From an uncultured Methanobrevibacter sp. (lineage in GTDB: Archaea; Methanobacteriota; Methanobacteria; Methanobacteriales; Methanobacteriaceae), in NCBI GenBank assembly GCA_902789505.1, contig CADAOO010000023.1:1-62959 (forward strand): DNA of 62,959 bases. Reading direction: 5' to 3'. Positions 1 through 62,959 of the stretch are shown here, piece after piece. How positions within the stretch are numbered: position 1 is the stretch's first letter; every line of letters starts with the position of its first letter. The position numbers and the translations under genes are program-made. A model generated the notes under the pieces. That model was not told the origin of the DNA and ran no database searches. It saw only the letters and a program-made list of their open reading frames with translations.

Positions 1-548
1 GGTCTTGCAACAGCCTCTCTTTTTTTATATCTTTTGGTGTTTCTTGTAATCTTTTGATTGGCTATCTTTTCCAGAAGGTTTAAACCCTGAGTTGAAATTT
101 CATCAACAGTGATGTATCCCTTTTCAATGGCATCCTCAATGATTTGCCTTCCTTTTTTGGACCTGACAATTACGGTTGAATATCCTTTGGGCGAACCTAC
201 TGAACCAACGGAAATATCGGAGGTATCTGACGTATAGTCTGTACAGATATGGCAGTTTTTACGTGTAAAAGGTTCTGTTTCTGCAATAGGAATCTTGAAT
301 ACGTTACCGTCAATCAAGTTTGCAATGAATTTGCCTTTTTCAATCCTGAATTCCTTAACTTCATACAATTCTATGCCCTGCTGTTTAAGATACCTTTCCA
401 GATATGAATATGAAAAGTTTTCCATACAGAATAAACCTATTTTCACGTCAATAGGTGATCCGCCTGTTTGTTTTTCGTATTTATTGATTTTTGTTGCAGC
501 CAGTATCTGGCAGGGAGTTCCAACCATAGCCGCTTTAATATCACTCAC
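1..548 (-). CDS. F420 hydrogenase/dehydrogenase beta subunit-like protein (partial)
   Basis: The gene runs off the left edge, so its C-terminus is missing. The visible protein starts MSDIKAAMVGTPCQILAATK and contains IGLFCMENFSY and a CHICTDYTSD cysteine motif. These are features of the FrhB family, which binds FAD and an iron-sulfur cluster and moves electrons to or from coenzyme F420. The GTG start at 548 is preceded by a stop two codons upstream and by GAGGTG at 555-560. A TATA-like box at 611-620 places transcription start near 590. Typical FrhB proteins have roughly 100 more N-terminal residues before the VGTPCQ segment, so this copy lacks the usual N-terminal domain. The family call is firm; the physiological partner is unknown. 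Confidence 0.75.
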   Translation of the reverse strand, partial: MSDIKAAMVGTPCQILAATKINKYEKQTGGSPIDVKIGLFCMENFSYSYLERYLKQQGIELYEVKEFRIEKGKFIANLIDGNVFKIPIAETEPFTRKNCHICTDYTSDTSDISVGSVGSPKGYSTVIVRSKKGRQIIEDAIEKGYITVDEISTQGLNLLEKIANQKITRNTKRYKKREAVAR

Positions 549-610
549 TGTTTACACCTCGGTAAAATATGTCGGAAGGTTACTTCCTACATAATAATTT
601 GACATTTTAC

Positions 611-620
611 ATATTTAAAG
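611..620 (-). promoter_or_regulatory. TATA-like box for the FrhB-like gene
   Basis: CTTTAAATAT on the minus strand lies about 65 bases upstream of the GTG start, in an AT-rich divergent spacer. Its position predicts a leader of about 40 bases and supports the short N-terminus of the FrhB-like protein. Confidence 0.45.
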
Positions 621-793
621 CTTTTCAAAAAATGAACAAAACAGACAATAATTAACCTATCAAACAAAATAGTTTAAAAATGAATAATGAATATAAACAA
701 AAATTAAACATTATCAAAGCAAATAAAAAAAATTAAAATAATTAACCAAAATTTTAAGATACTTAACGGATATAATACTAAAATGGTGATAAC

Positions 794-1552
794 ATGTCAA
801 AAATTATAAAAATTTTCTTCAGCCCTTCACAAACAACCAAAAAGGTAGTGGAACAGATTGCCGGTAATTTTGACTCTTCTGGTGAAACCTATGACCTCCT
901 GCATTTTGATTCTGCAAAAGAATTCGAAAAAGATGACATTGCGATTGTCGGAATGCCTGTTTTTGCCGGAAGAATCCCTAAACGCGGCCGTGAAAGACTG
1001 TCAAAATTAAAAGGAAATGACACAAAGGCAATAGCTGTTGCAAACTACGGAAATGCACATGTAACAGATGCCCTTCTTGAACTGGTAACCATTCTAAAAG
1101 AAAACGGCTTTGACGTAATTGCAGCTGCAACAACAGTAAGCCACCACTCAATATTTGATGGTGTGGCAGTCGGAAGGCCTGACGGGGACGATATCAAAAA
1201 AATCAATGAATTTGCCATAAAATGTCAGGGAAAAATTGACTCCGGCGAAAGTTTAACTTCCCAAATTCCGGGAAACGAAGAATACGTTGCCTACAAACAA
1301 TTGCCGTTTGAAATAATCTGTGATGAAAGCTTCTGTTCATTCTGTTATGACTGTATTTCAATATGCCCTGAAAAAGCGATTTCCGATGATGACCCGGTGA
1401 ATACTGATTTGGATTTGTGCAGCAGATGTACCGCATGCATCAACATCTGTCCTGAAGATGCCCGTTCATTCAGTGGCGACGCCTTCGAAGCTAAAAAACC
1501 AGCATTCGAAGAGGCAAACAGCGAAAGAAAAGAGCCTGAATTTTATCTATAA
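794..1552 (+). CDS. EFR1-family ferrodoxin (flavodoxin domain plus two 4Fe-4S clusters)
   Basis: This 252-residue cytoplasmic electron carrier has an N-terminal flavodoxin-like domain (FFSPSQTTKKVVEQIA, then VGMPVFAGRIP) expected to bind FMN. Its C-terminal bacterial-type ferredoxin domain has two cysteine clusters, CSFCYDCISICPEKAI and CSRCTACINICPEDAR. Such fusions pass electrons between flavin and 4Fe-4S centres in anaerobes; the partner enzyme is not evident from the neighbours. GGTGAT at 785-790 supports the ATG at 794. The tail is acidic and probably disordered. It converges with the HEAT-repeat gene and overlaps its end by a few bases. Confidence 0.85.
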   Translation: MSKIIKIFFSPSQTTKKVVEQIAGNFDSSGETYDLLHFDSAKEFEKDDIAIVGMPVFAGRIPKRGRERLSKLKGNDTKAIAVANYGNAHVTDALLELVTILKENGFDVIAAATTVSHHSIFDGVAVGRPDGDDIKKINEFAIKCQGKIDSGESLTSQIPGNEEYVAYKQLPFEIICDESFCSFCYDCISICPEKAISDDDPVNTDLDLCSRCTACINICPEDARSFSGDAFEAKKPAFEEANSERKEPEFYL

Positions 1553-3049
1553 TTTCATTCTCTTTTTCGCAACATTCCTTACATATTCATTGTCATCATT
1601 AATGGAGACTTCCTTTAAAACCTTTTTGCTTCTAATATGCTTGACGGCAGCCTCACGAACTCTCCACTGAGGCTCATTTTTAACCACATCTGTTAAAAAT
1701 TCCTGGTCTCTTACCTTAGAAACCGCCCTTACAGAAATATTTTCAGAAATTCCCTGTTCATAAATCTTAATCAGGCATTTTTCAACCTTAATCTTATTCA
1801 AAGCTTTTAGTGAAAACTCCTCATCCTCATTTGCCAATACTATCCTAATCAGGGTTTCCAAATCGTCAATGTTATCAAGGGTGCTTTTTCTAACGCTTTC
1901 CAATTTAGCCTCTTTTAATATTTGTATGAACGATTTTTCATCTGTGATATGCTTCATTGCCTCATAAGCTATCTCTTCATGAGTTGAGTTAATGGCAATA
2001 TTTAAAAAATCATTTTCATCAACCAAATTCGGATTGTTAATGGCATGGGACCTTACAAATTGGTCGCTGTCATTTAAAGCAATGCTGATTAAGTCCTGAG
2101 GATTTTTAAGATTTTTTACAGCAATCTGACGTACAAACCTATCGTCATCATCATTAATTATCTTCAATAATGTCCCTTCATCGGAAATCTTTTTAACGGC
2201 TTCACTTCTGACAATCTTATCATCATCATTTAATGCTATTTGAGCAAGCAAATCCTCATCATCCAGTTTTGTAACCAAATCAAGGCGAACATCAGATTTG
2301 TCTGATTTTAAAACAATTTCCTTTAATAAATCAACATCATCTATTTTTTCAAAAATCAGTGACCTGATTTTAGCGTTATCCTCACTTTGAGCTATTTCGG
2401 CCAATTTCCTTTCATCATTAATTTTATTGATTGCTGCAATTTTTACTCCTTCATCCTTCTCGTCAATTGCCACCTTTTGAAGAATATCCTCATCTGTGAA
2501 ACTTTCCTTTTCAACAACAGCCTTTTTAATGGAATTGTCATTTGATTTGAAAACTAAATCCTGCAAAATCTCTTGAGATTCAATCTTTTCAGCAGCTTCA
2601 TTCCTGTATCTCCTGTCATCGGCTTCGATTGCAATCCATTTAAGGGTTTCCTCATCTGTGATTTTTTCAAAAATCTCGTCCACATGAGAATTTTTCTTGG
2701 TGTTTACAACAATTTCAGCTATTGATTTGTTGTTTTCACCCAGTCTTTCATATGCAAAGCTTCTGACATCAAAGAACTGTGAATTTTCAGCTGCATCCCA
2801 AAGCAGATTTTCATCTTTGATTTTATTGGCAGCTATCAATCTAATGGCCCTGTCTTTAACTGTTTTGGCCATGTCCAAAGCAACATACTGATTTGTTATC
2901 TTATCAGCAGCTATCGCCCTTTTATTCCTGTCCTTATCTGTGGTAGCTATTTTTTTTAATAATAACTGGTCTTTTTCAATTTCAACATCATCTTGAACAG
3001 GTTCATGTTCTTTTTTATCATCTTTCTTAAATCTATCAAAAAGTCCCAT
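1547..3049 (-). CDS. HEAT-repeat-like protein
   Basis: This 500-residue protein is built almost wholly of about 23-residue helical repeats of the type (D/N)DxxVRxxAxxKIxDExxLxxIA. A charged head (MGLFDRFKKDDKKE) precedes them. The pattern resembles HEAT or armadillo-like repeat scaffolds that bind other proteins. No catalytic motif is visible. The ATG directly follows the stop of the RNase H-like gene (TAG then ATG with no gap), so the two are probably translated from one mRNA. A role as scaffold or partner of that putative nuclease is inference only. Confidence 0.7.
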   Translation of the reverse strand: MGLFDRFKKDDKKEHEPVQDDVEIEKDQLLLKKIATTDKDRNKRAIAADKITNQYVALDMAKTVKDRAIRLIAANKIKDENLLWDAAENSQFFDVRSFAYERLGENNKSIAEIVVNTKKNSHVDEIFEKITDEETLKWIAIEADDRRYRNEAAEKIESQEILQDLVFKSNDNSIKKAVVEKESFTDEDILQKVAIDEKDEGVKIAAINKINDERKLAEIAQSEDNAKIRSLIFEKIDDVDLLKEIVLKSDKSDVRLDLVTKLDDEDLLAQIALNDDDKIVRSEAVKKISDEGTLLKIINDDDDRFVRQIAVKNLKNPQDLISIALNDSDQFVRSHAINNPNLVDENDFLNIAINSTHEEIAYEAMKHITDEKSFIQILKEAKLESVRKSTLDNIDDLETLIRIVLANEDEEFSLKALNKIKVEKCLIKIYEQGISENISVRAVSKVRDQEFLTDVVKNEPQWRVREAAVKHIRSKKVLKEVSINDDNEYVRNVAKKRMKL

Positions 3050-4093
3050 CTAATTTACATCCCTATACATTTTCTCCAAAAAGACTGCAAGTGAAACAAT
3101 ATCCTGCCGGTTATGTTCAATTATAGGCACAATAGGGCCGATATTGTTTTGCGATAAATAAGTATCATAATATCCCGGAATATACTGCCCCGGAACATCG
3201 TCCTGTCTTTCAATACCGAAGAATTCCTTTTCAATCGTTTGAAGTCTGCAGTTTGGCAAGTCATCCTTCCACAGGTTTTTTGCAAAATACATTAAATCCA
3301 AATGAGGCAAGTCCAGGTCTGCACTAATTCTATTATATGTGCATCTATTCTTTATAAAAGGTACATCAAAACTTTTTCCGTTGAATGTCACATGAACCGA
3401 ATCCTCATCCAAATGAGACAGATATGCATCCAGTATCGCCCCTTCTTCAGTATAATCTCTTAAAAAGTATTGTGAGGTTATTATTTCATCACCTTTTATC
3501 TCAGCAACACCAATCAATATTATCGGAACATTTGAAAGGCCTTTAGTTTCGATATCCATAAACTTAAAATTTTCACGGTCCGTAAGGCTGATGCACTTTA
3601 ACAGATTGTCCCTGCATTTTTTTGAGTATCTGTTCCGGTCAAGCAGATCCATCATTTCACCAAACGACAAATCATCAAGCCCATCCAAGAATTTTGATGC
3701 CACATCCCCATATCTATCATGATTTTTAAGAGATTCAATTGTTAAATAACCATTGTTTTTAAGGCTTTCTTCCTTTTTAATGCCTATCTTTGGAAGTAAC
3801 TTCAAATTGTGATTAATCTGGTCTTTAAAATTATTGTCCTCAATTTTAAAATTAATCTTTTCTTTGTTGGTAATCTTTAATGTTTCGCCTAACTCTGTTG
3901 AAATCACCCTTGAGTTTTCAATGCCACTTAAGTCTTTTCCTTCAAAATCCATCAGCAACCTTCTTTTCAAATCATCAAAATATAATGGGGATTTCTCTCT
4001 AGCCCTCTGTTTTGCTTCCTTTGAAGGATTTATAGAAGAAATTGAATTGGCTAACATTTTTTGATAATAATTTTCTTGTTTTTCATTATACAT
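3050..4093 (-). CDS. RNase H-like (YprB-type) exonuclease-domain protein
   Basis: This 347-residue protein has a C-terminal DEDD-type ribonuclease H fold. Visible acidic residues are D180 and E182 (MDIETKG), D243 (NGKSFDVPF) and H327/D331 (EHNRQDIVSL), matching the exonuclease I, II and III motifs of the YprB/RNase_H_2 family. Residues 95-140 (LPKIGIKKEESLKNNGYLTI) look like a helix-hairpin-helix segment. The N-terminal 90 residues are not recognised. The substrate, DNA or RNA, cannot be told from sequence. It is the first gene of a pair with the HEAT-repeat gene. Confidence 0.75.
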   Translation of the reverse strand: MYNEKQENYYQKMLANSISSINPSKEAKQRAREKSPLYFDDLKRRLLMDFEGKDLSGIENSRVISTELGETLKITNKEKINFKIEDNNFKDQINHNLKLLPKIGIKKEESLKNNGYLTIESLKNHDRYGDVASKFLDGLDDLSFGEMMDLLDRNRYSKKCRDNLLKCISLTDRENFKFMDIETKGLSNVPIILIGVAEIKGDEIITSQYFLRDYTEEGAILDAYLSHLDEDSVHVTFNGKSFDVPFIKNRCTYNRISADLDLPHLDLMYFAKNLWKDDLPNCRLQTIEKEFFGIERQDDVPGQYIPGYYDTYLSQNNIGPIVPIIEHNRQDIVSLAVFLEKMYRDVN

Positions 4094-4175
4094 AACTTAA
4101 TTATAATTTTTGTAAATCAAATAATATATAACTTTTTAATAAAGTATACTTGAATTTTATTAAATTATAAATAAC

Positions 4176-4183
4176 TTTATATA
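4176..4183 (+). promoter_or_regulatory. TATA box of the candidate RNA gene
   Basis: TTTATATA lies 25-30 bases upstream of the first base-paired segment of the candidate RNA (4206-4338). That is the expected archaeal TATA-to-start distance. Confidence 0.5.
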
Positions 4184-4205
4184 CTTAAAAATATATAATA
4201 AATAA

Positions 4206-4338
4206 TTGGCTACAATGTAGCCTGAGAGATAGATTAAACAGCCAAATTTTAAAATTCATTTCTCTAAAAGCTTGTAAAAACAAGTTGTTAGGTAAGTAAT
4301 TATTACAATTATTTACCTAACCATCCCAAAACTTTTTT
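4206..4338 (+). ncRNA. candidate structured small RNA
   Basis: The 340-base spacer between the divergent genes at 4093 and 4434 holds a compact, much less AT-rich block that folds into several hairpins. GGCTAC/GTAGCC pairs at 4208-4213 with 4217-4222. CTTGT/ACAAG pairs at 4271-4275 with 4280-4284 around an AAAA loop. GTTAGGTAA/TTACCTAAC is a 9-bp stem at 4287-4295 with 4313-4321. TTGGCT (4206-4211) could instead pair with AGCCAA (4240-4245), giving a possible switch. A T7 tract at 4331-4337 resembles an archaeal terminator. I do not recognise a known family. It could be an independent RNA or the leader of the membrane protein gene at 4434. Confidence 0.5.
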
Positions 4339-4433
4339 TAAAAACGAAAAATTACAAGTCTTTAATAATTTAGAAAAGTATTTAATATTTTTTAATCAAA
4401 ATAATATTGATAGTTATTTAAAGGTTTAAAAAT

Positions 4434-4817
4434 ATGAAAATTAAATTAGCCGTCATATTTGGAATACTCGTATGGTTTTTAACATATTTCTTCTCAGAAA
4501 TTCTTAATCCAATATTCATCAAATATATCCCATACAATCAGATAGCCATACCTTTAGTTATAATTATTGTTACCGGATTTTTTGGAATACTGTACATTAG
4601 AAATATTGACACAAATGAAGTAGTCGAAGGAATACTCCTCGGAATGATATTTATTATAATAGACATCATATTGGATTACCTATTTTTTATTATTCTAGGT
4701 TTCCCGAGCGTGATTTTTGAAAATTACCTGTATCACCTCATTTCAATGATTACTTTAACTTTATTAATAACAACATTTTTGGGATACCTTGCCCAAATGA
4801 AAATTGATTTAAAATAA
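4434..4817 (+). CDS. small integral membrane protein, function unknown
   Basis: The 127-residue protein has four hydrophobic segments (about residues 4-24, 38-55, 67-88 and 100-118) and a short basic C-terminal tail. No family is recognised. The ATG at 4434 is the first methionine after AT-rich leader sequence. Its stop lies 12 bases before phosphopantothenate synthetase, with an AAGGAGA site between, so it may be the first gene of that operon. Nothing in it suggests a role in CoA synthesis. Confidence 0.6.
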   Translation: MKIKLAVIFGILVWFLTYFFSEILNPIFIKYIPYNQIAIPLVIIIVTGFFGILYIRNIDTNEVVEGILLGMIFIIIDIILDYLFFIILGFPSVIFENYLYHLISMITLTLLITTFLGYLAQMKIDLK

Positions 4818-4829
4818 GGAGACATTAAA

Positions 4830-5567
4830 ATGATACCTAAATCACATCCACGTTATGAATCATTGCTTTTAAGAGATAAAATCGTTAAGGCTGCCGAAAA
4901 AGGTTATTTGGCAGATTCCGGAATGATAGCTCATGGCAGGGGTGAAGCATTCGATTATTTAATTGGAGAAAAAACCACATACCCCGCCAAAAGAGCAATG
5001 TACGTTGCTGTTGCAGCATTACTTTTATCCAATAATCCTGTTATTTCAGTCAATGGAAATGCTACTGCACTTGCAATCGATGAAATAATAGACCTTGCAA
5101 AAACCATAAATGCAAAAATAGAAATTAATCTGTTTTATAGAACTGATGAAAGAGTGAGACTAATAACAAAATTATTCAAAGATCATGGCTATAATGACAT
5201 ACTCGGTTCTTTGGATGATGATATTGAATACTTAAATGAAATTAAAAACAATAGATCTTCAGCAAGTAAAACCGGAATTTACACTGCTGACACCATCCTA
5301 ATTCCACTTGAAGATGGTGACAGAGCGGAAATCCTAAAAAAATCAGGCAAAAACATAATTACAATTGACTTAAATCCTCTTTCCAGAACCTCAAAAATGT
5401 CCGACGTATCAATCATGGACAATATTGTAAGAGCCATACCATTTATGACCAAAATTGCCGAAGATTTAAAAGCACAGGATAAAAAATTCCTAATGGATAT
5501 CGTCAATGAGTTTGACAATGAAGAAAATTTAAAAGAATCATTACAACAAATCAAATTAGAAGAGTGA
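4830..5567 (+). CDS. 4-phosphopantoate--beta-alanine ligase (phosphopantothenate synthetase)
   Basis: This 245-residue archaeal enzyme joins 4-phosphopantoate and beta-alanine using ATP, a step of the archaeal CoA pathway that replaces bacterial pantothenate synthetase and kinase. Family hallmarks are the start IPKSHPRYESLLLRDKIV, the segment GMIAHGRGEAFDYLIGE, VNGNATALA and the C-terminal IDLNPLSRTSKMSDVSIMDN. Length is normal. It overlaps or abuts the P-loop kinase gene downstream. GTP-dependent dephospho-CoA kinase, a later step of the same pathway, is at 56.4 kb. Confidence 0.93.
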   Translation: MIPKSHPRYESLLLRDKIVKAAEKGYLADSGMIAHGRGEAFDYLIGEKTTYPAKRAMYVAVAALLLSNNPVISVNGNATALAIDEIIDLAKTINAKIEINLFYRTDERVRLITKLFKDHGYNDILGSLDDDIEYLNEIKNNRSSASKTGIYTADTILIPLEDGDRAEILKKSGKNIITIDLNPLSRTSKMSDVSIMDNIVRAIPFMTKIAEDLKAQDKKFLMDIVNEFDNEENLKESLQQIKLEE

Positions 5568-5572
5568 ACATA

Positions 5573-6109
5573 ATGAGAGTAATTGGAGTTTCAGGAATGC
5601 CAGGATCTGGAAAAAGTATAATTTCAGACAAATGTGTTGAAAAAGGAGCTATCATCGTAAGTATGGGAGATATTATACGGGAAGAAGCTAAAAAAAGAGG
5701 AGAGACAACCGGTGAAACAGCAGTGAATTTAAGAAAAGAACATGGAGAATACATCGTTTCCGAATTGACCATCCAAAAAATTAAAAAACTCTTGAATGAA
5801 GGCAATGAAAAAATTGTTGTTGAAGGAATAAGAAGCCATCATGAAGTTGAACTGTTTAAGGAAAACTTCGAAAGCTTTATGATAGTTTCAGTATTCGCAA
5901 GTCCCATTACCCGTTTTGAAAGGCTGAAAATAAGGATGAGGGAAGATGATTCCCAGGACTATGACGGATTTCTTGAAAGGGACTACAGGGAATTGGGCTT
6001 TGGTCTCGGCAACGTAATATCCCTTTCGGATAAAATGATTATTAATGAAAGTGATTTGGAAAGCTATAGCAAAAAAATAGAAGAATTACTGAATGAAATT
6101 GATTTCTGA
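5573..6109 (+). CDS. UPF0200-family P-loop kinase-like protein
   Basis: The protein has a Walker A loop GMPGSGKS at residues 8-15, GEYIVSEL, and VVEGIRSHHEVELF, as in the archaeal UPF0200/MJ1399 family related to dephospho-CoA and nucleotide kinases. The ATG at 5573 is preferred over the in-frame GTG at 5564, which overlaps the upstream stop, because homologs begin MxVIGVxGMPGSGK. It is probably co-transcribed with phosphopantothenate synthetase. The substrate is not established; since a GTP-dependent dephospho-CoA kinase is present elsewhere in the window, that role is doubtful. Confidence 0.82.
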   Translation: MRVIGVSGMPGSGKSIISDKCVEKGAIIVSMGDIIREEAKKRGETTGETAVNLRKEHGEYIVSELTIQKIKKLLNEGNEKIVVEGIRSHHEVELFKENFESFMIVSVFASPITRFERLKIRMREDDSQDYDGFLERDYRELGFGLGNVISLSDKMIINESDLESYSKKIEELLNEIDF

Positions 6110-6790
6110 CTATTTTTCCTCAAGAATTGCATCTTCAATAATGTAAACACCACTGTCAAGATGCCATTCTTTTCTATCTTTTAAAATTTTAAGTCTTTTT
6201 TTGAATATTGGACCGTCAATAGCCAATGTTTCAGCTTCACCACCCTCAAAGGCAATGTTAACCTGATATTTTTCATTGATTTTTACCAGTTCATCAATGA
6301 CATCATCATCAATGACCCTTCCCAACCATGATTCATCCAAGCCCCAAGCTGCAACGCCTGAAATAATTATTTCAAAACCCAATGAAACAATTTCCCTCAT
6401 ATACTCGAGTTCATCTACATGCCAATATGGGGAAACGATCTTTAATCCAACTTCCGAACCCAATTTTTCAATTCTTGATTTTTGATAAACGGAATAAAGC
6501 GCGCCGGTGTATATGGCTTCAACACCCAAACTTTTAAGATTTTCAAACTCCCTTTTCAAATCTTGAAGTTCTTCCTCCTTAACGCCCTGAGTCACCGCAG
6601 AAATTATCGGAATATCAAGTGCCTCTGCAAGCAAATCGGTAATGTGGATATTTGGAACATGAAACATATATGATTCGTCATTAACGGATTTCATAGAAAG
6701 AAGATATTTGACATCTTCCTTCTCTTTCAAGGCATAATACAAAGCCATTGTACTATCCTTTCCGCCTGAAAATAAAATAGCAACATTCAT
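6110..6790 (-). CDS. diphthine--ammonia ligase family (Dph6-like) PP-loop ATPase
   Basis: This 226-residue protein has a PP-loop SGGKDST at residues 8-14 and the family signature EGGEAETLAIDGPIF near the C-terminus, with GVAAWGLDESWLGR in the middle. The family adenylates diphthine on elongation factor 2 and amidates it to diphthamide, the last step of that modification. The archaeal subfamily (TIGR00289) is of normal length. It ends directly against the convergent UPF0200 gene and begins five bases after the stop of the membrane-protein gene upstream of it. Confidence 0.85.
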   Translation of the reverse strand: MNVAILFSGGKDSTMALYYALKEKEDVKYLLSMKSVNDESYMFHVPNIHITDLLAEALDIPIISAVTQGVKEEELQDLKREFENLKSLGVEAIYTGALYSVYQKSRIEKLGSEVGLKIVSPYWHVDELEYMREIVSLGFEIIISGVAAWGLDESWLGRVIDDDVIDELVKINEKYQVNIAFEGGEAETLAIDGPIFKKRLKILKDRKEWHLDSGVYIIEDAILEEK

Positions 6791-6795
6791 AGAAT

Positions 6796-7602
6796 CTACC
6801 GTTTACGTTTAGTTTCCATGAATTTCTTAAATCTTCTATAATAAACAACAACGGAGTCTACATAAATTCCCATCAGTCCAACGATAACTCCAATAATTCC
6901 CGTAATCAATACAAAATATGTATTGGACATGCCTGAATTGGAAGTGGCATTTAAATCATTTTGTATTGGTCCTTCCAGTTTACTTGCAACTATACCCCTT
7001 TGAAGTAAATTATTTTGGAATTCATCGAAGTTATAGGAGTCTATCACCAATTTAGAATGAACTTTAGCATATGACAATGAAGAACCGTAAACCAGTTTAT
7101 ACCAATCTGAAAATGATTTCAAAGCCTTGGTAGCGGAATAATTATCCTTAAGTTCAATAGTTATTGAACCTGATGAGTTTACAGTATAGTTTCCATAATG
7201 GGAATCAATATTTCCAACAGTTCTTTCAAAATACGACTTTTCCTGATCCGAAAATTTCCACAAAGGAATCGTTATGCTCTCTTCATCATATGACTTAAAA
7301 CCCTCAGTGTTGGACAAATTCTGATACAGCTCATTTAAATCAATTGATGAAGATAAATCTAAATATAAAGTCTCATCCGTATTGGGCATGTTCCTTTCGA
7401 CTACCTTCATAACAGAAGGCATTTCCTTATAAATCGGCTCCAGGAAAAATGCTCCTCCCAAAGACCCTATTAAAAAAGCCACAAGAAGCACCAAAAGAAC
7501 TTCCTTTTTTGGCATATATGTTCTAAGCATGCCTATGGAAAAGACAAATATCATCATAATAATAAATAAAGCGATATAAATAATTGTAGTAATAATATCC
7601 AT
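6796..7602 (-). CDS. membrane protein with large extracytoplasmic loop, function unknown
   Basis: This 268-residue protein has two N-terminal membrane segments (about residues 3-25 and 34-55), a polar, Ser/Asn-rich domain of about 170 residues, and one C-terminal membrane segment (about 228-250) followed by a basic tail (RRFKKFMETKRKR). This suggests a domain exposed outside the membrane. No family is recognised. It sits between the Dph6-like gene and the pilin/peptidase pair, so a link with the cell surface is possible but unproven. Confidence 0.65.
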   Translation of the reverse strand: MDIITTIIYIALFIIMMIFVFSIGMLRTYMPKKEVLLVLLVAFLIGSLGGAFFLEPIYKEMPSVMKVVERNMPNTDETLYLDLSSSIDLNELYQNLSNTEGFKSYDEESITIPLWKFSDQEKSYFERTVGNIDSHYGNYTVNSSGSITIELKDNYSATKALKSFSDWYKLVYGSSLSYAKVHSKLVIDSYNFDEFQNNLLQRGIVASKLEGPIQNDLNATSNSGMSNTYFVLITGIIGVIVGLMGIYVDSVVVYYRRFKKFMETKRKR

Positions 7603-7682
7603 AAATTCACAGCCATCTAACTAATCAATAAATAATATTTTAAATAACAATATTAAAATAACTTTTGTTGATTAACTGGAAC

Positions 7683-8105
7683 TTAATAGATTAACATGTT
7701 TTCACTGCCTACCGGCCATTCTACAACAACACTATTCATACCCTTATCCAAATATATTGATGATGATTTCAAATTTGACTTGCACGGAACCTTAATCAGT
7801 TTATTATTATTGTCTTTAAGCTTCAAATTACATGACAGATAACTGCCGGCAACATCAACCTTGAAAGGTTTCACTGCATTAATACTGACAGTCTGCCTTG
7901 CTCCCTGACCTTCACCGTAAACGCCATTTATTGACAATGCAATTTTAGACAAATCATCCTTTACATCCAATGACTCGGAAACATCGAAAGTGGTTGCCAT
8001 AGTATGATTTATCAAAGGCATTGTAAAAACAATCAAAATAATCAGGGATATTGAAAATATCAGCAAATACTCAAATGAAACCTGACCCCTCTTGCCTTTA
8101 ATCAT
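7683..8105 (-). CDS. class III signal peptide protein (archaeal type IV pilin-like)
   Basis: The N-terminus MIKGKRGQVSFEYLLIF is a class III signal peptide. A basic stretch is followed by G|QxSxEYL and a hydrophobic helix, with predicted cleavage after Gly7 by an EppA/A24-type peptidase. The mature part of about 130 residues is rich in Ser, Val and Lys and contains two Cys (YLSCNLK, VPCKSN) that could form a disulfide. Such proteins assemble into thin pili or pseudopilus-like fibres on methanogens. Its start abuts the stop of the peptidase gene, which likely processes it. Confidence 0.85.
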   Translation of the reverse strand: MIKGKRGQVSFEYLLIFSISLIILIVFTMPLINHTMATTFDVSESLDVKDDLSKIALSINGVYGEGQGARQTVSINAVKPFKVDVAGSYLSCNLKLKDNNNKLIKVPCKSNLKSSSIYLDKGMNSVVVEWPVGSENMLIY

Positions 8106-8972
8106 CTAAATCACCAGGATAACATTTTTTGTAAAAATCATCATAATATCCCCATAGCCAATAGCAATCATCAATCCCAAAAGGATTGCCGGCGTGAAAG
8201 GAAATGCAATTTTAACAGATAACTGGTCTGATATAAATCCCTGAGCACTCATTACCTTTAGCAGATACATCTCTTCTTTTGTTATTCCTCCTGCACTTTG
8301 AGATTTGAAATAATATCTAAAATATTCATCATCACTTTTATAAACCTTCAAATTTCCATCAATTTCGTTTATCAGCTCACATATATACTCATTGTTGAAA
8401 TAATATTCATTGACAATTGCCCCATCTTCAATATCTTTAACAGAGACCCATTTATTGAGAGTTGAGTCAACAAGATACTTCAAACTTTCAAAATTAAATA
8501 TGTTCAACAACAAATCAGAATTTCTTCGAAATACCTTGTTCTTAACAACCAAATGAATGACAAAAATTACCAAAAACGGAAATGAAACCAGTACGCTGTT
8601 AATTACAACACTAAATGAAAATGGATAGATTGACAATTCCGGAAAAATGTTCAAGTATTCCAAATTAAATCCAAATGGTATTACTGAAGCGATGCCAGTA
8701 AATAATTTAACATCACCACCACCCCAAATATTCAATTGCCACATCAAATAAGTTATAGTATAGGTAATAACTACTGAAATAATTGAAGCTAAAATATATT
8801 TAATGTTGGATGAAAAAATTGCCAAAAGAACATTTGAAATAAAGCCGAAAATCAAAAGATTTCCCGTCAACAAATCCGGAACAATACCCTTCTTAACATC
8901 AAAAATTGTGGCTAAAATACAAAATAGAATTGTAACTATTATTTGTAGTAGAAATATTACACTAAAATTCAT
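8106..8972 (-). CDS. A24-family prepilin peptidase
   Basis: This 288-residue polytopic membrane aspartic protease has D25 in ATIFDVKKGIVPD and D87 in IWGGGDVKLF (the GxGD motif) as the catalytic pair, as in archaeal preflagellin and EppA peptidases. Roughly residues 150-250 form a polar insertion not seen in minimal FlaK-type enzymes, before a last membrane segment. It lies directly upstream of the class III signal peptide protein, its probable substrate. No pilus ATPase or platform protein is in the window. Confidence 0.85.
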   Translation of the reverse strand: MNFSVIFLLQIIVTILFCILATIFDVKKGIVPDLLTGNLLIFGFISNVLLAIFSSNIKYILASIISVVITYTITYLMWQLNIWGGGDVKLFTGIASVIPFGFNLEYLNIFPELSIYPFSFSVVINSVLVSFPFLVIFVIHLVVKNKVFRRNSDLLLNIFNFESLKYLVDSTLNKWVSVKDIEDGAIVNEYYFNNEYICELINEIDGNLKVYKSDDEYFRYYFKSQSAGGITKEEMYLLKVMSAQGFISDQLSVKIAFPFTPAILLGLMIAIGYGDIMMIFTKNVILVI

Positions 8973-9066
8973 AATTATAGTATAATACCAACTATAATAT
9001 TAATTAGCTAGAAAATAAGCTTATAAAATTGTTTTAAAATGAAAAATTATATAAAAAAAGAAAAAT

Positions 9067-10683
9067 TTAATTTTTAGAAAACTCATAAATAGCTTCTAAA
9101 AATGATTTAAATAATGGATGTGGTCTATTAGGTCTTGATTTAAATTCCGGATGGAATTGACAACCGATAGCCCATGGGTGATTTGGCAATTCAATAATTT
9201 CCACTAAGAAATCATCTGGACTTGTACCGGAAATTATTAAACCTTTGTCCTGCAAATCTTTTCTGTAATCATTGTTAAATTCATATCTGTGCCTATGACG
9301 TTCCTCGATATCAATTTCACCATAAGCATCATAAGTTTTAGTTCCCTTAATGATTTTACAATCATATGAACCTAAACGCATAGTTCCGCCCATGTTTTTG
9401 ATTTTCTTCTGCTCTTCCATCATGTCAATAACAGGGAATTCCAAATCATCATCAAATTCAGAACTGTTTGCATTTTGATAACCGTTTCTTCTAGCAAATT
9501 GAGTCACCATGGACTGCATTCCAAGACAGATTCCAAATAACGGCACATTATTTTCAATTGCATAATCAATTGCATCAAGCTTACCTTCAAAACCTCTTTC
9601 TCCGAATCCCCCGGGAATTAAAATACCGTCCAATTCCTTTAACTCATCTTCATCCAGTGATTCGACGTCAGAACTTAAAAATTTAATATTGGCTTTCACA
9701 CCGATGTTTGCAGCCGCATGAAGCAATGATTCCCTAATACTGATATAAGAATCTTCAAGTTCCACATATTTACCTATAATACCTATTGTTACTACAGGAT
9801 CTGTTATTCTGAGAGAATCCACTATTTTTCTCCATTCATCCAACTTTGAGGAATCTGAATCAATATCCAATCCAATTCTTTTTACAATCAATTCACCAAT
9901 ATTGTTGTCCTCCAAAACCAAAGGAACCTCATAGATTGTACCTGCATCAGGAGTATTTACTACAGCGGTTCTATCAACGTCACAGAAATGAGCAACTTTG
10001 GCTAAAAGAGCATCATCAATGTGCTCCTGTGACCTGCACACGATTACATCAGGATTTATACCGACACTTCTTAATTCTTTTGTGGAGTGCTGAGTTGGTT
10101 TTGTTTTGAATTCTCCAGCTGCATTTAGGTAGGGGATAAATGTAACATGGACAAACATAACATTTTCTCTTCCTTCCTCATTTCTGAGTTGTCTTAATGC
10201 TTCAAGGAAAGGTTGGCTTTCAATATCTCCAACAGTACCACCAAGTTCAACCAGAACCACATCATAATCTGCACTTTCGGAGTTTTCCCTAATCATTTCT
10301 TTTATGCGATTAGTGATGTGGGGAATAACCTGTACACATTCACCAAGGTATCCTCCTTCTCTTTCCTTGGCGATGACGGATTCATAAACCTTACCTGTAG
10401 TAATGTTTGCCAGACCGTCAAGTTCAACATCCAAAAACCTTTCGTAATGACCAAGATCCAGATCAGTCTCCATACCGTCATGAGTCACAAATACCTCACC
10501 GTGCTGGTACGGATTGAGTGTTCCTGAATCCCAATTTAAATAAGGGTCTATTTTAATAGCTGAAACTTTTAAACCATAAGACCTTAAAATTCTTCCCATA
10601 GATGCGGATGTGATACCCTTACCTATGGAACTAACTACCCCACCAGTTATTATAATATATTTTGTCAGAAAAATCCTCTCCAT
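9067..10683 (-). CDS. pyrG: CTP synthase (glutamine-hydrolysing)
   Basis: The enzyme converts UTP to CTP with ATP and glutamine. The N-terminal synthetase domain has [16 protein letters not shown] and [20 protein letters not shown]. The C-terminal class I amidotransferase has the nucleophile motif [10 protein letters not shown] and [11 protein letters not shown]. Full length is about 533-538 residues. The start is uncertain. The ATG at 10683 gives MERIFLTKY, but homologs begin one residue before TKYI. A CTG at 10668 occupies that place, six bases after a good GGAGAGG site. Confidence 0.95.
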
Positions 10684-10753
10684 AAAATAAAATTTACATT
10701 ATAATTTTAGATTTTCATGATATATAAAAATTTAATTTCGCTTATAAAAGCAG

Positions 10754-11125
10754 TCAGTATCTGTTATTTTTCCAGTAATTTAATTTATTCTTAATTGCCC
10801 TTCCAGTCTCATCAAACTGAAACTGGCCTGCGTCACCATAGTTTGCAAAATTGTGCTGCTGAACAAAAAACCCGCATGAATCGTCAGGACCTGAAGGCAA
10901 TTGTCCTTTTCTACATACCATTCCGTAAGCTGCTCCATATGGACTTACACTCCAAAATGTGCAGTTTAAACAGATATTACTGCCATTATTGACCATGGAA
11001 TCATAATCAGGTTCTTCATCAAAGCCGAATCCTGATGAGTCATCATCCAACCCATCGAAAAATTGGCAGCATTCATCACAATAATTATCCTCATCCAGTT
11101 CTTTACCGCAATTGGGACATTCCAT
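10754..11125 (-). CDS. zinc-ribbon protein, function unknown
   Basis: Starting at the ATG at 11125 the protein reads MECPNCGKELDEDNYCDECC, a rubredoxin-like knuckle pair, followed by an acidic linker and a second cysteine set (CLNCTFW...GMVCRKG...CGFF). It has about 123 residues. The start just after the TPR gene's stop is preferred; the same frame extends upstream into that gene without a plausible start. It is probably translated with the TPR gene. The C-terminal domain is not recognised. It could bind zinc or an iron-sulfur cluster. Confidence 0.7.
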   Translation of the reverse strand: MECPNCGKELDEDNYCDECCQFFDGLDDDSSGFGFDEEPDYDSMVNNGSNICLNCTFWSVSPYGAAYGMVCRKGQLPSGPDDSCGFFVQQHNFANYGDAGQFQFDETGRAIKNKLNYWKNNRY

Positions 11126-11129
11126 AATA

Positions 11130-12228
11130 TCACAAATCCTTGAATTTACCTTCATCATACATTTTTTCAATCTTTTCCCAATGACCATAATAGAGAACAT
11201 CGTCGCACATGGCTTTAAAATATAATGAACCGAACATTGGTGTTCTATACCATCTTACAATATCATCTACAGACTCGCCGGACTCTTCACATACAAATTT
11301 GATGAAACCGTAAAGGTCATTTTCATCCAAACCATTGGGATTATACATAGAATAGTTAGACATTACCTTTAAAATTGATTTGAATCTGATTTCCAATAAT
11401 TCCTTGTTTTTCAATGACTTTTCACGCCTGCCCTCAATGAAAGGGTCATTAGGAATAATCTTTGAAAGCAGATCAATTCTTTTCAGAGCCCATTCATAAC
11501 ATTCCTCGTCCATTAGGAAATCTACGAAATTTTTATACAGGACAACTGCTTCACCTTTGCGCCCCAACTCAATCAAGCATTCACATTTCTGATCCAGATA
11601 GTCATCACGAAAAGGAACTTCACGAATAACATTATCCAATAAAGGAATGGCTTCAGCATATTTTTTCATCCCCATATAACACATTGCCATATCCCAGTCG
11701 ACATTCTTCTGTGTCACTCTTTTGTAATATGTCAATGCTTCGGAGTATCTGCCGATCATCTTTAATGAGTAAGCCAAATTATCCAATATTTTTTCATTTG
11801 TTGAATCGAATTTCAGAGCTTTTTTTATAATATTCAATTGCAAGTTCCTTATCACCATCGCCCCAGGTATTCCTATCTGCAATATAATAATAAATATCAC
11901 AGGCATCCTTGTTTTTCCCTAACTTAGCCAAACATTTTCCCTTTAGGGCTAAAGCATCATAATTGCCCATATCCCACTTTATTATCTGGTCACAATATTC
12001 AATGGCTTTCATGTGATCTCCAATCCTAAAGGATTCCTTTGCCATTTTCATCAAATCATCATCGCTCAAATGTATCCTTTTTGGAACATCAAAATCACGA
12101 TTAGATACCCTTGAAGAGCGAGTTTCCTCATCATAGGACCTTCCTTTTAAATAATCGAAATATTCAACGTCAGGTATTCCTGTATCATTTCCGCCTTCAA
12201 TAGGGTCGCCAGCTTCCCACATTCTCAT
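11130..12228 (-). pseudogene. tetratricopeptide-repeat protein with a frameshift at an A7 tract
   Basis: Two overlapping frames together encode one TPR protein of about 365 residues. The first frame (12228 to about 11821) ends ELAIEYYKKSSEIRFNK. The second continues KKALKFDSTNEKILDNLAYS, giving the expected helix AIEYYKKALKFDSTNEKIL if one A is removed from the run of seven at about 11820-11826 (minus strand TATAAAAAAAGC). The repeats (YCDQIIKWDMGNYDALALKG, AIPLLDNVIREVP) indicate protein binding. The disruption may be a homopolymer sequencing error, a true mutation or slippage on the A tract. The second frame has no good start of its own. Confidence 0.8.
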
Positions 12229-12261
12229 GCCATCACCAATACAATATTGTGTATAAGTTGT

Positions 12262-13041
12262 TTATAAACTTAATGTCTCAATGAATTCCTTAATATATTT
12301 GTCACAAAATTCCCAGGTGTGTTCGCCGGGAGCTTCAACAAAAGTGGCATCAATGTTTTTATATTTCAGAAAGTCATAAAAATCAGCATTCTTTTCAAAT
12401 AAGAAATCATCAACCCCACAGGCCATGTAGATATCCGGAACATCAGGGCAGTTTTCAATCAGATACTTTGGATCCTTATCCGAATTTTTAACATCACTCA
12501 AATTGCCAAAAACTGATTCATAAAACTCCCTGGAACGTAAAACATTACTGCTGTCTGAGTAATCAACAATTTCATCAGTTATCAGTGCCGCCGAAATCAT
12601 CCCTATTTTGGAGAAGTTCTGAAAGTATTTCAAACCGTTTCTGATGGCTCCATAACCTCCCATTGAAAAACCTGCGATGAAAGTATCCTCCCTTTTATCG
12701 GACAGGGGAAATATGTTCCTTGTGATATCCAGAAGTTCCTGACCAACATATTCCCCGTAGTAGGCATGGGCCTTTTCGTTGTCAACATAAAAACTGTTCT
12801 CACCGCAGGGTATCACGATAGCTATTCCACGGTCCTCTGCAAATTTCTGAATGGATGTGTTTGCCAGAAAGATATCGTCGCTGCCATACAGTCCATGAAG
12901 CAGATACAAAGTCTTATATGGCTGAGGCACTATTTCTTCAGTATCCTGCAGGAAATGAAGATTATCGGATGGAAGTATTACGCTGATTGATGTTCTCCTC
13001 TGTAAGCTCCTGCACTTAACATCTCCTCTGAACAATACCAT
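12262..13041 (-). CDS. alpha/beta-hydrolase, esterase (FrmB/EstA-like)
   Basis: The 259-residue protein is a putative cytoplasmic serine esterase. The oxyanion segment is LYLLHGLYGSDD, the nucleophile elbow is AGFSMGGYGAIRNG, and the acid and base are probably the Asp of CGVDDFLF and the His of PGEHTWEF. This matches the esterase D/tributyrin esterase family. The natural substrate is unknown. It follows the 55-residue coiled-coil gene, with GGTGC just before its start, in a run also holding the GNAT and MATE genes. Confidence 0.82.
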   Translation of the reverse strand: MVLFRGDVKCRSLQRRTSISVILPSDNLHFLQDTEEIVPQPYKTLYLLHGLYGSDDIFLANTSIQKFAEDRGIAIVIPCGENSFYVDNEKAHAYYGEYVGQELLDITRNIFPLSDKREDTFIAGFSMGGYGAIRNGLKYFQNFSKIGMISAALITDEIVDYSDSSNVLRSREFYESVFGNLSDVKNSDKDPKYLIENCPDVPDIYMACGVDDFLFEKNADFYDFLKYKNIDATFVEAPGEHTWEFCDKYIKEFIETLSL

Positions 13042-13049
13042 CTAAGCAC

Positions 13050-13217
13050 CTATTCCAATAATTTATCCAGTTTTTCATTGATTTCTGTCAGCTGTTTTGA
13101 AATTATCCCCTGATTTTTTAAAATCAGATTCTGATTGTCTATAATAACTTTAAAGTGTGCATCGTTCAAATTTTCTGCACTGACCATCTTATTGTATATG
13201 TCTTCATTTTCAATCAA
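13050..13217 (-). CDS. small coiled-coil protein, function unknown
   Basis: A 55-residue frame fills the gap between the GNAT and esterase genes. It starts TTG at 13217 after GAGGTG and reads roughly MIENEDIYNKMVSAENLND, ending KQLTEINEKLDKLLE. The C-terminal half has hydrophobic residues at heptad spacing (ILKNQGIISKQLTEI), so a short coiled coil is likely. An internal ATG at codon 11 is an alternative start. The tight spacing to both neighbours supports a real gene, probably in the same operon. Confidence 0.6.
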   Translation of the reverse strand: MIENEDIYNKMVSAENLNDAHFKVIIDNQNLILKNQGIISKQLTEINEKLDKLLE

Positions 13218-13229
13218 TTAAAACACCTC

Positions 13230-13640
13230 TCAAGTCCATAAATCTGTTATGAATAGCGGGCTTGCATCATCTGCCTTTTCAAATCCGCAACTTTCATAAA
13301 ACCCAACTTCATCATCGTAACCGACGACGACTATTCTTAAATAGTCCTTGTAGATATCTTTTATTTTATCCACTAAATGTTTTCCTATTCCATGGTCCTG
13401 ATACTCCGGCCTCACCAGGAGATAGTGAACATAAGCAGTCATTATACCATCATCCATTGCACAAATCATACCTACCAATTTGTCCCCGTCCCATGCTGAA
13501 ATCACCGTTTCAAAGTTTCTCATTGCAATCTGAAGCTTATCCGGAAAATGGCCTGAAGACCATTCAACAGACAAAAACAATTCCTTCAAATCATCTTTTT
13601 TAAATTCATGAATTTCCTTATATTCAATTTCCACCATCAT
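13230..13640 (-). CDS. GNAT-family N-acetyltransferase
   Basis: This acetyltransferase of about 135 residues has the acetyl-CoA binding motif VRPEYQDHGIGKHLVDKI and the C-terminal VGFYESCGFEKADD typical of GNAT enzymes. The substrate is unknown. The start is one of two adjacent ATGs (13640 or 13637) overlapping the stop of the MATE gene; GGTGAT lies just upstream at the better distance for the second. This implies translational coupling with the transporter. Confidence 0.85.
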   Translation of the reverse strand: MMVEIEYKEIHEFKKDDLKELFLSVEWSSGHFPDKLQIAMRNFETVISAWDGDKLVGMICAMDDGIMTAYVHYLLVRPEYQDHGIGKHLVDKIKDIYKDYLRIVVVGYDDEVGFYESCGFEKADDASPLFITDLWT

Positions 13641-15001
13641 ATCACCCGGTATTCCGTCCATTTATTTGAGAAATATCTATAGACATAAATTCCAGCCCTC
13701 ACATACCAGTCAATGAACATTGCTATCCATGTTCCGAATACTCCAATTCCCATCCAATCCGCAATTACATATGAAAGGGCTATTCTGCATATAAACATTA
13801 CTGCCAAACTGATATACATTACCGATTTTGAGTCTCCTGCACCTCTGAATGTGGCCGGTAATGTGAATGATATCGGCCAGATTATGACTGCAAATATTCC
13901 ATGCCAGATTACCATTTCAGCCGCCATTGCCTCTGTTTGAGGTGAAAGATTGTAAATGCCCAAAATAATAGGCAGAACTAAAAAGATCAATAAATTAATC
14001 ACAATATGTGAAATAACAACCATCACCAGACACTTTTTATTGTAGTACCTTGCCTGTTCATAATCATTGGCGCCCACACAATTTGATATCACAGCAGTCA
14101 ACCCCAGATTGATTGCAAAACCCGGCAGCACCGAAAATATTCCTATTGCATAACCGACAGAGTTGGCAGCTATTGCCATAGTTCCGAAAGTTGAAACAAG
14201 GCTTAATACTAAAACCCTGCCCAACTGGAACAATCCGTTTTCAATCCCATATGGAATACCTACCTTCATTACCTTTCCAAGCAAATCAAAATCAAACTTA
14301 TGTTTCAGGGTCTTTTTAATGTGGAGCTTATAATTGTCATCTGAAAGGAAATGCAATATTAAAACAGCAGCCAGAACTCTTGCAATCACTGTGGGAATGG
14401 CTACTCCGCGAACATCCCAACCCAACAGATAAATGCAGATTGCATTACCTGCAACATTCAAAATATCACAAACAAGAAGTATGTTCATTGGTGTGACTGC
14501 ATTATTTGTTGTTCTGAATATGGCTGCTCCTGCATTATATATTGCCAAAAATGGAATTGACAATGCCATAAAATATAAATATACATCAGCATTGGCCCAT
14601 ACATCAGCTTCAATTTGGCCGAATAAAATTCCAATCAGAAAAGGCTTCAAAAAGATTACTGCAATCATTAAAACTATAGATAAAATAGTCGAAAACCAGA
14701 CAAGCTGTGTTGCGGAGTTTCGTGCCTTATCAATATTTTGATCGCCCAGGTACTGTCCTGCAACCACCGCCCCACCGGTTGCAAGAGCCGAAAACGAAAA
14801 GATGAGAAGCTGAACGAGAAAGTCAACCAATGAAACTCCCGAAATTGCAGCTTCACCCAATGACGCCACCATTACAGAATCAGCAAAACCTACAAAGAAT
14901 TCCAAAGAATATTCAATTAAAAGCGGGATGAATAATGCAAGCAATGCCCTATTTGTGTATAGATAACCATCAGGAGTTTTAAATAAATCAGCAATGTTCA
15001 T
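13637..15001 (-). CDS. MATE-family efflux transporter
   Basis: This 454-residue polytopic membrane protein has about twelve hydrophobic segments and MATE hallmarks: PLLIEYSLEFFVGFADSVMV at the N-terminus, ALATGGAVVAGQYLGDQN, and TLPATFRGAGDSK in the second half. The family exports cationic or organic compounds in exchange for Na+ or H+. The cargo is unknown. It is the first gene of a likely operon with the GNAT, coiled-coil and esterase genes. A second, distinct MATE protein lies at 47.4 kb. Confidence 0.9.
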   Translation of the reverse strand: MNIADLFKTPDGYLYTNRALLALFIPLLIEYSLEFFVGFADSVMVASLGEAAISGVSLVDFLVQLLIFSFSALATGGAVVAGQYLGDQNIDKARNSATQLVWFSTILSIVLMIAVIFLKPFLIGILFGQIEADVWANADVYLYFMALSIPFLAIYNAGAAIFRTTNNAVTPMNILLVCDILNVAGNAICIYLLGWDVRGVAIPTVIARVLAAVLILHFLSDDNYKLHIKKTLKHKFDFDLLGKVMKVGIPYGIENGLFQLGRVLVLSLVSTFGTMAIAANSVGYAIGIFSVLPGFAINLGLTAVISNCVGANDYEQARYYNKKCLVMVVISHIVINLLIFLVLPIILGIYNLSPQTEAMAAEMVIWHGIFAVIIWPISFTLPATFRGAGDSKSVMYISLAVMFICRIALSYVIADWMGIGVFGTWIAMFIDWYVRAGIYVYRYFSNKWTEYRVI

Positions 15002-15098
15002 AATATCAGGAAAATAATTCTAAATAATTATATAATCTGACAACATATGAACTTTTTTATCGTACCTGTTTTGAAAAAAAGAATTGGAAGGTAAAAAA

Positions 15099-15734
15099 TT
15101 ACCTTATAAAGTTTGTACGAGGTTTGGATTCTTCAGTGACTGTCAAACCCTTTTCTGCACCTACTTCAAGACATTTCAGGAAAAATGCCATATTGTGAGC
15201 CAATTGTCTCATGGTGCCTAATCCTTCCTCATCCTGAAGCACTTCATCAGGAGTGTTACCGTGAACCATATTCCAGTAAAATGATGAAATTATAGGCATT
15301 TGGCTGATTCCCAAATATTTGATTAGCTGGTCATAAGTTGCAGTTGTACCTGCACGTCTTGCAGAACAGACTACCGCTCCGGGCTTATGCTTGAAAGCAT
15401 CCCCACCTGACCCGTGGGAATTTGAGTAGAATGCCCTGTCCAAGAATGATGTCATGGATCCGTTGGCACCTGCATAGTAAACCGGTGAGCCGAATACGAA
15501 TGCATCAGCATCATATGCCTTTTCGACAAATTCATTGACAACATCATTGTCAAATGTGCATTTACCCAATTCAGCGCATTTTCCGCAGGCAATACACCCG
15601 GTTATCGGCTTTGTCTTAATCCAAAATATTTCAGTTTCAATATCATACTCTTTTAAAGTTTTTTCAACTTCTTTTAAAGCAGTGTAAGTACAGCCCTCCT
15701 TGTGAGGACTGCCATTAATCAACATAACTTTCAT
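15099..15734 (-). CDS. flavodoxin-family / NAD(P)H-dependent FMN reductase-like protein
   Basis: This protein of about 211 residues starts MKVMLINGSPHKEGCTYTAL, has an iron-sulfur-type CIACGKCAELGKC segment and FGSPVYYAGANGSMTSFLDR, as in the archaeal iron-sulfur flavoprotein/NADPH-dependent FMN reductase family. It binds FMN and moves electrons. The ATG at 15734 is chosen over upstream codons because it restores the family start and follows GGAGA by a few bases. It lies just after apgM and is probably in the same transcript. Confidence 0.85.
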   Translation of the reverse strand: MKVMLINGSPHKEGCTYTALKEVEKTLKEYDIETEIFWIKTKPITGCIACGKCAELGKCTFDNDVVNEFVEKAYDADAFVFGSPVYYAGANGSMTSFLDRAFYSNSHGSGGDAFKHKPGAVVCSARRAGTTATYDQLIKYLGISQMPIISSFYWNMVHGNTPDEVLQDEEGLGTMRQLAHNMAFFLKCLEVGAEKGLTVTEESKPRTNFIR

Positions 15735-15735
15735 T

Positions 15736-16947
15736 TTAAAAATCTCCACTAATAAGTCTTGAAATCAATAAGTGTCCTTTTTTATATTCAAGTGAACCTT
15801 TTTTAACCCCTTCTTCGTCAAATGATTCGCATTCATCCCCTTCACGTGCTGAATCATATATTACCAAAGGCACGTCGTCACGAGTATGTGTTCCAATATC
15901 AACAGGAGTTGGATGATCCGGCAATATGGCTGCCCTGAAATCCTGGCCTTTTAAACTGTCAATGATTGGACCTACTATAAATTCGTCAATTCGTTCAAGA
16001 GCTTTGACTTTTTCTTCACTATTATGGGCATGTCCCGCTTCATCAGGCGCTTCAATATGAATCAGCAATAAATCAGTTTCCTTTAAAGCTTCAATACCGT
16101 ATTCACCTTTCTGTTTGTAGTCTGTATCAAAATAACCTGTAGCTCCAGGGACATTTACAATATTCATCCCAGCAAAGTTTCCGATACCCTTAAGCAAATC
16201 CACACCAGTTATTACTGAAGCTGTTATTCCATAGGTCTCTTCAAAGTTAGGCAGACTTGGTGTTACGCCCTGTCCCCATAGCCATACCATATTGGCAGGA
16301 ATTTCCCTTTTTTGGTTGACTTCAGCATCTTTAAGGTATTCTTTTGATTCAAACATTATCTGTTGAATTTCCTGTGCCAGCTCACATTCACCGAACATAT
16401 TGTCAGCCAGATTCTCACCTGCAATATCATGAGGAGGTATTGTTTTGATGCTTGAGAGAATTTGAGCATCTTCAATGCTGTCACAGGAGTAAATGAACAG
16501 ATGCCTGTAGCTTACACCTGTATAGAACTTGCCTTTAAAATCAGGGTATTTTTCAGTGAAATATTTGTTCAACCCTTTCATCAGTTCATCGGCTTCCGCT
16601 GTTGAAATGTGGCCTGCATTAAAGTCATCCATTTCACCGTTTTCGCTGTAAATTGTATTGCATCTGAATATTACATCCTTCGGTGTTGTCGGTATTCCTT
16701 CACTGCCTGCTTCCAGCGGTCCGCGGCCGGTATAATAATCTTCCGGATTGTAACCGAAGATACTCATATTAGCCACATCAGAACCTGGAGTGTACTGGTC
16801 AGGAACATTATTTGTAAATCCGCCAAACCCTCTTTTAGCCAATTTATCAATATTGGGAGTATTTGCAGCCATCAAAGGAGTTTTACCTCCCAACTCTTCT
16901 AATGGATAATCGCTAGACCCGTCAGGGATAAAAATTACATATTTCAT
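15736..16947 (-). CDS. apgM: cofactor-independent phosphoglycerate mutase (archaeal apgM type)
   Basis: This 403-residue enzyme interconverts 3- and 2-phosphoglycerate. Hallmarks of the alkaline-phosphatase superfamily are MKYVIFIPDGSSDYPL, the catalytic serine segment PGSDVANMSIFGYNPE, LLIHIEAPDEAGHAHN and ILPDHPTPVDIGTHTRDDVP, which provide the metal ligands. Length is normal. It lies between the broken homoserine dehydrogenase gene and the flavodoxin gene. The order asnB, gatC, ACT, hom, apgM is one I recall from other Methanobacteriales. Confidence 0.95.
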   Translation of the reverse strand: MKYVIFIPDGSSDYPLEELGGKTPLMAANTPNIDKLAKRGFGGFTNNVPDQYTPGSDVANMSIFGYNPEDYYTGRGPLEAGSEGIPTTPKDVIFRCNTIYSENGEMDDFNAGHISTAEADELMKGLNKYFTEKYPDFKGKFYTGVSYRHLFIYSCDSIEDAQILSSIKTIPPHDIAGENLADNMFGECELAQEIQQIMFESKEYLKDAEVNQKREIPANMVWLWGQGVTPSLPNFEETYGITASVITGVDLLKGIGNFAGMNIVNVPGATGYFDTDYKQKGEYGIEALKETDLLLIHIEAPDEAGHAHNSEEKVKALERIDEFIVGPIIDSLKGQDFRAAILPDHPTPVDIGTHTRDDVPLVIYDSAREGDECESFDEEGVKKGSLEYKKGHLLISRLISGDF

Positions 16948-16970
16948 ATTATCTAAAAAAGTATAAAAAA

Positions 16971-17875
16971 TTAGTATTTATTTTTCAAAATACTAATCAA
17001 ATCAGTCAACATCGCAGAAGCTGTTTCAATGGAGCCTGCTCCAAGTCCTATTACAGAAACTTCATCAGCCAAATCTGTTTTGATTGTGGCCATGTTTAAA
17101 GTTCCGCTTACATCATAGGAACTTCCCCTTTTAACCAAACGAGGGGATACCTGTAGATTGTCCGGAGATACTTCAGCAATCAACTTAATTAAATAATCGT
17201 CTTTTTTAGCAAGCTCAATAGCCTGGGAATTAATCTTTGAAATACCTTCAACCTTAACATCACTGTATGTAGCATCAATGCCTAATAGTGAATTTGCCAA
17301 AATTACGGTTTTACAGGCTGCATCAATACCTTCTACATCCTGAGTCGGGTCGGTTTCTGCTATTCCCAATTCCTGTGATTCTTTTAATATAACTTCATAT
17401 TCTGAACCTTCTGAAGTCATTCTTGACAATATATAATTTGTAGTACCATTCAAGATACCCTTGATTGATTTTATCCCACAGGATGCAAGTGTATCTTTTG
17501 TGAAATTAATAATAGGCATGGATCCACCGACAGTTGCTTCATATTTGAATTCTACACCTGCCTTTTCTGCCGCTCCAACAACTTCTTTGAATTTGAGTGC
17601 CAAATGTCCTTTATTTGATGTTACCACATCTTTTCCCTGTTCGAAAGCAATTCAGGATATGCAGATAGTTTTCCTTCATTCTTTTTAGTTTCAACAAGTA
17701 ACTTCTCATCCAATCCGTCTTGTGATATTGCAGATGTAGATGAGTCGGCAGCAGCCACAACCTTAACTGTCACACCTGTTTTATCTTTAATTAAATCCTT
17801 TTTCATGGAAAGGGCATTTGCCACACCTTGGCCTACTGAACCGAATCCCATGATAATAACTTTACATTCATCCAT
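16971..17875 (-). pseudogene. hom: homoserine dehydrogenase with internal deletion and frameshift
   Basis: The N-terminal frame (ATG 17875, after GTGAT) encodes MDECKVIIMGFGSVGQGVAN through KLSAYPE, then reads out of frame and stops. The C-terminal frame resumes at [15 protein letters not shown] and continues through the catalytic domain ([27 protein letters not shown]) to its normal end. The join lies at about 17647-17652. By family comparison about 40 codons, the second half of the NAD-binding domain, are missing, and the two parts are out of phase. The enzyme makes homoserine for threonine and methionine. As written the gene cannot give active enzyme; deletion or misassembly are both possible. 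Confidence 0.85.
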
Positions 17876-18359
17876 AATAATCACACTTCATAAGTAAATT
17901 TTTCTCTTCGGCAATTTCTGAAATTTTATCAAATACCATCTGTTTTTTGCCGATGTCAACTTCAATATTAATTAATGAAGTAGATTTTTCTTCTCCATTC
18001 AACTTAATATCAAATGCAACAATATCAACACCATCAAGTGCATTGATTTTATCCATTGTATCTCTCAAGTCCTGGTCAACAATGTCCCCAAATAGAATGG
18101 TAGTGATCTTTTCCTTTCTGATAACACCGTCCATTTCAATTACACTGAATCCTAACTCTTCAAATTTATTTATTAAACCTGCAAGATCCGCCTGTTCACC
18201 TTCCACTGTAAGCTGAACCGGAACTTTACCATTTTCATTTTTATAGTCTCTTTTATGGATAACAGTTACTAAATTAGCACCAAATGTACTTATCGGTTCT
18301 AATACTCTGAGCAATTGTCCAGGACTATCCAAAAGTTCTAGAACTAAATTCATTTTCAT
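17868..18359 (-). CDS. tandem ACT-domain regulatory protein
   Basis: This protein of about 163 residues has two ACT-like halves (MNLVLELLDSPGQLLRVLEP at the start, and ITTILFGDIVDQDLRDTMDK from about residue 92). ACT domains bind amino acids and regulate enzymes. The gene overlaps hom by eight bases, so it probably tunes the aspartate-family pathway at the homoserine step. The ATG at 18359 is preferred over an in-frame GTG nine bases upstream because that GTG is part of the GTGAT ribosome binding site. Confidence 0.82.
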   Translation of the reverse strand: MKMNLVLELLDSPGQLLRVLEPISTFGANLVTVIHKRDYKNENGKVPVQLTVEGEQADLAGLINKFEELGFSVIEMDGVIRKEKITTILFGDIVDQDLRDTMDKINALDGVDIVAFDIKLNGEEKSTSLINIEVDIGKKQMVFDKISEIAEEKNLLMKCDYYG

Positions 18360-18370
18360 ATAAATCACGC

Positions 18371-18563
18371 TTAATTAGTCCAATCTGCAATTTTTACTTT
18401 GAGATTTCCGTCTTTATCAATCCGGATTTTTCTCATGAGCTTCATCTTCACGGGTTAAATTCAAATTATCTGTAATGTACCAGGTTTCATCTGAATCCGG
18501 AATATCTTCTAAAATCTTTGAGAATTTTTCAATAATATCTTCAGCATCTTTTTCGATTGTCAT
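18371..18563 (-). pseudogene. gatC: archaeal GatC-like Asp-tRNA(Asn)/Glu-tRNA(Gln) amidotransferase subunit, frameshifted
   Basis: The ATG at 18563 follows AGGAG and encodes MTIEKDAEDIIEKFSKILED through TREDEAHEKNPD, then stops at 18417. The C-terminal family end (IRIDKDGNLKVKIADWTN) continues in another frame to a TAA at 18371-18373, so the whole region is one base out of phase. The first part matches the archaeal GatC type, which stabilises the GatA/GatB amidotransferase forming Asn-tRNA or Gln-tRNA. Its place beside asnB, ACT and hom fits. The break lies within about 18417-18440, beside CATGAGAAA. The 48-residue first frame may be a truncated product. Confidence 0.7.
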
Positions 18564-18652
18564 CAATAAAACTCCTTAATAGTTAATAATATTATTATTT
18601 TATTTTTTGATATTAATAAAGTTAAAGATTAAAATAACAAAAAAATAGAAAA

Positions 18653-20101
18653 TTATCCCAAATATTGGGAAATGTCAGTATCTTTTAAAATCTTTTTTCT
18701 TAAAATTTTGTCAATGCCCGTGCCATATTGGGCTGCCTTTTTAGGTCTGTAAGCTATTTCATAATCAAGACCCTCTTCAAATGCCAATTTTCTTAAAAAA
18801 CTTTTTCTCATATCATCATGCATTGAAACTATCTTTTTATTGTCTGGAATGTTCAATACCAGTTCCACCAGCGCCTTGTCTAAAAACGGCAGTCTTAACT
18901 CAACGGAATTAAGCATTGAGCATGCATCATCCCTTTCAAGATTAACATGATACATGTTTGACATGTCCTCACGCAGGTTATAATTTAGTGTTCCGTCAAC
19001 AAAGCTTTTAAGATATCTTTTATATCCGCCGAACAGTTCATCTGCACCCTGACCTGAAATGGCAACTTTAATGCCGTCGCGGGCCACCATCTTTGTTGCA
19101 AAATATGTTGTAAGGCCAACGCCCACCTTCATAAGATTGTCATCACCTATTGCCTTTACAACCTGAGGCAAAGCTTCACGAATCCTATCTTCTGTAACTT
19201 CAAATATCTCCAAAGGCAGATTAATGGATTTTGAAGCCTTTATTGCGGCCTCAACATCTTTGGAACCTTCAATGCCCACTGCATAAAGAGTGACTTTCAA
19301 AGGAATATTTTCCGAGATTTCCTTTAAAAGCAATGCAAGATATGAACTGTCAACGCCGCCTGAAAATATTACACCGACTTGCCTTAATCCTTCGACTCTC
19401 TTAACCAGGCTTAATCTCAAGAACTTGTCTATCTTATCCACATCCCCGTCAAAGACCTTTTCATAAATTGCCTGTGCCGGAGATATATCCTGCCAGTTAT
19501 AGAGAATGTGTTCCGGCTTTAGGGTGTCAATGTCACTGAATCCGACCTCCTTTAAAGATTCCCTTGTAGATGCAAATCCCATTAAATCAGCATTTTTTGA
19601 ATAGAATAATGGTTTTACTCCTAGAGGGTCACGTGCAATAGCCAGGTTTTCACCATCCCAGACAGCAAATGCGTAGTCCCCATCAATCAATCGGATCGCC
19701 ATCTGAACTGCCTTCAATAAATCACCCTTGTTGTAAAAATCAATCAGATAAAGGAGGGCTTCACTGTCCGAGGTGATTTCCGCTTCGACACCCACCTTTT
19801 TGACCAGATTTCGGATAGTTGCAAAATTGTATAATTCCCCATTGAAAACCAAAACCAGATTTTCATTTGAAACCGGCTGAGGCTTTGACAATCTGTCGTT
19901 GCCGTCATAAATGGAAAGAAGATTATGGCCAAAAGCTATCCCATAATCATTGTCATCATAAAAGTCATCCGGATCAATATCCGTGCAGATTTCATCCAGA
20001 AATACTCCTGACGAATCAGGACCTCTATTCCTGGAGGTTTTCAGCATTTTAACTATATCGTTTCCTTTAAAATCGCCTTGCAGACCAACTATAGAACACA
20101 T
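18653..20101 (-). CDS. asnB: asparagine synthetase (glutamine-hydrolysing)
   Basis: This 482-residue enzyme makes asparagine from aspartate, ATP and glutamine. Cys2 (MCSIVGLQGD) is the glutaminase nucleophile and RNRGPDSSGV is the glutamine-binding segment. The synthetase domain has the PP-loop VIFSGGVDSSYLA and SGQGADELFGGYKRY. The length fits the archaeal type, which is shorter than bacterial AsnB. It shares a neighbourhood with gatC, a subunit of the other route to Asn-tRNA. Confidence 0.93.
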   Translation of the reverse strand: MCSIVGLQGDFKGNDIVKMLKTSRNRGPDSSGVFLDEICTDIDPDDFYDDNDYGIAFGHNLLSIYDGNDRLSKPQPVSNENLVLVFNGELYNFATIRNLVKKVGVEAEITSDSEALLYLIDFYNKGDLLKAVQMAIRLIDGDYAFAVWDGENLAIARDPLGVKPLFYSKNADLMGFASTRESLKEVGFSDIDTLKPEHILYNWQDISPAQAIYEKVFDGDVDKIDKFLRLSLVKRVEGLRQVGVIFSGGVDSSYLALLLKEISENIPLKVTLYAVGIEGSKDVEAAIKASKSINLPLEIFEVTEDRIREALPQVVKAIGDDNLMKVGVGLTTYFATKMVARDGIKVAISGQGADELFGGYKRYLKSFVDGTLNYNLREDMSNMYHVNLERDDACSMLNSVELRLPFLDKALVELVLNIPDNKKIVSMHDDMRKSFLRKLAFEEGLDYEIAYRPKKAAQYGTGIDKILRKKILKDTDISQYLG

Positions 20102-20412
20102 AATATCTAATTCTATTTTATTATTTTAACTTAATAATTTCATCCTTTTAATTCGTCAAACATATTAATCGCCTAAAACTTAATTAATATTTAAAAGTTG
20201 ATGATTAACGTTTTTACCTTTTAACTTGGGTATCTTTGAAAAAAAAGTTTTATTAAACTTCATCCTTGCTATTTAGTATTTAATGCCATGTTAGTATTTA
20301 AAGTTCATCGAAAATATTTATAAAACTAAATTAAAATTTACATCTTCAATAACTGTCAGTTTAAATTTCTCTTCCAGTATGCAAACCCTGATGAATTTGA
20401 TTATGACTGTTT
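20102..20412. other. intergenic region with promoter of asnB and a dispersed repeat
   Basis: The spacer of 311 bases between asnB (start 20101) and the end of the PadR gene holds one copy of a repeat shared with 46.5 kb (20203-20313). AT-rich sequence next to asnB probably holds its promoter. No open frame is convincing. Confidence 0.6.
20203..20313. repeat. dispersed repeat, copy A
   Basis: This copy aligns with 46554-46660 over about 110 bases. Shared blocks are GATTAAYGTTTT, TTTTTAACYTG, TATCWTTGAAAAAAAAG, TTTTATTAAACTT and, after a more variable 30 bases, ATTTAAAGTTCATC. The core contains a perfect hairpin, AAGTTT TATT AAACTT. On the minus strand that hairpin is followed by T8 and preceded, about 60 bases upstream, by CTTTAAATA. 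Both copies are in the same orientation. It may be a tiny transcription unit, a terminator or a non-autonomous mobile element. Confidence 0.6.
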
Positions 20413-20829
20413 TCAAAATCCGTCCATAGTCTCAAACAATAATTTCCATTGAGGATTGTTATGAATTATATCAAACCGGGAATACATGTAGTTCAATACC
20501 TGTACACCCTCATTAGTTATCCCGAAATATTTTATTTTCTTATTGTTTTTAACTTTCAACTCACTGACAATAAGATTCAAATCTTCAAGCCTATTCAAAA
20601 TAGGATAAATATTGCTGGGGCTTGATTTTTTTAAAGATCCTTCCTCAATCAGTATTGTGAAAAATGCATCCAATTCATTTAAAATTGCATAACCATGAAT
20701 CGGACCTTTGAATTTAATAATCCATAAAATCAAAAAACGAGACATTCCATTTACATAATGTTTGATTATGGAATTGTTGGTGATAACTTCAACACGATTG
20801 TTTTGAACAGATGAATTCGAATCGCCCAT
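20413..20829 (-). CDS. PadR-family transcriptional regulator
   Basis: This 138-residue DNA-binding protein has a winged helix typical of PadR: FLILWIIKFKGPIHGYAILNELD, then SPSNIYPILNRLEDLNLIVSE and KYFGITNEGVQVLNY. It has a polar N-terminal extension of about 25 residues and lacks the long C-terminal dimerisation coil of large PadR proteins. It is transcribed away from mtrH across a 656-base spacer, so mtrH or the gene itself is the obvious candidate target. The inducer is unknown. Confidence 0.85.
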   Translation of the reverse strand: MGDSNSSVQNNRVEVITNNSIIKHYVNGMSRFLILWIIKFKGPIHGYAILNELDAFFTILIEEGSLKKSSPSNIYPILNRLEDLNLIVSELKVKNNKKIKYFGITNEGVQVLNYMYSRFDIIHNNPQWKLLFETMDGF

Positions 20830-21388
20830 ATTTTATAGTCCCAAAAATTAAATTATAAAAATCATGATTATGCAAATTAAATTGACTAATAATAAATTAT
20901 AATTTAAATTATATATAAACCCATATTATAAAATTAATAACAATTAAGCAAATAACCTAATTTTAAATTAAAAATATCCTATAGATTGATAGTAACATCA
21001 TACAACACATATTTTAAAAAAAAGGAAAAATTAAATTTTTACAGTAAATTTAAACAATTATTTCTTAATAATAAACATAATTCAATCATTACAAAACAAA
21101 ATATGTCATATTAATTTTACATTTATTTAAAAAACAAATTAAAATCATTATTTAAAGAATATCTCATTAAATTTTCAATTAAAATTCATAATCATGATTA
21201 ATCATTATTAATTAATTATTTTAAGTTTATTAAGATAAAATAATTAAAATATACCAAATATACCTTATTTTCATCAAATATTGAAATATCCCCCATATTT
21301 TTTGATTTAAAACTGTATAATATAATTTAATAAATTTTAAACAATAACTAATATATTTTTAATATATTATAAAATTTATAATATTGAC

Positions 21389-21397
21389 TTATATATA
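21389..21397 (+). promoter_or_regulatory. TATA box of mtrH
   Basis: TTATATATA lies about 90 bases before the mtrH start and about 28 bases before the leader hairpin. The predicted transcript therefore begins at or very near the hairpin. Confidence 0.5.
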
Positions 21398-21420
21398 GCT
21401 AAATAAAATATATTTATTAG

Positions 21421-21461
21421 ACTTAACTTTAATTTTTTTAAAGTAAAATTGAAAGTTAGGT
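21421..21461 (+). promoter_or_regulatory. mtrH leader hairpin
   Basis: ACTTAACTTTAATTTT and AAAATTGAAAGTTAGGT can pair into a stem of about 16 bp with one G-U pair and one bulge around a short loop. It begins about where transcription should start and ends before the GAGGT ribosome binding site at 21473-21477. It could protect the 5' end, set mRNA stability or bind a regulator. Confidence 0.5.
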
Positions 21462-21485
21462 CGAAAAATATAGAGGTTAAATTAA

Positions 21486-22424
21486 ATGTTTAAATTTGAT
21501 AAAGAACAAGTAGTTTTTGACTTTGCAGGAGTCAAAATGGGTGGACAACCTGGAGAATATCCAACCGTTTTGGCAGGAACCATTTTCTATGGTGGTCACA
21601 ATATTCTTAATGATGAATTAACTGGGGATTTCGATAAAGATCGAGCCGAACAACTAGTTAATGATATGGCATCAATTTCAGATGTAACCGGTAATCCATT
21701 TATTGTGCAGGTTTTCGGACAAACTGTTGAAGCTCTTCCAAAATATATCGAATACATCGGAGAAATCTGCGATGCACCATTTCTTATAGATTCAACATCC
21801 GGTGATGCAAGAGTTGCTGGCGCACAATATGCCGATGAAACTGGATTAACAGATAGAGCAATTTACAACTCAATTAACATGGCAGCAGATAAATCAGAAC
21901 TTGATGCACTAGCTGAAACCAACATATCAGCTTCCATTATCTTAGGATTCAACCCTATGAACGCTACCATTGAAGGAAAAATGGCAATGTGGGAAGATGG
22001 GGATGATGGAGCCTATGAAAAAGGTTTGCTTGAAGTTGCTGCTGACTGCGGTATCGATAAATTCATGATGGATACTGCCGTAACCCCACTAGGCCAAGGT
22101 GCAGGTATTGCTGCTAGAACCTCATTTGCAGAAAAGGCAAAATGGGGATACCCGGTCGGATCTGGAATTCACAACGTTCCATCTGCATGGGACTGGTTAA
22201 GAGAATACAAAAAGGCAGGGAATAAAACCGCATTTACAGTATGTGATATCGGCGCAAATATTGTGCAGGTAATGTGCGGTGGAGATTTCGTTCTCTTTGG
22301 ACCAATCGAAAATGCTAAAATTGCATTTCCGGCAGTAGCACAGACAGACATGTTTATGTGTGAAGCTGTAAAACCAATGGGAACCGAACCTGTTGATTAT
22401 CACCCAATAAATAAGTTGTTATAA
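21486..22424 (+). CDS. mtrH: tetrahydromethanopterin S-methyltransferase subunit H (MtrH), stand-alone copy
   Basis: This 312-residue protein has the MtrH start FKFDKEQVVFDFAGVKMGGQ and conserved segments PFLIDSTSGDARVAGAQYA, MMDTAVTPLGQGAG and YPVGSGIHNVPSAWDW. MtrH moves the methyl group between methyl-H4MPT and the corrinoid of MtrA in the energy-conserving Mtr complex. Normally mtrH ends an mtrEDCBAFGH operon; here none of the other subunits flanks it. It may be a paralog working with a soluble corrinoid methyl carrier, as proposed for MtrH homologs in methylotrophic systems, or the organism's only mtrH moved elsewhere. No corrinoid protein is in the window. Confidence 0.92.
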   Translation: MFKFDKEQVVFDFAGVKMGGQPGEYPTVLAGTIFYGGHNILNDELTGDFDKDRAEQLVNDMASISDVTGNPFIVQVFGQTVEALPKYIEYIGEICDAPFLIDSTSGDARVAGAQYADETGLTDRAIYNSINMAADKSELDALAETNISASIILGFNPMNATIEGKMAMWEDGDDGAYEKGLLEVAADCGIDKFMMDTAVTPLGQGAGIAARTSFAEKAKWGYPVGSGIHNVPSAWDWLREYKKAGNKTAFTVCDIGANIVQVMCGGDFVLFGPIENAKIAFPAVAQTDMFMCEAVKPMGTEPVDYHPINKLL

Positions 22425-22515
22425 TTTATCAAAGATACTGCTTTTTCAACCTCGACATCAATGAAAATATCTTTAAGGATATTTTTCAAATCTAAACAAA
22501 AATATAAACCGAATT

Positions 22516-22542
22516 AGCACTGGATATCTACCATCCAGTGCT
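22516..22542. repeat. perfect 10-bp hairpin between mtrH and zinc-ribbon genes
   Basis: AGCACTGGAT and ATCCAGTGCT flank a 7-base loop and sit between the convergent ends of mtrH and the zinc-ribbon gene. The adjoining run of ten As is, on the minus strand, a poly-T tract directly after the stop of the zinc-ribbon gene and likely terminates it. The hairpin may stabilise the mtrH mRNA end. Confidence 0.55.
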
Positions 22543-22559
22543 TAAAAAAAAAATTTCAA

Positions 22560-22835
22560 TTAATCATTTGCCCATCTTTTTAATTTAGGAAACACTTCAT
22601 TCATCATTGCGCTGGCCTGTGCATTATCAATTTCAGGATGAACTTCAACCATCTTTTCAATGCAGAAATTCATCATCTCATCCATTGACATGTCTGAAGT
22701 GAATTCACCATCTTTAAAACAGTATAGGCAGTAATCTTCATTTTTTGTTCCGTCTGCATTGGTTCCAAAGAGCTTATCATCAGCCAAAGGCATTGCACAG
22801 GACTGGCAGAATTTTTGGTTTTCAAAATCATTCAT
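22560..22835 (-). CDS. putative zinc-ribbon protein
   Basis: From the ATG at 22835 (after GGTGAT) the protein has about 91 residues. It contains FCQSCAMPLADDKLFGTNAD and DYCLYCFKDGEF, the zf-ribbon_2 family pattern with two CxxC pairs, followed by a helical tail (MDEMMNFCIEKMVEVHP). Such proteins are common in anaerobes, often beside transporters or regulators. Function is unknown. Upstream methionines in the frame lack a binding site. Confidence 0.75.
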   Translation of the reverse strand: MNDFENQKFCQSCAMPLADDKLFGTNADGTKNEDYCLYCFKDGEFTSDMSMDEMMNFCIEKMVEVHPEIDNAQASAMMNEVFPKLKRWAND

Positions 22836-22904
22836 GATATCACCATTACTTAATATTAACATGATTCTATTTAAATCAAATCACAGAGCGTCTGAAAAAT
22901 AATT

Positions 22905-23630
22905 TTAAATTGAAACATCCGTTTTTGTGAAATAGATATATGAAATGACCAGTCCGATTACAAAAGTTGCCAGAATAACCCCATATGAAACTGTGATGCT
23001 TGTGCTGTACTCTGCTATCTCACCGGATGCAATCAGATACGGACATACCCACGGAACAAACGGTGCCCAGTTTTGACCATAGACCATAAGATTCACCAAT
23101 GCCAATCCTGCACCGCCGATCATTGCCGGAACCATGTTTGTAATGAACAGTGATACAAACACGAACGGAGAGAATGACAAAAACAAAAGCACATTGGCAT
23201 ATAATAGCTGTGCAAAGCCATCTGCAAATATCTTTAAACTGAATCCGTCAAGACCCGCCGCAAAACCAAATGCAAGTGTTGATATGCTGGTGACAACTGT
23301 TAAAATCACAATCCATACTAAAAACATTATATATTTGCTTGCCAGGAACTTTTCCCTTGATACCGGAATTGTCAGCATTGTCTTTAAGGTATGCTCATTG
23401 TACTCTCTTCCAAACAGATAGGAAATGATTATTGCAAAAATCAAAACCGCAAACATTGCTGACATGTACATGTTCACGTTGGTGAATAATGCCTCAAAGG
23501 TTTGCCCCTCGTCAAAGGATGTAACCGCAATAAACATCAGCAGCGGAGGAAGAACAGCTCCAAGCAAGCTTAACAGAAATATTTTTGATCTTTTGAGTTT
23601 TAAAAATTCCATTTCAATAAAAGTAAACAT
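22905..23630 (-). CDS. ABC-2-type transporter permease
   Basis: The permease of about 241 residues has roughly six hydrophobic segments and the start MFTFIEMEFLKLKRSKIFLL typical of BcrB/lantibiotic-type ABC-2 permeases. FGREYNEHTLKTMLTIPVSR is the conserved cytoplasmic loop. It works with the ATPase encoded immediately upstream. The ATG at 23630 follows GAGGTGAT and comes a few bases after the ATPase stop. Cargo is unknown; relatives export peptide antibiotics. Confidence 0.85.
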   Translation of the reverse strand: MFTFIEMEFLKLKRSKIFLLSLLGAVLPPLLMFIAVTSFDEGQTFEALFTNVNMYMSAMFAVLIFAIIISYLFGREYNEHTLKTMLTIPVSREKFLASKYIMFLVWIVILTVVTSISTLAFGFAAGLDGFSLKIFADGFAQLLYANVLLFLSFSPFVFVSLFITNMVPAMIGGAGLALVNLMVYGQNWAPFVPWVCPYLIASGEIAEYSTSITVSYGVILATFVIGLVISYIYFTKTDVSI

Positions 23631-23639
23631 CAAATCACC

Positions 23640-24554
23640 TCAATTATTAGATACAAATCTGGTAAAGAACTCTTCCAGATTCTCTTCACACAGATTCACT
23701 TTTCTAACGTCAATGCCTGCCTTAACAAATAACTCATTGAATTTATCCCTCAGATTCAAATGTGTATACAGGCAGATTGTATTTTCACTGACTGTGAAAT
23801 CCTCATTTTCCTTAAGTTCCAGTGCTTTAAAAATTTTAACCGCCATAGCAGCGTCTGATACTTCGAATTCGACATGCTTGTCCAGCCTTTCAGAGAGCTC
23901 TTCACGTGTAATCTCTTCAATCAAAACTCCCCCGTCCATAAATCCGATGACATCGGCAATGTTTTCTATTTCACTTAAGATATGGGATGAAATTAGGATT
24001 GTTATTCCGAACTCATGTGACAATCTTTTAAGCAGCTGCCTGATTTCCTTTATTCCGAATGGGTCCAGACCATTTATGGGCTCATCCAAAATCAGCAATT
24101 CCGGACTATGCATAATTGCGGCTGCGATTCCCAGACGCTGTTTCATGCCCAATGAAAAATCCCTGAATTTTTTTGACTTTTCAGTATCCAAATTTACCAT
24201 CTTAAGAACAGAATTGATACGAAATGGGTCATAATCACCCCTTATTTTGGCAATTACCTTTAAGTTCTCATATGCTGTGAGATTTTCATAAAACCCTGGA
24301 GTTTCAATGATTGATCCTATATTTGAGTATACATTTGAGTATCTTCTAGCGTTTTTTCCGAAAAGGAATATGTCTCCACTGCTCGGATATGTCAAATTTA
24401 AAAGCATGCACATTGTTGTGGTTTTTCCTGCTCCGTTTTTACCCAAAAGCCCATAGATCTTACCTTTTTCCACATGCATATTTACTGAATTCACAACCAG
24501 ATTTTTGGAATATTTTTTTGACAAATTGTTTGTTTCGATGACGTAGTCTGACAC
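23640..24554 (-). CDS. ABC transporter ATP-binding protein (BcrA-like)
   Basis: The 304-residue ATPase has Walker A GLLGKNGAGKTTT, signature FSLGMKQRLGIAAA, Walker B PELLILDEPINGLDP and the switch His in ISSHILSE. The C-terminal 80 residues form the accessory domain common in bacitracin-type exporters. It pairs with the ABC-2 permease directly downstream. Both lie downstream of two DUF4013 membrane proteins and an XRE regulator on the same strand. Confidence 0.9.
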   Translation of the reverse strand: MSDYVIETNNLSKKYSKNLVVNSVNMHVEKGKIYGLLGKNGAGKTTTMCMLLNLTYPSSGDIFLFGKNARRYSNVYSNIGSIIETPGFYENLTAYENLKVIAKIRGDYDPFRINSVLKMVNLDTEKSKKFRDFSLGMKQRLGIAAAIMHSPELLILDEPINGLDPFGIKEIRQLLKRLSHEFGITILISSHILSEIENIADVIGFMDGGVLIEEITREELSERLDKHVEFEVSDAAMAVKIFKALELKENEDFTVSENTICLYTHLNLRDKFNELFVKAGIDVRKVNLCEENLEEFFTRFVSNN

Positions 24555-24615
24555 AGATAAAACCTCCCCTAAATTAGTTAAAAAAATGAAAGTGGAATGC
24601 GTTAAAACATTCCAT

Positions 24616-25452
24616 CTATTTTATGGATTCTCTATATATTGATCCGCAAACCCTGCTGAAAAATACAGTCATGTATGAATCTATAAACAATCCTTCAATT
24701 ATTGCAATAACAATGGATATGATTACTGCCTGATTGTTGATGACTGCTGCAAATGCTACTGTTATAAAGCTCAATATGATGCCTACAGCAACAGAAATAA
24801 TCATCATTACAATGACTGTGAACAGGACTATTCCAATATATTTTCCCCATCCTAGATTTGCAATATTGTCCGTAATTTCTCTAAAGTCAAATGCCTTTTT
24901 AATGCTGCCATATGCCACCATGTTGTTTACTGCCATAATCATGAGGAAATATGCAATTATAAAGAGCAACCCTGCAATTAAACTTACAATAATAAATACT
25001 GGTGAGTCACCCGCAAATGCTATTCCGGCAGCCCATACAATAACCGGAATGATATAATATGCCACGGCCACAATGAGGTATTTCATTCCTCTGACCAATA
25101 AGCCCGCAATGTCATTAAATCCCGGAAGATCTGCCTTCCTGTCAATTGAGAATTTTACAACATCATATTGATATCCTAATATGAACGATCCGACAATAAA
25201 ACTAATGACTGATAAACCAACCACAAGGTAAATGTCTCCTGCCGGCAACTGCGAAAACGGTATCTGTGATACTGTGCTGTTGGTGTTTTCAACAAGATGT
25301 ATTGACATTCTGAAAATATCAAATGATTTGATGCCTATGACTGTTGACAGTGCGCTTACTAAAGCAAACAGCACTCCGATTCCTAAAAGTTTTTTAATGT
25401 TAGTGAAGGGATATTTCAGCCCTTCAACGACGCAGTCAGTTATGCTTGCCAT
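24616..25452 (-). CDS. DUF4013 membrane protein (second copy)
   Basis: This protein of about 278 residues starts MASITDCVVEGLKYPFTNIK and has about six membrane segments, fitting DUF4013, a family of archaeal and some bacterial membrane proteins of unknown role. The ATG at 25452 is preferred since it follows GGTGAT. It is a diverged paralog of the next gene upstream (25462-26193), sharing the layout of an N-terminal amphipathic stretch, a RKADLPGFNDI-type loop and a FDFREI/FAFSEI segment. Confidence 0.78.
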   Translation of the reverse strand: MASITDCVVEGLKYPFTNIKKLLGIGVLFALVSALSTVIGIKSFDIFRMSIHLVENTNSTVSQIPFSQLPAGDIYLVVGLSVISFIVGSFILGYQYDVVKFSIDRKADLPGFNDIAGLLVRGMKYLIVAVAYYIIPVIVWAAGIAFAGDSPVFIIVSLIAGLLFIIAYFLMIMAVNNMVAYGSIKKAFDFREITDNIANLGWGKYIGIVLFTVIVMMIISVAVGIILSFITVAFAAVINNQAVIISIVIAIIEGLFIDSYMTVFFSRVCGSIYRESIK

Positions 25453-25461
25453 ATAAATCAC

Positions 25462-26193
25462 CTAGATTTGCATTGTGTAAAGCAATCCAATGGATCTTGA
25501 ATTGAATATGCTCAGGTATGATCCGACAATAAACAGGGTTATGGCTGAGTTAATCAATACGCCCAATACGAATATTCCGCTTGGGTCGGCACCTAAAACT
25601 GCTCCGGAAATTCCGAATGCTGTAAATATCAGTCCGATGATTGCAGTTACAACAAATGAAATGACTAATGTTATGATTATTAGCCCAACATATGTTATGA
25701 TGCATTCAAACCATCCGATTTCATCAATTACACTTTTAATTTCACTGAATGCAAATGCCTTTGAAAATGCTCCGTCATTGTATGCCATGTGACATACTCC
25801 CATTTGAATCATCAGCTCTGCAACTATGAAAATTACAAATGTAATCAGAGCTCCGAAAAGCATTAGTGCAGATGATGCAGCGCCTGATAAATTTCCGGCA
25901 ATGACTGCAAATATCAAGAATATTATGAATGGTATAAGCAGATAAGCTATTTGAACAATCACGACTTTTACACCGTCAATGAACATTTCTATCAAATCAT
26001 TGAATTCCGGCAACGGATCCCTTCCGTTGATTACTCCATGTACCGCATTGTTAATAACTCTATAATTGTATCCTGTAAGTAAGAATAGGGGCAGCAGCAG
26101 GAAGCTGAATAAACAGACAACTCCCAATATCACCAATTTTGTCCAGTCTTTTGTTGAATATTCAAGTGCGTCCTTGTATATATCTAAAATCAT
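25462..26193 (-). CDS. DUF4013 membrane protein (first copy)
   Basis: The 243-residue protein begins MILDIYKDALEYSTKDWTKL and has about six hydrophobic helices, with loop motifs NGRDPLPEFNDLIEMFIDG and KAFAFSEIKSVIDEIGW shared with its paralog downstream. The two genes are separated by about ten bases. It follows the XRE regulator by eight bases, so all three are probably co-transcribed. Function is unknown. Confidence 0.78.
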   Translation of the reverse strand: MILDIYKDALEYSTKDWTKLVILGVVCLFSFLLLPLFLLTGYNYRVINNAVHGVINGRDPLPEFNDLIEMFIDGVKVVIVQIAYLLIPFIIFLIFAVIAGNLSGAASSALMLFGALITFVIFIVAELMIQMGVCHMAYNDGAFSKAFAFSEIKSVIDEIGWFECIITYVGLIIITLVISFVVTAIIGLIFTAFGISGAVLGADPSGIFVLGVLINSAITLFIVGSYLSIFNSRSIGLLYTMQI

Positions 26194-26201
26194 TTTATCA
26201 C

Positions 26202-26438
26202 CTAATAATAATCATCATCAAAGATAAATATTTCTTCCATAATGAAATATTTCTCCCGATCTCCTTTAAACATCAGTTTATTAAAAACCTGGGTTATTTC
26301 ATAGGCCAAAAATAAAGACGGGTTATACCTACCATTTTCCAGCGCATTAATGGTTTGACGGGTAACACCAACTTTATCCCCAAGTTCTTTTTGGCTCAGT
26401 TTGAGCTCTTGCCTTAAATATTTAATCATGGTTCTCAT
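26202..26438 (-). CDS. XRE-family small HTH regulator
   Basis: The 78-residue protein is almost only a Cro/C1-type helix-turn-helix: [20 protein letters not shown], then [21 protein letters not shown]. It resembles the small regulators found next to membrane-protein operons (YgzD type). It is the first gene of a run with the two DUF4013 genes, and may repress its own promoter. An ATG three codons in (26429) is an alternative start. Confidence 0.82.
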
Positions 26439-27099
26439 TGTATCGCCACAAGTTACTTATCATTTTGCAAAAGTATTTAAGTAGACAAGCAATTATGTTA
26501 AAAACTAATTACTTATGTTAATGTTAAATTACATAGTATATAAACTTTACTATTTAATATTAAACCATTTAAATTAATTTAAAACAAGTATAAAAAAATA
26601 TATATTAGTATAATTTAATAATAATAACTTTAATATCTTATTTTTTAAAATTAAAATTATATTAAGTCTTTAATTATAATTTAATCAAATTATTATTGTT
26701 TTAAAATTTAAAATTAAAAACAAAATATTTATATAGTAAGTAAATCATCTTTAACATATGTAACATTTCATTAACATATTTGATGTTGCATGGCATAGTT
26801 CCAGGCAAAAAAAAGAATCATTCTTAATGAACACATAATATGCAACATTTTTCCTCTTACATATGCTTGGAACTAAAAATTTTCAAAACTGTTTTTCCAA
26901 TCAAATAAGCTGCAGAATTATCAATACCAATGTCAGATAAATTAAAAATAAGTTTTTTCTTTTGATTAAATGAAAGGGATTTTTCATTAACATCCATGTT
27001 TTTCAAAAAACAAGTTAAAAGCAAATAGGCAGTATATATCAAAGAGTTTTAAAAACCAAATTTCAGTCCAAAAAGTAGGAATGTCCATTTCTAAAACAA
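26439..27099. other. long AT-rich spacer with inverted repeats
   Basis: No convincing gene is seen in these 661 bases. The first 300 bases are very AT-rich and hold the promoter of the XRE gene. A weak 61-codon frame at 26857-27042 (minus) lacks a clear binding site or family. The best structure is the interleaved inverted repeats at 26783-26875. Confidence 0.5.
26783..26875. repeat. interleaved inverted repeats
   Basis: ATGTTGCAT (26783-26791) pairs with ATGCAACAT (26840-26848). TAGTTCCAGGCA (26796-26807) pairs with TGCTTGGAACTA (26864-26875) with one G-U pair. The two stems are interleaved in the order A, B, A', B', which as RNA would be a pseudoknot and as DNA could be nested ends of a decayed element. 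Confidence 0.45.
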
Positions 27100-27414
27100 T
27101 TAAATCATCGGAACTATTGAATATACTGTAATCAATACAACTACCGTTAAAATTACAATGGCTCCCATAGGCACTTTCTTCCAGGCAAGGCCCGCTGCAA
27201 CAACAGCACCAATCAAGCCGATATACCACAGCTGGCTGTCTACAGTCAAAACTCCCGGGCATATCAGAGCAGCAAGAGCAGTATAAGGAATTAAATTCAG
27301 AAATTTTTCAAATTTTGGGCTGAAATTCAATTTGTCAATAAACAGTGCAGGAATCAGTCTTGGAATGAAGGTTACTACTGCACAGCCCAATATCACTAAA
27401 CTGATATAATCCAT
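27100..27414 (-). CDS. azlD: AzlD-family transporter subunit
   Basis: This 104-residue protein has about four membrane segments and the AzlD pattern TFIPRLIPALFIDKLNFSPK followed by FLNLIPYTALAALICPG. With AzlC it forms an exporter of branched-chain amino acids or related compounds. The genes overlap at TAATG. Its stop is followed by a long spacer, so it ends the operon. Confidence 0.88.
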   Translation of the reverse strand: MDYISLVILGCAVVTFIPRLIPALFIDKLNFSPKFEKFLNLIPYTALAALICPGVLTVDSQLWYIGLIGAVVAAGLAWKKVPMGAIVILTVVVLITVYSIVPMI

Positions 27415-28121
27415 TATGCATCACCCGAAAGCACATATTCATCATCAACAAGATACATTCCAATTCCTGCCCCAACAAGAGTTGATACTATCAGGGACCA
27501 ATTTCCCAAAAATTGACTTAAGACAATATTTAAAACGGCAGTTATTAAAACCAAAATTGCAATCTGCTTGTTTTCCTTAACTGCAGGTGTTAAAATGGCT
27601 ACAAACAACGCATAAAGTGAAATATTGAAACTGTTGGTTACAATGACCGGAAGCATGTCAAGTAAAAACACTCCAATTGCAGCTCCAAAACACCAGCTCA
27701 GCCATGCAGTAATCGCTATTCCCAGATATATCCAGATTGAGGAATCTTCACTTAAGGAAAACATTGCAAAAGATTCATCGACTGTTACATGGGCTGCCAG
27801 GATATTCAATGGAGTATTTGACTCCTCCACCTTATTCAGCACACAGGTTGACATTACAAAGTATCTTAAATTAACAACGAAATTTGTTAAAACAATCGCT
27901 ATTACAGTAGCACCACTTAATGCCATTGATGCTGCAATAATCTGGCCTGCACCGGCATAAACTAAAAAGGACATGGATATTGTTTGCAAAGGAGTGAAAC
28001 CCGCCTTTATAGCAATTGCTGCGTAACCAATCCCCATCGGAACATATCCGAATGTAATTGGAATACCCTTTTTAGCACCATAAATAAACTTATCCTTTCT
28101 AGAAATAGTAATGTCTCCCAA
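27414..28121 (-). CDS. azlC: AzlC-family branched-chain amino acid exporter
   Basis: The 235-residue polytopic protein has AzlC features: GAKKGIPITFGYVPMGIGYA, SFLVYAGAGQIIAASMA and LTNFVVNLRYFVMS. The family exports branched-chain amino acids and their analogues with AzlD. Length is normal. The gene lies directly downstream of metX on the same strand, with 29 bases between them, which may link it to amino-acid metabolism. Confidence 0.9.
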   Translation of the reverse strand: MGDITISRKDKFIYGAKKGIPITFGYVPMGIGYAAIAIKAGFTPLQTISMSFLVYAGAGQIIAASMALSGATVIAIVLTNFVVNLRYFVMSTCVLNKVEESNTPLNILAAHVTVDESFAMFSLSEDSSIWIYLGIAITAWLSWCFGAAIGVFLLDMLPVIVTNSFNISLYALFVAILTPAVKENKQIAILVLITAVLNIVLSQFLGNWSLIVSTLVGAGIGMYLVDDEYVLSGDA

Positions 28122-28150
28122 AAATTTAAAAAAATAAAAAAATTAGTGAT

Positions 28151-29617
28151 TTAACCTAATAAATGACTAATCTGATCAGTTGTAACAATTCCCAACACTT
28201 TCATATCCTCATCAACAACCGGAAGGGAAGAAATGTCATATTCACTCATCATCCTAGCTACACTTTCAATTGAATCATCAGCGTAACAGTATTTTACTGT
28301 AGTGGTCATGATGTCCTTCAGATGATTTGAGCCAGTTGCAATTGATTTGGATAAATCCCAACTGGTAACAATACCAATCAGTTTATAATCATCTGTAACT
28401 ACCGGAATATGAGTAACCTGTTTGTCCAGCATCATTTTAGCTGCATCAACAACATCTGCATCCTCTTTGATGGTCACCACGACTTCCCTCATCAAATCAG
28501 TGACAACATTATTTGCCAGGAATTTTGATAATATAAAGTTCAACTGTCCTTTTTCAAGCAAAAATGCATCATGTCCATAGTTGGATTTGATTTCAGAAAA
28601 TGATACTTCAACATCATTTGCATTGAGTGCAGTTACGATTTCGGTACTCTGTTCAGTCGGATATAGCCAGTCGGAATCAACAGATATGACTTCAACTTTA
28701 GCTTCAATACCCTTGAATCCGTCAATTAATGATTTATTAACTGACAAATCAAACAGGTCGACAGCCTTTGTAATATATAAATAACTGTTTGCATCAAAAC
28801 GCTTTACAAATGTTTCGCCCTGATGTTTCAGATAACTTTCAACCTGAAAATCTGTTGTAAAATCATAACTTATCTCTTCTTTATCCTGCAAATCACGACC
28901 GAATTTAATATACATTGATTCATCACTCAAATAAGTAATGTGAGCAATCATTCTGGCAATTGAAAGACCGTTCCGTGGGATTTTACCGGTTTCATAGTAA
29001 TTCCCGTCGTTCCAGTCAGGATCTGAAAAAATTGATTGTCTGCCCACCGCATTAAATGCGATTTGTTGAGGTGAAGACATCGCAGCGGTGGCCATCGGAA
29101 TAGCTTTTTTTGCCATTTCAGGATAGGTTACCAGCCATTGAAGAACTTGCATTCCTCCCATTGACCCACCGATAATTGCATACAGCTGGTCAATCTTAAA
29201 ATAATCAACAAGTTTCTTTTGGACTTCAACCATGTCCTTTATGGTAACCACCGGAAACTCAATCCCATATTCTTTCCCAGTATCCGGATTGATGGAGCTG
29301 GGTCCGGTTGTTCCTTTACAGCCACCCAATACATTTGAACATATAATGAAGTACTTCTCACTATCCAAAGCCTTTCCAGGGCCTATAACAATTTCCCACC
29401 ACCCTGGCTTTTTATCTCCTTCATGCCATCCTGCGGCATGTGCATCTCCGGTCAATGCATGACAAATTAAAATAGCATTAGATTTATCCTTATTGAGTTC
29501 ACCATAAGTTTCATAAGCAATAGTAACATCCTTAAGAGATTTGCCGCAATCCAATTCAATCGGCTCATCGATGTGCAAATATTCCGTCTTAACAATGCCA
29601 ACAGATTCTTCACTCAT
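28151..29617 (-). CDS. metX: homoserine O-acetyltransferase fused to a CBS pair
   Basis: The first 370 residues are a MetX alpha/beta-hydrolase: [20 protein letters not shown], the nucleophile elbow [12 protein letters not shown], and [15 protein letters not shown] holding the catalytic His and Asp. The enzyme acylates homoserine for methionine synthesis. The last 110 residues form two CBS motifs ([20 protein letters not shown] and [20 protein letters not shown]), which usually bind adenine nucleotides or S-adenosylmethionine and regulate activity. This C-terminal fusion is known from some archaea. The start overlaps the stop of RNase III by eight bases. Confidence 0.92.
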
Positions 29618-30281
29618 TTAAAACACCTAATTTTTCAATAGCTACTTTAGCAGCACCTTGTTCTGCTTCTTTCTTATTTTTTCCTTTTCCTACACCCATT
29701 TCCTTTCCATCGACAAGTATTGCAATTATAAATGTTTTATCATGGGGAACACCGTATTCGTGTAATATTTTATACGATATTTCTATTTCCTGTGCGTCTC
29801 CGTATTCCTTCATTGCTGATTTATAATCTGCAAAGAATACCTTTTCCTCATCAATGTATCTGAAAATTATTTTTGAAATGAAATCTTTTGCAAAATCCAA
29901 TCCCTGATCTAAGAACATTGCTCCTAAAAACGATTCGAATATGTCTGCTGTAATAGACAATATTTCATTATGGGTTAAATTTGATTCCTCAGCAGATACT
30001 TTAAGATAATCCTGCAAACCAAGCTCCTGAGAGTAATAAATCAGAGCATTCTGACAAACATAATTTGCCCTTAATTTAGTAAGTTTTCCCTCTTCATACT
30101 GAGGATATTTTTTATACAAATATTCTGATACTATAAGACTTAAAACAGAATCCCCCAAGAACTCCAATCTCTCATAAGTATAATCTAACTTATGTATTGT
30201 TCCATAAGAACCATGAGTAAAAGCCATATCATATAAATGTTCGTTTTCAGTTTCAATTCCGAATTTTTCAAATAGATTCAT
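29610..30281 (-). CDS. rnc: ribonuclease III
   Basis: The 223-residue protein has the catalytic signature [20 protein letters not shown], the second acidic site [18 protein letters not shown] and a C-terminal double-stranded RNA-binding domain ending [20 protein letters not shown]. This is a complete bacterial-type RNase III, cutting double-stranded RNA such as rRNA precursors. Most archaea lack it, but a few Methanobacteriales have it. It is coupled to metX by an ATGAGTGA overlap. Confidence 0.93.
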
Positions 30282-30372
30282 AACTAAAAGCCCAGACTTA
30301 TTTAATATTAATATATAATTATGGAATTTTAGTTATATATAATTATTATATAACAATAGTTATAAATATTAC

Positions 30373-30406
30373 TTTTCAGATGCTCTCTAACTTTTTGTTT
30401 ATATAT
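30373..30406 (+). promoter_or_regulatory. upstream element plus TATA box, unit 1
   Basis: TTTTCAGATGCTCTC (30373-30387) is followed about 11 bases later by TTTATATA. The same element occurs upstream of the Panacea gene and of tnpB at nearly the same distance from their TATA boxes. It serves the gene at 30447. Confidence 0.55.
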
Positions 30407-30446
30407 AAATCATGAATAAACTAATCTTAAAAAAGGATTTGGTAGT

Positions 30447-30782
30447 ATGATTTTAAATTGGAAAGACGAAATTACAAAAATCGATCCGGATATAAAGTTT
30501 AGAGCTCACGGCGGATGGTTAAAAACCGTGGAAAAATTAGATAAAAGCGTTAGCAATGGCTACTCACTTGTTGGAGATTTTGTTCATGCAGGTGACTTTG
30601 AAGAGGAATATTGCGAAGGATTATATCTCGACTGCAATAAGGAAGGAAATTCCAAAAAGCCACAGCAGGACTATCGCCTATTCAGATTCAAAGACGGTAA
30701 AGTAAGATTGCTGGATATGGTAATCGATGGCACTAAAGGTTGGGCTCCCGAGCTGTGGGAAGCTGTTGAAGATGAAATTTAA
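30447..30782 (+). CDS. conserved hypothetical protein
   Basis: This soluble 111-residue protein begins MILNWKDEITKIDPDIKFRA and is rich in charged and aromatic residues (HAGDFEEEYCEGLYLDC, GWAPELWEAVEDEI). No domain is recognised. The ATG follows GGTAGT by a few bases. It is a single-gene unit driven by a promoter carrying the shared upstream element, and it faces away from RNase III. Confidence 0.6.
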   Translation: MILNWKDEITKIDPDIKFRAHGGWLKTVEKLDKSVSNGYSLVGDFVHAGDFEEEYCEGLYLDCNKEGNSKKPQQDYRLFRFKDGKVRLLDMVIDGTKGWAPELWEAVEDEI

Positions 30783-30798
30783 AAAAAAAAAATAAAGA

Positions 30799-31188
30799 TT
30801 ATTCCGAAATTTTACCCCTAGGTACAAATTTCGAAACTCTTTTTACCTGAATGTATTCACCAGGTTTTGGACATTTGTGGTTTTCAAGAAGAATGATCTT
30901 ATGGTCCAGATTTTGAGCGAAATTCTTTTCCTTTCCTTCAATGATTCCTCTGAAGTTTACACCGAACTCACCGGTGTCGCCAATGTCCACAGTCAATTTT
31001 CCTGAGGAATCCAAGTTATCAAAAAAATCCTCGAGTTTCATTGTTTCAAACAACGGTGCCTTATAACTGAAAGCCATAAGTCCGTTTTTATTTTCTCTTA
31101 TTTGAACTCTTCTCTGATCAAGTTCTACAAATTCCCTTGTTTTAACATTAGTAATTTTAATCTTGTTTGAAATTTCGGAGTTTAACAT
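30799..31188 (-). CDS. conserved hypothetical protein, paralog of its neighbour
   Basis: This protein of about 129 residues begins MLNSEISNKIKITNVKTREF. Its middle (KLEDFFDNLDSSGKLTVDIG, then TGEFGVNFRGI) parallels the upstream gene's ELEKFFSKFQNGEKFYFNIS and TGYRPVYYRGL, so the two are distant paralogs. No family is recognised. The ATG at 31188 follows GTGAT; the in-frame GTG is probably part of the binding site. It is translated right after its neighbour. Confidence 0.6.
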   Translation of the reverse strand: MLNSEISNKIKITNVKTREFVELDQRRVQIRENKNGLMAFSYKAPLFETMKLEDFFDNLDSSGKLTVDIGDTGEFGVNFRGIIEGKEKNFAQNLDHKIILLENHKCPKPGEYIQVKRVSKFVPRGKISE

Positions 31189-31196
31189 TATTATCA

Positions 31197-31607
31197 CTAC
31201 CCTATATGGCAGAATTCACAGCATTCGCATGTCGGTTCAAAGTAATTGTCATCAGGCACAGCAATGGCCTTCTGCATGAATAAAGTTACATTGAATTTTG
31301 ATTCATATTCCTGGCTTACCTCCTTAGTTATTGGAGATAATCCCCTATAATACACAGGCCGGTAACCTGTTCGGGAAATATTGAAATAGAATTTTTCACC
31401 ATTCTGGAATTTTGAAAAGAATTTTTCCAATTCCTTTGTTTGTTTTGGAGTTAAAGAGAATTTAACACCCATTGTATCATCGCTTCTTTGCATAATGCCA
31501 AGACTGTTGATATCTACTGATAAAATATCTTCCTTGCCCTTAACAAAGACAACAGATTCATCCAAATTCACATCATTATCACGAGCAACATCATCCAATT
31601 TAATCAT
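31197..31607 (-). CDS. conserved hypothetical protein with C-terminal cysteine cluster
   Basis: The 136-residue protein begins MIKLDDVARDNDVNLDESVV after an AGGAGG site. Its core resembles the downstream gene's product. The C-terminus CECCEFCHIG packs four cysteines in seven residues and could bind a metal. No family is recognised. It is first in a two-gene unit. It could be part of a metal-dependent complex, but that is speculation. Confidence 0.6.
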   Translation of the reverse strand: MIKLDDVARDNDVNLDESVVFVKGKEDILSVDINSLGIMQRSDDTMGVKFSLTPKQTKELEKFFSKFQNGEKFYFNISRTGYRPVYYRGLSPITKEVSQEYESKFNVTLFMQKAIAVPDDNYFEPTCECCEFCHIG

Positions 31608-31710
31608 GATGACTCCTCCTAAACAATTAATATGTTTATGAATGTATTTAAAATAAGTTATTAATAAAACCAGCAGTAAGTGAAAAGTTACTTGAAAAAT
31701 AGATTTGAAA

Positions 31711-31731
31711 GAAGATTATTAAATAATCTTC
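31711..31731 (-). terminator. hairpin terminator of the LSm-L37e operon
   Basis: GAAGATTATT and AATAATCTTC form perfect 10-bp arms around one base, 15 bases after the L37e stop on the minus strand, followed by T-rich sequence (TTTC, then ATTTTTC). This fits the end of the operon. Confidence 0.55.
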
Positions 31732-31745
31732 AAAGCTTTTACCAA

Positions 31746-31934
31746 CTATACTAATCTTTGCCTGGTAGTTGGTTTTTTATTTTGCCAGCTGTATCTTCTG
31801 AGTTTTTTGGATTTACCGAATCCACAAGAAGCACAGACTTTTTTACGTATGTGATAAGTGTTTCTACCACATCTTCTGCATCTGATATGGGTCTTTTTAT
31901 TCTTTTTACCCATTGATGGAGTTCCCTTTGACAT
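31746..31934 (-). CDS. rpl37e: ribosomal protein L37e
   Basis: The 62-residue zinc-ribbon ribosomal protein of the large subunit reads [20 protein letters not shown], with [21 protein letters not shown] as the four-cysteine zinc site. Length is normal. It lies directly after the LSm gene, the usual archaeal pairing. Confidence 0.96.
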
Positions 31935-31949
31935 AGTATTGAATAATAT

Positions 31950-32495
<546 letters not shown>

Positions 32496-33002
32496 ATGCA
32501 CTTCGATAAAGACACCTATATCAAATTACTTATCCATATTTTATCCAAATGTTATAATAGACCACAGATAGGAAAAACCATGCTGTGTACAATACTATAT
32601 TTCATTGATTTTAATTATTATGAAATATACGGAACACTATTAACAAAAGAAACCTATATCAAGTCCAAAAAAGGAATCAAACCAAAACATTTTTTAGAAA
32701 TAACACGGGAACTGATTGAAAAAAAGAAACTCTTTTTAAGAAAAGAGCCATATTACAACCGAACAATCCACAAATACTATCTGACAATAATCCCCCAAGC
32801 CAAATTCGCTGAAAAGGAACTTGAAATAATAGATTTGAGTATAGAAAAATTAATAAATCACAATGCCAGCTCAATAGCCAAATACACAAGAACAGATCCT
32901 CCATTCAGCGCCGCGAATTTGGGCGAAGAAATAGACTGCAGATATGTTTTTTCAAGAAAAAAAGAATATTCACTAAGAAAAATTAAATTAAAAAACAAAT
33001 GA
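32496..33002 (+). CDS. Panacea/SocA-like (DUF4065-type) protein
   Basis: The 168-residue protein has the core IGKTMLCTILYFIDFNYYEI, then YGTLLTKETYIKSKKGIKP, like the Panacea domain (LxKLLYFxDxxYxxxxGxxL). Panacea proteins are chaperone-like antitoxins that neutralise many unrelated toxins. The C-terminus (YTRTDPPFSAANLGEEIDCR) is like the usual tail. No toxin-sized partner is beside it: the next gene is tnpB on the other strand. It may be an orphan antitoxin or act alone. The family call rests on pattern memory. Confidence 0.6.
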   Translation: MHFDKDTYIKLLIHILSKCYNRPQIGKTMLCTILYFIDFNYYEIYGTLLTKETYIKSKKGIKPKHFLEITRELIEKKKLFLRKEPYYNRTIHKYYLTIIPQAKFAEKELEIIDLSIEKLINHNASSIAKYTRTDPPFSAANLGEEIDCRYVFSRKKEYSLRKIKLKNK

Positions 33003-33026
33003 ACTACCTAAACCTGTATAGATCTA

Positions 33027-33110
33027 GGATTCTTACTTCACGGGCTGATACTCTCCCATGAGAGTAGGATTACCGTGCTATCCCCCCTGTTCCAGAGGTT
33101 CATTGTTTCA
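33027..33110 (-). ncRNA. predicted TnpB guide RNA scaffold (omega/reRNA)
   Basis: TnpB guide RNAs overlap the 3' end of tnpB and finish at the right end. Here the overlapping sequence has two hairpins: CCTCTG/CAGGGG, and ACTCTC/GAGAGT around an ATG loop. The end CCGTGAAGTAAGAATCC would be followed by a guide starting near 33026. The first hairpin is conserved with different sequence in the remnant at 46.5 kb, which supports the structure. Confidence 0.5.
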
Positions 33111-34231
33111 TCGATTAAATTAATTAATCCTTGTTTTAGAATGTTTTTAGCTGCATTAATATCCCTATCATGTATTTCTTGGCATTGTGGGCATTTCCAT
33201 TCTGTTTCATATTTTAGGTCTTTGTTGTAGTATCCGCAGTGGCTGCATATTTTGCTTGATGGGTACCATTTGTTGACTTGTCTGAATGTTTTTCCATATA
33301 TTTCGGCTTTGTATTTAATCATTTCAACAAATTTTTTCCATCCGATTCTTTGTAATTTTCGGCTATTGTAAATGTTTTGAAACATTTCTTTTATGTTTAG
33401 GTCTTCGAGTATGATTATGTCGTATTTTTTAACGATATGTGTAGTTATTTTATGGTAATAGTCATTGATTCTGTTCTTTTTTTTGTCTATCCATTTTCTG
33501 TAGGTTTTTAGTGTGTCTTTGTAGCGGTTGCTGTTGTATTTTTGTCGAGATAGTCTTTTTTGGTATTTTTTGATCATGTTTTCCTCGTAGGTAACGTCTA
33601 AATTGGCTATTTTTAGTCCGTTATCGAGTGTTGATAGTTTTCTCATACCTAAATCGATTCCCACAGCTTTGTTTGTTTTAGAAAATTCAGATATTTCAGT
33701 TTTGATATTAAATACGGCATAATATTTTCCATTTTCTAATTTAATTGTCACATTATTGATTTTAACATTTTTTAATTTTTCATGATATTTTTTGCTTGTC
33801 CTGTAATATATCTTTCCTAATTTTGGTAAAACAATTGTATTATCATTGATTTTTATATTGCCATTGTTTTGTATTCTGAATGACTGTTTGTCATGTTTTT
33901 TGGATTTGAATCGTGGGTAACCACCCTCACCACTGAAAAATTTATTATAAGCATGTATAAGATCTCTGTAAACTTGTTGCAGGCTAGATGATTCGCTTAA
34001 ATATAAAAAATAATGTTCCTTTTTGAGCATATTCAGCATAGCGTTAAAAGTAGTCATGTTGCACTTCAGTTTAGTGTAACCATGGAATTTGAATAATTTA
34101 TAGGTTTCTTGATAGCATTCTAAGAGCTTATTCCATGTAAACCTGGAATTGCCTATATTCTGATTAATTTTACTCATAATATCCTCATCCGGATACAACC
34201 TAACCTTCAAACCTAGATTAACACATTTCAT
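33038..34231 (-). CDS. tnpB: RNA-guided endonuclease TnpB
   Basis: Starting at the ATG at 34231 the 397-residue protein reads MKCVNLGLKVRLYPDEDIMS. The RuvC residues are D193 (AVGIDLGMRKL), E276 (IILEDLNIKEM) and D357 (HDRDINAAKNI). A zinc finger lies between (C329/C332 and C347/C350). All catalytic residues are present, so it may be active. Family members are nucleases that use the element's right-end RNA to cut target DNA and keep the element in the population. Upstream in-frame methionines (34252) are less likely starts. Confidence 0.93.
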   Translation of the reverse strand: MKCVNLGLKVRLYPDEDIMSKINQNIGNSRFTWNKLLECYQETYKLFKFHGYTKLKCNMTTFNAMLNMLKKEHYFLYLSESSSLQQVYRDLIHAYNKFFSGEGGYPRFKSKKHDKQSFRIQNNGNIKINDNTIVLPKLGKIYYRTSKKYHEKLKNVKINNVTIKLENGKYYAVFNIKTEISEFSKTNKAVGIDLGMRKLSTLDNGLKIANLDVTYEENMIKKYQKRLSRQKYNSNRYKDTLKTYRKWIDKKKNRINDYYHKITTHIVKKYDIIILEDLNIKEMFQNIYNSRKLQRIGWKKFVEMIKYKAEIYGKTFRQVNKWYPSSKICSHCGYYNKDLKYETEWKCPQCQEIHDRDINAAKNILKQGLINLIDETMNLWNRGDSTVILLSWESISP

Positions 34232-34285
34232 AAAAACAATTAACTCCATCAAGACATATTATATAAACTAATTTAAATAATAAAT

Positions 34286-34318
34286 AATATATAAAAAAAT
34301 AGAGAGAGCATTTGAAAA
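34286..34318 (-). promoter_or_regulatory. upstream element plus TATA box, unit 3 (tnpB)
   Basis: On the minus strand TTTTCAAATGCTCTC (34318-34304) is followed about 9 bases later by TTTATATATT. This is the third copy of the shared element. Here it drives the transposon gene. Confidence 0.55.
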
Positions 34319-34435
34319 CTAATATCTTATAGAATGCTTTTTTGTGAAATTCATCCCCACCTTTAAGAGGTCAGGGTATCCTTTCACTATTAAGATAAAA
34401 TAATATTATTCATTAAAATATCATAGGCTAAAAAC

Positions 34436-34918
34436 ATGAGCATAAAAGTTAAAAAAAGAAATTTCCTGAAAAAGAAAAAAATTAAAGAGATAAAAGCTGA
34501 ATTGGGCGAATACGGCGATTTGCTTCAGAATAAGAAAAATGTTGAAATACTTGAAGCCGAACCTAACTCATTTATTTTGGTGGATGGTGAACCTTACATC
34601 ATAATAATTGAAGATAAGCCATTTCCAACCCTGAAAGCAGCACTTGCAAACCAAATTGAAAGTAAAAAAGTGACTGTTGATATGGGAGCCATCAGATTTG
34701 TAAGCAACGGAGCGGACATCATGAGCCCAGGAATTGTTGCTGCAGATGACGGCATTGAAGAAGGAGACATTGTTTTAATTGTTGATGAAACCCATGGAAA
34801 ACCATTAGCTATTGGAGTAAGCCTTATAAGTGGTGAAGAAATGGTTGAAAACGACTCTGGAAAAGCCGTTGAAACAAAACATTATGTCGGCGATGATATT
34901 TGGAATTTTGAAGTTTAG
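34436..34918 (+). CDS. PUA-domain RNA-binding protein
   Basis: The 160-residue protein has a lysine-rich N-terminal domain (KVKKRNFLKKKKIKEIKAEL) and a C-terminal PUA domain (TVDMGAIRFVSNGADIMSPG, then EGDIVLIVDETHGKPLAIG). This is the arrangement of the archaeal DUF1947/PUA family related to MCTS1/Tma20, which bind RNA in translation. It is followed nine bases later by arfB, probably in one transcript. Confidence 0.88.
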   Translation: MSIKVKKRNFLKKKKIKEIKAELGEYGDLLQNKKNVEILEAEPNSFILVDGEPYIIIIEDKPFPTLKAALANQIESKKVTVDMGAIRFVSNGADIMSPGIVAADDGIEEGDIVLIVDETHGKPLAIGVSLISGEEMVENDSGKAVETKHYVGDDIWNFEV

Positions 34919-34926
34919 GTGATTGG

Positions 34927-35619
34927 ATGGCAGAATTAAGATATCGTGCAGGCAAAATCAAAGACCCAGGAGTTCACAAAATCGGAATCATAGCACTCGG
35001 ATCACACTTGGAAAATCATGGCCCTGCACTTCCGATTGATACCGATGCAAAGATAGGCGCACACATCGCATTTCAGTCAGCTTTGAAAACAGGAGCCAAA
35101 TTTTTAGGAATAATATTTCCTGCATATGAACTGGATGAAATAGACCACGGAGTACATGTTTCTCTTGATGAGTTAAAGGAAAATGTTATAGAAACACTTA
35201 ACTCCGCTAAAAAATTCCTGGATATAGAAAAAGTCGTTATTGTCAATGCTCATGGCGGAAATATCCCTCTTATCACTGAATTATGGGATATTGAAGATAA
35301 AACCGGAATGTCAATAATATTCAACAACAAGGTCATCTCATCAGAAGGGCCTCATGGAGGAAGCGGTGAACTTTCAATGGCAAAAATTTTAGGCATACTC
35401 AATGAAAATGAAATTGAAAATCAGGCCAATGTTGATGAATATGAAGAAGTTGGCCTATACGGATTTGAAAAAGCACGTGAAAATGATCCCAACATCGAAG
35501 AGGGAGCAATGGACGTTAAGGAAAATGGTGTCTATGTGGATGAGGATTACGGAAAAAGACTGTTCGATTTGTCCATTAACTCAGTGCTTTTAGATGTTGA
35601 AAAACTATTAGATTTTTAG
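34927..35619 (+). CDS. arfB: ArfB: FAPy-type formamide hydrolase (creatininase family)
   Basis: This 230-residue metal-dependent amidohydrolase removes the formyl group from 2-amino-5-formylamino-6-ribosylaminopyrimidinone phosphate, the second step of archaeal riboflavin and F420 synthesis. The creatininase fold is shown by the metal-binding segments GSHLENHGPALPIDTDAKIG and VNAHGGNIPLI, and by GPHGGSGELSMAKIL. Length fits. It follows the PUA gene. Confidence 0.88.
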   Translation: MAELRYRAGKIKDPGVHKIGIIALGSHLENHGPALPIDTDAKIGAHIAFQSALKTGAKFLGIIFPAYELDEIDHGVHVSLDELKENVIETLNSAKKFLDIEKVVIVNAHGGNIPLITELWDIEDKTGMSIIFNNKVISSEGPHGGSGELSMAKILGILNENEIENQANVDEYEEVGLYGFEKARENDPNIEEGAMDVKENGVYVDEDYGKRLFDLSINSVLLDVEKLLDF

Positions 35620-35624
35620 AATGA

Positions 35625-36014
35625 TTATTCTACTTTTTGAAGTTCTTGATTTTGTTTGGAAGAACCCTCAGATGATGGATTTTTACCATCATTTTGATTA
35701 GATGAATGTTGGGAATTATCTGTAGTTGTTTCAACATTATTAGTATCACTTGAGTGAGCAGAATTATCAACTGTTGTCTCTACGTTGGAGCTTGATGAAC
35801 CACTGTAATCCTTATGCTCATTGCCATAGCTAACACCGGTATCACCAGTGCCGTCAGTAATGGCTGACAGATTGTCCAAAATGGTAGGACCATTGCCAGT
35901 TCCATTAGGCAGAATGGATATTGTGCCTGTCATGGATGCACAAACACTAGCCAGACAAAATGCAATGACTGCAATCACAAATATTACCAATACAGTAGCT
36001 GATCTACTTGCCAT
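35625..36014 (-). CDS. secreted or membrane-anchored Ser/Asn-rich protein
   Basis: The 129-residue protein has one N-terminal hydrophobic segment (about residues 7-27, SATVLVIFVIAVIAFCLASV) acting as a signal or anchor. A low-complexity tail follows, rich in S, N, D, T and G, with two near-copies of SSNVETTVDNSAHSSD (SNVETT...NNVETT). No domain is recognised. It probably faces outside the cell. It converges with arfB. Confidence 0.6.
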   Translation of the reverse strand: MASRSATVLVIFVIAVIAFCLASVCASMTGTISILPNGTGNGPTILDNLSAITDGTGDTGVSYGNEHKDYSGSSSSNVETTVDNSAHSSDTNNVETTTDNSQHSSNQNDGKNPSSEGSSKQNQELQKVE

Positions 36015-36081
36015 ATTAACACCTTAAAATTAATTAACTATAATATATTATGATTACTTATATAAATATGTAAGGGTAATT

Positions 36082-36681
36082 ATGAAAACTATAAAAAAAG
36101 CTGTCCAATGTGAAATAAACGTGAAAAAATCTCAATTTATTTGCTCTTTATTTCCAACAAAAACCAAAAAAGAATCAAAGGAAATCATTCAGAAGCTAAA
36201 CGAACAGTACAGCGATGCCACACACAACTGCACTGCCTATATCGTAAGTGACGGCGAAGGCTTTGACGATGACGGGGAACCCGGCGGAACCGCAGGAAAG
36301 CCAATGATAAATGTTTTGAGGAAAAACGAACTTCACAACATCACAGCCGTTGTTACCAGATACTTCGGAGGAATTAAATTGGGTGCCGGCGGACTTGTAA
36401 GAGCCTATTCCAAATCAGTTATGGAAGCTGTTGGCGAAGCGGAAATAGTTGAGATTGAAGAATATGATGTTTATAGACTTACTTTTGAATACTCAGACAT
36501 TAAAATAGCTGACAGTGAAGTTAGAAATAACCGTTTAACTACAATCGATAAGGAATATTCCGACAAGGTCAGCTATGATGTGGTATCACCGGATATGAGA
36601 GATATCGAAAAAATATTTGAAAAATATTCCGGTAAAATTAGCGTTGAATATAAAAATAAACAGTTTTTAGAAAAAATTTAA
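36082..36681 (+). CDS. YigZ/IMPACT-family protein
   Basis: The 199-residue protein has the UPF0029 signature: NCTAYIVSDGEGFDDDGEPG, GTAGKPMINVLRKN and VTRYFGGIKLGAGGLVRAYS. The eukaryotic IMPACT relative regulates Gcn2; the bacterial YigZ function is still unclear. The C-terminal domain (residues 130-199) is the usual ferredoxin-like fold. It is transcribed alone, converging with the rubredoxin genes. Confidence 0.9.
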   Translation: MKTIKKAVQCEINVKKSQFICSLFPTKTKKESKEIIQKLNEQYSDATHNCTAYIVSDGEGFDDDGEPGGTAGKPMINVLRKNELHNITAVVTRYFGGIKLGAGGLVRAYSKSVMEAVGEAEIVEIEEYDVYRLTFEYSDIKIADSEVRNNRLTTIDKEYSDKVSYDVVSPDMRDIEKIFEKYSGKISVEYKNKQFLEKI

Positions 36682-36700
36682 AAAAAATGAATGAAGAAAC

Positions 36701-36811
36701 TTATTGTTCTTCAAAATTTGATGCAGGTACACCGCACATAGGGCAGGTGAATCCTTCAGGTAATTCATCTGCTTCATGAACATATCCGCATACTTTGCAA
36801 ACAAAAGCCAT
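36701..36811 (-). CDS. very short rubredoxin (36 residues)
   Basis: MAFVCKVCGYVHEADELPEG is followed by FTCPMCGVPASNFEEQ. All four Fe-binding cysteines (CxxCG and CPMCG) are kept, but the loop between the knuckles is shortened by about 15 residues relative to classic rubredoxin (52-54 residues). It binds one iron and carries single electrons. AGGAGA precedes the ATG at 36811. It is the third of three in a row. Confidence 0.88.
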   Translation of the reverse strand: MAFVCKVCGYVHEADELPEGFTCPMCGVPASNFEEQ

Positions 36812-36823
36812 GTTATTTTCTCC

Positions 36824-36943
36824 TTATTCTATTTGTTCAAACATATCTGCGGAAGCACCGCACATAGGACATTTATAGTCTTCAGGAAGTTCATCGAATT
36901 CATCAGTTACAAATCCGCAAATTTTACATTTAAATTTTGCCAT
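36824..36943 (-). CDS. short rubredoxin (39 residues)
   Basis: The protein begins MAKFKCKICGFVTDEFDELP and continues EDYKCPMCGASADMFEQIE. It has the two CxxCG knuckles of a rubredoxin and a short loop. A GGAGA site precedes the ATG at 36943. It lies between two other rubredoxin genes, so they are probably transcribed together. Confidence 0.88.
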   Translation of the reverse strand: MAKFKCKICGFVTDEFDELPEDYKCPMCGASADMFEQIE

Positions 36944-37017
36944 ATTAACAATCTCCTTAAATTTTAAATTAAAATTTAACTAATAATAGTTTAATTATTT
37001 GTAATATATAAAACTAT

Positions 37018-37176
37018 TTAAATTTTTTCAAACATTGATTTCGGCATTCTGCATTTTGGACATTTAAAGGAAGCAGGCAAGTCCTCAAATTTAGTTCCTT
37101 CAGGAATATTTAATCCTTCTTCTATATTATCCTCATCAAAAGTATAACCGCAAATTTTGCATTTATAAATAGCCAT
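37018..37176 (-). CDS. rubredoxin (52 residues)
   Basis: MAIYKCKICGYTFDEDNIEE is followed by GLNIPEGTKFEDLPASFKCP and KCRMPKSMFEKI. This is the classic length, with CKICG and CPKC supplying the four Fe ligands; the glycine after the second pair is replaced by Arg. It is the first of three rubredoxin genes and directly follows the acyltransferase gene. Rubredoxins here may serve oxygen-detoxifying flavoproteins or rubrerythrin, which are not in this window. Confidence 0.9.
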   Translation of the reverse strand: MAIYKCKICGYTFDEDNIEEGLNIPEGTKFEDLPASFKCPKCRMPKSMFEKI

Positions 37177-37196
37177 AATATAATCTCCATTAGAAT

Positions 37197-38093
37197 TCAG
37201 AACCTATTCGGAACTTTCAAGTGATCAGGAAGCGGTTTAATTCTTGCAGGTGTTCCGATAGCCAAATAAAATGGCGGAACTGAATGTATTACAATAGCTC
37301 CCGCAGCAACAATTGAACCTTCTCCAATTTCAACATTTGACAGAAAAGTTGTATTACCACCAATGGAAGCACCACGTCTGACTCTAGGTCCCTGAAGTTC
37401 GTAGTTAATCCTTACAGGATATTTATCATTTGTAAAACAGGCACAAGGTCCAATAAATACATTATCCTCTATTACTGAATTGGTAGGAATATACACATTG
37501 GATTGGATGCTGACATCATTTCCAATAATTACATCCCCCTCGATTACCGTATTTGTCCCGATTAGGACATCATCCCCGATATTTGTGTTTTCACGTATGA
37601 CAACATTGTGTCCTGTTCTGAAATTATCTCCGATAACCACATCATTGTAGATGATTGAATTTGACCTGATGGTATGGTTTTTACCGATTACTGGAGGTTT
37701 TGAATTTGGGGAATATTTCACACCGAACTGGATGTTTTGATCGGCAGGGAATTTCAATTCAGGTTTTGAATAATCGGGCGGGACAGATTCTCTTTCAATA
37801 ACAGGTCTTTCATAAACAATTTCGGAAGGTTCTTCCCTTTGCGGAGGCCTTACAATATTCTCCTCCCGATAAACAGGTCTGGAAGGTTCTTCCCTTTGCG
37901 GAGGCCTTACAATATTCTCCTCTTGATAAACAGGTCTGGAGGGTTGACTGTATAACCTATCGGTTTCAGGAGTATTAATCACATAAGGTTGTTTTTCTTG
38001 AGAGTAATAATTAGGATTCTCCATGACTTGTTCATAAGGTTTTTGCCTATTTTTTAATTGCTTATCCCCCAGAGTTTGTGAAAATCTGACCAT
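37197..38093 (-). CDS. left-handed beta-helix acyltransferase with proline-rich N-terminal repeats
   Basis: Residues about 118-298 are a hexapeptide-repeat acyltransferase ([20 protein letters not shown], then [18 protein letters not shown] and [12 protein letters not shown]-like end), as in sugar N-acetyltransferases of the WbbJ/WlbB type. This suggests modification of a nucleotide sugar for glycoprotein or cell-wall sugars. Residues 1-115 are a charged, proline-rich extension including two 19-residue repeats. No catalytic His can be fixed by eye. The extension is unusual for the family. Confidence 0.78.
37824..37937. repeat. two 57-bp direct repeats within the acyltransferase gene
   Basis: Copies beginning at 37824 and 37881 are nearly identical over 57 bases and encode SRPVY(Q/R)[13 protein letters not shown]. 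Because 57 is a multiple of three, copy number can change without breaking the frame. Confidence 0.75.
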
Positions 38094-38226
38094 ATTATCA
38101 AACCTTTATTCAATTAAATTGTATTTGTTAATGAATTAATTTATATAATTAATAAGTATATATACTGAATGGTTCAAAAGCAACGATTCATTAAAAAAAA
38201 TAGAAATTTTTAATTTTAAAAAAAAA

Positions 38227-38844
38227 TTAAATATCTTTAAAATAATAACCCAAATAGATTCCAGCATAAGATACAACCGGAATCAGCAGAATGAACAAAA
38301 TTATTTCAAATATAAAACTCAAATCCATAGATGAAGCAATATTTGAAGCTGATGATACTCCAGTAGAACTAGAACCTGATCCCAGAGGCGAAATTGAACT
38401 TAAAACTGACATAAACCCCATTAGAAATGTGAATAACAATCCGTAAATTGAAAATATTACTGCATATATGCTTGCAATATACACTAGAAAGTTCGGAACA
38501 ACATATGACTTATCCCGACAGGCAAAGTATCCCACAAACATTGACGCGAAGAATACTGAAAATATCAATGTTAACAACAAATAAGTTGAAAAGCCTATTG
38601 AACCATTTTTCATAAATGATGACCATATAAAAGAATCAATAAACAGGAAAATACCAAAAATAACAAATGAGAATATGATTACAGGAATATTTGCCTTTTG
38701 AGGTAAATTATCGAAAAAACCATTCGAAACATCTGTTTTAGGGCCGGCAGTACCGTTTATCAAATCATAACCGCATTCCGTACAAAATTCATTTTCATAA
38801 CTGATTTCATTTCCACAATTCGGACAGTGCTTTTTGATAGGCAT
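38227..38844 (-). CDS. zinc-ribbon membrane protein
   Basis: The 205-residue protein starts with a zinc ribbon (HCPNCGNEISYENEFCTECG) in the cytoplasm, then has four to five membrane segments with a Ser/Gly-rich loop (GSGSSSTGVSSASNIASS) before the last one. Such zinc-ribbon membrane proteins are frequent in methanogens and of unknown role. It is probably a single-gene unit. Confidence 0.7.
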   Translation of the reverse strand: MPIKKHCPNCGNEISYENEFCTECGYDLINGTAGPKTDVSNGFFDNLPQKANIPVIIFSFVIFGIFLFIDSFIWSSFMKNGSIGFSTYLLLTLIFSVFFASMFVGYFACRDKSYVVPNFLVYIASIYAVIFSIYGLLFTFLMGFMSVLSSISPLGSGSSSTGVSSASNIASSMDLSFIFEIILFILLIPVVSYAGIYLGYYFKDI

Positions 38845-38960
38845 TGTTTAACCTCCAGTATTATTAAGTTATGATTATCATATTAAAAAAAGTTATTTAA
38901 AAGATTAGTAATTTCAAGTGAAGATAAATTCAAAATTTATTTAAAAAAAAATAATGGGAA

Positions 38961-39821
38961 TTATATCCCATTAATGAATGATTTAAACCAGTCAAAAAGG
39001 CCATCCAATGAGAAACCACCGTTAGTGGTGTTTCCGATAATGTTTCCGACTTTATCTTTGTAATGGTTCACATCACCCTGTACGTTCTGCACTTGTTGAA
39101 TGGAATCAGCCAGGTTTTCAATATCATTGTTTGTTATGTTGATGTTATTGTTCTGAACATAATTGTTTATGATGTTTACGATACGTGCATGATCTGTAAC
39201 ATTATCCTTTGAAACTTCATTTTTGACATCATCAACCAAATCGGATAGCTTATCCGCATCCACACCGGAATTGTTAACAATTTGAGCTTCTGTATAAATC
39301 TCATCGGTTGCTGCCTGTTTTACAGTTTCCGGAATTTTAACATCAGTAGCCTGTTCATATGAGTTCATAATACCTGCAAGAGCAGATTCACCAGTCGCTT
39401 GGACAGGACTTGTTACATAGACGTGACCTTTTGTAATTCCAGCTGATTTCAATGCTGAAATGTACATGTCTCCGGTAACTGTGGTGATTTTTGATTTGTC
39501 CACACTGACTTTCAGGTTGTCATTGTCATTTAAATCCACAAGTGCAGATGACAATATCTGATTGGAATTATAATACTTTCCAGTGATTCCGCCGGATATT
39601 TTATTAACCTGATCGGCAGTTATGATTTTGGAATCCGCACTGTTCAAATCAGCTTTTGCCTGAGTTTTGAAGAAGGTATCTACAATTGATTTGTACTCTG
39701 AATTTGCGTGAGTTGTCTCACCGTAAGTTATTACAACGGAATTTGCTTCGCCTGAAAATCCCACAGGGATTAACATGGCAACTACGATTAAAGCCAATAT
39801 TGCTATAGTAATTTTTCGCAT
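38961..39821 (-). CDS. DUF1002 exported protein
   Basis: This protein of about 286 residues has a signal peptide (MRKITIAILALIVVAMLIPV, cleavage near GFSGEA), then a DUF1002 domain (VVITYGETTHANSEYKSIVD, and GHVYVTSPVQATGESALAGI). The C-terminal 100 residues are Asn-rich and helical. The family is found in Firmicutes and Methanobacteriales; its function is unknown. The ATG at 39821 follows GGGGTGATAATA, so the in-frame GTG is part of the binding site. Confidence 0.8.
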   Translation of the reverse strand: MRKITIAILALIVVAMLIPVGFSGEANSVVITYGETTHANSEYKSIVDTFFKTQAKADLNSADSKIITADQVNKISGGITGKYYNSNQILSSALVDLNDNDNLKVSVDKSKITTVTGDMYISALKSAGITKGHVYVTSPVQATGESALAGIMNSYEQATDVKIPETVKQAATDEIYTEAQIVNNSGVDADKLSDLVDDVKNEVSKDNVTDHARIVNIINNYVQNNNINITNNDIENLADSIQQVQNVQGDVNHYKDKVGNIIGNTTNGGFSLDGLFDWFKSFINGI

Positions 39822-39830
39822 TATTATCAC

Positions 39831-40383
39831 CCCGATAAATTCCTATCTTAGATTATCCGAAGTAGTATATAAATGTTGCAGTTTTTTGAAAATTTTTCAA
39901 TGATTTTTAAATATAAAAAAATATTTAAAAAATAAACAATTATATAACTAACTATTCTAAAAATTGTTCAATTGAAAAATTGTAAAAAGTGAACGTTAAA
40001 AAATAATACAAAAAATAATCACAGATACTTTTCATATATTAAGCAAAATTGAAAATTGTCCAATAGAATGACGGGTTATTATTTGACTTATCCAATGTCA
40101 AAGAGGAGACCCCACCTCAAAACATTAACTGTGCAACTTTTTTAATTGAAACTTGGTTTTGTAAAGTTGTTGATGTATAAGTACCTCTGAAAAGTAAACT
40201 GATTTTTGGAAACCTTGTTGTTAATGTAAATTTCGATTCATTAAAATTATAGTTACAGATTTACATTCGATTTAATTGGTGTTAATGTTAAGCATTTTAT
40301 AGCAGGCATCTTGTGCAAAAAACCAAAATATATTTAAACTTCAAATTCATTAATTTAAAAAAGACAAAAAAAGGAGGTTGAAA
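39831..40383. other. spacer of about 550 bases with no clear gene
   Basis: After AT-rich sequence near the DUF1002 start, 40060-40330 is less AT-rich and looks like a decayed coding sequence, but no frame is open beyond about 30 codons. AATGTAAAT (near 40223) and ATTTACATT (near 40259) form an inverted repeat. A TATA-like ATATATTTAAA near 40329 and GGAGGT at 40373-40378 serve the next gene. Confidence 0.45.
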
Positions 40384-40842
40384 ATGAAACTTTGGAACCC
40401 TGCGGCATTTTTCATAAGCCTAATAATGAGTATGGTAATGGCAGTAATATTTGGAATACTCGTTCCGTCATTCATGGGTCTTCAAGGACTTGAATGGGAT
40501 TTGTGCCTGTATATGTGGCCATTGAGATGGCTGACAGCATACCTGCTAATCAACATTATTGTTTATCCGATAGGATTCAGATTGGCGGAAAAAGTATTTA
40601 ATTTCAATCCAGACAGGGACGGAATGGGACTTTGGAATCCGGCGGCATTTTTCATAAGCCTGATTATGAGCTTTGTTATGGCTGCAATATTCGGTTTGCC
40701 AATGGGATTGCCTGCGGATATGTTTTTCTATTTGTGGCCGTTGAGATGGGCAACTGCATACTTACTGATCAACATTATTGTTTATCCGATAGGATTCTGG
40801 CTTGCTAAAAAAGTCTTTGGATTTGATCCTATGGCAAATTAA
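40384..40842 (+). CDS. internally duplicated small membrane protein (DUF2798-like)
   Basis: The protein of about 152 residues consists of two copies of one unit of about 75 residues. Each starts LWNPAAFFISLIMSMVMA or LWNPAAFFISLIMSFVMA and ends TAYLLINIIVYPIGF, followed by a lysine-bearing tail. Each half has two membrane helices. The paired repeats suggest duplication and fusion of a DUF2798-like gene. A strong GGAGGT lies six bases before the ATG. Function is unknown. Confidence 0.75.
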   Translation: MKLWNPAAFFISLIMSMVMAVIFGILVPSFMGLQGLEWDLCLYMWPLRWLTAYLLINIIVYPIGFRLAEKVFNFNPDRDGMGLWNPAAFFISLIMSFVMAAIFGLPMGLPADMFFYLWPLRWATAYLLINIIVYPIGFWLAKKVFGFDPMAN

Positions 40843-40955
40843 GAATTTTAAACCAATTTAACTAATAATAACTATAATCAAAATACTCTTCAATCATAGG
40901 GAATTTATAGACTAATAATTGATTGTTCACCGGACTAGGATTAGCCGTTTTTCCA

Positions 40956-42743
40956 TCATGCTATGTCATCGCTGCTTTGAGAATTCAATGTATTGTAGTA
41001 ATAACCTTTCTGTTCCATCAATTCATCATGGTTTCCCTGCTCGATGATATGTCCATCATCAATCACGATAATCTTATCCGCATCCCTTACGGTTGAAAGT
41101 CTATGGGCTATGATGAAACTTGTTCTGTTCTTCATTAACTTATCCATGGCCTTTTGAATTATCTTTTCTGTTCTTGTATCAACCGATGAAGTTGCCTCAT
41201 CCAGAACCAATATCTGTTTGTTTGAAAGGATGGTTCTTGCAATTGTTAAAAGCTGCTTCTGGCCATGGGAAATATTGTCAGTATCCTCATTTAACACCAT
41301 TCCATATCCTTCAGCGCTCTGCATTATAAAATTATCGGCATGCGCCTCTTTTGAAGCGGCTATGACTTCCTCTTCAGTGGCATCCAATTTTCCATAACGA
41401 ATATTGTTGAATATTGTATCATTGAAAAGCCATGTATCCTGAAGCACCATACCAACAAGAGACCTGACACTGTTTTTATCGTATCTGTTAATGTTGACGC
41501 CGTCAATTTTTATTTCACCGCTGTTCAAGTCATAGAATCGCATGAGCAACTTTACAATAGTTGTCTTTCCTGCTCCAGTTTCCCCTACAATAGCTACTTT
41601 TTCTCCTTTTTTAACTTTAAATGACAAATCCTTTATTATCATCTCATCTTCATTATAACCGAAGTTAACATTTTCAAAGCTGATCTCTTCAGCTATTTCA
41701 TTAATCTGTTCACTGGAAGGGTTTTCTTCAATGTCTATTTCAAGAAACTCGAAAATCCTCTCGCTTGCCGCCATTGCAGTCTGTATCATGTTCATGACTC
41801 TTGTTATCTGTTCAATCGGGGTTGTGAAGTTTTTGGAATACTGTATAAATGCCAGAATATCCCCAACACTAATCGCACTTTGAAGTACAAGCACTGCACC
41901 GAGAACCGATATGATAACATATTGCAGATTGGAAATGAAATGTATCAAAGGACTGGATAAGCTTGAAAAGAACTTTGATTTCCATTCATGTTCATACCAG
42001 TTTTCATTTTCCTCTTCAAAGATCATCATGGATTCTTCTTCCTGATTAAATGAGCGGATGATTTCATGACCTGTGAATGACTCCTCAATCTGTCCGTTTA
42101 ATCTGCCACGATATTCCAGCTGTTTTAAGTAGTAGTCCTGTGAGAATTTGGTAACTTTGATTATGATGAAAAAGGCAATAGGAACCAATACTATTGTGGC
42201 GAGTGTCATCCACAGATTAATGGATAACATCATTACTGAAACGCCTACAATTGTAATGACACCTGTCAATAGCTGGTTAAATGTCTGAACGATACCTGAC
42301 TGTAGGGAATCAACATCGTTTGTGATTCTTGATAAAATATCGCCTCTTGTTTTCACGTCCAAATCCCCCATTGAAAGATGGGTGATTTTTTCTATTAAAT
42401 CCATTCTCAGATTATAGCTTATGTCTGTTGTTATGTCAAGCAGGAGATAGCTTTGAAGATATGAGAAAACCGCACTTATGACATATAGAATCACGACCAC
42501 CATGAGCAAATTGACAATATATTCAATATTCATATTTCCTGAGGTTATGCCGTCAAATATTGCAGTTGTAGCAAACCCTATTAGAAGAGGACTTATCACT
42601 GAAAATACCGTAGATATGATTCCGCAGATAACTGTTAAAGTTAGCTTTAACTTATACCCCCTCAGGAGACTCAATATATTTTTTATGGATTTTTTGGTAT
42701 TTGCCGGTTTTTCGGGAGGTGCTCTTCTCGGTTTTCTTGCCAT
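40956..42743 (-). CDS. ABC exporter half-transporter with canonical ATPase site residues
   Basis: This 595-residue protein has six membrane helices followed by an ATPase domain with Walker A GETGAGKTT, Walker B ILVLDEATSSVDTR with the catalytic Glu, and H-loop IIAHRLSTV. The signature is altered to ISHGQ. Together with the partner upstream (42745-44550) it should form a heterodimer of the multidrug/lipid exporter type. It starts one base after the partner's stop region. Substrate unknown. Confidence 0.9.
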   Translation of the reverse strand: MARKPRRAPPEKPANTKKSIKNILSLLRGYKLKLTLTVICGIISTVFSVISPLLIGFATTAIFDGITSGNMNIEYIVNLLMVVVILYVISAVFSYLQSYLLLDITTDISYNLRMDLIEKITHLSMGDLDVKTRGDILSRITNDVDSLQSGIVQTFNQLLTGVITIVGVSVMMLSINLWMTLATIVLVPIAFFIIIKVTKFSQDYYLKQLEYRGRLNGQIEESFTGHEIIRSFNQEEESMMIFEEENENWYEHEWKSKFFSSLSSPLIHFISNLQYVIISVLGAVLVLQSAISVGDILAFIQYSKNFTTPIEQITRVMNMIQTAMAASERIFEFLEIDIEENPSSEQINEIAEEISFENVNFGYNEDEMIIKDLSFKVKKGEKVAIVGETGAGKTTIVKLLMRFYDLNSGEIKIDGVNINRYDKNSVRSLVGMVLQDTWLFNDTIFNNIRYGKLDATEEEVIAASKEAHADNFIMQSAEGYGMVLNEDTDNISHGQKQLLTIARTILSNKQILVLDEATSSVDTRTEKIIQKAMDKLMKNRTSFIIAHRLSTVRDADKIIVIDDGHIIEQGNHDELMEQKGYYYNTLNSQSSDDIA

Positions 42744-42744
42744 A

Positions 42745-44550
42745 TCATTTGCCTCCTGAAGTTTTTCTGATATAGTCCGTATCTATAATGAAATTGGAAG
42801 ATTCCCCGCCATCATATAGAAACTCCTTAGACTGTTCTATTTGAGAAGATACTATTTCCCTGTAAATATTACAATTTTCACTTAAGTAATCATGACTTCC
42901 CTTGTCTATTATCCTGCCTTCATCAAGTACAATTATCTCATCAGCATCCATAATTGTTGAAATTCTCTGTGATACAATAAGCATTGATGAATTTTCACTT
43001 AAGCTTTTTAAGTTTCCTTTAACTTTTGCTTCAGTATTCATATCAAGAGCTGAAAAACAGTCATCAAAGAGGTAAAAGTCACGCACAGCTATTATTGACC
43101 TTGCCAACTGAAGACGCTGCTTCTGCCCTCCTGAAAAATTGGATGCACCCTGTGAAACTTCATCATCCAAACTTTCTATGAAATCCACCTCCGCCATATT
43201 CAGCGCTTCTTTAATCTCCTCATCACTTGCATCTGCCTTACCTATCAGCATATTTGACCTGATTGTTCCTTCGAAAAGAATTGCTTTTTGAGGAGCATAG
43301 GATATTCTATCCCTGATAGCGGATAACTTATACTCCTTGATATTTTTATCATTGATGAGTATTTCCCCGCCGCTTACATCCTGAAGACGTGGAATCAAAT
43401 TCAGAATTGTGGATTTTCCACTTCCTGTTCCTCCAATTATTGCAGTGGTCTTTCCTTTTTCCAGTTTAAAACTAATATCTTTCAATATTTCCTTTTCACT
43501 TCCTGGAAAACTATAGGTTACACCCTTAAATTCAATAGTAGGATTATCATCTATTTTATCAATCGGCCCATCAGTAATTGATATTTCAGTGTTTATCACT
43601 TCAGCAACACGCCTTCCGGATACTAAAATTCTCGGAGTCATTACCAGAAATCCTCCCATCATCAGAAATGCCATTACAATTTGTGTAGCGTATTGGATAA
43701 ATGCTATGATTGTTCCGGTTAATATCTCACCCCTAATCGCATCATATGCTCCGAAGTATAAAATAAGAACTATCATTACATTAAGCAGTAAAGTCATTCC
43801 CGGCAGTAAAACCAAGAGTGTTCTGAAAACTTTCAGGTTTACAGATCTGAAATCCTCATTAGTTTCTTCAAATCTTTCCTCTTCGTAATCCTGTCTTATG
43901 AATGCTTTAATGACCGGCATTCCAATCAGAATTTCTCTTGATGTCTGGTTGATTTTATCCGTCAATTCCTGCATTATGCTGAAGTAAGGCACTGTTTTTA
44001 CAAATATTATAATAAACGGTATTATTAATGCTGCGAATGTCACTGCAATAATCCACATGAGATTGGTTCCGAGTTCCAAGGCTTTTATTATGCTTCCTAT
44101 ACCAAGTATTGGTGAAAACAGAATTGTTGTGAAAAACAACCCTAAAAAAATCTGTATCTGATATACATCGTTGGTATTGCGTGTAATGAGGGATGCTCTT
44201 GATATCTTATTCAATTCGAAATTTGAAAATTTTAAAATCTTGTCATAACTTATTTTTCTCAAATCCCTACCATATGCCGCAGATACTTTACTTGAGAAGT
44301 ATGAGAGGCCTATTGTAGACAGCACCCCTATCAGAACCATGGCCATCATCATGGTTCCTACACTTATTATGTAGTTAAAATCAGTGTTTTGTATACCTAT
44401 ATCCACAATATCTGCAGTGTATGACGGAAGAGTCAGGTTACAGTAAACATCAATCACCAGGAATAAAAAAATAAGAAAAAGTGGAATTATGCTCTTTTTT
44501 AAAGGTTTAATCAATTTTCCTATTGTTTTTAGCGTTTTAGTTAAATTCAT
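42745..44550 (-). CDS. ABC exporter half-transporter with degenerate ATPase site
   Basis: The 601-residue protein has six membrane helices and an ATPase domain with Walker A GGTGSGKST, canonical signature FSGGQKQRL, but FYLFDDCFSALD at Walker B: Asp replaces the catalytic Glu. Its signature complements the weak one of the partner. This split of good and bad sites is typical of asymmetric heterodimeric exporters such as TM287/288. It is the first gene of the pair. Confidence 0.9.
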   Translation of the reverse strand: MNLTKTLKTIGKLIKPLKKSIIPLFLIFLFLVIDVYCNLTLPSYTADIVDIGIQNTDFNYIISVGTMMMAMVLIGVLSTIGLSYFSSKVSAAYGRDLRKISYDKILKFSNFELNKISRASLITRNTNDVYQIQIFLGLFFTTILFSPILGIGSIIKALELGTNLMWIIAVTFAALIIPFIIIFVKTVPYFSIMQELTDKINQTSREILIGMPVIKAFIRQDYEEERFEETNEDFRSVNLKVFRTLLVLLPGMTLLLNVMIVLILYFGAYDAIRGEILTGTIIAFIQYATQIVMAFLMMGGFLVMTPRILVSGRRVAEVINTEISITDGPIDKIDDNPTIEFKGVTYSFPGSEKEILKDISFKLEKGKTTAIIGGTGSGKSTILNLIPRLQDVSGGEILINDKNIKEYKLSAIRDRISYAPQKAILFEGTIRSNMLIGKADASDEEIKEALNMAEVDFIESLDDEVSQGASNFSGGQKQRLQLARSIIAVRDFYLFDDCFSALDMNTEAKVKGNLKSLSENSSMLIVSQRISTIMDADEIIVLDEGRIIDKGSHDYLSENCNIYREIVSSQIEQSKEFLYDGGESSNFIIDTDYIRKTSGGK

Positions 44551-44694
44551 GATTTTCCTACATTTTTAAAAGTTTGTTTCAAGAAAAATGTCTTAAAGGT
44601 ACCTTTATTTTTATGATATATAAATATTATACCACTATAACCAATCCGAAAGGAATATGATGAAAAAAAAGAATAAAAATAAGGTTAAAGAACC

Positions 44695-45435
44695 TTATTG
44701 TAATACAAATCCACCGTTAGGTGAAATCACTTGACCTGTCAGGTAGTTTGCAGTTAAGATGTATTCCAAAGCACCGGCGATTTCTTCGACTTCACCGATG
44801 TGTCCGAGAGGAATTGTTGCAGCAAGCGCATTCAGTTCATCCTGATTAACACCTCTAAGCATGTCAGTCATGATCATACCAGGCGCAATTGAATTTACCC
44901 TCACTTTTCTTGGTGCAAATTCTAAAGCCAATGCACGGCATAATCCGATTACTCCGGTTTTGGCGGCACAGTAGTCAGCCTGGTTGATTACACCAGTCAA
45001 TCCACCGACAGATGCAGTACATACTATTGCAGTATCACGGTCTACCATGTAAGGAAGGGCAAGGTGACACATGTGCATCATACTTACAAGGTTTGTGTTG
45101 ATTACGGCTTCATACTGTTCCGGCTCCAAGTCAATGAAGTTGCAGTTGTTGGTAATACCTGCGTTGTTTACCAATGCATCAATTTGGTCTCCAAATGCTT
45201 CAACAGCTGCTTCAACCAATTTTTTACAGTCTTCAAATTTACTTACATCAGCCTGTACGGCAATAGCTTCTACGCCATATTCAGATTTTATTTCTTCGAC
45301 CAGATCTTCGGTTAACTTTTTAGATGAGTCACTTCTGTAGTTGATTGCTACATTGTAACCAAGTTCACCTAATTTCAAAGCCATAGCTTTACCGATTCCT
45401 CTGGACCCGCCAGTAATAATTGCATTTTTTGCCAT
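44695..45435 (-). CDS. SDR-family oxidoreductase (FabG-like)
   Basis: This 246-residue NAD(P)-dependent short-chain dehydrogenase has the nucleotide motif TGGSRGIG, the NNAG motif, and the catalytic Ser (CTASVGG) with Tyr and Lys in DYCAAKTG. It resembles bacterial 3-oxoacyl-ACP reductase. As archaea do not make fatty acids by the bacterial route, another carbonyl substrate is likely and acquisition from bacteria plausible. It stands alone between poorly linked genes. Confidence 0.88.
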   Translation of the reverse strand: MAKNAIITGGSRGIGKAMALKLGELGYNVAINYRSDSSKKLTEDLVEEIKSEYGVEAIAVQADVSKFEDCKKLVEAAVEAFGDQIDALVNNAGITNNCNFIDLEPEQYEAVINTNLVSMMHMCHLALPYMVDRDTAIVCTASVGGLTGVINQADYCAAKTGVIGLCRALALEFAPRKVRVNSIAPGMIMTDMLRGVNQDELNALAATIPLGHIGEVEEIAGALEYILTANYLTGQVISPNGGFVLQ

Positions 45436-45631
45436 TTTTTCACCTCTAAATTTTTGATAATAATAGTATGTAAAAAGATATTATTAAATATTATGAATAA
45501 TATTCAGTTATATTAACAAACTGATTGAAAATATTTAAAAATACTTAAAAAATTAAAAGAATATAGAAAAAATATTCAAAAAATAAGTAAAATGATAAAT
45601 AAAAGAAGTGATTAAATTGAACAGATTACAT

Positions 45632-46435
45632 TCAATTCAATTTCTCCTTGCAGACATTCCAAATCTTTTGTGATGCCTCATCCAAAGATCCAACATGACT
45701 TGCCTTACCGAAAAAATAAGCGGCCGTTTTAAAATCCTTCAAATCGAAGTAGGTATATGCTTTTCCTTTGAAAGCTTCAAAGGAGTTCTCATCCATTGAT
45801 AAAGCTTTATTATATGCATTTATAGCCCCATCATAATCAGCATCTAACCTATTCGCTTCTCCAATAGCCAGCCAAACTCCAATATCATTTTTTATAGAAA
45901 GAGCATTGTTAAACTCTTCAATAGCTTCAGCATACCTTCGCATTTTAACAAGTGTTTGGGCTTTGAGGAAATATGCGTCGAAATTACAGTCATTAACATT
46001 AATGGCCTTATCACAAAGCTCAACTACCCTAGTATATGTTCCGTATGCATCGGTTAATTTATTGGATTTCAGCCTTTTCAATTTCCTTTGTGCACGCCTT
46101 ACATAATCGCCGTCACGGTCAAAATACATTTGAGTCATACGATAAGGTTCCCTGACATTCTCCGGAATGTCCTGTGTCTCAATTATATCATCTTTGAATC
46201 TTGAAATATCATCAAATACATCATCAATTTGATTAATGGTGTCTTCACTAAACTCTTCAAGATCTATATTATCCAGTTGCTGTTTAAATTCGCTGGAATC
46301 GATTTCTTCAAGAATTGCCTTTGATTCCTCTCTTAAAAAATCAATCTTATCATAAATGGACTGAACTAAAGGAGATTCAAAATAAACCTTATTTGTACTT
46401 CTCTTTTTCACTTCAATATACTCATCCTCTTTCAT
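45632..46435 (-). CDS. tetratricopeptide-repeat protein
   Basis: The 267-residue protein has a charged N-terminal coiled-coil half (KIDFLREESKAILEEIDSSE, then DIPENVREPYRM) and about three TPR units in the C-terminal half (ALSIKNDIGVWLAIGEANRL, AYNKALSMDENSFEAFKGKA). It likely serves protein binding. It is not closely similar to the broken TPR gene at 11-12 kb. Its 5' flank holds the tnpB remnant. Confidence 0.75.
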   Translation of the reverse strand: MKEDEYIEVKKRSTNKVYFESPLVQSIYDKIDFLREESKAILEEIDSSEFKQQLDNIDLEEFSEDTINQIDDVFDDISRFKDDIIETQDIPENVREPYRMTQMYFDRDGDYVRRAQRKLKRLKSNKLTDAYGTYTRVVELCDKAINVNDCNFDAYFLKAQTLVKMRRYAEAIEEFNNALSIKNDIGVWLAIGEANRLDADYDGAINAYNKALSMDENSFEAFKGKAYTYFDLKDFKTAAYFFGKASHVGSLDEASQKIWNVCKEKLN

Positions 46436-46473
46436 GACATCACCTTGAATATCTCAACTCCTCAGAAGTCGAA

Positions 46474-46545
46474 GATTTTCGTTTCACGGACCGTACACCC
46501 ACAATAGGATTACCGCGCTACCACCTCATTTTGAGGGTTCGGGCA
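46474..46545 (-). pseudogene. tnpB 3' remnant / guide-RNA scaffold without tnpB
   Basis: On the minus strand this matches the tnpB tail and right end at 33.0 kb: GAACCCTC, GGTAGCGCGGTAATCCTA and CCGTGAAACGAAAATC against GAACCTCT, GATAGCACGGTAATCCTA and CCGTGAAGTAAGAATCC. The encoded fragment GSAVILLWVYGP parallels the tnpB tail DSTVILLSWESISP. No other tnpB sequence is attached. The first hairpin is kept with different bases (CCTCA/TGAGG), suggesting selection on RNA structure when the copies diverged. Confidence 0.6.
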
Positions 46546-46553
46546 ATTTAAAA

Positions 46554-46660
46554 GATTAATGTTTTCTTTTTTTAACCTGAATATCATTGAAAAAAAAGTT
46601 TTATTAAACTTTACCCATCTCATTTATTATTTTATGTATTGATGATATTTAAAGTTCATC
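46554..46660. repeat. dispersed repeat, copy B
   Basis: Same orientation and core as copy A (20203-20313): GATTAATGTTTT, TTTTTAACCTG, TATCATTGAAAAAAAAG, TTTTATTAAACTT and ATTTAAAGTTCATC. It directly borders the tnpB remnant. Confidence 0.6.
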
Positions 46661-46732
46661 AGCAGGTGAAAATTATTACCATTTTATGCAATTCATGCCA
46701 TGCCTTTTATAATTCATTGCATTATTATATAA

Positions 46733-46990
46733 AAAAATTTAAATATTATTATTCTAGACAAAACAAAAAATAAAAATCAAATTGATGATTTCAACAGATT
46801 ATTTAATGATAAAATAATTAATCCAAAAAATTACCCTGTCAAAATAAAACACGTTAATTCTGTAAATTATAAAGGATTACAAGTTGCTGATTTGATTTCA
46901 TGGTCATCATTTCAAGCTGTTGAAAGAAAAAACAATGAATTTATTAAAATTATTGAAAATAAGTCAGTGAAAATAATTTGTGAAGATTAA
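46733..46990 (+). pseudogene. C-terminal fragment of a DUF3800 protein
   Basis: An open stretch of about 85 codons reads NRLFNDKIINPKNYPVKIKH, then YKGLQVADLISWSSFQAVER, which is the C-terminal part of DUF3800 proteins (the xxLQxADLI motif). No start is seen, and a stop at 46730 cuts off the N-terminal catalytic-like half. DUF3800 genes are common accessory genes next to mobile elements. The fragment is probably dead. Confidence 0.6.
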
Positions 46991-47183
46991 AGAACCCATA
47001 AAGCACCTAATTCGCCGCTCATCACGACGAGACTATATGGGAATACTTTTATCTTTAAAATCTTACAGTTAATACTTGCATTATCATAATATTTAAAGAT
47101 TATGATAATACCCTGTACACTATACATATACATATTGCAAGAAAAATTACACATAAAATTCTCTCGCCAATTGGTGTTTTTCA

Positions 47184-47315
47184 TCAAAGTGGTAGAACTT
47201 TTTCATGAGTTTCAATATAGTTAGGTTCATTGACTTCTTTTACAACATCACTCTTATTAACCTCACCAATCAATAATGGTGAATCAGGATTATGCAACTT
47301 TTGGCTACTTTTAAC
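47184..47315 (-). pseudogene. short unrecognised coding-like fragment
   Basis: An open stretch of about 43 codons on the minus strand reads SSQKLHNPDSPLLIGEVNKS and continues to EKVLPL and a stop. The composition looks like coding sequence, but there is no start and I do not recognise a family. It is probably the C-terminal end of a lost gene. Confidence 0.3.
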
Positions 47316-47404
47316 CTATTATGTTGGCATAATAACACATACCCGTATGCAACCACATTGAAAGTTTACTATAAACCGATTAAAAGCATCTGATTTCATT
47401 ATAA

Positions 47405-48775
47405 CTAACTAAAATCGCCATACTCCTTTTTAAATTTCAAATTGAATATCCAAATACAGATAAAACCTACAAATGAACCTATATTCATTCCAATTATGGC
47501 GCCAAGATATACTCCGAAAACACCCATATCCAATGTAATTCCCATAACATATGCAAAGGCCATGCTTAAAACCAATTCCCTTAAAATTGTCAGTCCCAAT
47601 GATTTGAAACCGGAACCGACCCCCTGATAGGCATATGCCGCAGTTGCTCCAAATGAAATCATGCAGTTGTAGAACACCAGCATTTGCAGTATTTCAGCGG
47701 CTCTGTTGACCAATTCCAAATTGCCTGAAGAATAATTGAACATCCCACATATCTGATGAGAAAATACATAAAAAATCAGACAAATCCCTAACGTAATTGC
47801 AAGACTCAATACCGTTGAGTATTTTATTGTTTCATCAAAGTTTTTCCAGTTTCGAGCCCCATAGGCAATTCCTGAAACCGTTATTGTTGCAATACCAATT
47901 GCCATACAGGGCAGGAAGGCAATGGATATGAATCTCCAGGCTATTGTAAATGATGCGACCTCATTGACTCCTGCAGTAATCATAATCAAATAATTTAGAA
48001 TAATTGCAACAAGTGAAAATATGATTTCTTCCGTTCCAGCAGGAAGCGAAACAACAAGAATTTCCTTATATATTCCCAGATTTCTTTTATAATGGCTGAA
48101 TTTGAACTTGAAAAAAGTGTCCTTTTTGATATAGATCCAATAAAGCATCCATACAAAGCCAGTCAGTGAAGCCATAACAGTAGCAAGCCCCGCTCCAAAA
48201 ATACCCAAATTCAGGCCATAAATGAGAATCGGATCCAAAATGATATTTAAAATGGCCGTTAAAATCAATGGATTTGTCGCTCTTTTTACATCACCTTCAG
48301 CCCTGAATATGCTGGCAGTAACATTAGGCGCAAGGAATACGATATTCAGCAAAAATATAATCTGGCCATAGCTTAGGCAATATGTGATGACACCTGATGC
48401 GCCCAATAAAACAATCAAATCATCCAAAAAGAATATTCCTACAATTAAAATTATAACTGAAACGATACCTGTTAAAATTATCGAATGGATTACTGCATTG
48501 TTTGCATCTTCAATCCGCTGCGCTCCGACATATCTTGAAATCAGTGAATTGGCACCTGCACCAACACCGCTTCCAAGACCAATGATAACCAAATACAAAG
48601 GAGAAATAAAACCGAGTGCCGCAAGAGCATCAGAATTAATGCCTGCAACCCAAAAACTATCAATCAGATTGTTCAAAAACATCAAAAGCATTGAAAAAAT
48701 AGTTGGAAAAGCTAATTTGTTAATAGCTTTTCTAGGATTACCTATTATCGATTCTATGTTTTCAGTATTTGGCAT
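47405..48775 (-). CDS. MATE-family efflux transporter
   Basis: The 456-residue membrane protein has about twelve helices and MATE features: FPTIFSMLLMFLNNLIDSFW, GLGSGVGAGANSLISRYVGA and NIVFLAPNVTASIFRAEGDV. It is distinct from the MATE protein at 13.6 kb and more like the drug/sodium antiporters of the MepA/DinF range. Cargo unknown. It is downstream of metY, with a 50-base gap that includes AT-rich sequence. Confidence 0.9.
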   Translation of the reverse strand: MPNTENIESIIGNPRKAINKLAFPTIFSMLLMFLNNLIDSFWVAGINSDALAALGFISPLYLVIIGLGSGVGAGANSLISRYVGAQRIEDANNAVIHSIILTGIVSVIILIVGIFFLDDLIVLLGASGVITYCLSYGQIIFLLNIVFLAPNVTASIFRAEGDVKRATNPLILTAILNIILDPILIYGLNLGIFGAGLATVMASLTGFVWMLYWIYIKKDTFFKFKFSHYKRNLGIYKEILVVSLPAGTEEIIFSLVAIILNYLIMITAGVNEVASFTIAWRFISIAFLPCMAIGIATITVSGIAYGARNWKNFDETIKYSTVLSLAITLGICLIFYVFSHQICGMFNYSSGNLELVNRAAEILQMLVFYNCMISFGATAAYAYQGVGSGFKSLGLTILRELVLSMAFAYVMGITLDMGVFGVYLGAIIGMNIGSFVGFICIWIFNLKFKKEYGDFS

Positions 48776-48826
48776 TGCTAATATGTTTTCCAGAATAATA
48801 TTAAATAATTTTAGGTGGACATTCAG

Positions 48827-50113
48827 TTAAACCTTATCCAAGGCCTGATCCACATCAGCCAGTATATCTTCCAAATCTTCAATACCAACTGAAAACCTGA
48901 TTAAATCAGGAGTTACGCCGGTTGACAACTGCTGCTCTTCTGACAGCTGGGAATGTGTAGTTGATGCAGGGTGAGTCACCAATGACTTTGCATCACCGAT
49001 GTTTGCCAGAAATGAAATGAGCTCAACATTTTCAATGAACTTTAAAGCTCCGTCATAACCCGCTTTAAGACCAAATGAGACTATTCCTCCGTAACCCTTT
49101 TCAGCATACTTTTTGGCAACTTCATGGTTCGGACTGGATTCAAGACCTGAATATGTTACCCATGCAACTTTCGGATGGGCTTCAAGGTGTTCTGCTACAG
49201 CCATCGCATTTGAGGCATGCCTTTCAATCCTCAAACCCAATGTTTCAAGGCCCTGCATAAGTAAAAATGAATTGAACGGAGATGGAACAGCACCGGTGTC
49301 CCTTCCAACAACTGTTCTGAGCCTTGTTGTAAAAGCGGCTTTGCCGAATGTTTCTGCAAATACCAATCCGTTGTATGTTTCATCAGGTTCGGACATTGTT
49401 GGGAATTTGCCGTTCATCCAGTCAAAGTCCCCCTTCTCAATGACGATTCCACCAAGGGTAGTGCCGTGACCTCCAATATATTTTGTTGCAGATGATGCTA
49501 TGATATCAGCTCCATGGTCAAACGGCCTTACAGAACCTATTCCGACAGTATTGTCAGCTATCAATGGAATTTCATGGGCATGGGCAATTTCAGCCAATCT
49601 GTCAAAGTCGGGAATATCCAGCTTAGGATTTCCTATTGATTCGACATAAATGGCTTTTGTCCTATCGTTGATAGCCTCTTCGAACAGTTCCGGAGACTGT
49701 GAGTCGACGAATGTCACTGTTCTTCCGAGCTCCTCCAGAGTGTTTTCAAACAGCTCGTATGTTCCTCCATAGAGATTGTCTGCTGATACGATATTGTCGC
49801 CAACCTGGGTAAGGTTAATTACAGCATAAAAGATAGCTGCCATTCCTGAAGCTGTTGCATATGCCGCAGACCCTCCTTCAATAGCTGCCATCCTTTTTTC
49901 GAATGCTTCGGTAGTCGGATTTGTTAATCTTGTATAGATGTTTCCCCCTTCTGTAAGGGCAAATCTGTTTGCAGCCTGCTGGGAAGATTCAAATACATAG
50001 GATGTTGTCTGATAAATCGGTGTTACTCTTGAACCTGTTTCATCAACCTCTTCCTGACCGGCATGTACGCCAATTGTTGATATGTTCTTTTTGTTTTTAA
50101 TTTCATACGCCAT
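48827..50113 (-). CDS. metY: O-acetylhomoserine aminocarboxypropyltransferase (sulfhydrylase)
   Basis: This 428-residue PLP enzyme of the Cys/Met metabolism family joins O-acetylhomoserine with sulfide to make homocysteine. Signatures: the PLP-phosphate segment ATASGMAAIFYAV, SATKYIGGHGTTLGGIV with the PLP lysine, and the C-terminal THPASTTHSQLSEEQQ. Length is that of MetY rather than MetB. It completes, with MetX at 28 kb, a direct sulfhydrylation route to methionine. Confidence 0.93.
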   Translation of the reverse strand: MAYEIKNKKNISTIGVHAGQEEVDETGSRVTPIYQTTSYVFESSQQAANRFALTEGGNIYTRLTNPTTEAFEKRMAAIEGGSAAYATASGMAAIFYAVINLTQVGDNIVSADNLYGGTYELFENTLEELGRTVTFVDSQSPELFEEAINDRTKAIYVESIGNPKLDIPDFDRLAEIAHAHEIPLIADNTVGIGSVRPFDHGADIIASSATKYIGGHGTTLGGIVIEKGDFDWMNGKFPTMSEPDETYNGLVFAETFGKAAFTTRLRTVVGRDTGAVPSPFNSFLLMQGLETLGLRIERHASNAMAVAEHLEAHPKVAWVTYSGLESSPNHEVAKKYAEKGYGGIVSFGLKAGYDGALKFIENVELISFLANIGDAKSLVTHPASTTHSQLSEEQQLSTGVTPDLIRFSVGIEDLEDILADVDQALDKV

Positions 50114-50296
50114 AATAATCAGTTGTTATTTATGTAAAAATTAATATATTAATTATTTCATCAAAATTAAAAATTAGTATAATTTAGTAAAATTAATATA
50201 AAACTAATAAATTGTATTTAAAAAATCATTTAATAAGATATTTACTATTTATTTTAAAAAATAAGATATTTAAAGTCTTAAAAATAATTAATTAAC

Positions 50297-50956
50297 ATGA
50301 AATTAAAAAATAAGACCCGGCTACTAATCACCATTGCTCTTTCTTTAATCAAAAGAAATACAACAGATTTTGAAAAATACAAGCAATTAAAAGTAAACTA
50401 TGCATTTTCAATTAAAAAAACTGATTTACCCCCCGAATTTAATGACAAATCATTTGAAATTGTTAATGAATTCATAAGAAAAACTGTTGACCTGGACTAT
50501 GAAATTCTATTATATTTTGATTATATTACAGGGGAAATCATTAGATGCAAAATTGGAACTGAACGTAATGTTGAATTAGAATTTGAGGATAACGAATTTG
50601 AAGGAAAAAATATTGCTTCAATACACAATCATGGAAAAAATATGTACTCCCCACCATCCTATGAAAATTTCGGAATATTTTTACGTGACTGGGAAGAATA
50701 CGAATTAATAGCTGGAAAAAATTGTCTGTGGATTTTAAAAGGTAAATTAAAAGATGAAAAATTGGCTAAAGAATTAAGAACTAAATCATACAGGATATTT
50801 ATCTCGTCATTCCATTATTATGCTAGAAAATGTAAGTCTGAAGACATGGCTTTTAAAAAATGTGATGAATTATATGGAAAACGATTATCAAATTATATTA
50901 ATGATAAAAACATTAAAGAAATACAATTAACTAAACTGGAGTACAATAATGATTAA
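50297..50956 (+). CDS. JAB/JAMM-like hypothetical protein
   Basis: The 219-residue protein has the segment NIASIHNHGKNMYSPPSYEN, close to the JAB1/MPN metalloprotease core (HxHx7-8SxxD/E). It is preceded by YDYITGEIIRCKIGTE and followed by YELIAGKNCLWILKGK, as expected for that fold. The last acidic ligand is shifted (SYEN), so activity is uncertain. It overlaps the next gene by eight bases. Its moderate basic N-terminus and AT-rich codons resemble accessory genes. The family call is tentative. Confidence 0.5.
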   Translation: MKLKNKTRLLITIALSLIKRNTTDFEKYKQLKVNYAFSIKKTDLPPEFNDKSFEIVNEFIRKTVDLDYEILLYFDYITGEIIRCKIGTERNVELEFEDNEFEGKNIASIHNHGKNMYSPPSYENFGIFLRDWEEYELIAGKNCLWILKGKLKDEKLAKELRTKSYRIFISSFHYYARKCKSEDMAFKKCDELYGKRLSNYINDKNIKEIQLTKLEYNND

Positions 50957-51134
50957 AGAAAAGAAAAATGTAGCTGTCTATGACCATTTCATGAGAATCA
51001 CAGATGAAAATATAATTGAAAAAATTCGCAGCATCGATGAAGATTCCGACTCATTAACACCTGAAACCCTTTTTGAAATCGCACAGCTTTTAAATATCGA
51101 TATTACATATAAAGAATTATGCGAATCAAATTAA
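50949..51134 (+). CDS. small partner protein, function unknown
   Basis: The 61-residue protein reads MIKEKKNVAVYDHFMRITDE and ends LFEIAQLLNIDITYKELCES. It is acidic and helical and starts inside the stop of the JAB-like gene, so the two are translationally coupled. The size and arrangement recall toxin-antitoxin or enzyme-inhibitor pairs. No family is recognised. Confidence 0.55.
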   Translation: MIKEKKNVAVYDHFMRITDENIIEKIRSIDEDSDSLTPETLFEIAQLLNIDITYKELCESN

Positions 51135-51181
51135 ATAACTCACATTTGTTATATGTTAATTATAATTAATAGAAACATCAC

Positions 51182-52330
51182 TTAAAACCCGAACAAATCC
51201 TGCGCATCCAACATCACATCCACAATCAGCACCTCGAAAGGACATCTAGGCTCGCATTCACCGCATGCAATGCATTGGGTTGCATTGAATTTAAGATTAT
51301 TGTAATGTTCCTGCACGCTTGCCGGAACTTCATCATGGTTTTTTGCAAGGTCAAACAGCTTGTTCACCATAGCTATATCGATTCCTGAGCTGCATGGCTG
51401 GCAATGCCCGCAGTAGGTACATTGTCCTTTGAATGAATGTTTGGGTGCATTTTTCAAGACTTCTGCATAGTCTTTTTCGCCCTCACTTGCACTGCAATAT
51501 TTCAGTGACTCTTCAAGTTCCCCAACAGTCTTGACACCAACAAATATGCTTGAAACACCTTTCTGTTCCAGTGCGTAATGTATGCACTGAACCGGAGTCA
51601 ATGCAACGCCGAAAGGAGAGGTTTCATCAGAAAGCAGATTTCCGCCTGCAAATCCCTTCATTACTGTTAGTGCAGTACCATTTTTTTCGCAAAGCTCATA
51701 AATTTCTGCCCTTTGAGGATTGATGCTGGAAAATTCTCCGTCGTATGCATCTTCCTTCCGGTATTCCTCGATATCGTCCATTGCCCCAAACATGTCAAAT
51801 GCGGGATTTATAGAAAACATCAGCAGTTCTATTTCAGGGTTTTCTGCAGCCAAAATGCCTATTTCAGGGTTATGCGTACTCAATCCTATGTGAGCTATTG
51901 TTCCGTCTTCCTTCAATTTGCGGACATATTCTATGAACGGCCTATTCATGATGTTTTCATAGTCTTCAACCAGGTCAACATAGTGAATCATTCCAAAGTC
52001 AAGAGTATCGATTTGAAGGCGTTCCATAAAGTCTTCAAAAGCAGGAATCACCTTATCCATATCACGTGTTCTTACATATTGGCCATCCTGCCAGGTTGAT
52101 CCGATATGCCCCTGTATGACCCAGTTTTCACGATTGCCCTTAATGGCTCTTCCCAGATGTGATCGCACATCAGGCTCGCTCATCCAGCAGTCGACGAAAT
52201 TGATTCCGTTATCCTCACAGGCCCTGATCAATTCTTCAGTGTCTCCATAAGGCCTTTCCACTAAAAATTCAGCACCGAATGCAATTTCAGATACTTCTAT
52301 ACCAGTGTTTCCTAACTTTCTATATTTCAT
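51182..52330 (-). CDS. aldo/keto reductase with 4Fe-4S domain
   Basis: Starting at the ATG at 52330 (after GAGGG) the protein of about 382 residues reads MKYRKLGNTGIEVSEIAFGA, with an aldo/keto reductase barrel (IDTLDFGMIHYVD) and a C-terminal ferredoxin-like part with CTYCGHCQPCSSGIDIA and CIACGECEPRCPFEV. This is the common iron-sulfur aldo/keto reductase of anaerobes, with unknown substrate. It shares a divergent promoter with the next gene. Confidence 0.9.
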   Translation of the reverse strand: MKYRKLGNTGIEVSEIAFGAEFLVERPYGDTEELIRACEDNGINFVDCWMSEPDVRSHLGRAIKGNRENWVIQGHIGSTWQDGQYVRTRDMDKVIPAFEDFMERLQIDTLDFGMIHYVDLVEDYENIMNRPFIEYVRKLKEDGTIAHIGLSTHNPEIGILAAENPEIELLMFSINPAFDMFGAMDDIEEYRKEDAYDGEFSSINPQRAEIYELCEKNGTALTVMKGFAGGNLLSDETSPFGVALTPVQCIHYALEQKGVSSIFVGVKTVGELEESLKYCSASEGEKDYAEVLKNAPKHSFKGQCTYCGHCQPCSSGIDIAMVNKLFDLAKNHDEVPASVQEHYNNLKFNATQCIACGECEPRCPFEVLIVDVMLDAQDLFGF

Positions 52331-52408
52331 TGATTTCCCTCTAATCATAATTTGTTAAACAAATACTTAATATTTATTAAATTCATAATAAGAATCAAGG
52401 TGAACATG

Positions 52409-53002
52409 ATGAATATTGCTATACTTGGTGCAACCGGAAATTTTGGAAGGCTGTTCAGTGCAAAACTGCTTGCAAATCCCAGTTATCAACTGACAGTGAT
52501 TTCAAAATCCGCAGGAAACATATTTGAAGACAGTTTCAGAGTTACCGCAAAGACTATGGATGCGACTAATCTTAAAGACTTGAAAAACGCTTTAAAGGAT
52601 ATGGACATTGTCTACTGTGCCGTTTCAGGTCCTGACCAAGCAGTCATTGCAAGAAATCTGGTAAAATCAAATCCTAAAAGACTTATTTATATGACTGTTG
52701 TTGGAATCTATAATGAACTGGAAGGCGAAGGGGCTGAATTTAACCTGGAAAATGAAACAGAACAGATTCCAAACAGGAATGCCGTCGACATAATTGAGGA
52801 AAGTGACCTGGACTATACCATCCTGAGGTCAGGCTATTTAATCCACGGCGAAGAGGACGATTATGCAATAACCAAAAAAGGCGAAACCCCAAAAGGATAT
52901 GTTTCCAATTTTGAATCTGTTGAAAAGGTTGCCCTGGAAATCATCGAAAAACCGGAACTTTATTCAAGGGAAAGCATCAGCGTTACCAAAGACATGATTT
53001 AA
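52409..53002 (+). CDS. NAD(P)-binding (atypical SDR, NmrA-like) protein
   Basis: From the ATG at 52409 the protein has about 197 residues and a Rossmann start MNIAILGATGNFGRLFSAKL, then VYCAVSGPDQAVIARNL and LDYTILRSGYLIHGEEDDY. It belongs with NAD(H)-binding/YwnB-type atypical SDRs that lack the catalytic Tyr-Lys pair. AAGGTGA precedes two adjacent ATGs. Its stop abuts the start of the KH/PP-loop gene, so both are in one transcript. Confidence 0.85.
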   Translation: MNIAILGATGNFGRLFSAKLLANPSYQLTVISKSAGNIFEDSFRVTAKTMDATNLKDLKNALKDMDIVYCAVSGPDQAVIARNLVKSNPKRLIYMTVVGIYNELEGEGAEFNLENETEQIPNRNAVDIIEESDLDYTILRSGYLIHGEEDDYAITKKGETPKGYVSNFESVEKVALEIIEKPELYSRESISVTKDMI

Positions 53003-54013
53003 ATGTACACCAAAGAATTCCTTTTAGCTGAAATCAATCAGATTCGCGAAGAAATCGGCCATGATTCTGCTGATATTTTCATCGAAGAGTTGTATTTCAG
53101 CGAAAAAACCAATGAACTGTGGATTATTACAGAAGACCGTCCCGACAAATCCGCCATCATCGGCAAAGGAGGGTGGGTAGTTGGAAAACTTAGAGAAAAG
53201 CTTAATCTGGAAAGCATCCATGTAGAGTCCTATGGTGATTTCTTAAACAGGGAATATAAATTAAGACTATCCAAAAAGACCGTCCATAACCTGAACCTGG
53301 ATTTGAAAGGTCTTAAAAACCTTGAAAAGGTAATCGGTGACAAATTGGAAAACATTTACAGTTTCAACTTCGAGACCTATTTTGAAGAAAATGAATTCAA
53401 AGAATCTGAAAACGTTGAAGCGGTTGTCGCACTTTCAGGCGGTGTTGACAGCAGCTTTTCACTCATTTTAGCTAAAAGATTGGGCTTCAATCCGATTGCT
53501 GTTACGGTTGACCCGGGAACCATAATCCTGCCGAAGCAGTTTAAGGACAACATCAAACTCCTTACCGAAACCCTTGACATAAAACACGAATATATCCCGG
53601 CGGATTATTCTGAAGAATCATTTACAGGAAAACTTCATCCCTGCGGAAGATGTTCCAAAAACACTTCAGGGCTTGTAAAGGAATATGCAAAAAATAAAGA
53701 AATTCCCCTAATTGTATTCGGCGATATGCTTGCAACCGGCAGCCAATGCATAAATCTGCAGGACGAATCATTATATCGACTGAACCTTCCGGCTAGTTTA
53801 AGTGTTGGCAAGCAAGAGATAAAATCCTTAATCAGAAACTATGATTTAAAGGAGTTCAAGGGATTCGGGTGTCCGCTCCTATATGAGGTTCACAGAAAGT
53901 TCCCATATATGAAGAAATTTTCAATCCAGAGAATCCTAAGGGAAACCCGTTCAGGGGCACTTGAACCCGGTGAAGCCCTGGATTTAATCTGGAGTTTCTA
54001 CAAAACCAAATAG
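53003..54013 (+). CDS. KH-domain plus PP-loop ATPase, likely tRNA/RNA-modifying
   Basis: The 336-residue protein has an N-terminal KH-like RNA-binding region with SAIIGKGGWVVGKLREKLNL, and a C-terminal adenine-nucleotide alpha-hydrolase fold with PP-loop VALSGGVDSSFSLI. Two cysteines, CGRCSKN, and FGCPLLYE could bind a cluster or sulfur. The domain pair suggests ATP-dependent modification (for example thiolation) of tRNA or rRNA; the product is not known to me. It follows the NAD-binding gene with no gap. Confidence 0.78.
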   Translation: MYTKEFLLAEINQIREEIGHDSADIFIEELYFSEKTNELWIITEDRPDKSAIIGKGGWVVGKLREKLNLESIHVESYGDFLNREYKLRLSKKTVHNLNLDLKGLKNLEKVIGDKLENIYSFNFETYFEENEFKESENVEAVVALSGGVDSSFSLILAKRLGFNPIAVTVDPGTIILPKQFKDNIKLLTETLDIKHEYIPADYSEESFTGKLHPCGRCSKNTSGLVKEYAKNKEIPLIVFGDMLATGSQCINLQDESLYRLNLPASLSVGKQEIKSLIRNYDLKEFKGFGCPLLYEVHRKFPYMKKFSIQRILRETRSGALEPGEALDLIWSFYKTK

Positions 54014-54055
54014 TTACAACAACTTTAAATACCAAATAAATAAAAACAAAATATT

Positions 54056-54235
54056 ATGATGTTTAAAATTTGCCCAAGATGCGGATCTAAAAATGTAAAA
54101 TGGATTATACCACAAAACTGGTCACAGTGGGTGTGCTATGACTGTGACTATACCGGGCCAATCATTGAAGGAAATCAGGAACTGGCCGATGAAATCCATG
54201 AAAATTATCTGGAATCAAAAAATCATTCAGAATAA
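54056..54235 (+). CDS. small zinc-ribbon protein
   Basis: The 59-residue protein reads MMFKICPRCGSKNVKWIIPQ, then NWSQWVCYDCDYTGPIIEGN, with two CxxC pairs forming a zinc ribbon and an acidic helical tail. Two adjacent ATGs at 54056 and 54059 are possible starts. It probably belongs to the transcript of the KH/PP-loop gene. Homologous small zinc ribbons are common in methanogens. Confidence 0.8.
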   Translation: MMFKICPRCGSKNVKWIIPQNWSQWVCYDCDYTGPIIEGNQELADEIHENYLESKNHSE

Positions 54236-54271
54236 GCTCATTTTTATAGAAAATCAATTATATGTTACAAT

Positions 54272-54335
54272 GGGATATTAATAGAAGCTGAGCACACTTA
54301 TCTGAAAATATCGAATAAGTTTTCTATAATATCCC
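54272..54335. other. long structured hairpin in a convergent spacer
   Basis: GGGATATTAATAGAA (54272-54286) pairs with TTCTATAATATCCC (54322-54335) in a stem of about 14 bp with one bulged A. Inside, ACTTAT (54296-54301) pairs with ATAAGT (54315-54320). The spacer lies between the ends of the zinc-ribbon gene and argH. It could be a bidirectional terminator, an mRNA end structure or a small RNA. Confidence 0.5.
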
Positions 54336-54451
54336 TCTGCAACATGCTTCAATAATTCAAGAAATCATATCCGCAATTAGTATATTGTTTTTAAAGGTAT
54401 ATAAAGTTTAGGTATACCTAAATTAAATTGGTGTTGAAAAAAATATAGGGA

Positions 54452-55873
54452 TTAAATTCCCAATCTTTCAAATTCATCATTAAGGAAAATTTTGATATTG
54501 TTACGGGCAATTTCAACCATTTCAGGAGCAGGACCTCCAGGAACGGCTCTGATTTTAACGTTTTCAGCAGGATTTAAAGCCCTTTGAATCAAATCGTCTG
54601 ACAGGTTTAACTCATCAAAACCCAATTCAACAGCAATATCATCAATAAACCTGGAAGTGATATCCTCTTCAGCCATATTGCTGGCTGTAGCCTCATTAAC
54701 TATTCTTCCCACAATTTTATGGGCTGTCCTGAATGGAATCTGTTTTTCACGAACCATAATGTCAGCCAGATCAGTTGCTGTTGCGAAGTTCTTGCCTGCA
54801 AGCTCCGCACATCTGTCCACTTTGAACTCAACAGTAAGCATCATCTTTGTAACGATGGATAATGTTTCCTTAGTTACCTTTACTGCATTCCATAAATGAG
54901 GAGTTATTTCCTGCAAATCCCTGTTGTATGTGTACGGAATAGCTTTCAGGATTGTCAATATAGTTATCAGTTCACCGGTGGCAATGCTGGTTTTTCCTCT
55001 GGCAAGCTCTGCCACATCAGGGTTTTTCTTTTGAGGCATAATAGAAGAAGTTGATGAATATTCATCGGCCATTTCAATAACACCGAATTCGTAAGTGCTC
55101 CATAATACCAGTTCTTCACAGATTTTAGCTAATGTAGAAGATAATGCAACTAAATCAAAGACTGTTTCTGTAATGAAATCACGTGCTGAAACGCCGTCCA
55201 TTGAATTTTCAAGATATGCATCGAAACCCAGCAAATCTGTAGTTAACTGTCTGTTGATTGGAAAACTGGTGGTAGCCATAGCTGCAGACCCCAACGGATT
55301 CAAATTAACGCGTTTATATGTATCACCCAAACGTTCATAATCCCTTTTAAGTGCCTGGACATGAGCCATAAGGTGATGGGCTATTGTAATCGGTTGAGCG
55401 TGCTGCAGGTGAGTGAAACCTATGAAAATATCTTCAAGGTGTTCGCCGGCCATTTCAACCAGCCCTTCCATAAACTCCAAAATGCCAATCTGAATTTCTT
55501 CAATCATTTCCCTTAAAACCAGCCTCACATCACATGCAACCTGGTCATTACGTGATTTTGCGGTATGCATATAACCTGCCTGAGGACCTATTTTAGAGGT
55601 TACGTAGTTTTCGATTGCCATGTGAACATCTTCAACAGAAGCATCAAAGACCAAAGCGTCAAATCCTTCCTCTTTGAGATTATCCAGTGCACATAATATA
55701 TTATCTGCAATTTCTCCATCGATAATCCCTTCATGCTTCAGCATTGAGGTGTGGGCAAAATTAGTTTTAATATCCGCTTCAAAAAGAACTTTGTCTGCAT
55801 CATATGATGAAGTGTATTCAGCTGCTTCATCAGTCATCCCAGTCTTAAAACGACCATTTCTAATATTATCCAA
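54452..55873 (-). CDS. argH: argininosuccinate lyase
   Basis: The 473-residue enzyme splits argininosuccinate into arginine and fumarate. It has GRFKTGMTDEAAEYTSSYDA at the N-terminus, the catalytic signature TSSIMPQKKNPDVAELARGK and HTAKSRNDQVACDVRLVLRE. Length is normal. It sits downstream of the ribosomal cluster (S27ae) on the same strand, with AT-rich sequence between. Confidence 0.95.
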   Translation of the reverse strand: MDNIRNGRFKTGMTDEAAEYTSSYDADKVLFEADIKTNFAHTSMLKHEGIIDGEIADNILCALDNLKEEGFDALVFDASVEDVHMAIENYVTSKIGPQAGYMHTAKSRNDQVACDVRLVLREMIEEIQIGILEFMEGLVEMAGEHLEDIFIGFTHLQHAQPITIAHHLMAHVQALKRDYERLGDTYKRVNLNPLGSAAMATTSFPINRQLTTDLLGFDAYLENSMDGVSARDFITETVFDLVALSSTLAKICEELVLWSTYEFGVIEMADEYSSTSSIMPQKKNPDVAELARGKTSIATGELITILTILKAIPYTYNRDLQEITPHLWNAVKVTKETLSIVTKMMLTVEFKVDRCAELAGKNFATATDLADIMVREKQIPFRTAHKIVGRIVNEATASNMAEEDITSRFIDDIAVELGFDELNLSDDLIQRALNPAENVKIRAVPGGPAPEMVEIARNNIKIFLNDEFERLGI

Positions 55874-55943
55874 AGAAATCCCTTCTAAAAAATATATTAA
55901 AAATAAAAATAAATAAAAAAAAGAAATGAAGATTTAAAAAATC

Positions 55944-56096
55944 TTATTTTTTCATTTCGGTGTATCCACATTTACCACAAGCGAATCTGTCACCATGGTC
56001 AGCCATGAATACTCCTTCACCACAACGAGGACAAATTGGGTTTTTTCTTTCAACTTTGTCGCCATCTACTTTATAAAGATCAGATTTTCTTACCAT
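55944..56096 (-). CDS. rps27ae: ribosomal protein S27ae
   Basis: The 50-residue small-subunit zinc-finger protein reads [20 protein letters not shown], then [20 protein letters not shown] and [10 protein letters not shown], with all four zinc cysteines. It lacks the ubiquitin fusion of eukaryotes, as usual in archaea. It follows S24e by nine bases. Confidence 0.95.
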
Positions 56097-56105
56097 TCAA
56101 ATCAC

Positions 56106-56426
56106 CTATTCTTCTGCTTCATCTGCTTCTTCTTCAGCAGGTTCTTCAGGTTCTTCATTTTTAGCAATTACATGTTTTGCTTCAATGTATTTTAAATCGT
56201 CAACAGTATCATAAACTTTAGCGTATCCTATAGCTTTAGGTTCACCGTAGTGTGGCTGTACATTGTCGACAACGATTAAATCTTTTTTAGTGTTTAATAA
56301 AGCAACTAATTTTGATTTAATGTCTAAAAGTTTAGGAGTTGCTTCTCCATCGTAATCAACATAAAATTTAATTTCTTTTCTGTTAAAAACTTTATTTTCT
56401 TTTTCTTCAATAAATTCAATTTCCAT
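56106..56426 (-). CDS. rps24e: ribosomal protein S24e
   Basis: This 106-residue protein has the S24e core MEIEFIEEKENKVFNRKEIK and NVQPHYGEPKAIGYAKVYD. It has an acidic C-terminal tail (EEPEEPAEEEADEAEE). It is part of the cluster L7Ae, S28e, L24e, Ndk, aIF5B, S6e, aIF2 gamma, PIN, RpoE', RpoE'', DUF359, S24e and S27ae. Confidence 0.95.
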   Translation of the reverse strand: MEIEFIEEKENKVFNRKEIKFYVDYDGEATPKLLDIKSKLVALLNTKKDLIVVDNVQPHYGEPKAIGYAKVYDTVDDLKYIEAKHVIAKNEEPEEPAEEEADEAEE

Positions 56427-56443
56427 TATAAAACCTCATTTAT

Positions 56444-56953
56444 TCATTCTTCAATAAATCCGTCAATAAGCTTTTGAGCTTTAATTTTCATGTCAGAAAC
56501 TTTTAAAAGCACCAACCCCTCATTGGGTTGTCCATAAAGAATTGTAGTTTCCGGATTTGCCATTAGGATGCAAGGAAGAACTGCAAGATCTTCTTCCCCT
56601 GCTACTTCAATTACATAACATTCGCCACTGTCAGATAATTCAAGAGCTTGGCCTATGGTTTCCCATAGATCATCTGTAATGGTTCCGGCAGGATTTTCAG
56701 CCTTCAAAATATTTTCCGCATGTATAACATCATGAGTATGATTTTTTCTTTGAATTAAATTATCAATTATTCCAATATTCGGATATAATTCATATTTTGT
56801 AAGATTGGCAAATGTTGCATCACCAACAGAAATTAAAAACTCGGAAGACTTAATCTCTTCAATAGCATCTTCAAAGTTTGGATATAATTTGCCTAATGGC
56901 TTTTTAAGTTCAGTTATTATATCTTTATTTAATTCTGCATCTAAACGTAACAC
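56444..56953 (-). CDS. GTP-dependent dephospho-CoA kinase (DUF359)
   Basis: The 169-residue protein has the DUF359 pattern: PNFEDAIEEIKSSEFLISVG, VGDATFANLTKYELYPNIGI, and EVAGEEDLAVLPCILMANPE. Family members phosphorylate dephospho-CoA with GTP, the last step of archaeal CoA synthesis. It lies in the ribosomal/transcription cluster, as in other archaea. It complements phosphopantothenate synthetase at 4.8 kb. Confidence 0.9.
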   Translation of the reverse strand: MLRLDAELNKDIITELKKPLGKLYPNFEDAIEEIKSSEFLISVGDATFANLTKYELYPNIGIIDNLIQRKNHTHDVIHAENILKAENPAGTITDDLWETIGQALELSDSGECYVIEVAGEEDLAVLPCILMANPETTILYGQPNEGLVLLKVSDMKIKAQKLIDGFIEE

Positions 56954-56963
56954 AAAAAACCCT

Positions 56964-57140
56964 CTATCTTACTCTTAAACAATATTCACCTGGAAGTTTA
57001 ATATTCAATTCTTTAGCAATATCGGAATCTTCAGGATCAGTTATTATTAAAAGACCACTCCAATTGTCTGAAGTTGTGCCTCCACATGATGGACAATGAT
57101 CTTTATCTGAAATCATTTTACAAACTGTACAAGCTTTCAT
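56964..57140 (-). CDS. rpoE2: RNA polymerase-associated RpoE''/Spt4
   Basis: The 58-residue protein reads [20 protein letters not shown], then [20 protein letters not shown] and ends [10 protein letters not shown]. The zinc ribbon and length match archaeal Spt4, partner of Spt5 in transcription elongation. Its ATG at 57140 overlaps the stop of rpoE1 (ATGA). Confidence 0.95.
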
Positions 57141-57721
57141 TCTCCACCCTTCTTACTTTTTTCTTTAGCTTCTTCAATCCATTCAAATCTACCTAAATTA
57201 GGTTGTCTCATAGTGAGCGGGATTTTGGAATTTCTGTTATTTTCGATATTGTTTGTAGATTCGTCTTTAATGGAAACACTGACCGCTCTAGCTCTAACCA
57301 AATCCCCAACATCCAAAGACTTATTAGATTCCTTAGCGAGTAATGCTCCTCTTTTTGCATCATAATTGATGTAATCATCAGTGACCTGAGAAACATGTAT
57401 CAAACCGTCCATAGGTCCAATTCTTACAAATGCGCCATAATCAACAATATCGATTACTTCACCATCGAAAATTTCATGTTGTTCCGGTTTAAAGAAAATT
57501 GCTTCAAAGATAACATTATGATATGCTGCACCGTCACCCATAATGAGCCTACCTTCACCAATTTCAACTATATCATTAACACAGATAAGTAAACCGAGTT
57601 TTTTATCTAAACGACCTTCATAAGTTTCGTTTAAAGTTTCGATAGCAACTTCTTTAAGAGGATTTTCAAACTTGTAAGGTGGAATTCTTACAGTATCCTC
57701 GATTTTTGTTTTATAATACAA
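57137..57721 (-). CDS. rpoE1: DNA-directed RNA polymerase subunit E' (Rpo7)
   Basis: The 194-residue protein reads [20 protein letters not shown] with an S1/OB domain [20 protein letters not shown]. It is the Rpo7 homolog of eukaryotic Rpb7, forming with Rpo4 the stalk that binds nascent RNA. The stop overlaps the start of rpoE2. Confidence 0.95.
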
Positions 57722-57756
57722 AATAATCCCTCATTTCTTAATAAGTTTAATTAATA

Positions 57757-58149
57757 TTATATTTTACCATCAACAGCAATATATCTTTTTTGTCTCAGAT
57801 ATGCTACTGTGATACCCTTTTCTTTTGCACGATTTTTTAATTCAATATCATTTGTAGCTAATACTTCTGAAACTCTAAGTAACGCATCATCCACAGTTTC
57901 ATTTTCCAATAATGAAATATCCTTTATTTCAATTTTTGAAGAATTAGCTAACTTCAAGGCCAAATTCGCATTCAACCTTGTTTTTCCTTTATTGTTATTT
58001 TTCAAACCCTTCAATTCATTGATAACAAAGCTCGGAGTAGTTAATTTATAAGAAGGTAATGTTTTTTCAAGTTCAGTGATTACATCCACATTGAACTGAA
58101 AAGGAACCATAAAAAAATTGGTATCAATCACAATTTCTTTAGAGTTCAT
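57757..58149 (-). CDS. PIN-domain protein (archaeal rRNA-processing type)
   Basis: The 130-residue PIN-domain protein has D8 in VIDTNFFMVP, then E44 in SFVINELKGL and D100 in VLATNDIELKNRAKEKGI, giving the acidic site of PIN ribonucleases. Within this conserved cluster its place between aIF2 gamma and RpoE' matches an Fcf1/Utp24-like gene in other archaea rather than a VapC toxin; no antitoxin is adjacent. Confidence 0.82.
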   Translation of the reverse strand: MNSKEIVIDTNFFMVPFQFNVDVITELEKTLPSYKLTTPSFVINELKGLKNNNKGKTRLNANLALKLANSSKIEIKDISLLENETVDDALLRVSEVLATNDIELKNRAKEKGITVAYLRQKRYIAVDGKI

Positions 58150-58159
58150 TATTTGCCCT

Positions 58160-59374
58160 CTATTTAATAATACCGTAACCGATTAATCTCCAACGAGCAC
58201 CGACTCTACGGCTTAAAGCTACCCTATCGCCCGGACTAGCACAAACAGGTAATTTGAGAGTAACTTCAACATTATTTTTCTTGGTTGAAGTGACAACACC
58301 AATTGTGGTTGTAGTACCGCAATTAATCATTAAAGCTTCTTTAATTTTAATTGGAGTAACGTCACGTTCTTCTTTAGTACCTACAACACGGTCAAGCAAA
58401 TTAGCTTCCATTTTGAAACTGTTCAATACATCCGGCAAGGTACCTTCTTCACCTGCAACAGTTCCGGATAACGAATCTGACTTGGTTAAAGATGGATCTA
58501 ATTTAGTTGCAATACCTACAAGTCCTCCAGGACCTATCTCTTCAACCTGCTTGCCGTTGGCTTCCAGACCGATAATTTCTGATTTGAGGGTGATTCTCTC
58601 ACCGTTGTTGGAAGGGCCTGGCCTGATTTCAATAGTGTCCCCAAGTTTGAATTTTCCTTGGACTAAAGTACCGCCAATAACTCCTCCTTTAATCTTATCA
58701 GCGCCGGAACCAGGTTTGTTGATATCGAATGACCTTGCTACATGCATCAATGTAGTGTCATCAACATTCCTTTCCGGAGGTTGAATTTGTTCAAGCATTG
58801 TTTCTATTAAGATATCAATATTAGCACCTTGTTGAGCAGATACAGGTATTATTAATGCATCTTCAGCACAAGTACCTTTAACAAATTCCTTAATTTCATT
58901 ATAACTTTCTATAGCTCTTTCTTTTGAAACAATATCAATTTTATTTTGAACTACGATAACATCTTTAACACCAATAACGTCAAGTGCCATGAGATGTTCT
59001 TTAGTTTGTGGTTGTGGACAAGACTCATTTGCAGCAATTACTAAAACTGCACCATCCATAATAGCCGCACCAGATAACATAGTCGCCATAAGAGTTTCGT
59101 GACCTGGAGCATCAACAAAAGACACTTTTCTGATTAATTCAGTTTCGCTACCACAGATTTCACATTTTTTAGAAGTAGTGTAACATTCAGGTTCGCCGCA
59201 ATTAGGACATTTCCTAAATTCAATGTCTGCATAACCTAAACGAATAGAAATACCTCTTTTTGTTTCCTCACTGTGAGTATCAGTCCAAATTCCTGATAAT
59301 GCCTTGGTAAGAGTAGTCTTACCATGGTCTACGTGACCAACTAAACCTATGTTAACATCTGACTGTACGTTCAC
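58160..59374 (-). CDS. translation initiation factor aIF2, gamma subunit
   Basis: The 404-residue GTPase delivers initiator tRNA to the ribosome. G1 is [25 protein letters not shown] is G3 and NKID is G4. The zinc knuckle [20 protein letters not shown] is typical of aIF2 gamma. Length is normal. The PIN gene follows directly. Confidence 0.96.
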
Positions 59375-59436
59375 AGATAACCACCTTTTTTTATAATTTA
59401 ATTCAACTCAAATGTAAAATAAGAAAAATAGTAGAA

Positions 59437-59820
59437 CTATTCTTCCTCTTCTTCACCAGCACCAATAATTTCAGCTATTGATTTGCTTCCAGCTTCAGTA
59501 ACTACAGTGTTGATTTGTACAATATCTTCAGCAATAGTGTTTCCTCTTACGGTTTTTCTTTTTTTAACACCATCAGCTTTAGGATGATAACCAATACCGC
59601 CAGTTAATAAACTTTTTATTCTCCTAGTACCGGAAACATCTTTTTTCATGGTAAAACCATTTTTATCACTACCACCAGTGATTTTTAAAGTGTAACCGTC
59701 TAAACCAACAATTCCACCATCAAATTCATCACCGATGACTAATCCGTTAAAAGCTTTGGTCTCATCTACTTCAAATTGATGAGATTCAGCCCCTTGAGAC
59801 ACAACAACTTTGAATGCCAT
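59437..59820 (-). CDS. rps6e: ribosomal protein S6e
   Basis: The 127-residue protein has the S6e signature AFKVVVSQGAESHQFEVDET and GGSDKNGFTMKKDVSGTRRI, then TGGIGYHPKADGVKKRKTVR. It ends with an acidic tail. An AGGAGG site lies upstream. It sits between aIF5B and aIF2 gamma in the cluster. Confidence 0.96.
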   Translation of the reverse strand: MAFKVVVSQGAESHQFEVDETKAFNGLVIGDEFDGGIVGLDGYTLKITGGSDKNGFTMKKDVSGTRRIKSLLTGGIGYHPKADGVKKRKTVRGNTIAEDIVQINTVVTEAGSKSIAEIIGAGEEEEE

Positions 59821-59857
59821 GGTATTTCCTCCTTAGTTTTTTTATAAACCCAATTTA

Positions 59858-61648
59858 TTATTCAAAAAGACCAAATTTTCCCCAATCTGGATCCTGTTTA
59901 CGTTTGATTTCTAAAAATTCATATAAAGTTTCAAATTCATCTTCAGTTAATTTTTCTTTAAATTCCCTTTCAATGAATTTATAATGTTTTTCAGGGATAT
60001 CAATATATAATTCATCCCCTTCATCGAAATGTTTTCCTACAATCGCATCTTTAATAGCCATTGCAACCCTTTGACCTCTGGAAATATCCGGTAATGTTTC
60101 GCCCTTATCTTCCATACTGGCAATTACACCTACATATTCCCCATTTTTATTAATTAATGTCTGACCCTGTTTAACTGTACCGCTAATGGATTCAATTCCA
60201 ATAATGGCAGGTTTACTTTGACGGAAAACCAATTTTGGTAAGGCCATGAATTTAGCCGGTTTAATAATGGCATCATAAAACGCCTTTTTCTTGGCGTTTT
60301 CCATTTCCTCAATCCATGCCTCATAATCTTCAATAATCTGATAGATTACATCACCCTCAAACAGTTTAACATCTGAATTATTAAGGTCATCTACAGAGTT
60401 CGGGTGAACATTTACATTAAACGCGATGATTGCACCGTGTGAATCATTTTCATTCAATGCAATGGATGAATTAATAATATCTCTACGATTAACGTCACCA
60501 ATGTCAGCTTCACGAATAGGAATATCCAATTCCCTCAATAACTTAACAATAGCTTCAAGAGAACCCAATGTATCTGCTTTAACTAAAATTCCTTCATCTT
60601 CAGTGCTAATAGTGATATCCTCAATCTCTTTTAAGATTTCCTCTTCAACATTTTCAGCATCGCTTAAAACCCTAAGCGGTGAACCGGAAATGACATTATC
60701 CAAATTAGGAGCAGCGATTTTAATACCTGCCGCTGCAACCACTTCATCAAATTTTTGGAATTTCTTCTTGGAGTCCCTCATTTCCTCAAGGGGAAGCGGT
60801 CTTAAAATAGATCGGATTTTTGTAGTTAAAACTTCATTTGAAGAAGTCATCAAAGCTATTTCGTCATTGGTTCGTAAAACCCCATCATAAATAATACTAT
60901 CAATAGTTAGACCTAATCCTGTTTCTTCTTTAACTTCCAGAACAGTACCTTTTGCAGGAGCATCCTCATTGATTTCAAGCTGTTCAGTCAAATATTCCTG
61001 GGCAAGTCCCAAAAGCATAGCTAAAACTTCAATAATTCCTTCACCGGACCTGGCGCTGATTGGAATAATACTGATTTGTGAAGCGAAATTGCTTACCCTG
61101 TCAAATCTTTCGGACTGGAAACCCTCCTTGTGAAGAGTGCCTACAATTTCATAAATTTTTGTATCCAAATCCTGCTTAACACTTTGAGCCTGTTTTTCAA
61201 ATGACTCTTTGAAAGAAGCCCCTTCATGTGTTTCCCAACCGAATAACATATCGATTTTATTAGCCACAACAATGAATGGAGTTCTATACATTTTAAGAAT
61301 GTTCAATGCTTCATAGGTTTGCGGTTTAAAACCGTCATTGATATCGACAATCAACACGGCCAAATCTGCTAAAGCACCGCCACGTTTTCTTAAGCTGGTA
61401 AATGCTGCATGGCCTGGAGTATCAATAAAGAATAATCCCGGAATTAAATCTTTAATAGTTAATCTAGATATAAAATTTCCACAGATTTCTTCAATAGTAT
61501 CGTTAGGTATTTCTGTAGCACCAATGTGTTGAGTAATACCTCCTGCTTCCTTATCAGCAATAGTACTACCTCTGATATAATCTAACAATGTAGTTTTTCC
61601 ATGGTCCACATGACCTAATACTGATACAATCGGGGATCTGATTTTCAT
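59858..61648 (-). CDS. infB: translation initiation factor aIF5B (IF-2 homolog)
   Basis: The 596-residue GTPase begins [20 protein letters not shown] and has [12 protein letters not shown] (switch I), DTPGHAAF (G3) and NKIDML (G4). The C-terminal domains extend to [20 protein letters not shown]. It aids ribosomal subunit joining. Size fits archaeal aIF5B without an intein, which some methanogens carry at this gene. Confidence 0.96.
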
Positions 61649-61686
61649 AGTATCTTTCTTAATAATAAACTTTTAAAATCTTAAAT

Positions 61687-62139
61687 TTATTCATAAATTA
61701 AATCATTATCGACGATTTCATAATCGCAAATTTCATCTTCATTAAAGAAAAGAGCGATTTCTCTTTCAGCAGATTCCGGAGCATCGGAAGCATGAATAAT
61801 GTTTCTACCTGTATCCATACCGAAGTCTCCTCTGATAGTTCCAAGATCAGCTTCTAAAGGATTGGTTGCGCCAACAATTTTTCTGATAGTTGTAATTGCT
61901 TCTTCACCTTCAATCACCATTGCTAATGACGGTGAGGATGTGATGTATTCAACTAAACTTGGGAAAAATGGTTTTTCAGCATGTTCTCCATAATGAGTTT
62001 TTGCTAAATCTTCATCGATTTGAATTAATTTAACAGCTACAATTTGAAGACCTTTGTCTTCAAAACGGGATAATATTTTACCCATAAGACGTCTTTGGAC
62101 AGCGTCCGGTTTCATCATAACAAAACTTTTTTGAATCAT
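61687..62139 (-). CDS. ndk: nucleoside diphosphate kinase
   Basis: The 150-residue enzyme moves phosphate between nucleoside tri- and diphosphates. It begins [20 protein letters not shown], and the catalytic His is in [20 protein letters not shown]. Length is normal. Its start overlaps the L24e stop (ATGA), indicating coupled translation. Confidence 0.96.
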
Positions 62140-62297
62140 TCTTTAACCCATTTAACTTTTCTTGAAACTCTTCCGAGTTTAATCATATTTTTTTCACATT
62201 TACTGCTACAAAAGAAATAAATTGAACCGTCTCTTTTGACGTACATTTTTCCTGTACCATCTTCTATTTCCTTTTTACAGAATGAACAAGTTCTCAT
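62136..62297 (-). CDS. rpl24e: ribosomal protein L24e
   Basis: The 53-residue zinc-finger ribosomal protein reads [20 protein letters not shown], then [20 protein letters not shown], with the CxxC...CxxxC zinc site. Its ATG at 62297 follows the disrupted S28e gene by about 14 bases; the stop overlaps ndk. Confidence 0.95.
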
Positions 62298-62311
62298 GTT
62301 CTTACACCTTC

Positions 62312-62510
62312 TTATGGAGTCTTAATTTCTTTAGCTTCTCTAATTGTATCAAGTAACATTAAAATGTCACCTTCGACCCATAATGTTTCTTGTTAAAATT
62401 CTTCCTTTATCTCTACCATCGAGGATTCTGCATTTAATTTGCATTACCTCACCAGTCATTCCAGTTCTTTTTAAAACTTCAATGACTTCAGCAGGAGTTC
62501 CTTCTTCCAT
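62312..62510 (-). pseudogene. rps28e: ribosomal protein S28e with a small frame-breaking deletion
   Basis: The ATG at 62510 encodes [20 protein letters not shown] through [14 protein letters not shown], matching S28e, then RR and a stop at 62367. The normal C-terminal part, [20 protein letters not shown], follows in another frame to TAA at 62312-62314. The total of 199 bases is 8 short of the 207 expected for 68 residues, and the missing bases map to the junction near 62374 (before GAAGGTGAC), where PVR should be encoded. S28e is expected to be essential, so a sequence error is likely. Confidence 0.85.
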
Positions 62511-62543
62511 TTAAATCACCGTAAATTCATTAAAAGAATTTGC

Positions 62544-62912
62544 TTATTCTTTTAATTCAGCAACTTTTTCAACAATTTCACTAACAATAGCTTCAGCATC
62601 ACCAGCATCAACAATACATGCAGATGCAGTACCGACAGTTAAACCTGCAGCTCCACCAACTTGTTCTTTGGTAGGTAAGTATGCGTAAGGAATTTCTTTT
62701 TCTTCAGCTAATACAGGAATGTGTGCAACGATTTCAGCAGGATCAACATCTTCTGCGATAACTACTAATTTTGCATCTCCTCTTTCGATAAATTTAGTTA
62801 CTTCGTTAGTACCTTTTGCTACTTTACCAGTAGATTGTGCGGTTTCTAATGCTTCTTCAACTTGTTTAGCTAATTCTTCAGGTGTGTCAAATTTTACATA
62901 AATGTTTGCCAT
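62544..62912 (-). CDS. rpl7ae: ribosomal protein L7Ae
   Basis: The 122-residue protein reads MANIYVKFDTPEELAKQVEE, and has KGTNEVTKFIERGDAKLVVI and YLPTKEQVGGAAGLTVGTAS, the kink-turn binding core. It acts in the ribosome, box C/D and H/ACA RNPs and RNase P. The ATG at 62912 follows a strong GGAGGT. It is the first gene of the cluster within this window. Confidence 0.96.
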   Translation of the reverse strand: MANIYVKFDTPEELAKQVEEALETAQSTGKVAKGTNEVTKFIERGDAKLVVIAEDVDPAEIVAHIPVLAEEKEIPYAYLPTKEQVGGAAGLTVGTASACIVDAGDAEAIVSEIVEKVAELKE

Positions 62913-62959
62913 AAAATATACCTCCTTTTTCATCTGGCTATGCCATCCATCGGCAGATA
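62913..62959 (-). promoter_or_regulatory. L7Ae leader with folding potential
   Basis: Upstream of the GGAGGT site the minus strand reads ATCTGCCGATGG, then ATGGCATAGCCAGATGA. ATCTG/CAGAT could pair around GA-rich internal sequence. Archaeal L7Ae is known to bind kink-turns in its own leader in some species. The window ends too soon to judge. Confidence 0.3.

Follow-up and report, generated by a model that had tools for sequence, protein, structure and literature searches.

For methanogens there are documented cases of intergenic small RNAs acting on mRNAs in trans, as exemplified by sRNA162 of Methanosarcina mazei (PMC3600222). Like the RNA described here, sRNA162 and sRNA154 of M. mazei derive from intergenic small RNA genes of a methanogenic archaeon; M. 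mazei belongs to a different archaeal order, and the likeness concerns a hypothesised mode of action and implies no kinship. Archaeal C/D and H/ACA guide RNAs are similar to the present RNA in their size range and in combining stems with a conserved unpaired segment, but their defining boxes and pocket were not found here on inspection by eye. Terminating riboswitches and attenuators are likewise structured, lie upstream of a metabolic operon and end with a 3' hairpin followed by a T-run; unlike them, this RNA has its own promoter, the operon has a separate promoter downstream, and the two are separable in evolution. The families of Rfam release 15 also comprise small structured RNAs, and the present RNA fits none of them. 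Methanobrevibacter ranks among the major producers of methane in the human gut and the rumen, and the literature searched on its small RNAs is very sparse; within that literature, which largely excluded subscription papers, we found no description of this RNA. The RNA has a fold that is backed by evolution and an invariant core that is well delimited; its point of origin is clear, one lineage has lost it naturally, and the alignment of its homologues yields a covariance model usable for annotation.

The window, i.e. the whole stretch of 62,959 nucleotides that was analyzed, contains at 4204–4341 on the plus strand what is almost certainly a real non-coding RNA gene, encoding a structured RNA of about 138 nt. 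Folding z scores, covariance model matches and covariation identify the gene, and computation further reveals its strand, fold, conservation, promoter spacing and independence from its neighbours. The original prediction of a structured RNA with its own promoter and terminator is thereby supported by conservation, by covariation in helices P1 and P4, by the promoter spacing and by the T-tract. The gene resides in a 340-nt spacer, with the minus-strand gene of a 347-aa RNase_H_2 family protein (3050–4093; Pfam PF13482, E 2.6e-39), a divergent neighbour that is syntenic at homologous loci, on one side and a rightward gene set on the other. The latter is a likely operon headed by the gene for a 127-aa predicted membrane protein (4434–4817, plus strand), which has a hydrophobic sequence, is syntenic and matched no Pfam family, followed on the same strand by a member of the phosphopantothenate/pantothenate synthetase family of the coenzyme A pathway (4830–5567; Pfam PF02006, E 7.9e-70) and, as the third gene, by a nucleotide-kinase-like gene (5573–6109). 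The membrane-protein gene adjoins that of the synthetase across the genus and in one sister genus. The less AT-rich island that had been noticed in this divergent spacer coincides with the RNA: the 138-nt block has 27% G+C, compared with 8% in the spacer upstream and 13% downstream.

The RNA gene is preceded by a TATA box, TTTATATA (4176–4183, plus strand), which is conserved in the upstream alignment and ends 24 nt before the first stem, P1, in the window. A TATATA motif is found 25–29 nt upstream of P1, counted from its centre to the first G of P1, in 55 of 55 distinct homologues, and given the position of the TATA box in the window, we infer a start of the transcript at 4204–4208. On the 3' side, helix P4 is followed by AUCCCAAAAC and then by the T7 tract (4333–4339, plus strand), a probable terminator, with five or more consecutive T after P4 in 52 of 55 homologues. 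Both of the signals that had been read from the letters, the TATA box and the T7 tract, are present, and both the distance from promoter to stem and the tract are conserved. Further downstream, a purine-rich element and a TATA-like box (4373–4387, plus strand), within a TTAGAAAAgTAttTAAT block that is conserved in the alignment, constitute the putative separate promoter of the downstream gene.

The plus-strand sequence at 4204–4341 folds at −35.7 kcal/mol, compared with −17.1 ± 3.1 kcal/mol for 200 dinucleotide shuffles (z = −5.9), none of which folds as well. Seven more homologues, including that of genome G033 (C1:134520–134682), a bearer which we take to be the human-gut species M. smithii, gave z scores from −4.3 to −7.6, again with 0 of 200 shuffles reaching the native value in each case. 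Stable hairpins had been predicted and are indeed present, although there are four of them (P1–P4) and not three. P1 (GGCTAC-AAT-GTAGCC, 4208–4222) is paired in 98.9% of the cells of the homologue alignment; an extra C-G to U-A exchange is seen in locus L133, and both arms are longer in M. smithii. P2 (4224–4264) is a long imperfect stem closing a large, almost invariant loop, paired in 91% of cells; most homologues are predicted to form it, and it is absent from the minimum-energy fold of M. smithii. No compensatory change was found in P2 in the 56-sequence alignment, because its 3' strand, AATTCrTTTCTC, hardly varies. P3 (GCTTGT/ACAAGT, 4270–4285) has an outer pair that exchanges between A-U, G-U and G-C and is absent or disrupted in a few homologues (L020, L022, L097 and L098). 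P4 (4287–4321), the long 3' hairpin, is paired in 92.8% of cells, and one of its pairs appears as UA, AU, CG, GC and GU among the homologues. All four helices lie on the plus strand.

We evaluated the structure on 56 distinct sequences, aligned by MAFFT without any fitting to the structure. The named structure is paired in 93.9% of cells, and when the partners are slid by 1–3 columns this share falls to 54% at most. Changes on both sides occur at 13 pairs, compared with 6.0 ± 1.5 in shuffles, and in 78 cells, compared with 20.6 ± 3.6, values reached by 0 of 500 shuffles in either case; since the shuffle control ignores relatedness, these counts represent strong support and do not translate into a formal probability. 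Covariation, one of the checks proposed with the original prediction, is found in P1 (compensatory change at two pairs) and in P4 (two-sided change at 11 of 11 counted pairs). It does not extend to the proposed alternative pairing of TTGGCT with AGCCAA, which is complementary in the window but shows no covariation among the 56 homologues, with counts identical to those of the shuffles, and whose individual pairs are broken by mismatches in as many as 7 of the 56. The alternative shares the 5' strand of P1, and it is P1 that covaries; where it does so, the alternative is lost, as in TTGACTAC/GTAGTC, in which the loop stays AGCC.

The pairing statistics indicate which strand is transcribed. G-U pairs outnumber A-C mismatches by 167 to 14 across homologues, implying that the transcribed RNA corresponds to the plus strand. 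The loop spacer varies in length between 7 and 15 nt, and 18 of 55 homologues are out of register by three, such that frame-breaking indels rule out a peptide. A minus-strand peptide starting at AGAGAAATG was considered and is excluded by these indels together with the G-U asymmetry.

Relatives of the RNA were found by blastn in most genomes of the genus, and 29 of these were used to build a covariance model, R1. This model detected the RNA, as a single full copy per genome, in 56 of the 67 Methanobrevibacter genomes, and it found none in the 84 genomes from 18 other genera of the order. Conservation in relatives, also suggested as a check, is thus evident, and the neighbouring genes and their order are identical around the RNA at all loci with enough flank. 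A second model with laxer filters, R2, produced only chance-level matches outside the genus, and among the best of them that were inspected almost all overlap open reading frames; a 19-base blastn match in genome G040 was discarded, as the remainder of the element is absent there. In an independent named collection, the archaeal records bearing the RNA all belong to Methanobrevibacter, e.g. M. thaueri and M. millerae. A collection-wide pattern scan returned Methanobrevibacter loci and bacterial matches, of which the latter were rejected: all 14 inspected lie within open-frame stretches, and nine belong to a single gene that looks mobile and is nearly the same in every carrier. This near-identical coding stretch (KAAYFGLLKHLFAVLDHEVANSRQFGEFVSLD) is found in unrelated Proteobacteria (L061, L062, L067, L069, L072, L083, L108, L113 and L117); it presumably belongs to a mobile element and has no relation to the RNA. 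Viral contigs contained no match to the RNA. The family had not been recognised from the letters, in agreement with the Rfam search, where none of the 4227 models of release 15 matched the window or five diverse homologous loci at the gathering score; the sole match under permissive settings, at 7.8 bits, is at chance level.

Sequence constraint is distributed unevenly along the RNA. In the loop segment AAACAGCCAA (4236–4245, plus strand) every column is identical in the 56 distinct sequences, and in the P2 3' strand AATTCrTTTCTC (4253–4264, plus strand) only the single A/G position varies. The two segments together form the sequence-constrained heart of the RNA, with P1 and P4 free to vary around an almost invariant central element. 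A frozen core, drifting caps that retain their structure, and a promoter and terminator of its own suit either a small RNA acting in trans or one that binds a protein. We favour, at a little under even confidence, the first of these, a trans-acting regulatory small RNA that most likely pairs with one or more mRNAs through its invariant central surface. RNA polymerase would start at 4204–4208 from the RNA's own TATA box and terminate near 4339, where the T-tract lies. P1 and P4 would serve as structural caps in which the shape matters and the sequence does not, P4 additionally shielding the 3' end, and P2 would display the AAACAGCCAA loop and the AATTCrTTTCTC strand. The displayed surface would then make contact with a partner at another site in the cell, most likely one or more mRNAs, an action in trans that we infer.

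Searches for the partner bear on this reading and on its closest competitor alike. Pattern searches for exact or one-mismatch complements yielded no orthologous mRNA target of the two invariant segments: in the eight genomes covered, 11-mers exactly complementary to the loop sit in unrelated genes, and the recurring near-complements of AATTCrTTTCTC lie deep within conserved coding sequence. A close rival, and a serious though lesser possibility, is that the RNA mainly binds a protein or scaffolds a ribonucleoprotein, with the loop and an A-C mismatch in P2 as the putative site, and sequesters or guides that protein. The stretch of about 22 nearly invariant bases is longer than the usual small-RNA seed and leans towards protein or ligand binding, as do the near-invariance of the centre next to the drift of P1 and P4 and the lack of a conserved antisense target among exact and one-mismatch complements; on the other hand, the alignment showed no known protein-binding motif (kink-turn, C/D box or H/ACA box). 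In a broader formulation, to which we would give somewhat less than even credence, the RNA may be a lineage-specific regulator born in Methanobrevibacter, the invariant central hairpin of which is a new RNA motif that gut and rumen methanogens use to recognise either a protein or metabolite or an unchanging set of mRNAs.

Considerably less probable is a cis-acting role, in which the RNA would be a leader, riboswitch or attenuator controlling the membrane-protein/coenzyme A operon through termination at the T-tract. The terminator-like 3' end and a neighbourhood that is constant in every bearer with enough sequence are what such a role would predict, but the conserved promoter of the downstream gene lies after the T-tract, and the RNA does not occupy the 5' UTR of the gene to be controlled, where a cis-riboswitch is located. 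The two units also come apart in evolution. With regard to INDEPENDENCE and origin, in genome G008 the spacer is intact and the operon remains but the RNA is gone, and the downstream gene retains a TATA-like promoter. In G013, the RNA and the operon lie about 1.6 kb apart, with another gene in the intervening DNA. The deepest clade of the genus has the operon but not the RNA. These arrangements show that the RNA is a unit independent of the downstream operon. The insertion in G013 (L147, 3400–4733) comprises ORFs of 280 and 73 aa that are alike at the C-terminus and look like scattered nuclease/transposase-type genes.

In a tree of the synthetase, all bearers fall into one supported clade of the genus, in which 54 of 58 rows have the RNA. 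Of the four rows without it, three (G031, G035 and G110) represent cut or ambiguous contigs, and the fourth, G008, has genuinely lost it. Neither the deepest clade of the genus nor the sister genera carry the RNA, and the simplest history is a single gain within Methanobrevibacter. The tree program gave five label changes, because uninformative contigs were treated as absences.

Very improbable is a C/D or H/ACA guide RNA directing the modification of rRNA or tRNA. The RNA is small, conserved, structured and archaeal, with a conserved unpaired stretch as in such guides, but the C (RUGAUGA) and D (CUGA) boxes are not conserved columns in the 56-sequence alignment as judged by eye, and neither an H/ACA hairpin pocket with an ANA box nor a kink-turn is seen on inspection of the consensus. 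Rfam returned no guide family, and the exact loop complements, sought in eight genomes outside the rRNA loci, share no common place. The notion of a DNA-level element or of chance hairpins in an AT-rich spacer is scarcely credible: palindromes are able to act as DNA sites, but the excess of G-U pairs over A-C mismatches (167 to 14) is expected only for a plus-strand RNA, the promoter spacing and the T-run are conserved, and 0 of 200 shuffles match the fold.

Two loci depart from the common architecture. In genome G123 (L142, 3001–3215), part of the RNA's 3' half occurs twice in tandem (AAAATTCGTTTCTCT, with P3-like and P4-like hairpins). The duplication contains a second copy of AATTCrTTTCTC and matches the model with an E value of 0.002; the T-run of the first copy is replaced, which predicts a longer, two-module RNA of about 215 nt. 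In genome G110 (L182), two tandem hairpin units with similar flanks occupy the place expected of the RNA, within the 243 nt that precede the membrane-protein gene. The units carry TTCATCC followed by CATTC or TATTC within closing stems TGCAA/TTGCA and TGTGAAA/TTTCACA, and the contig ends just upstream of them.
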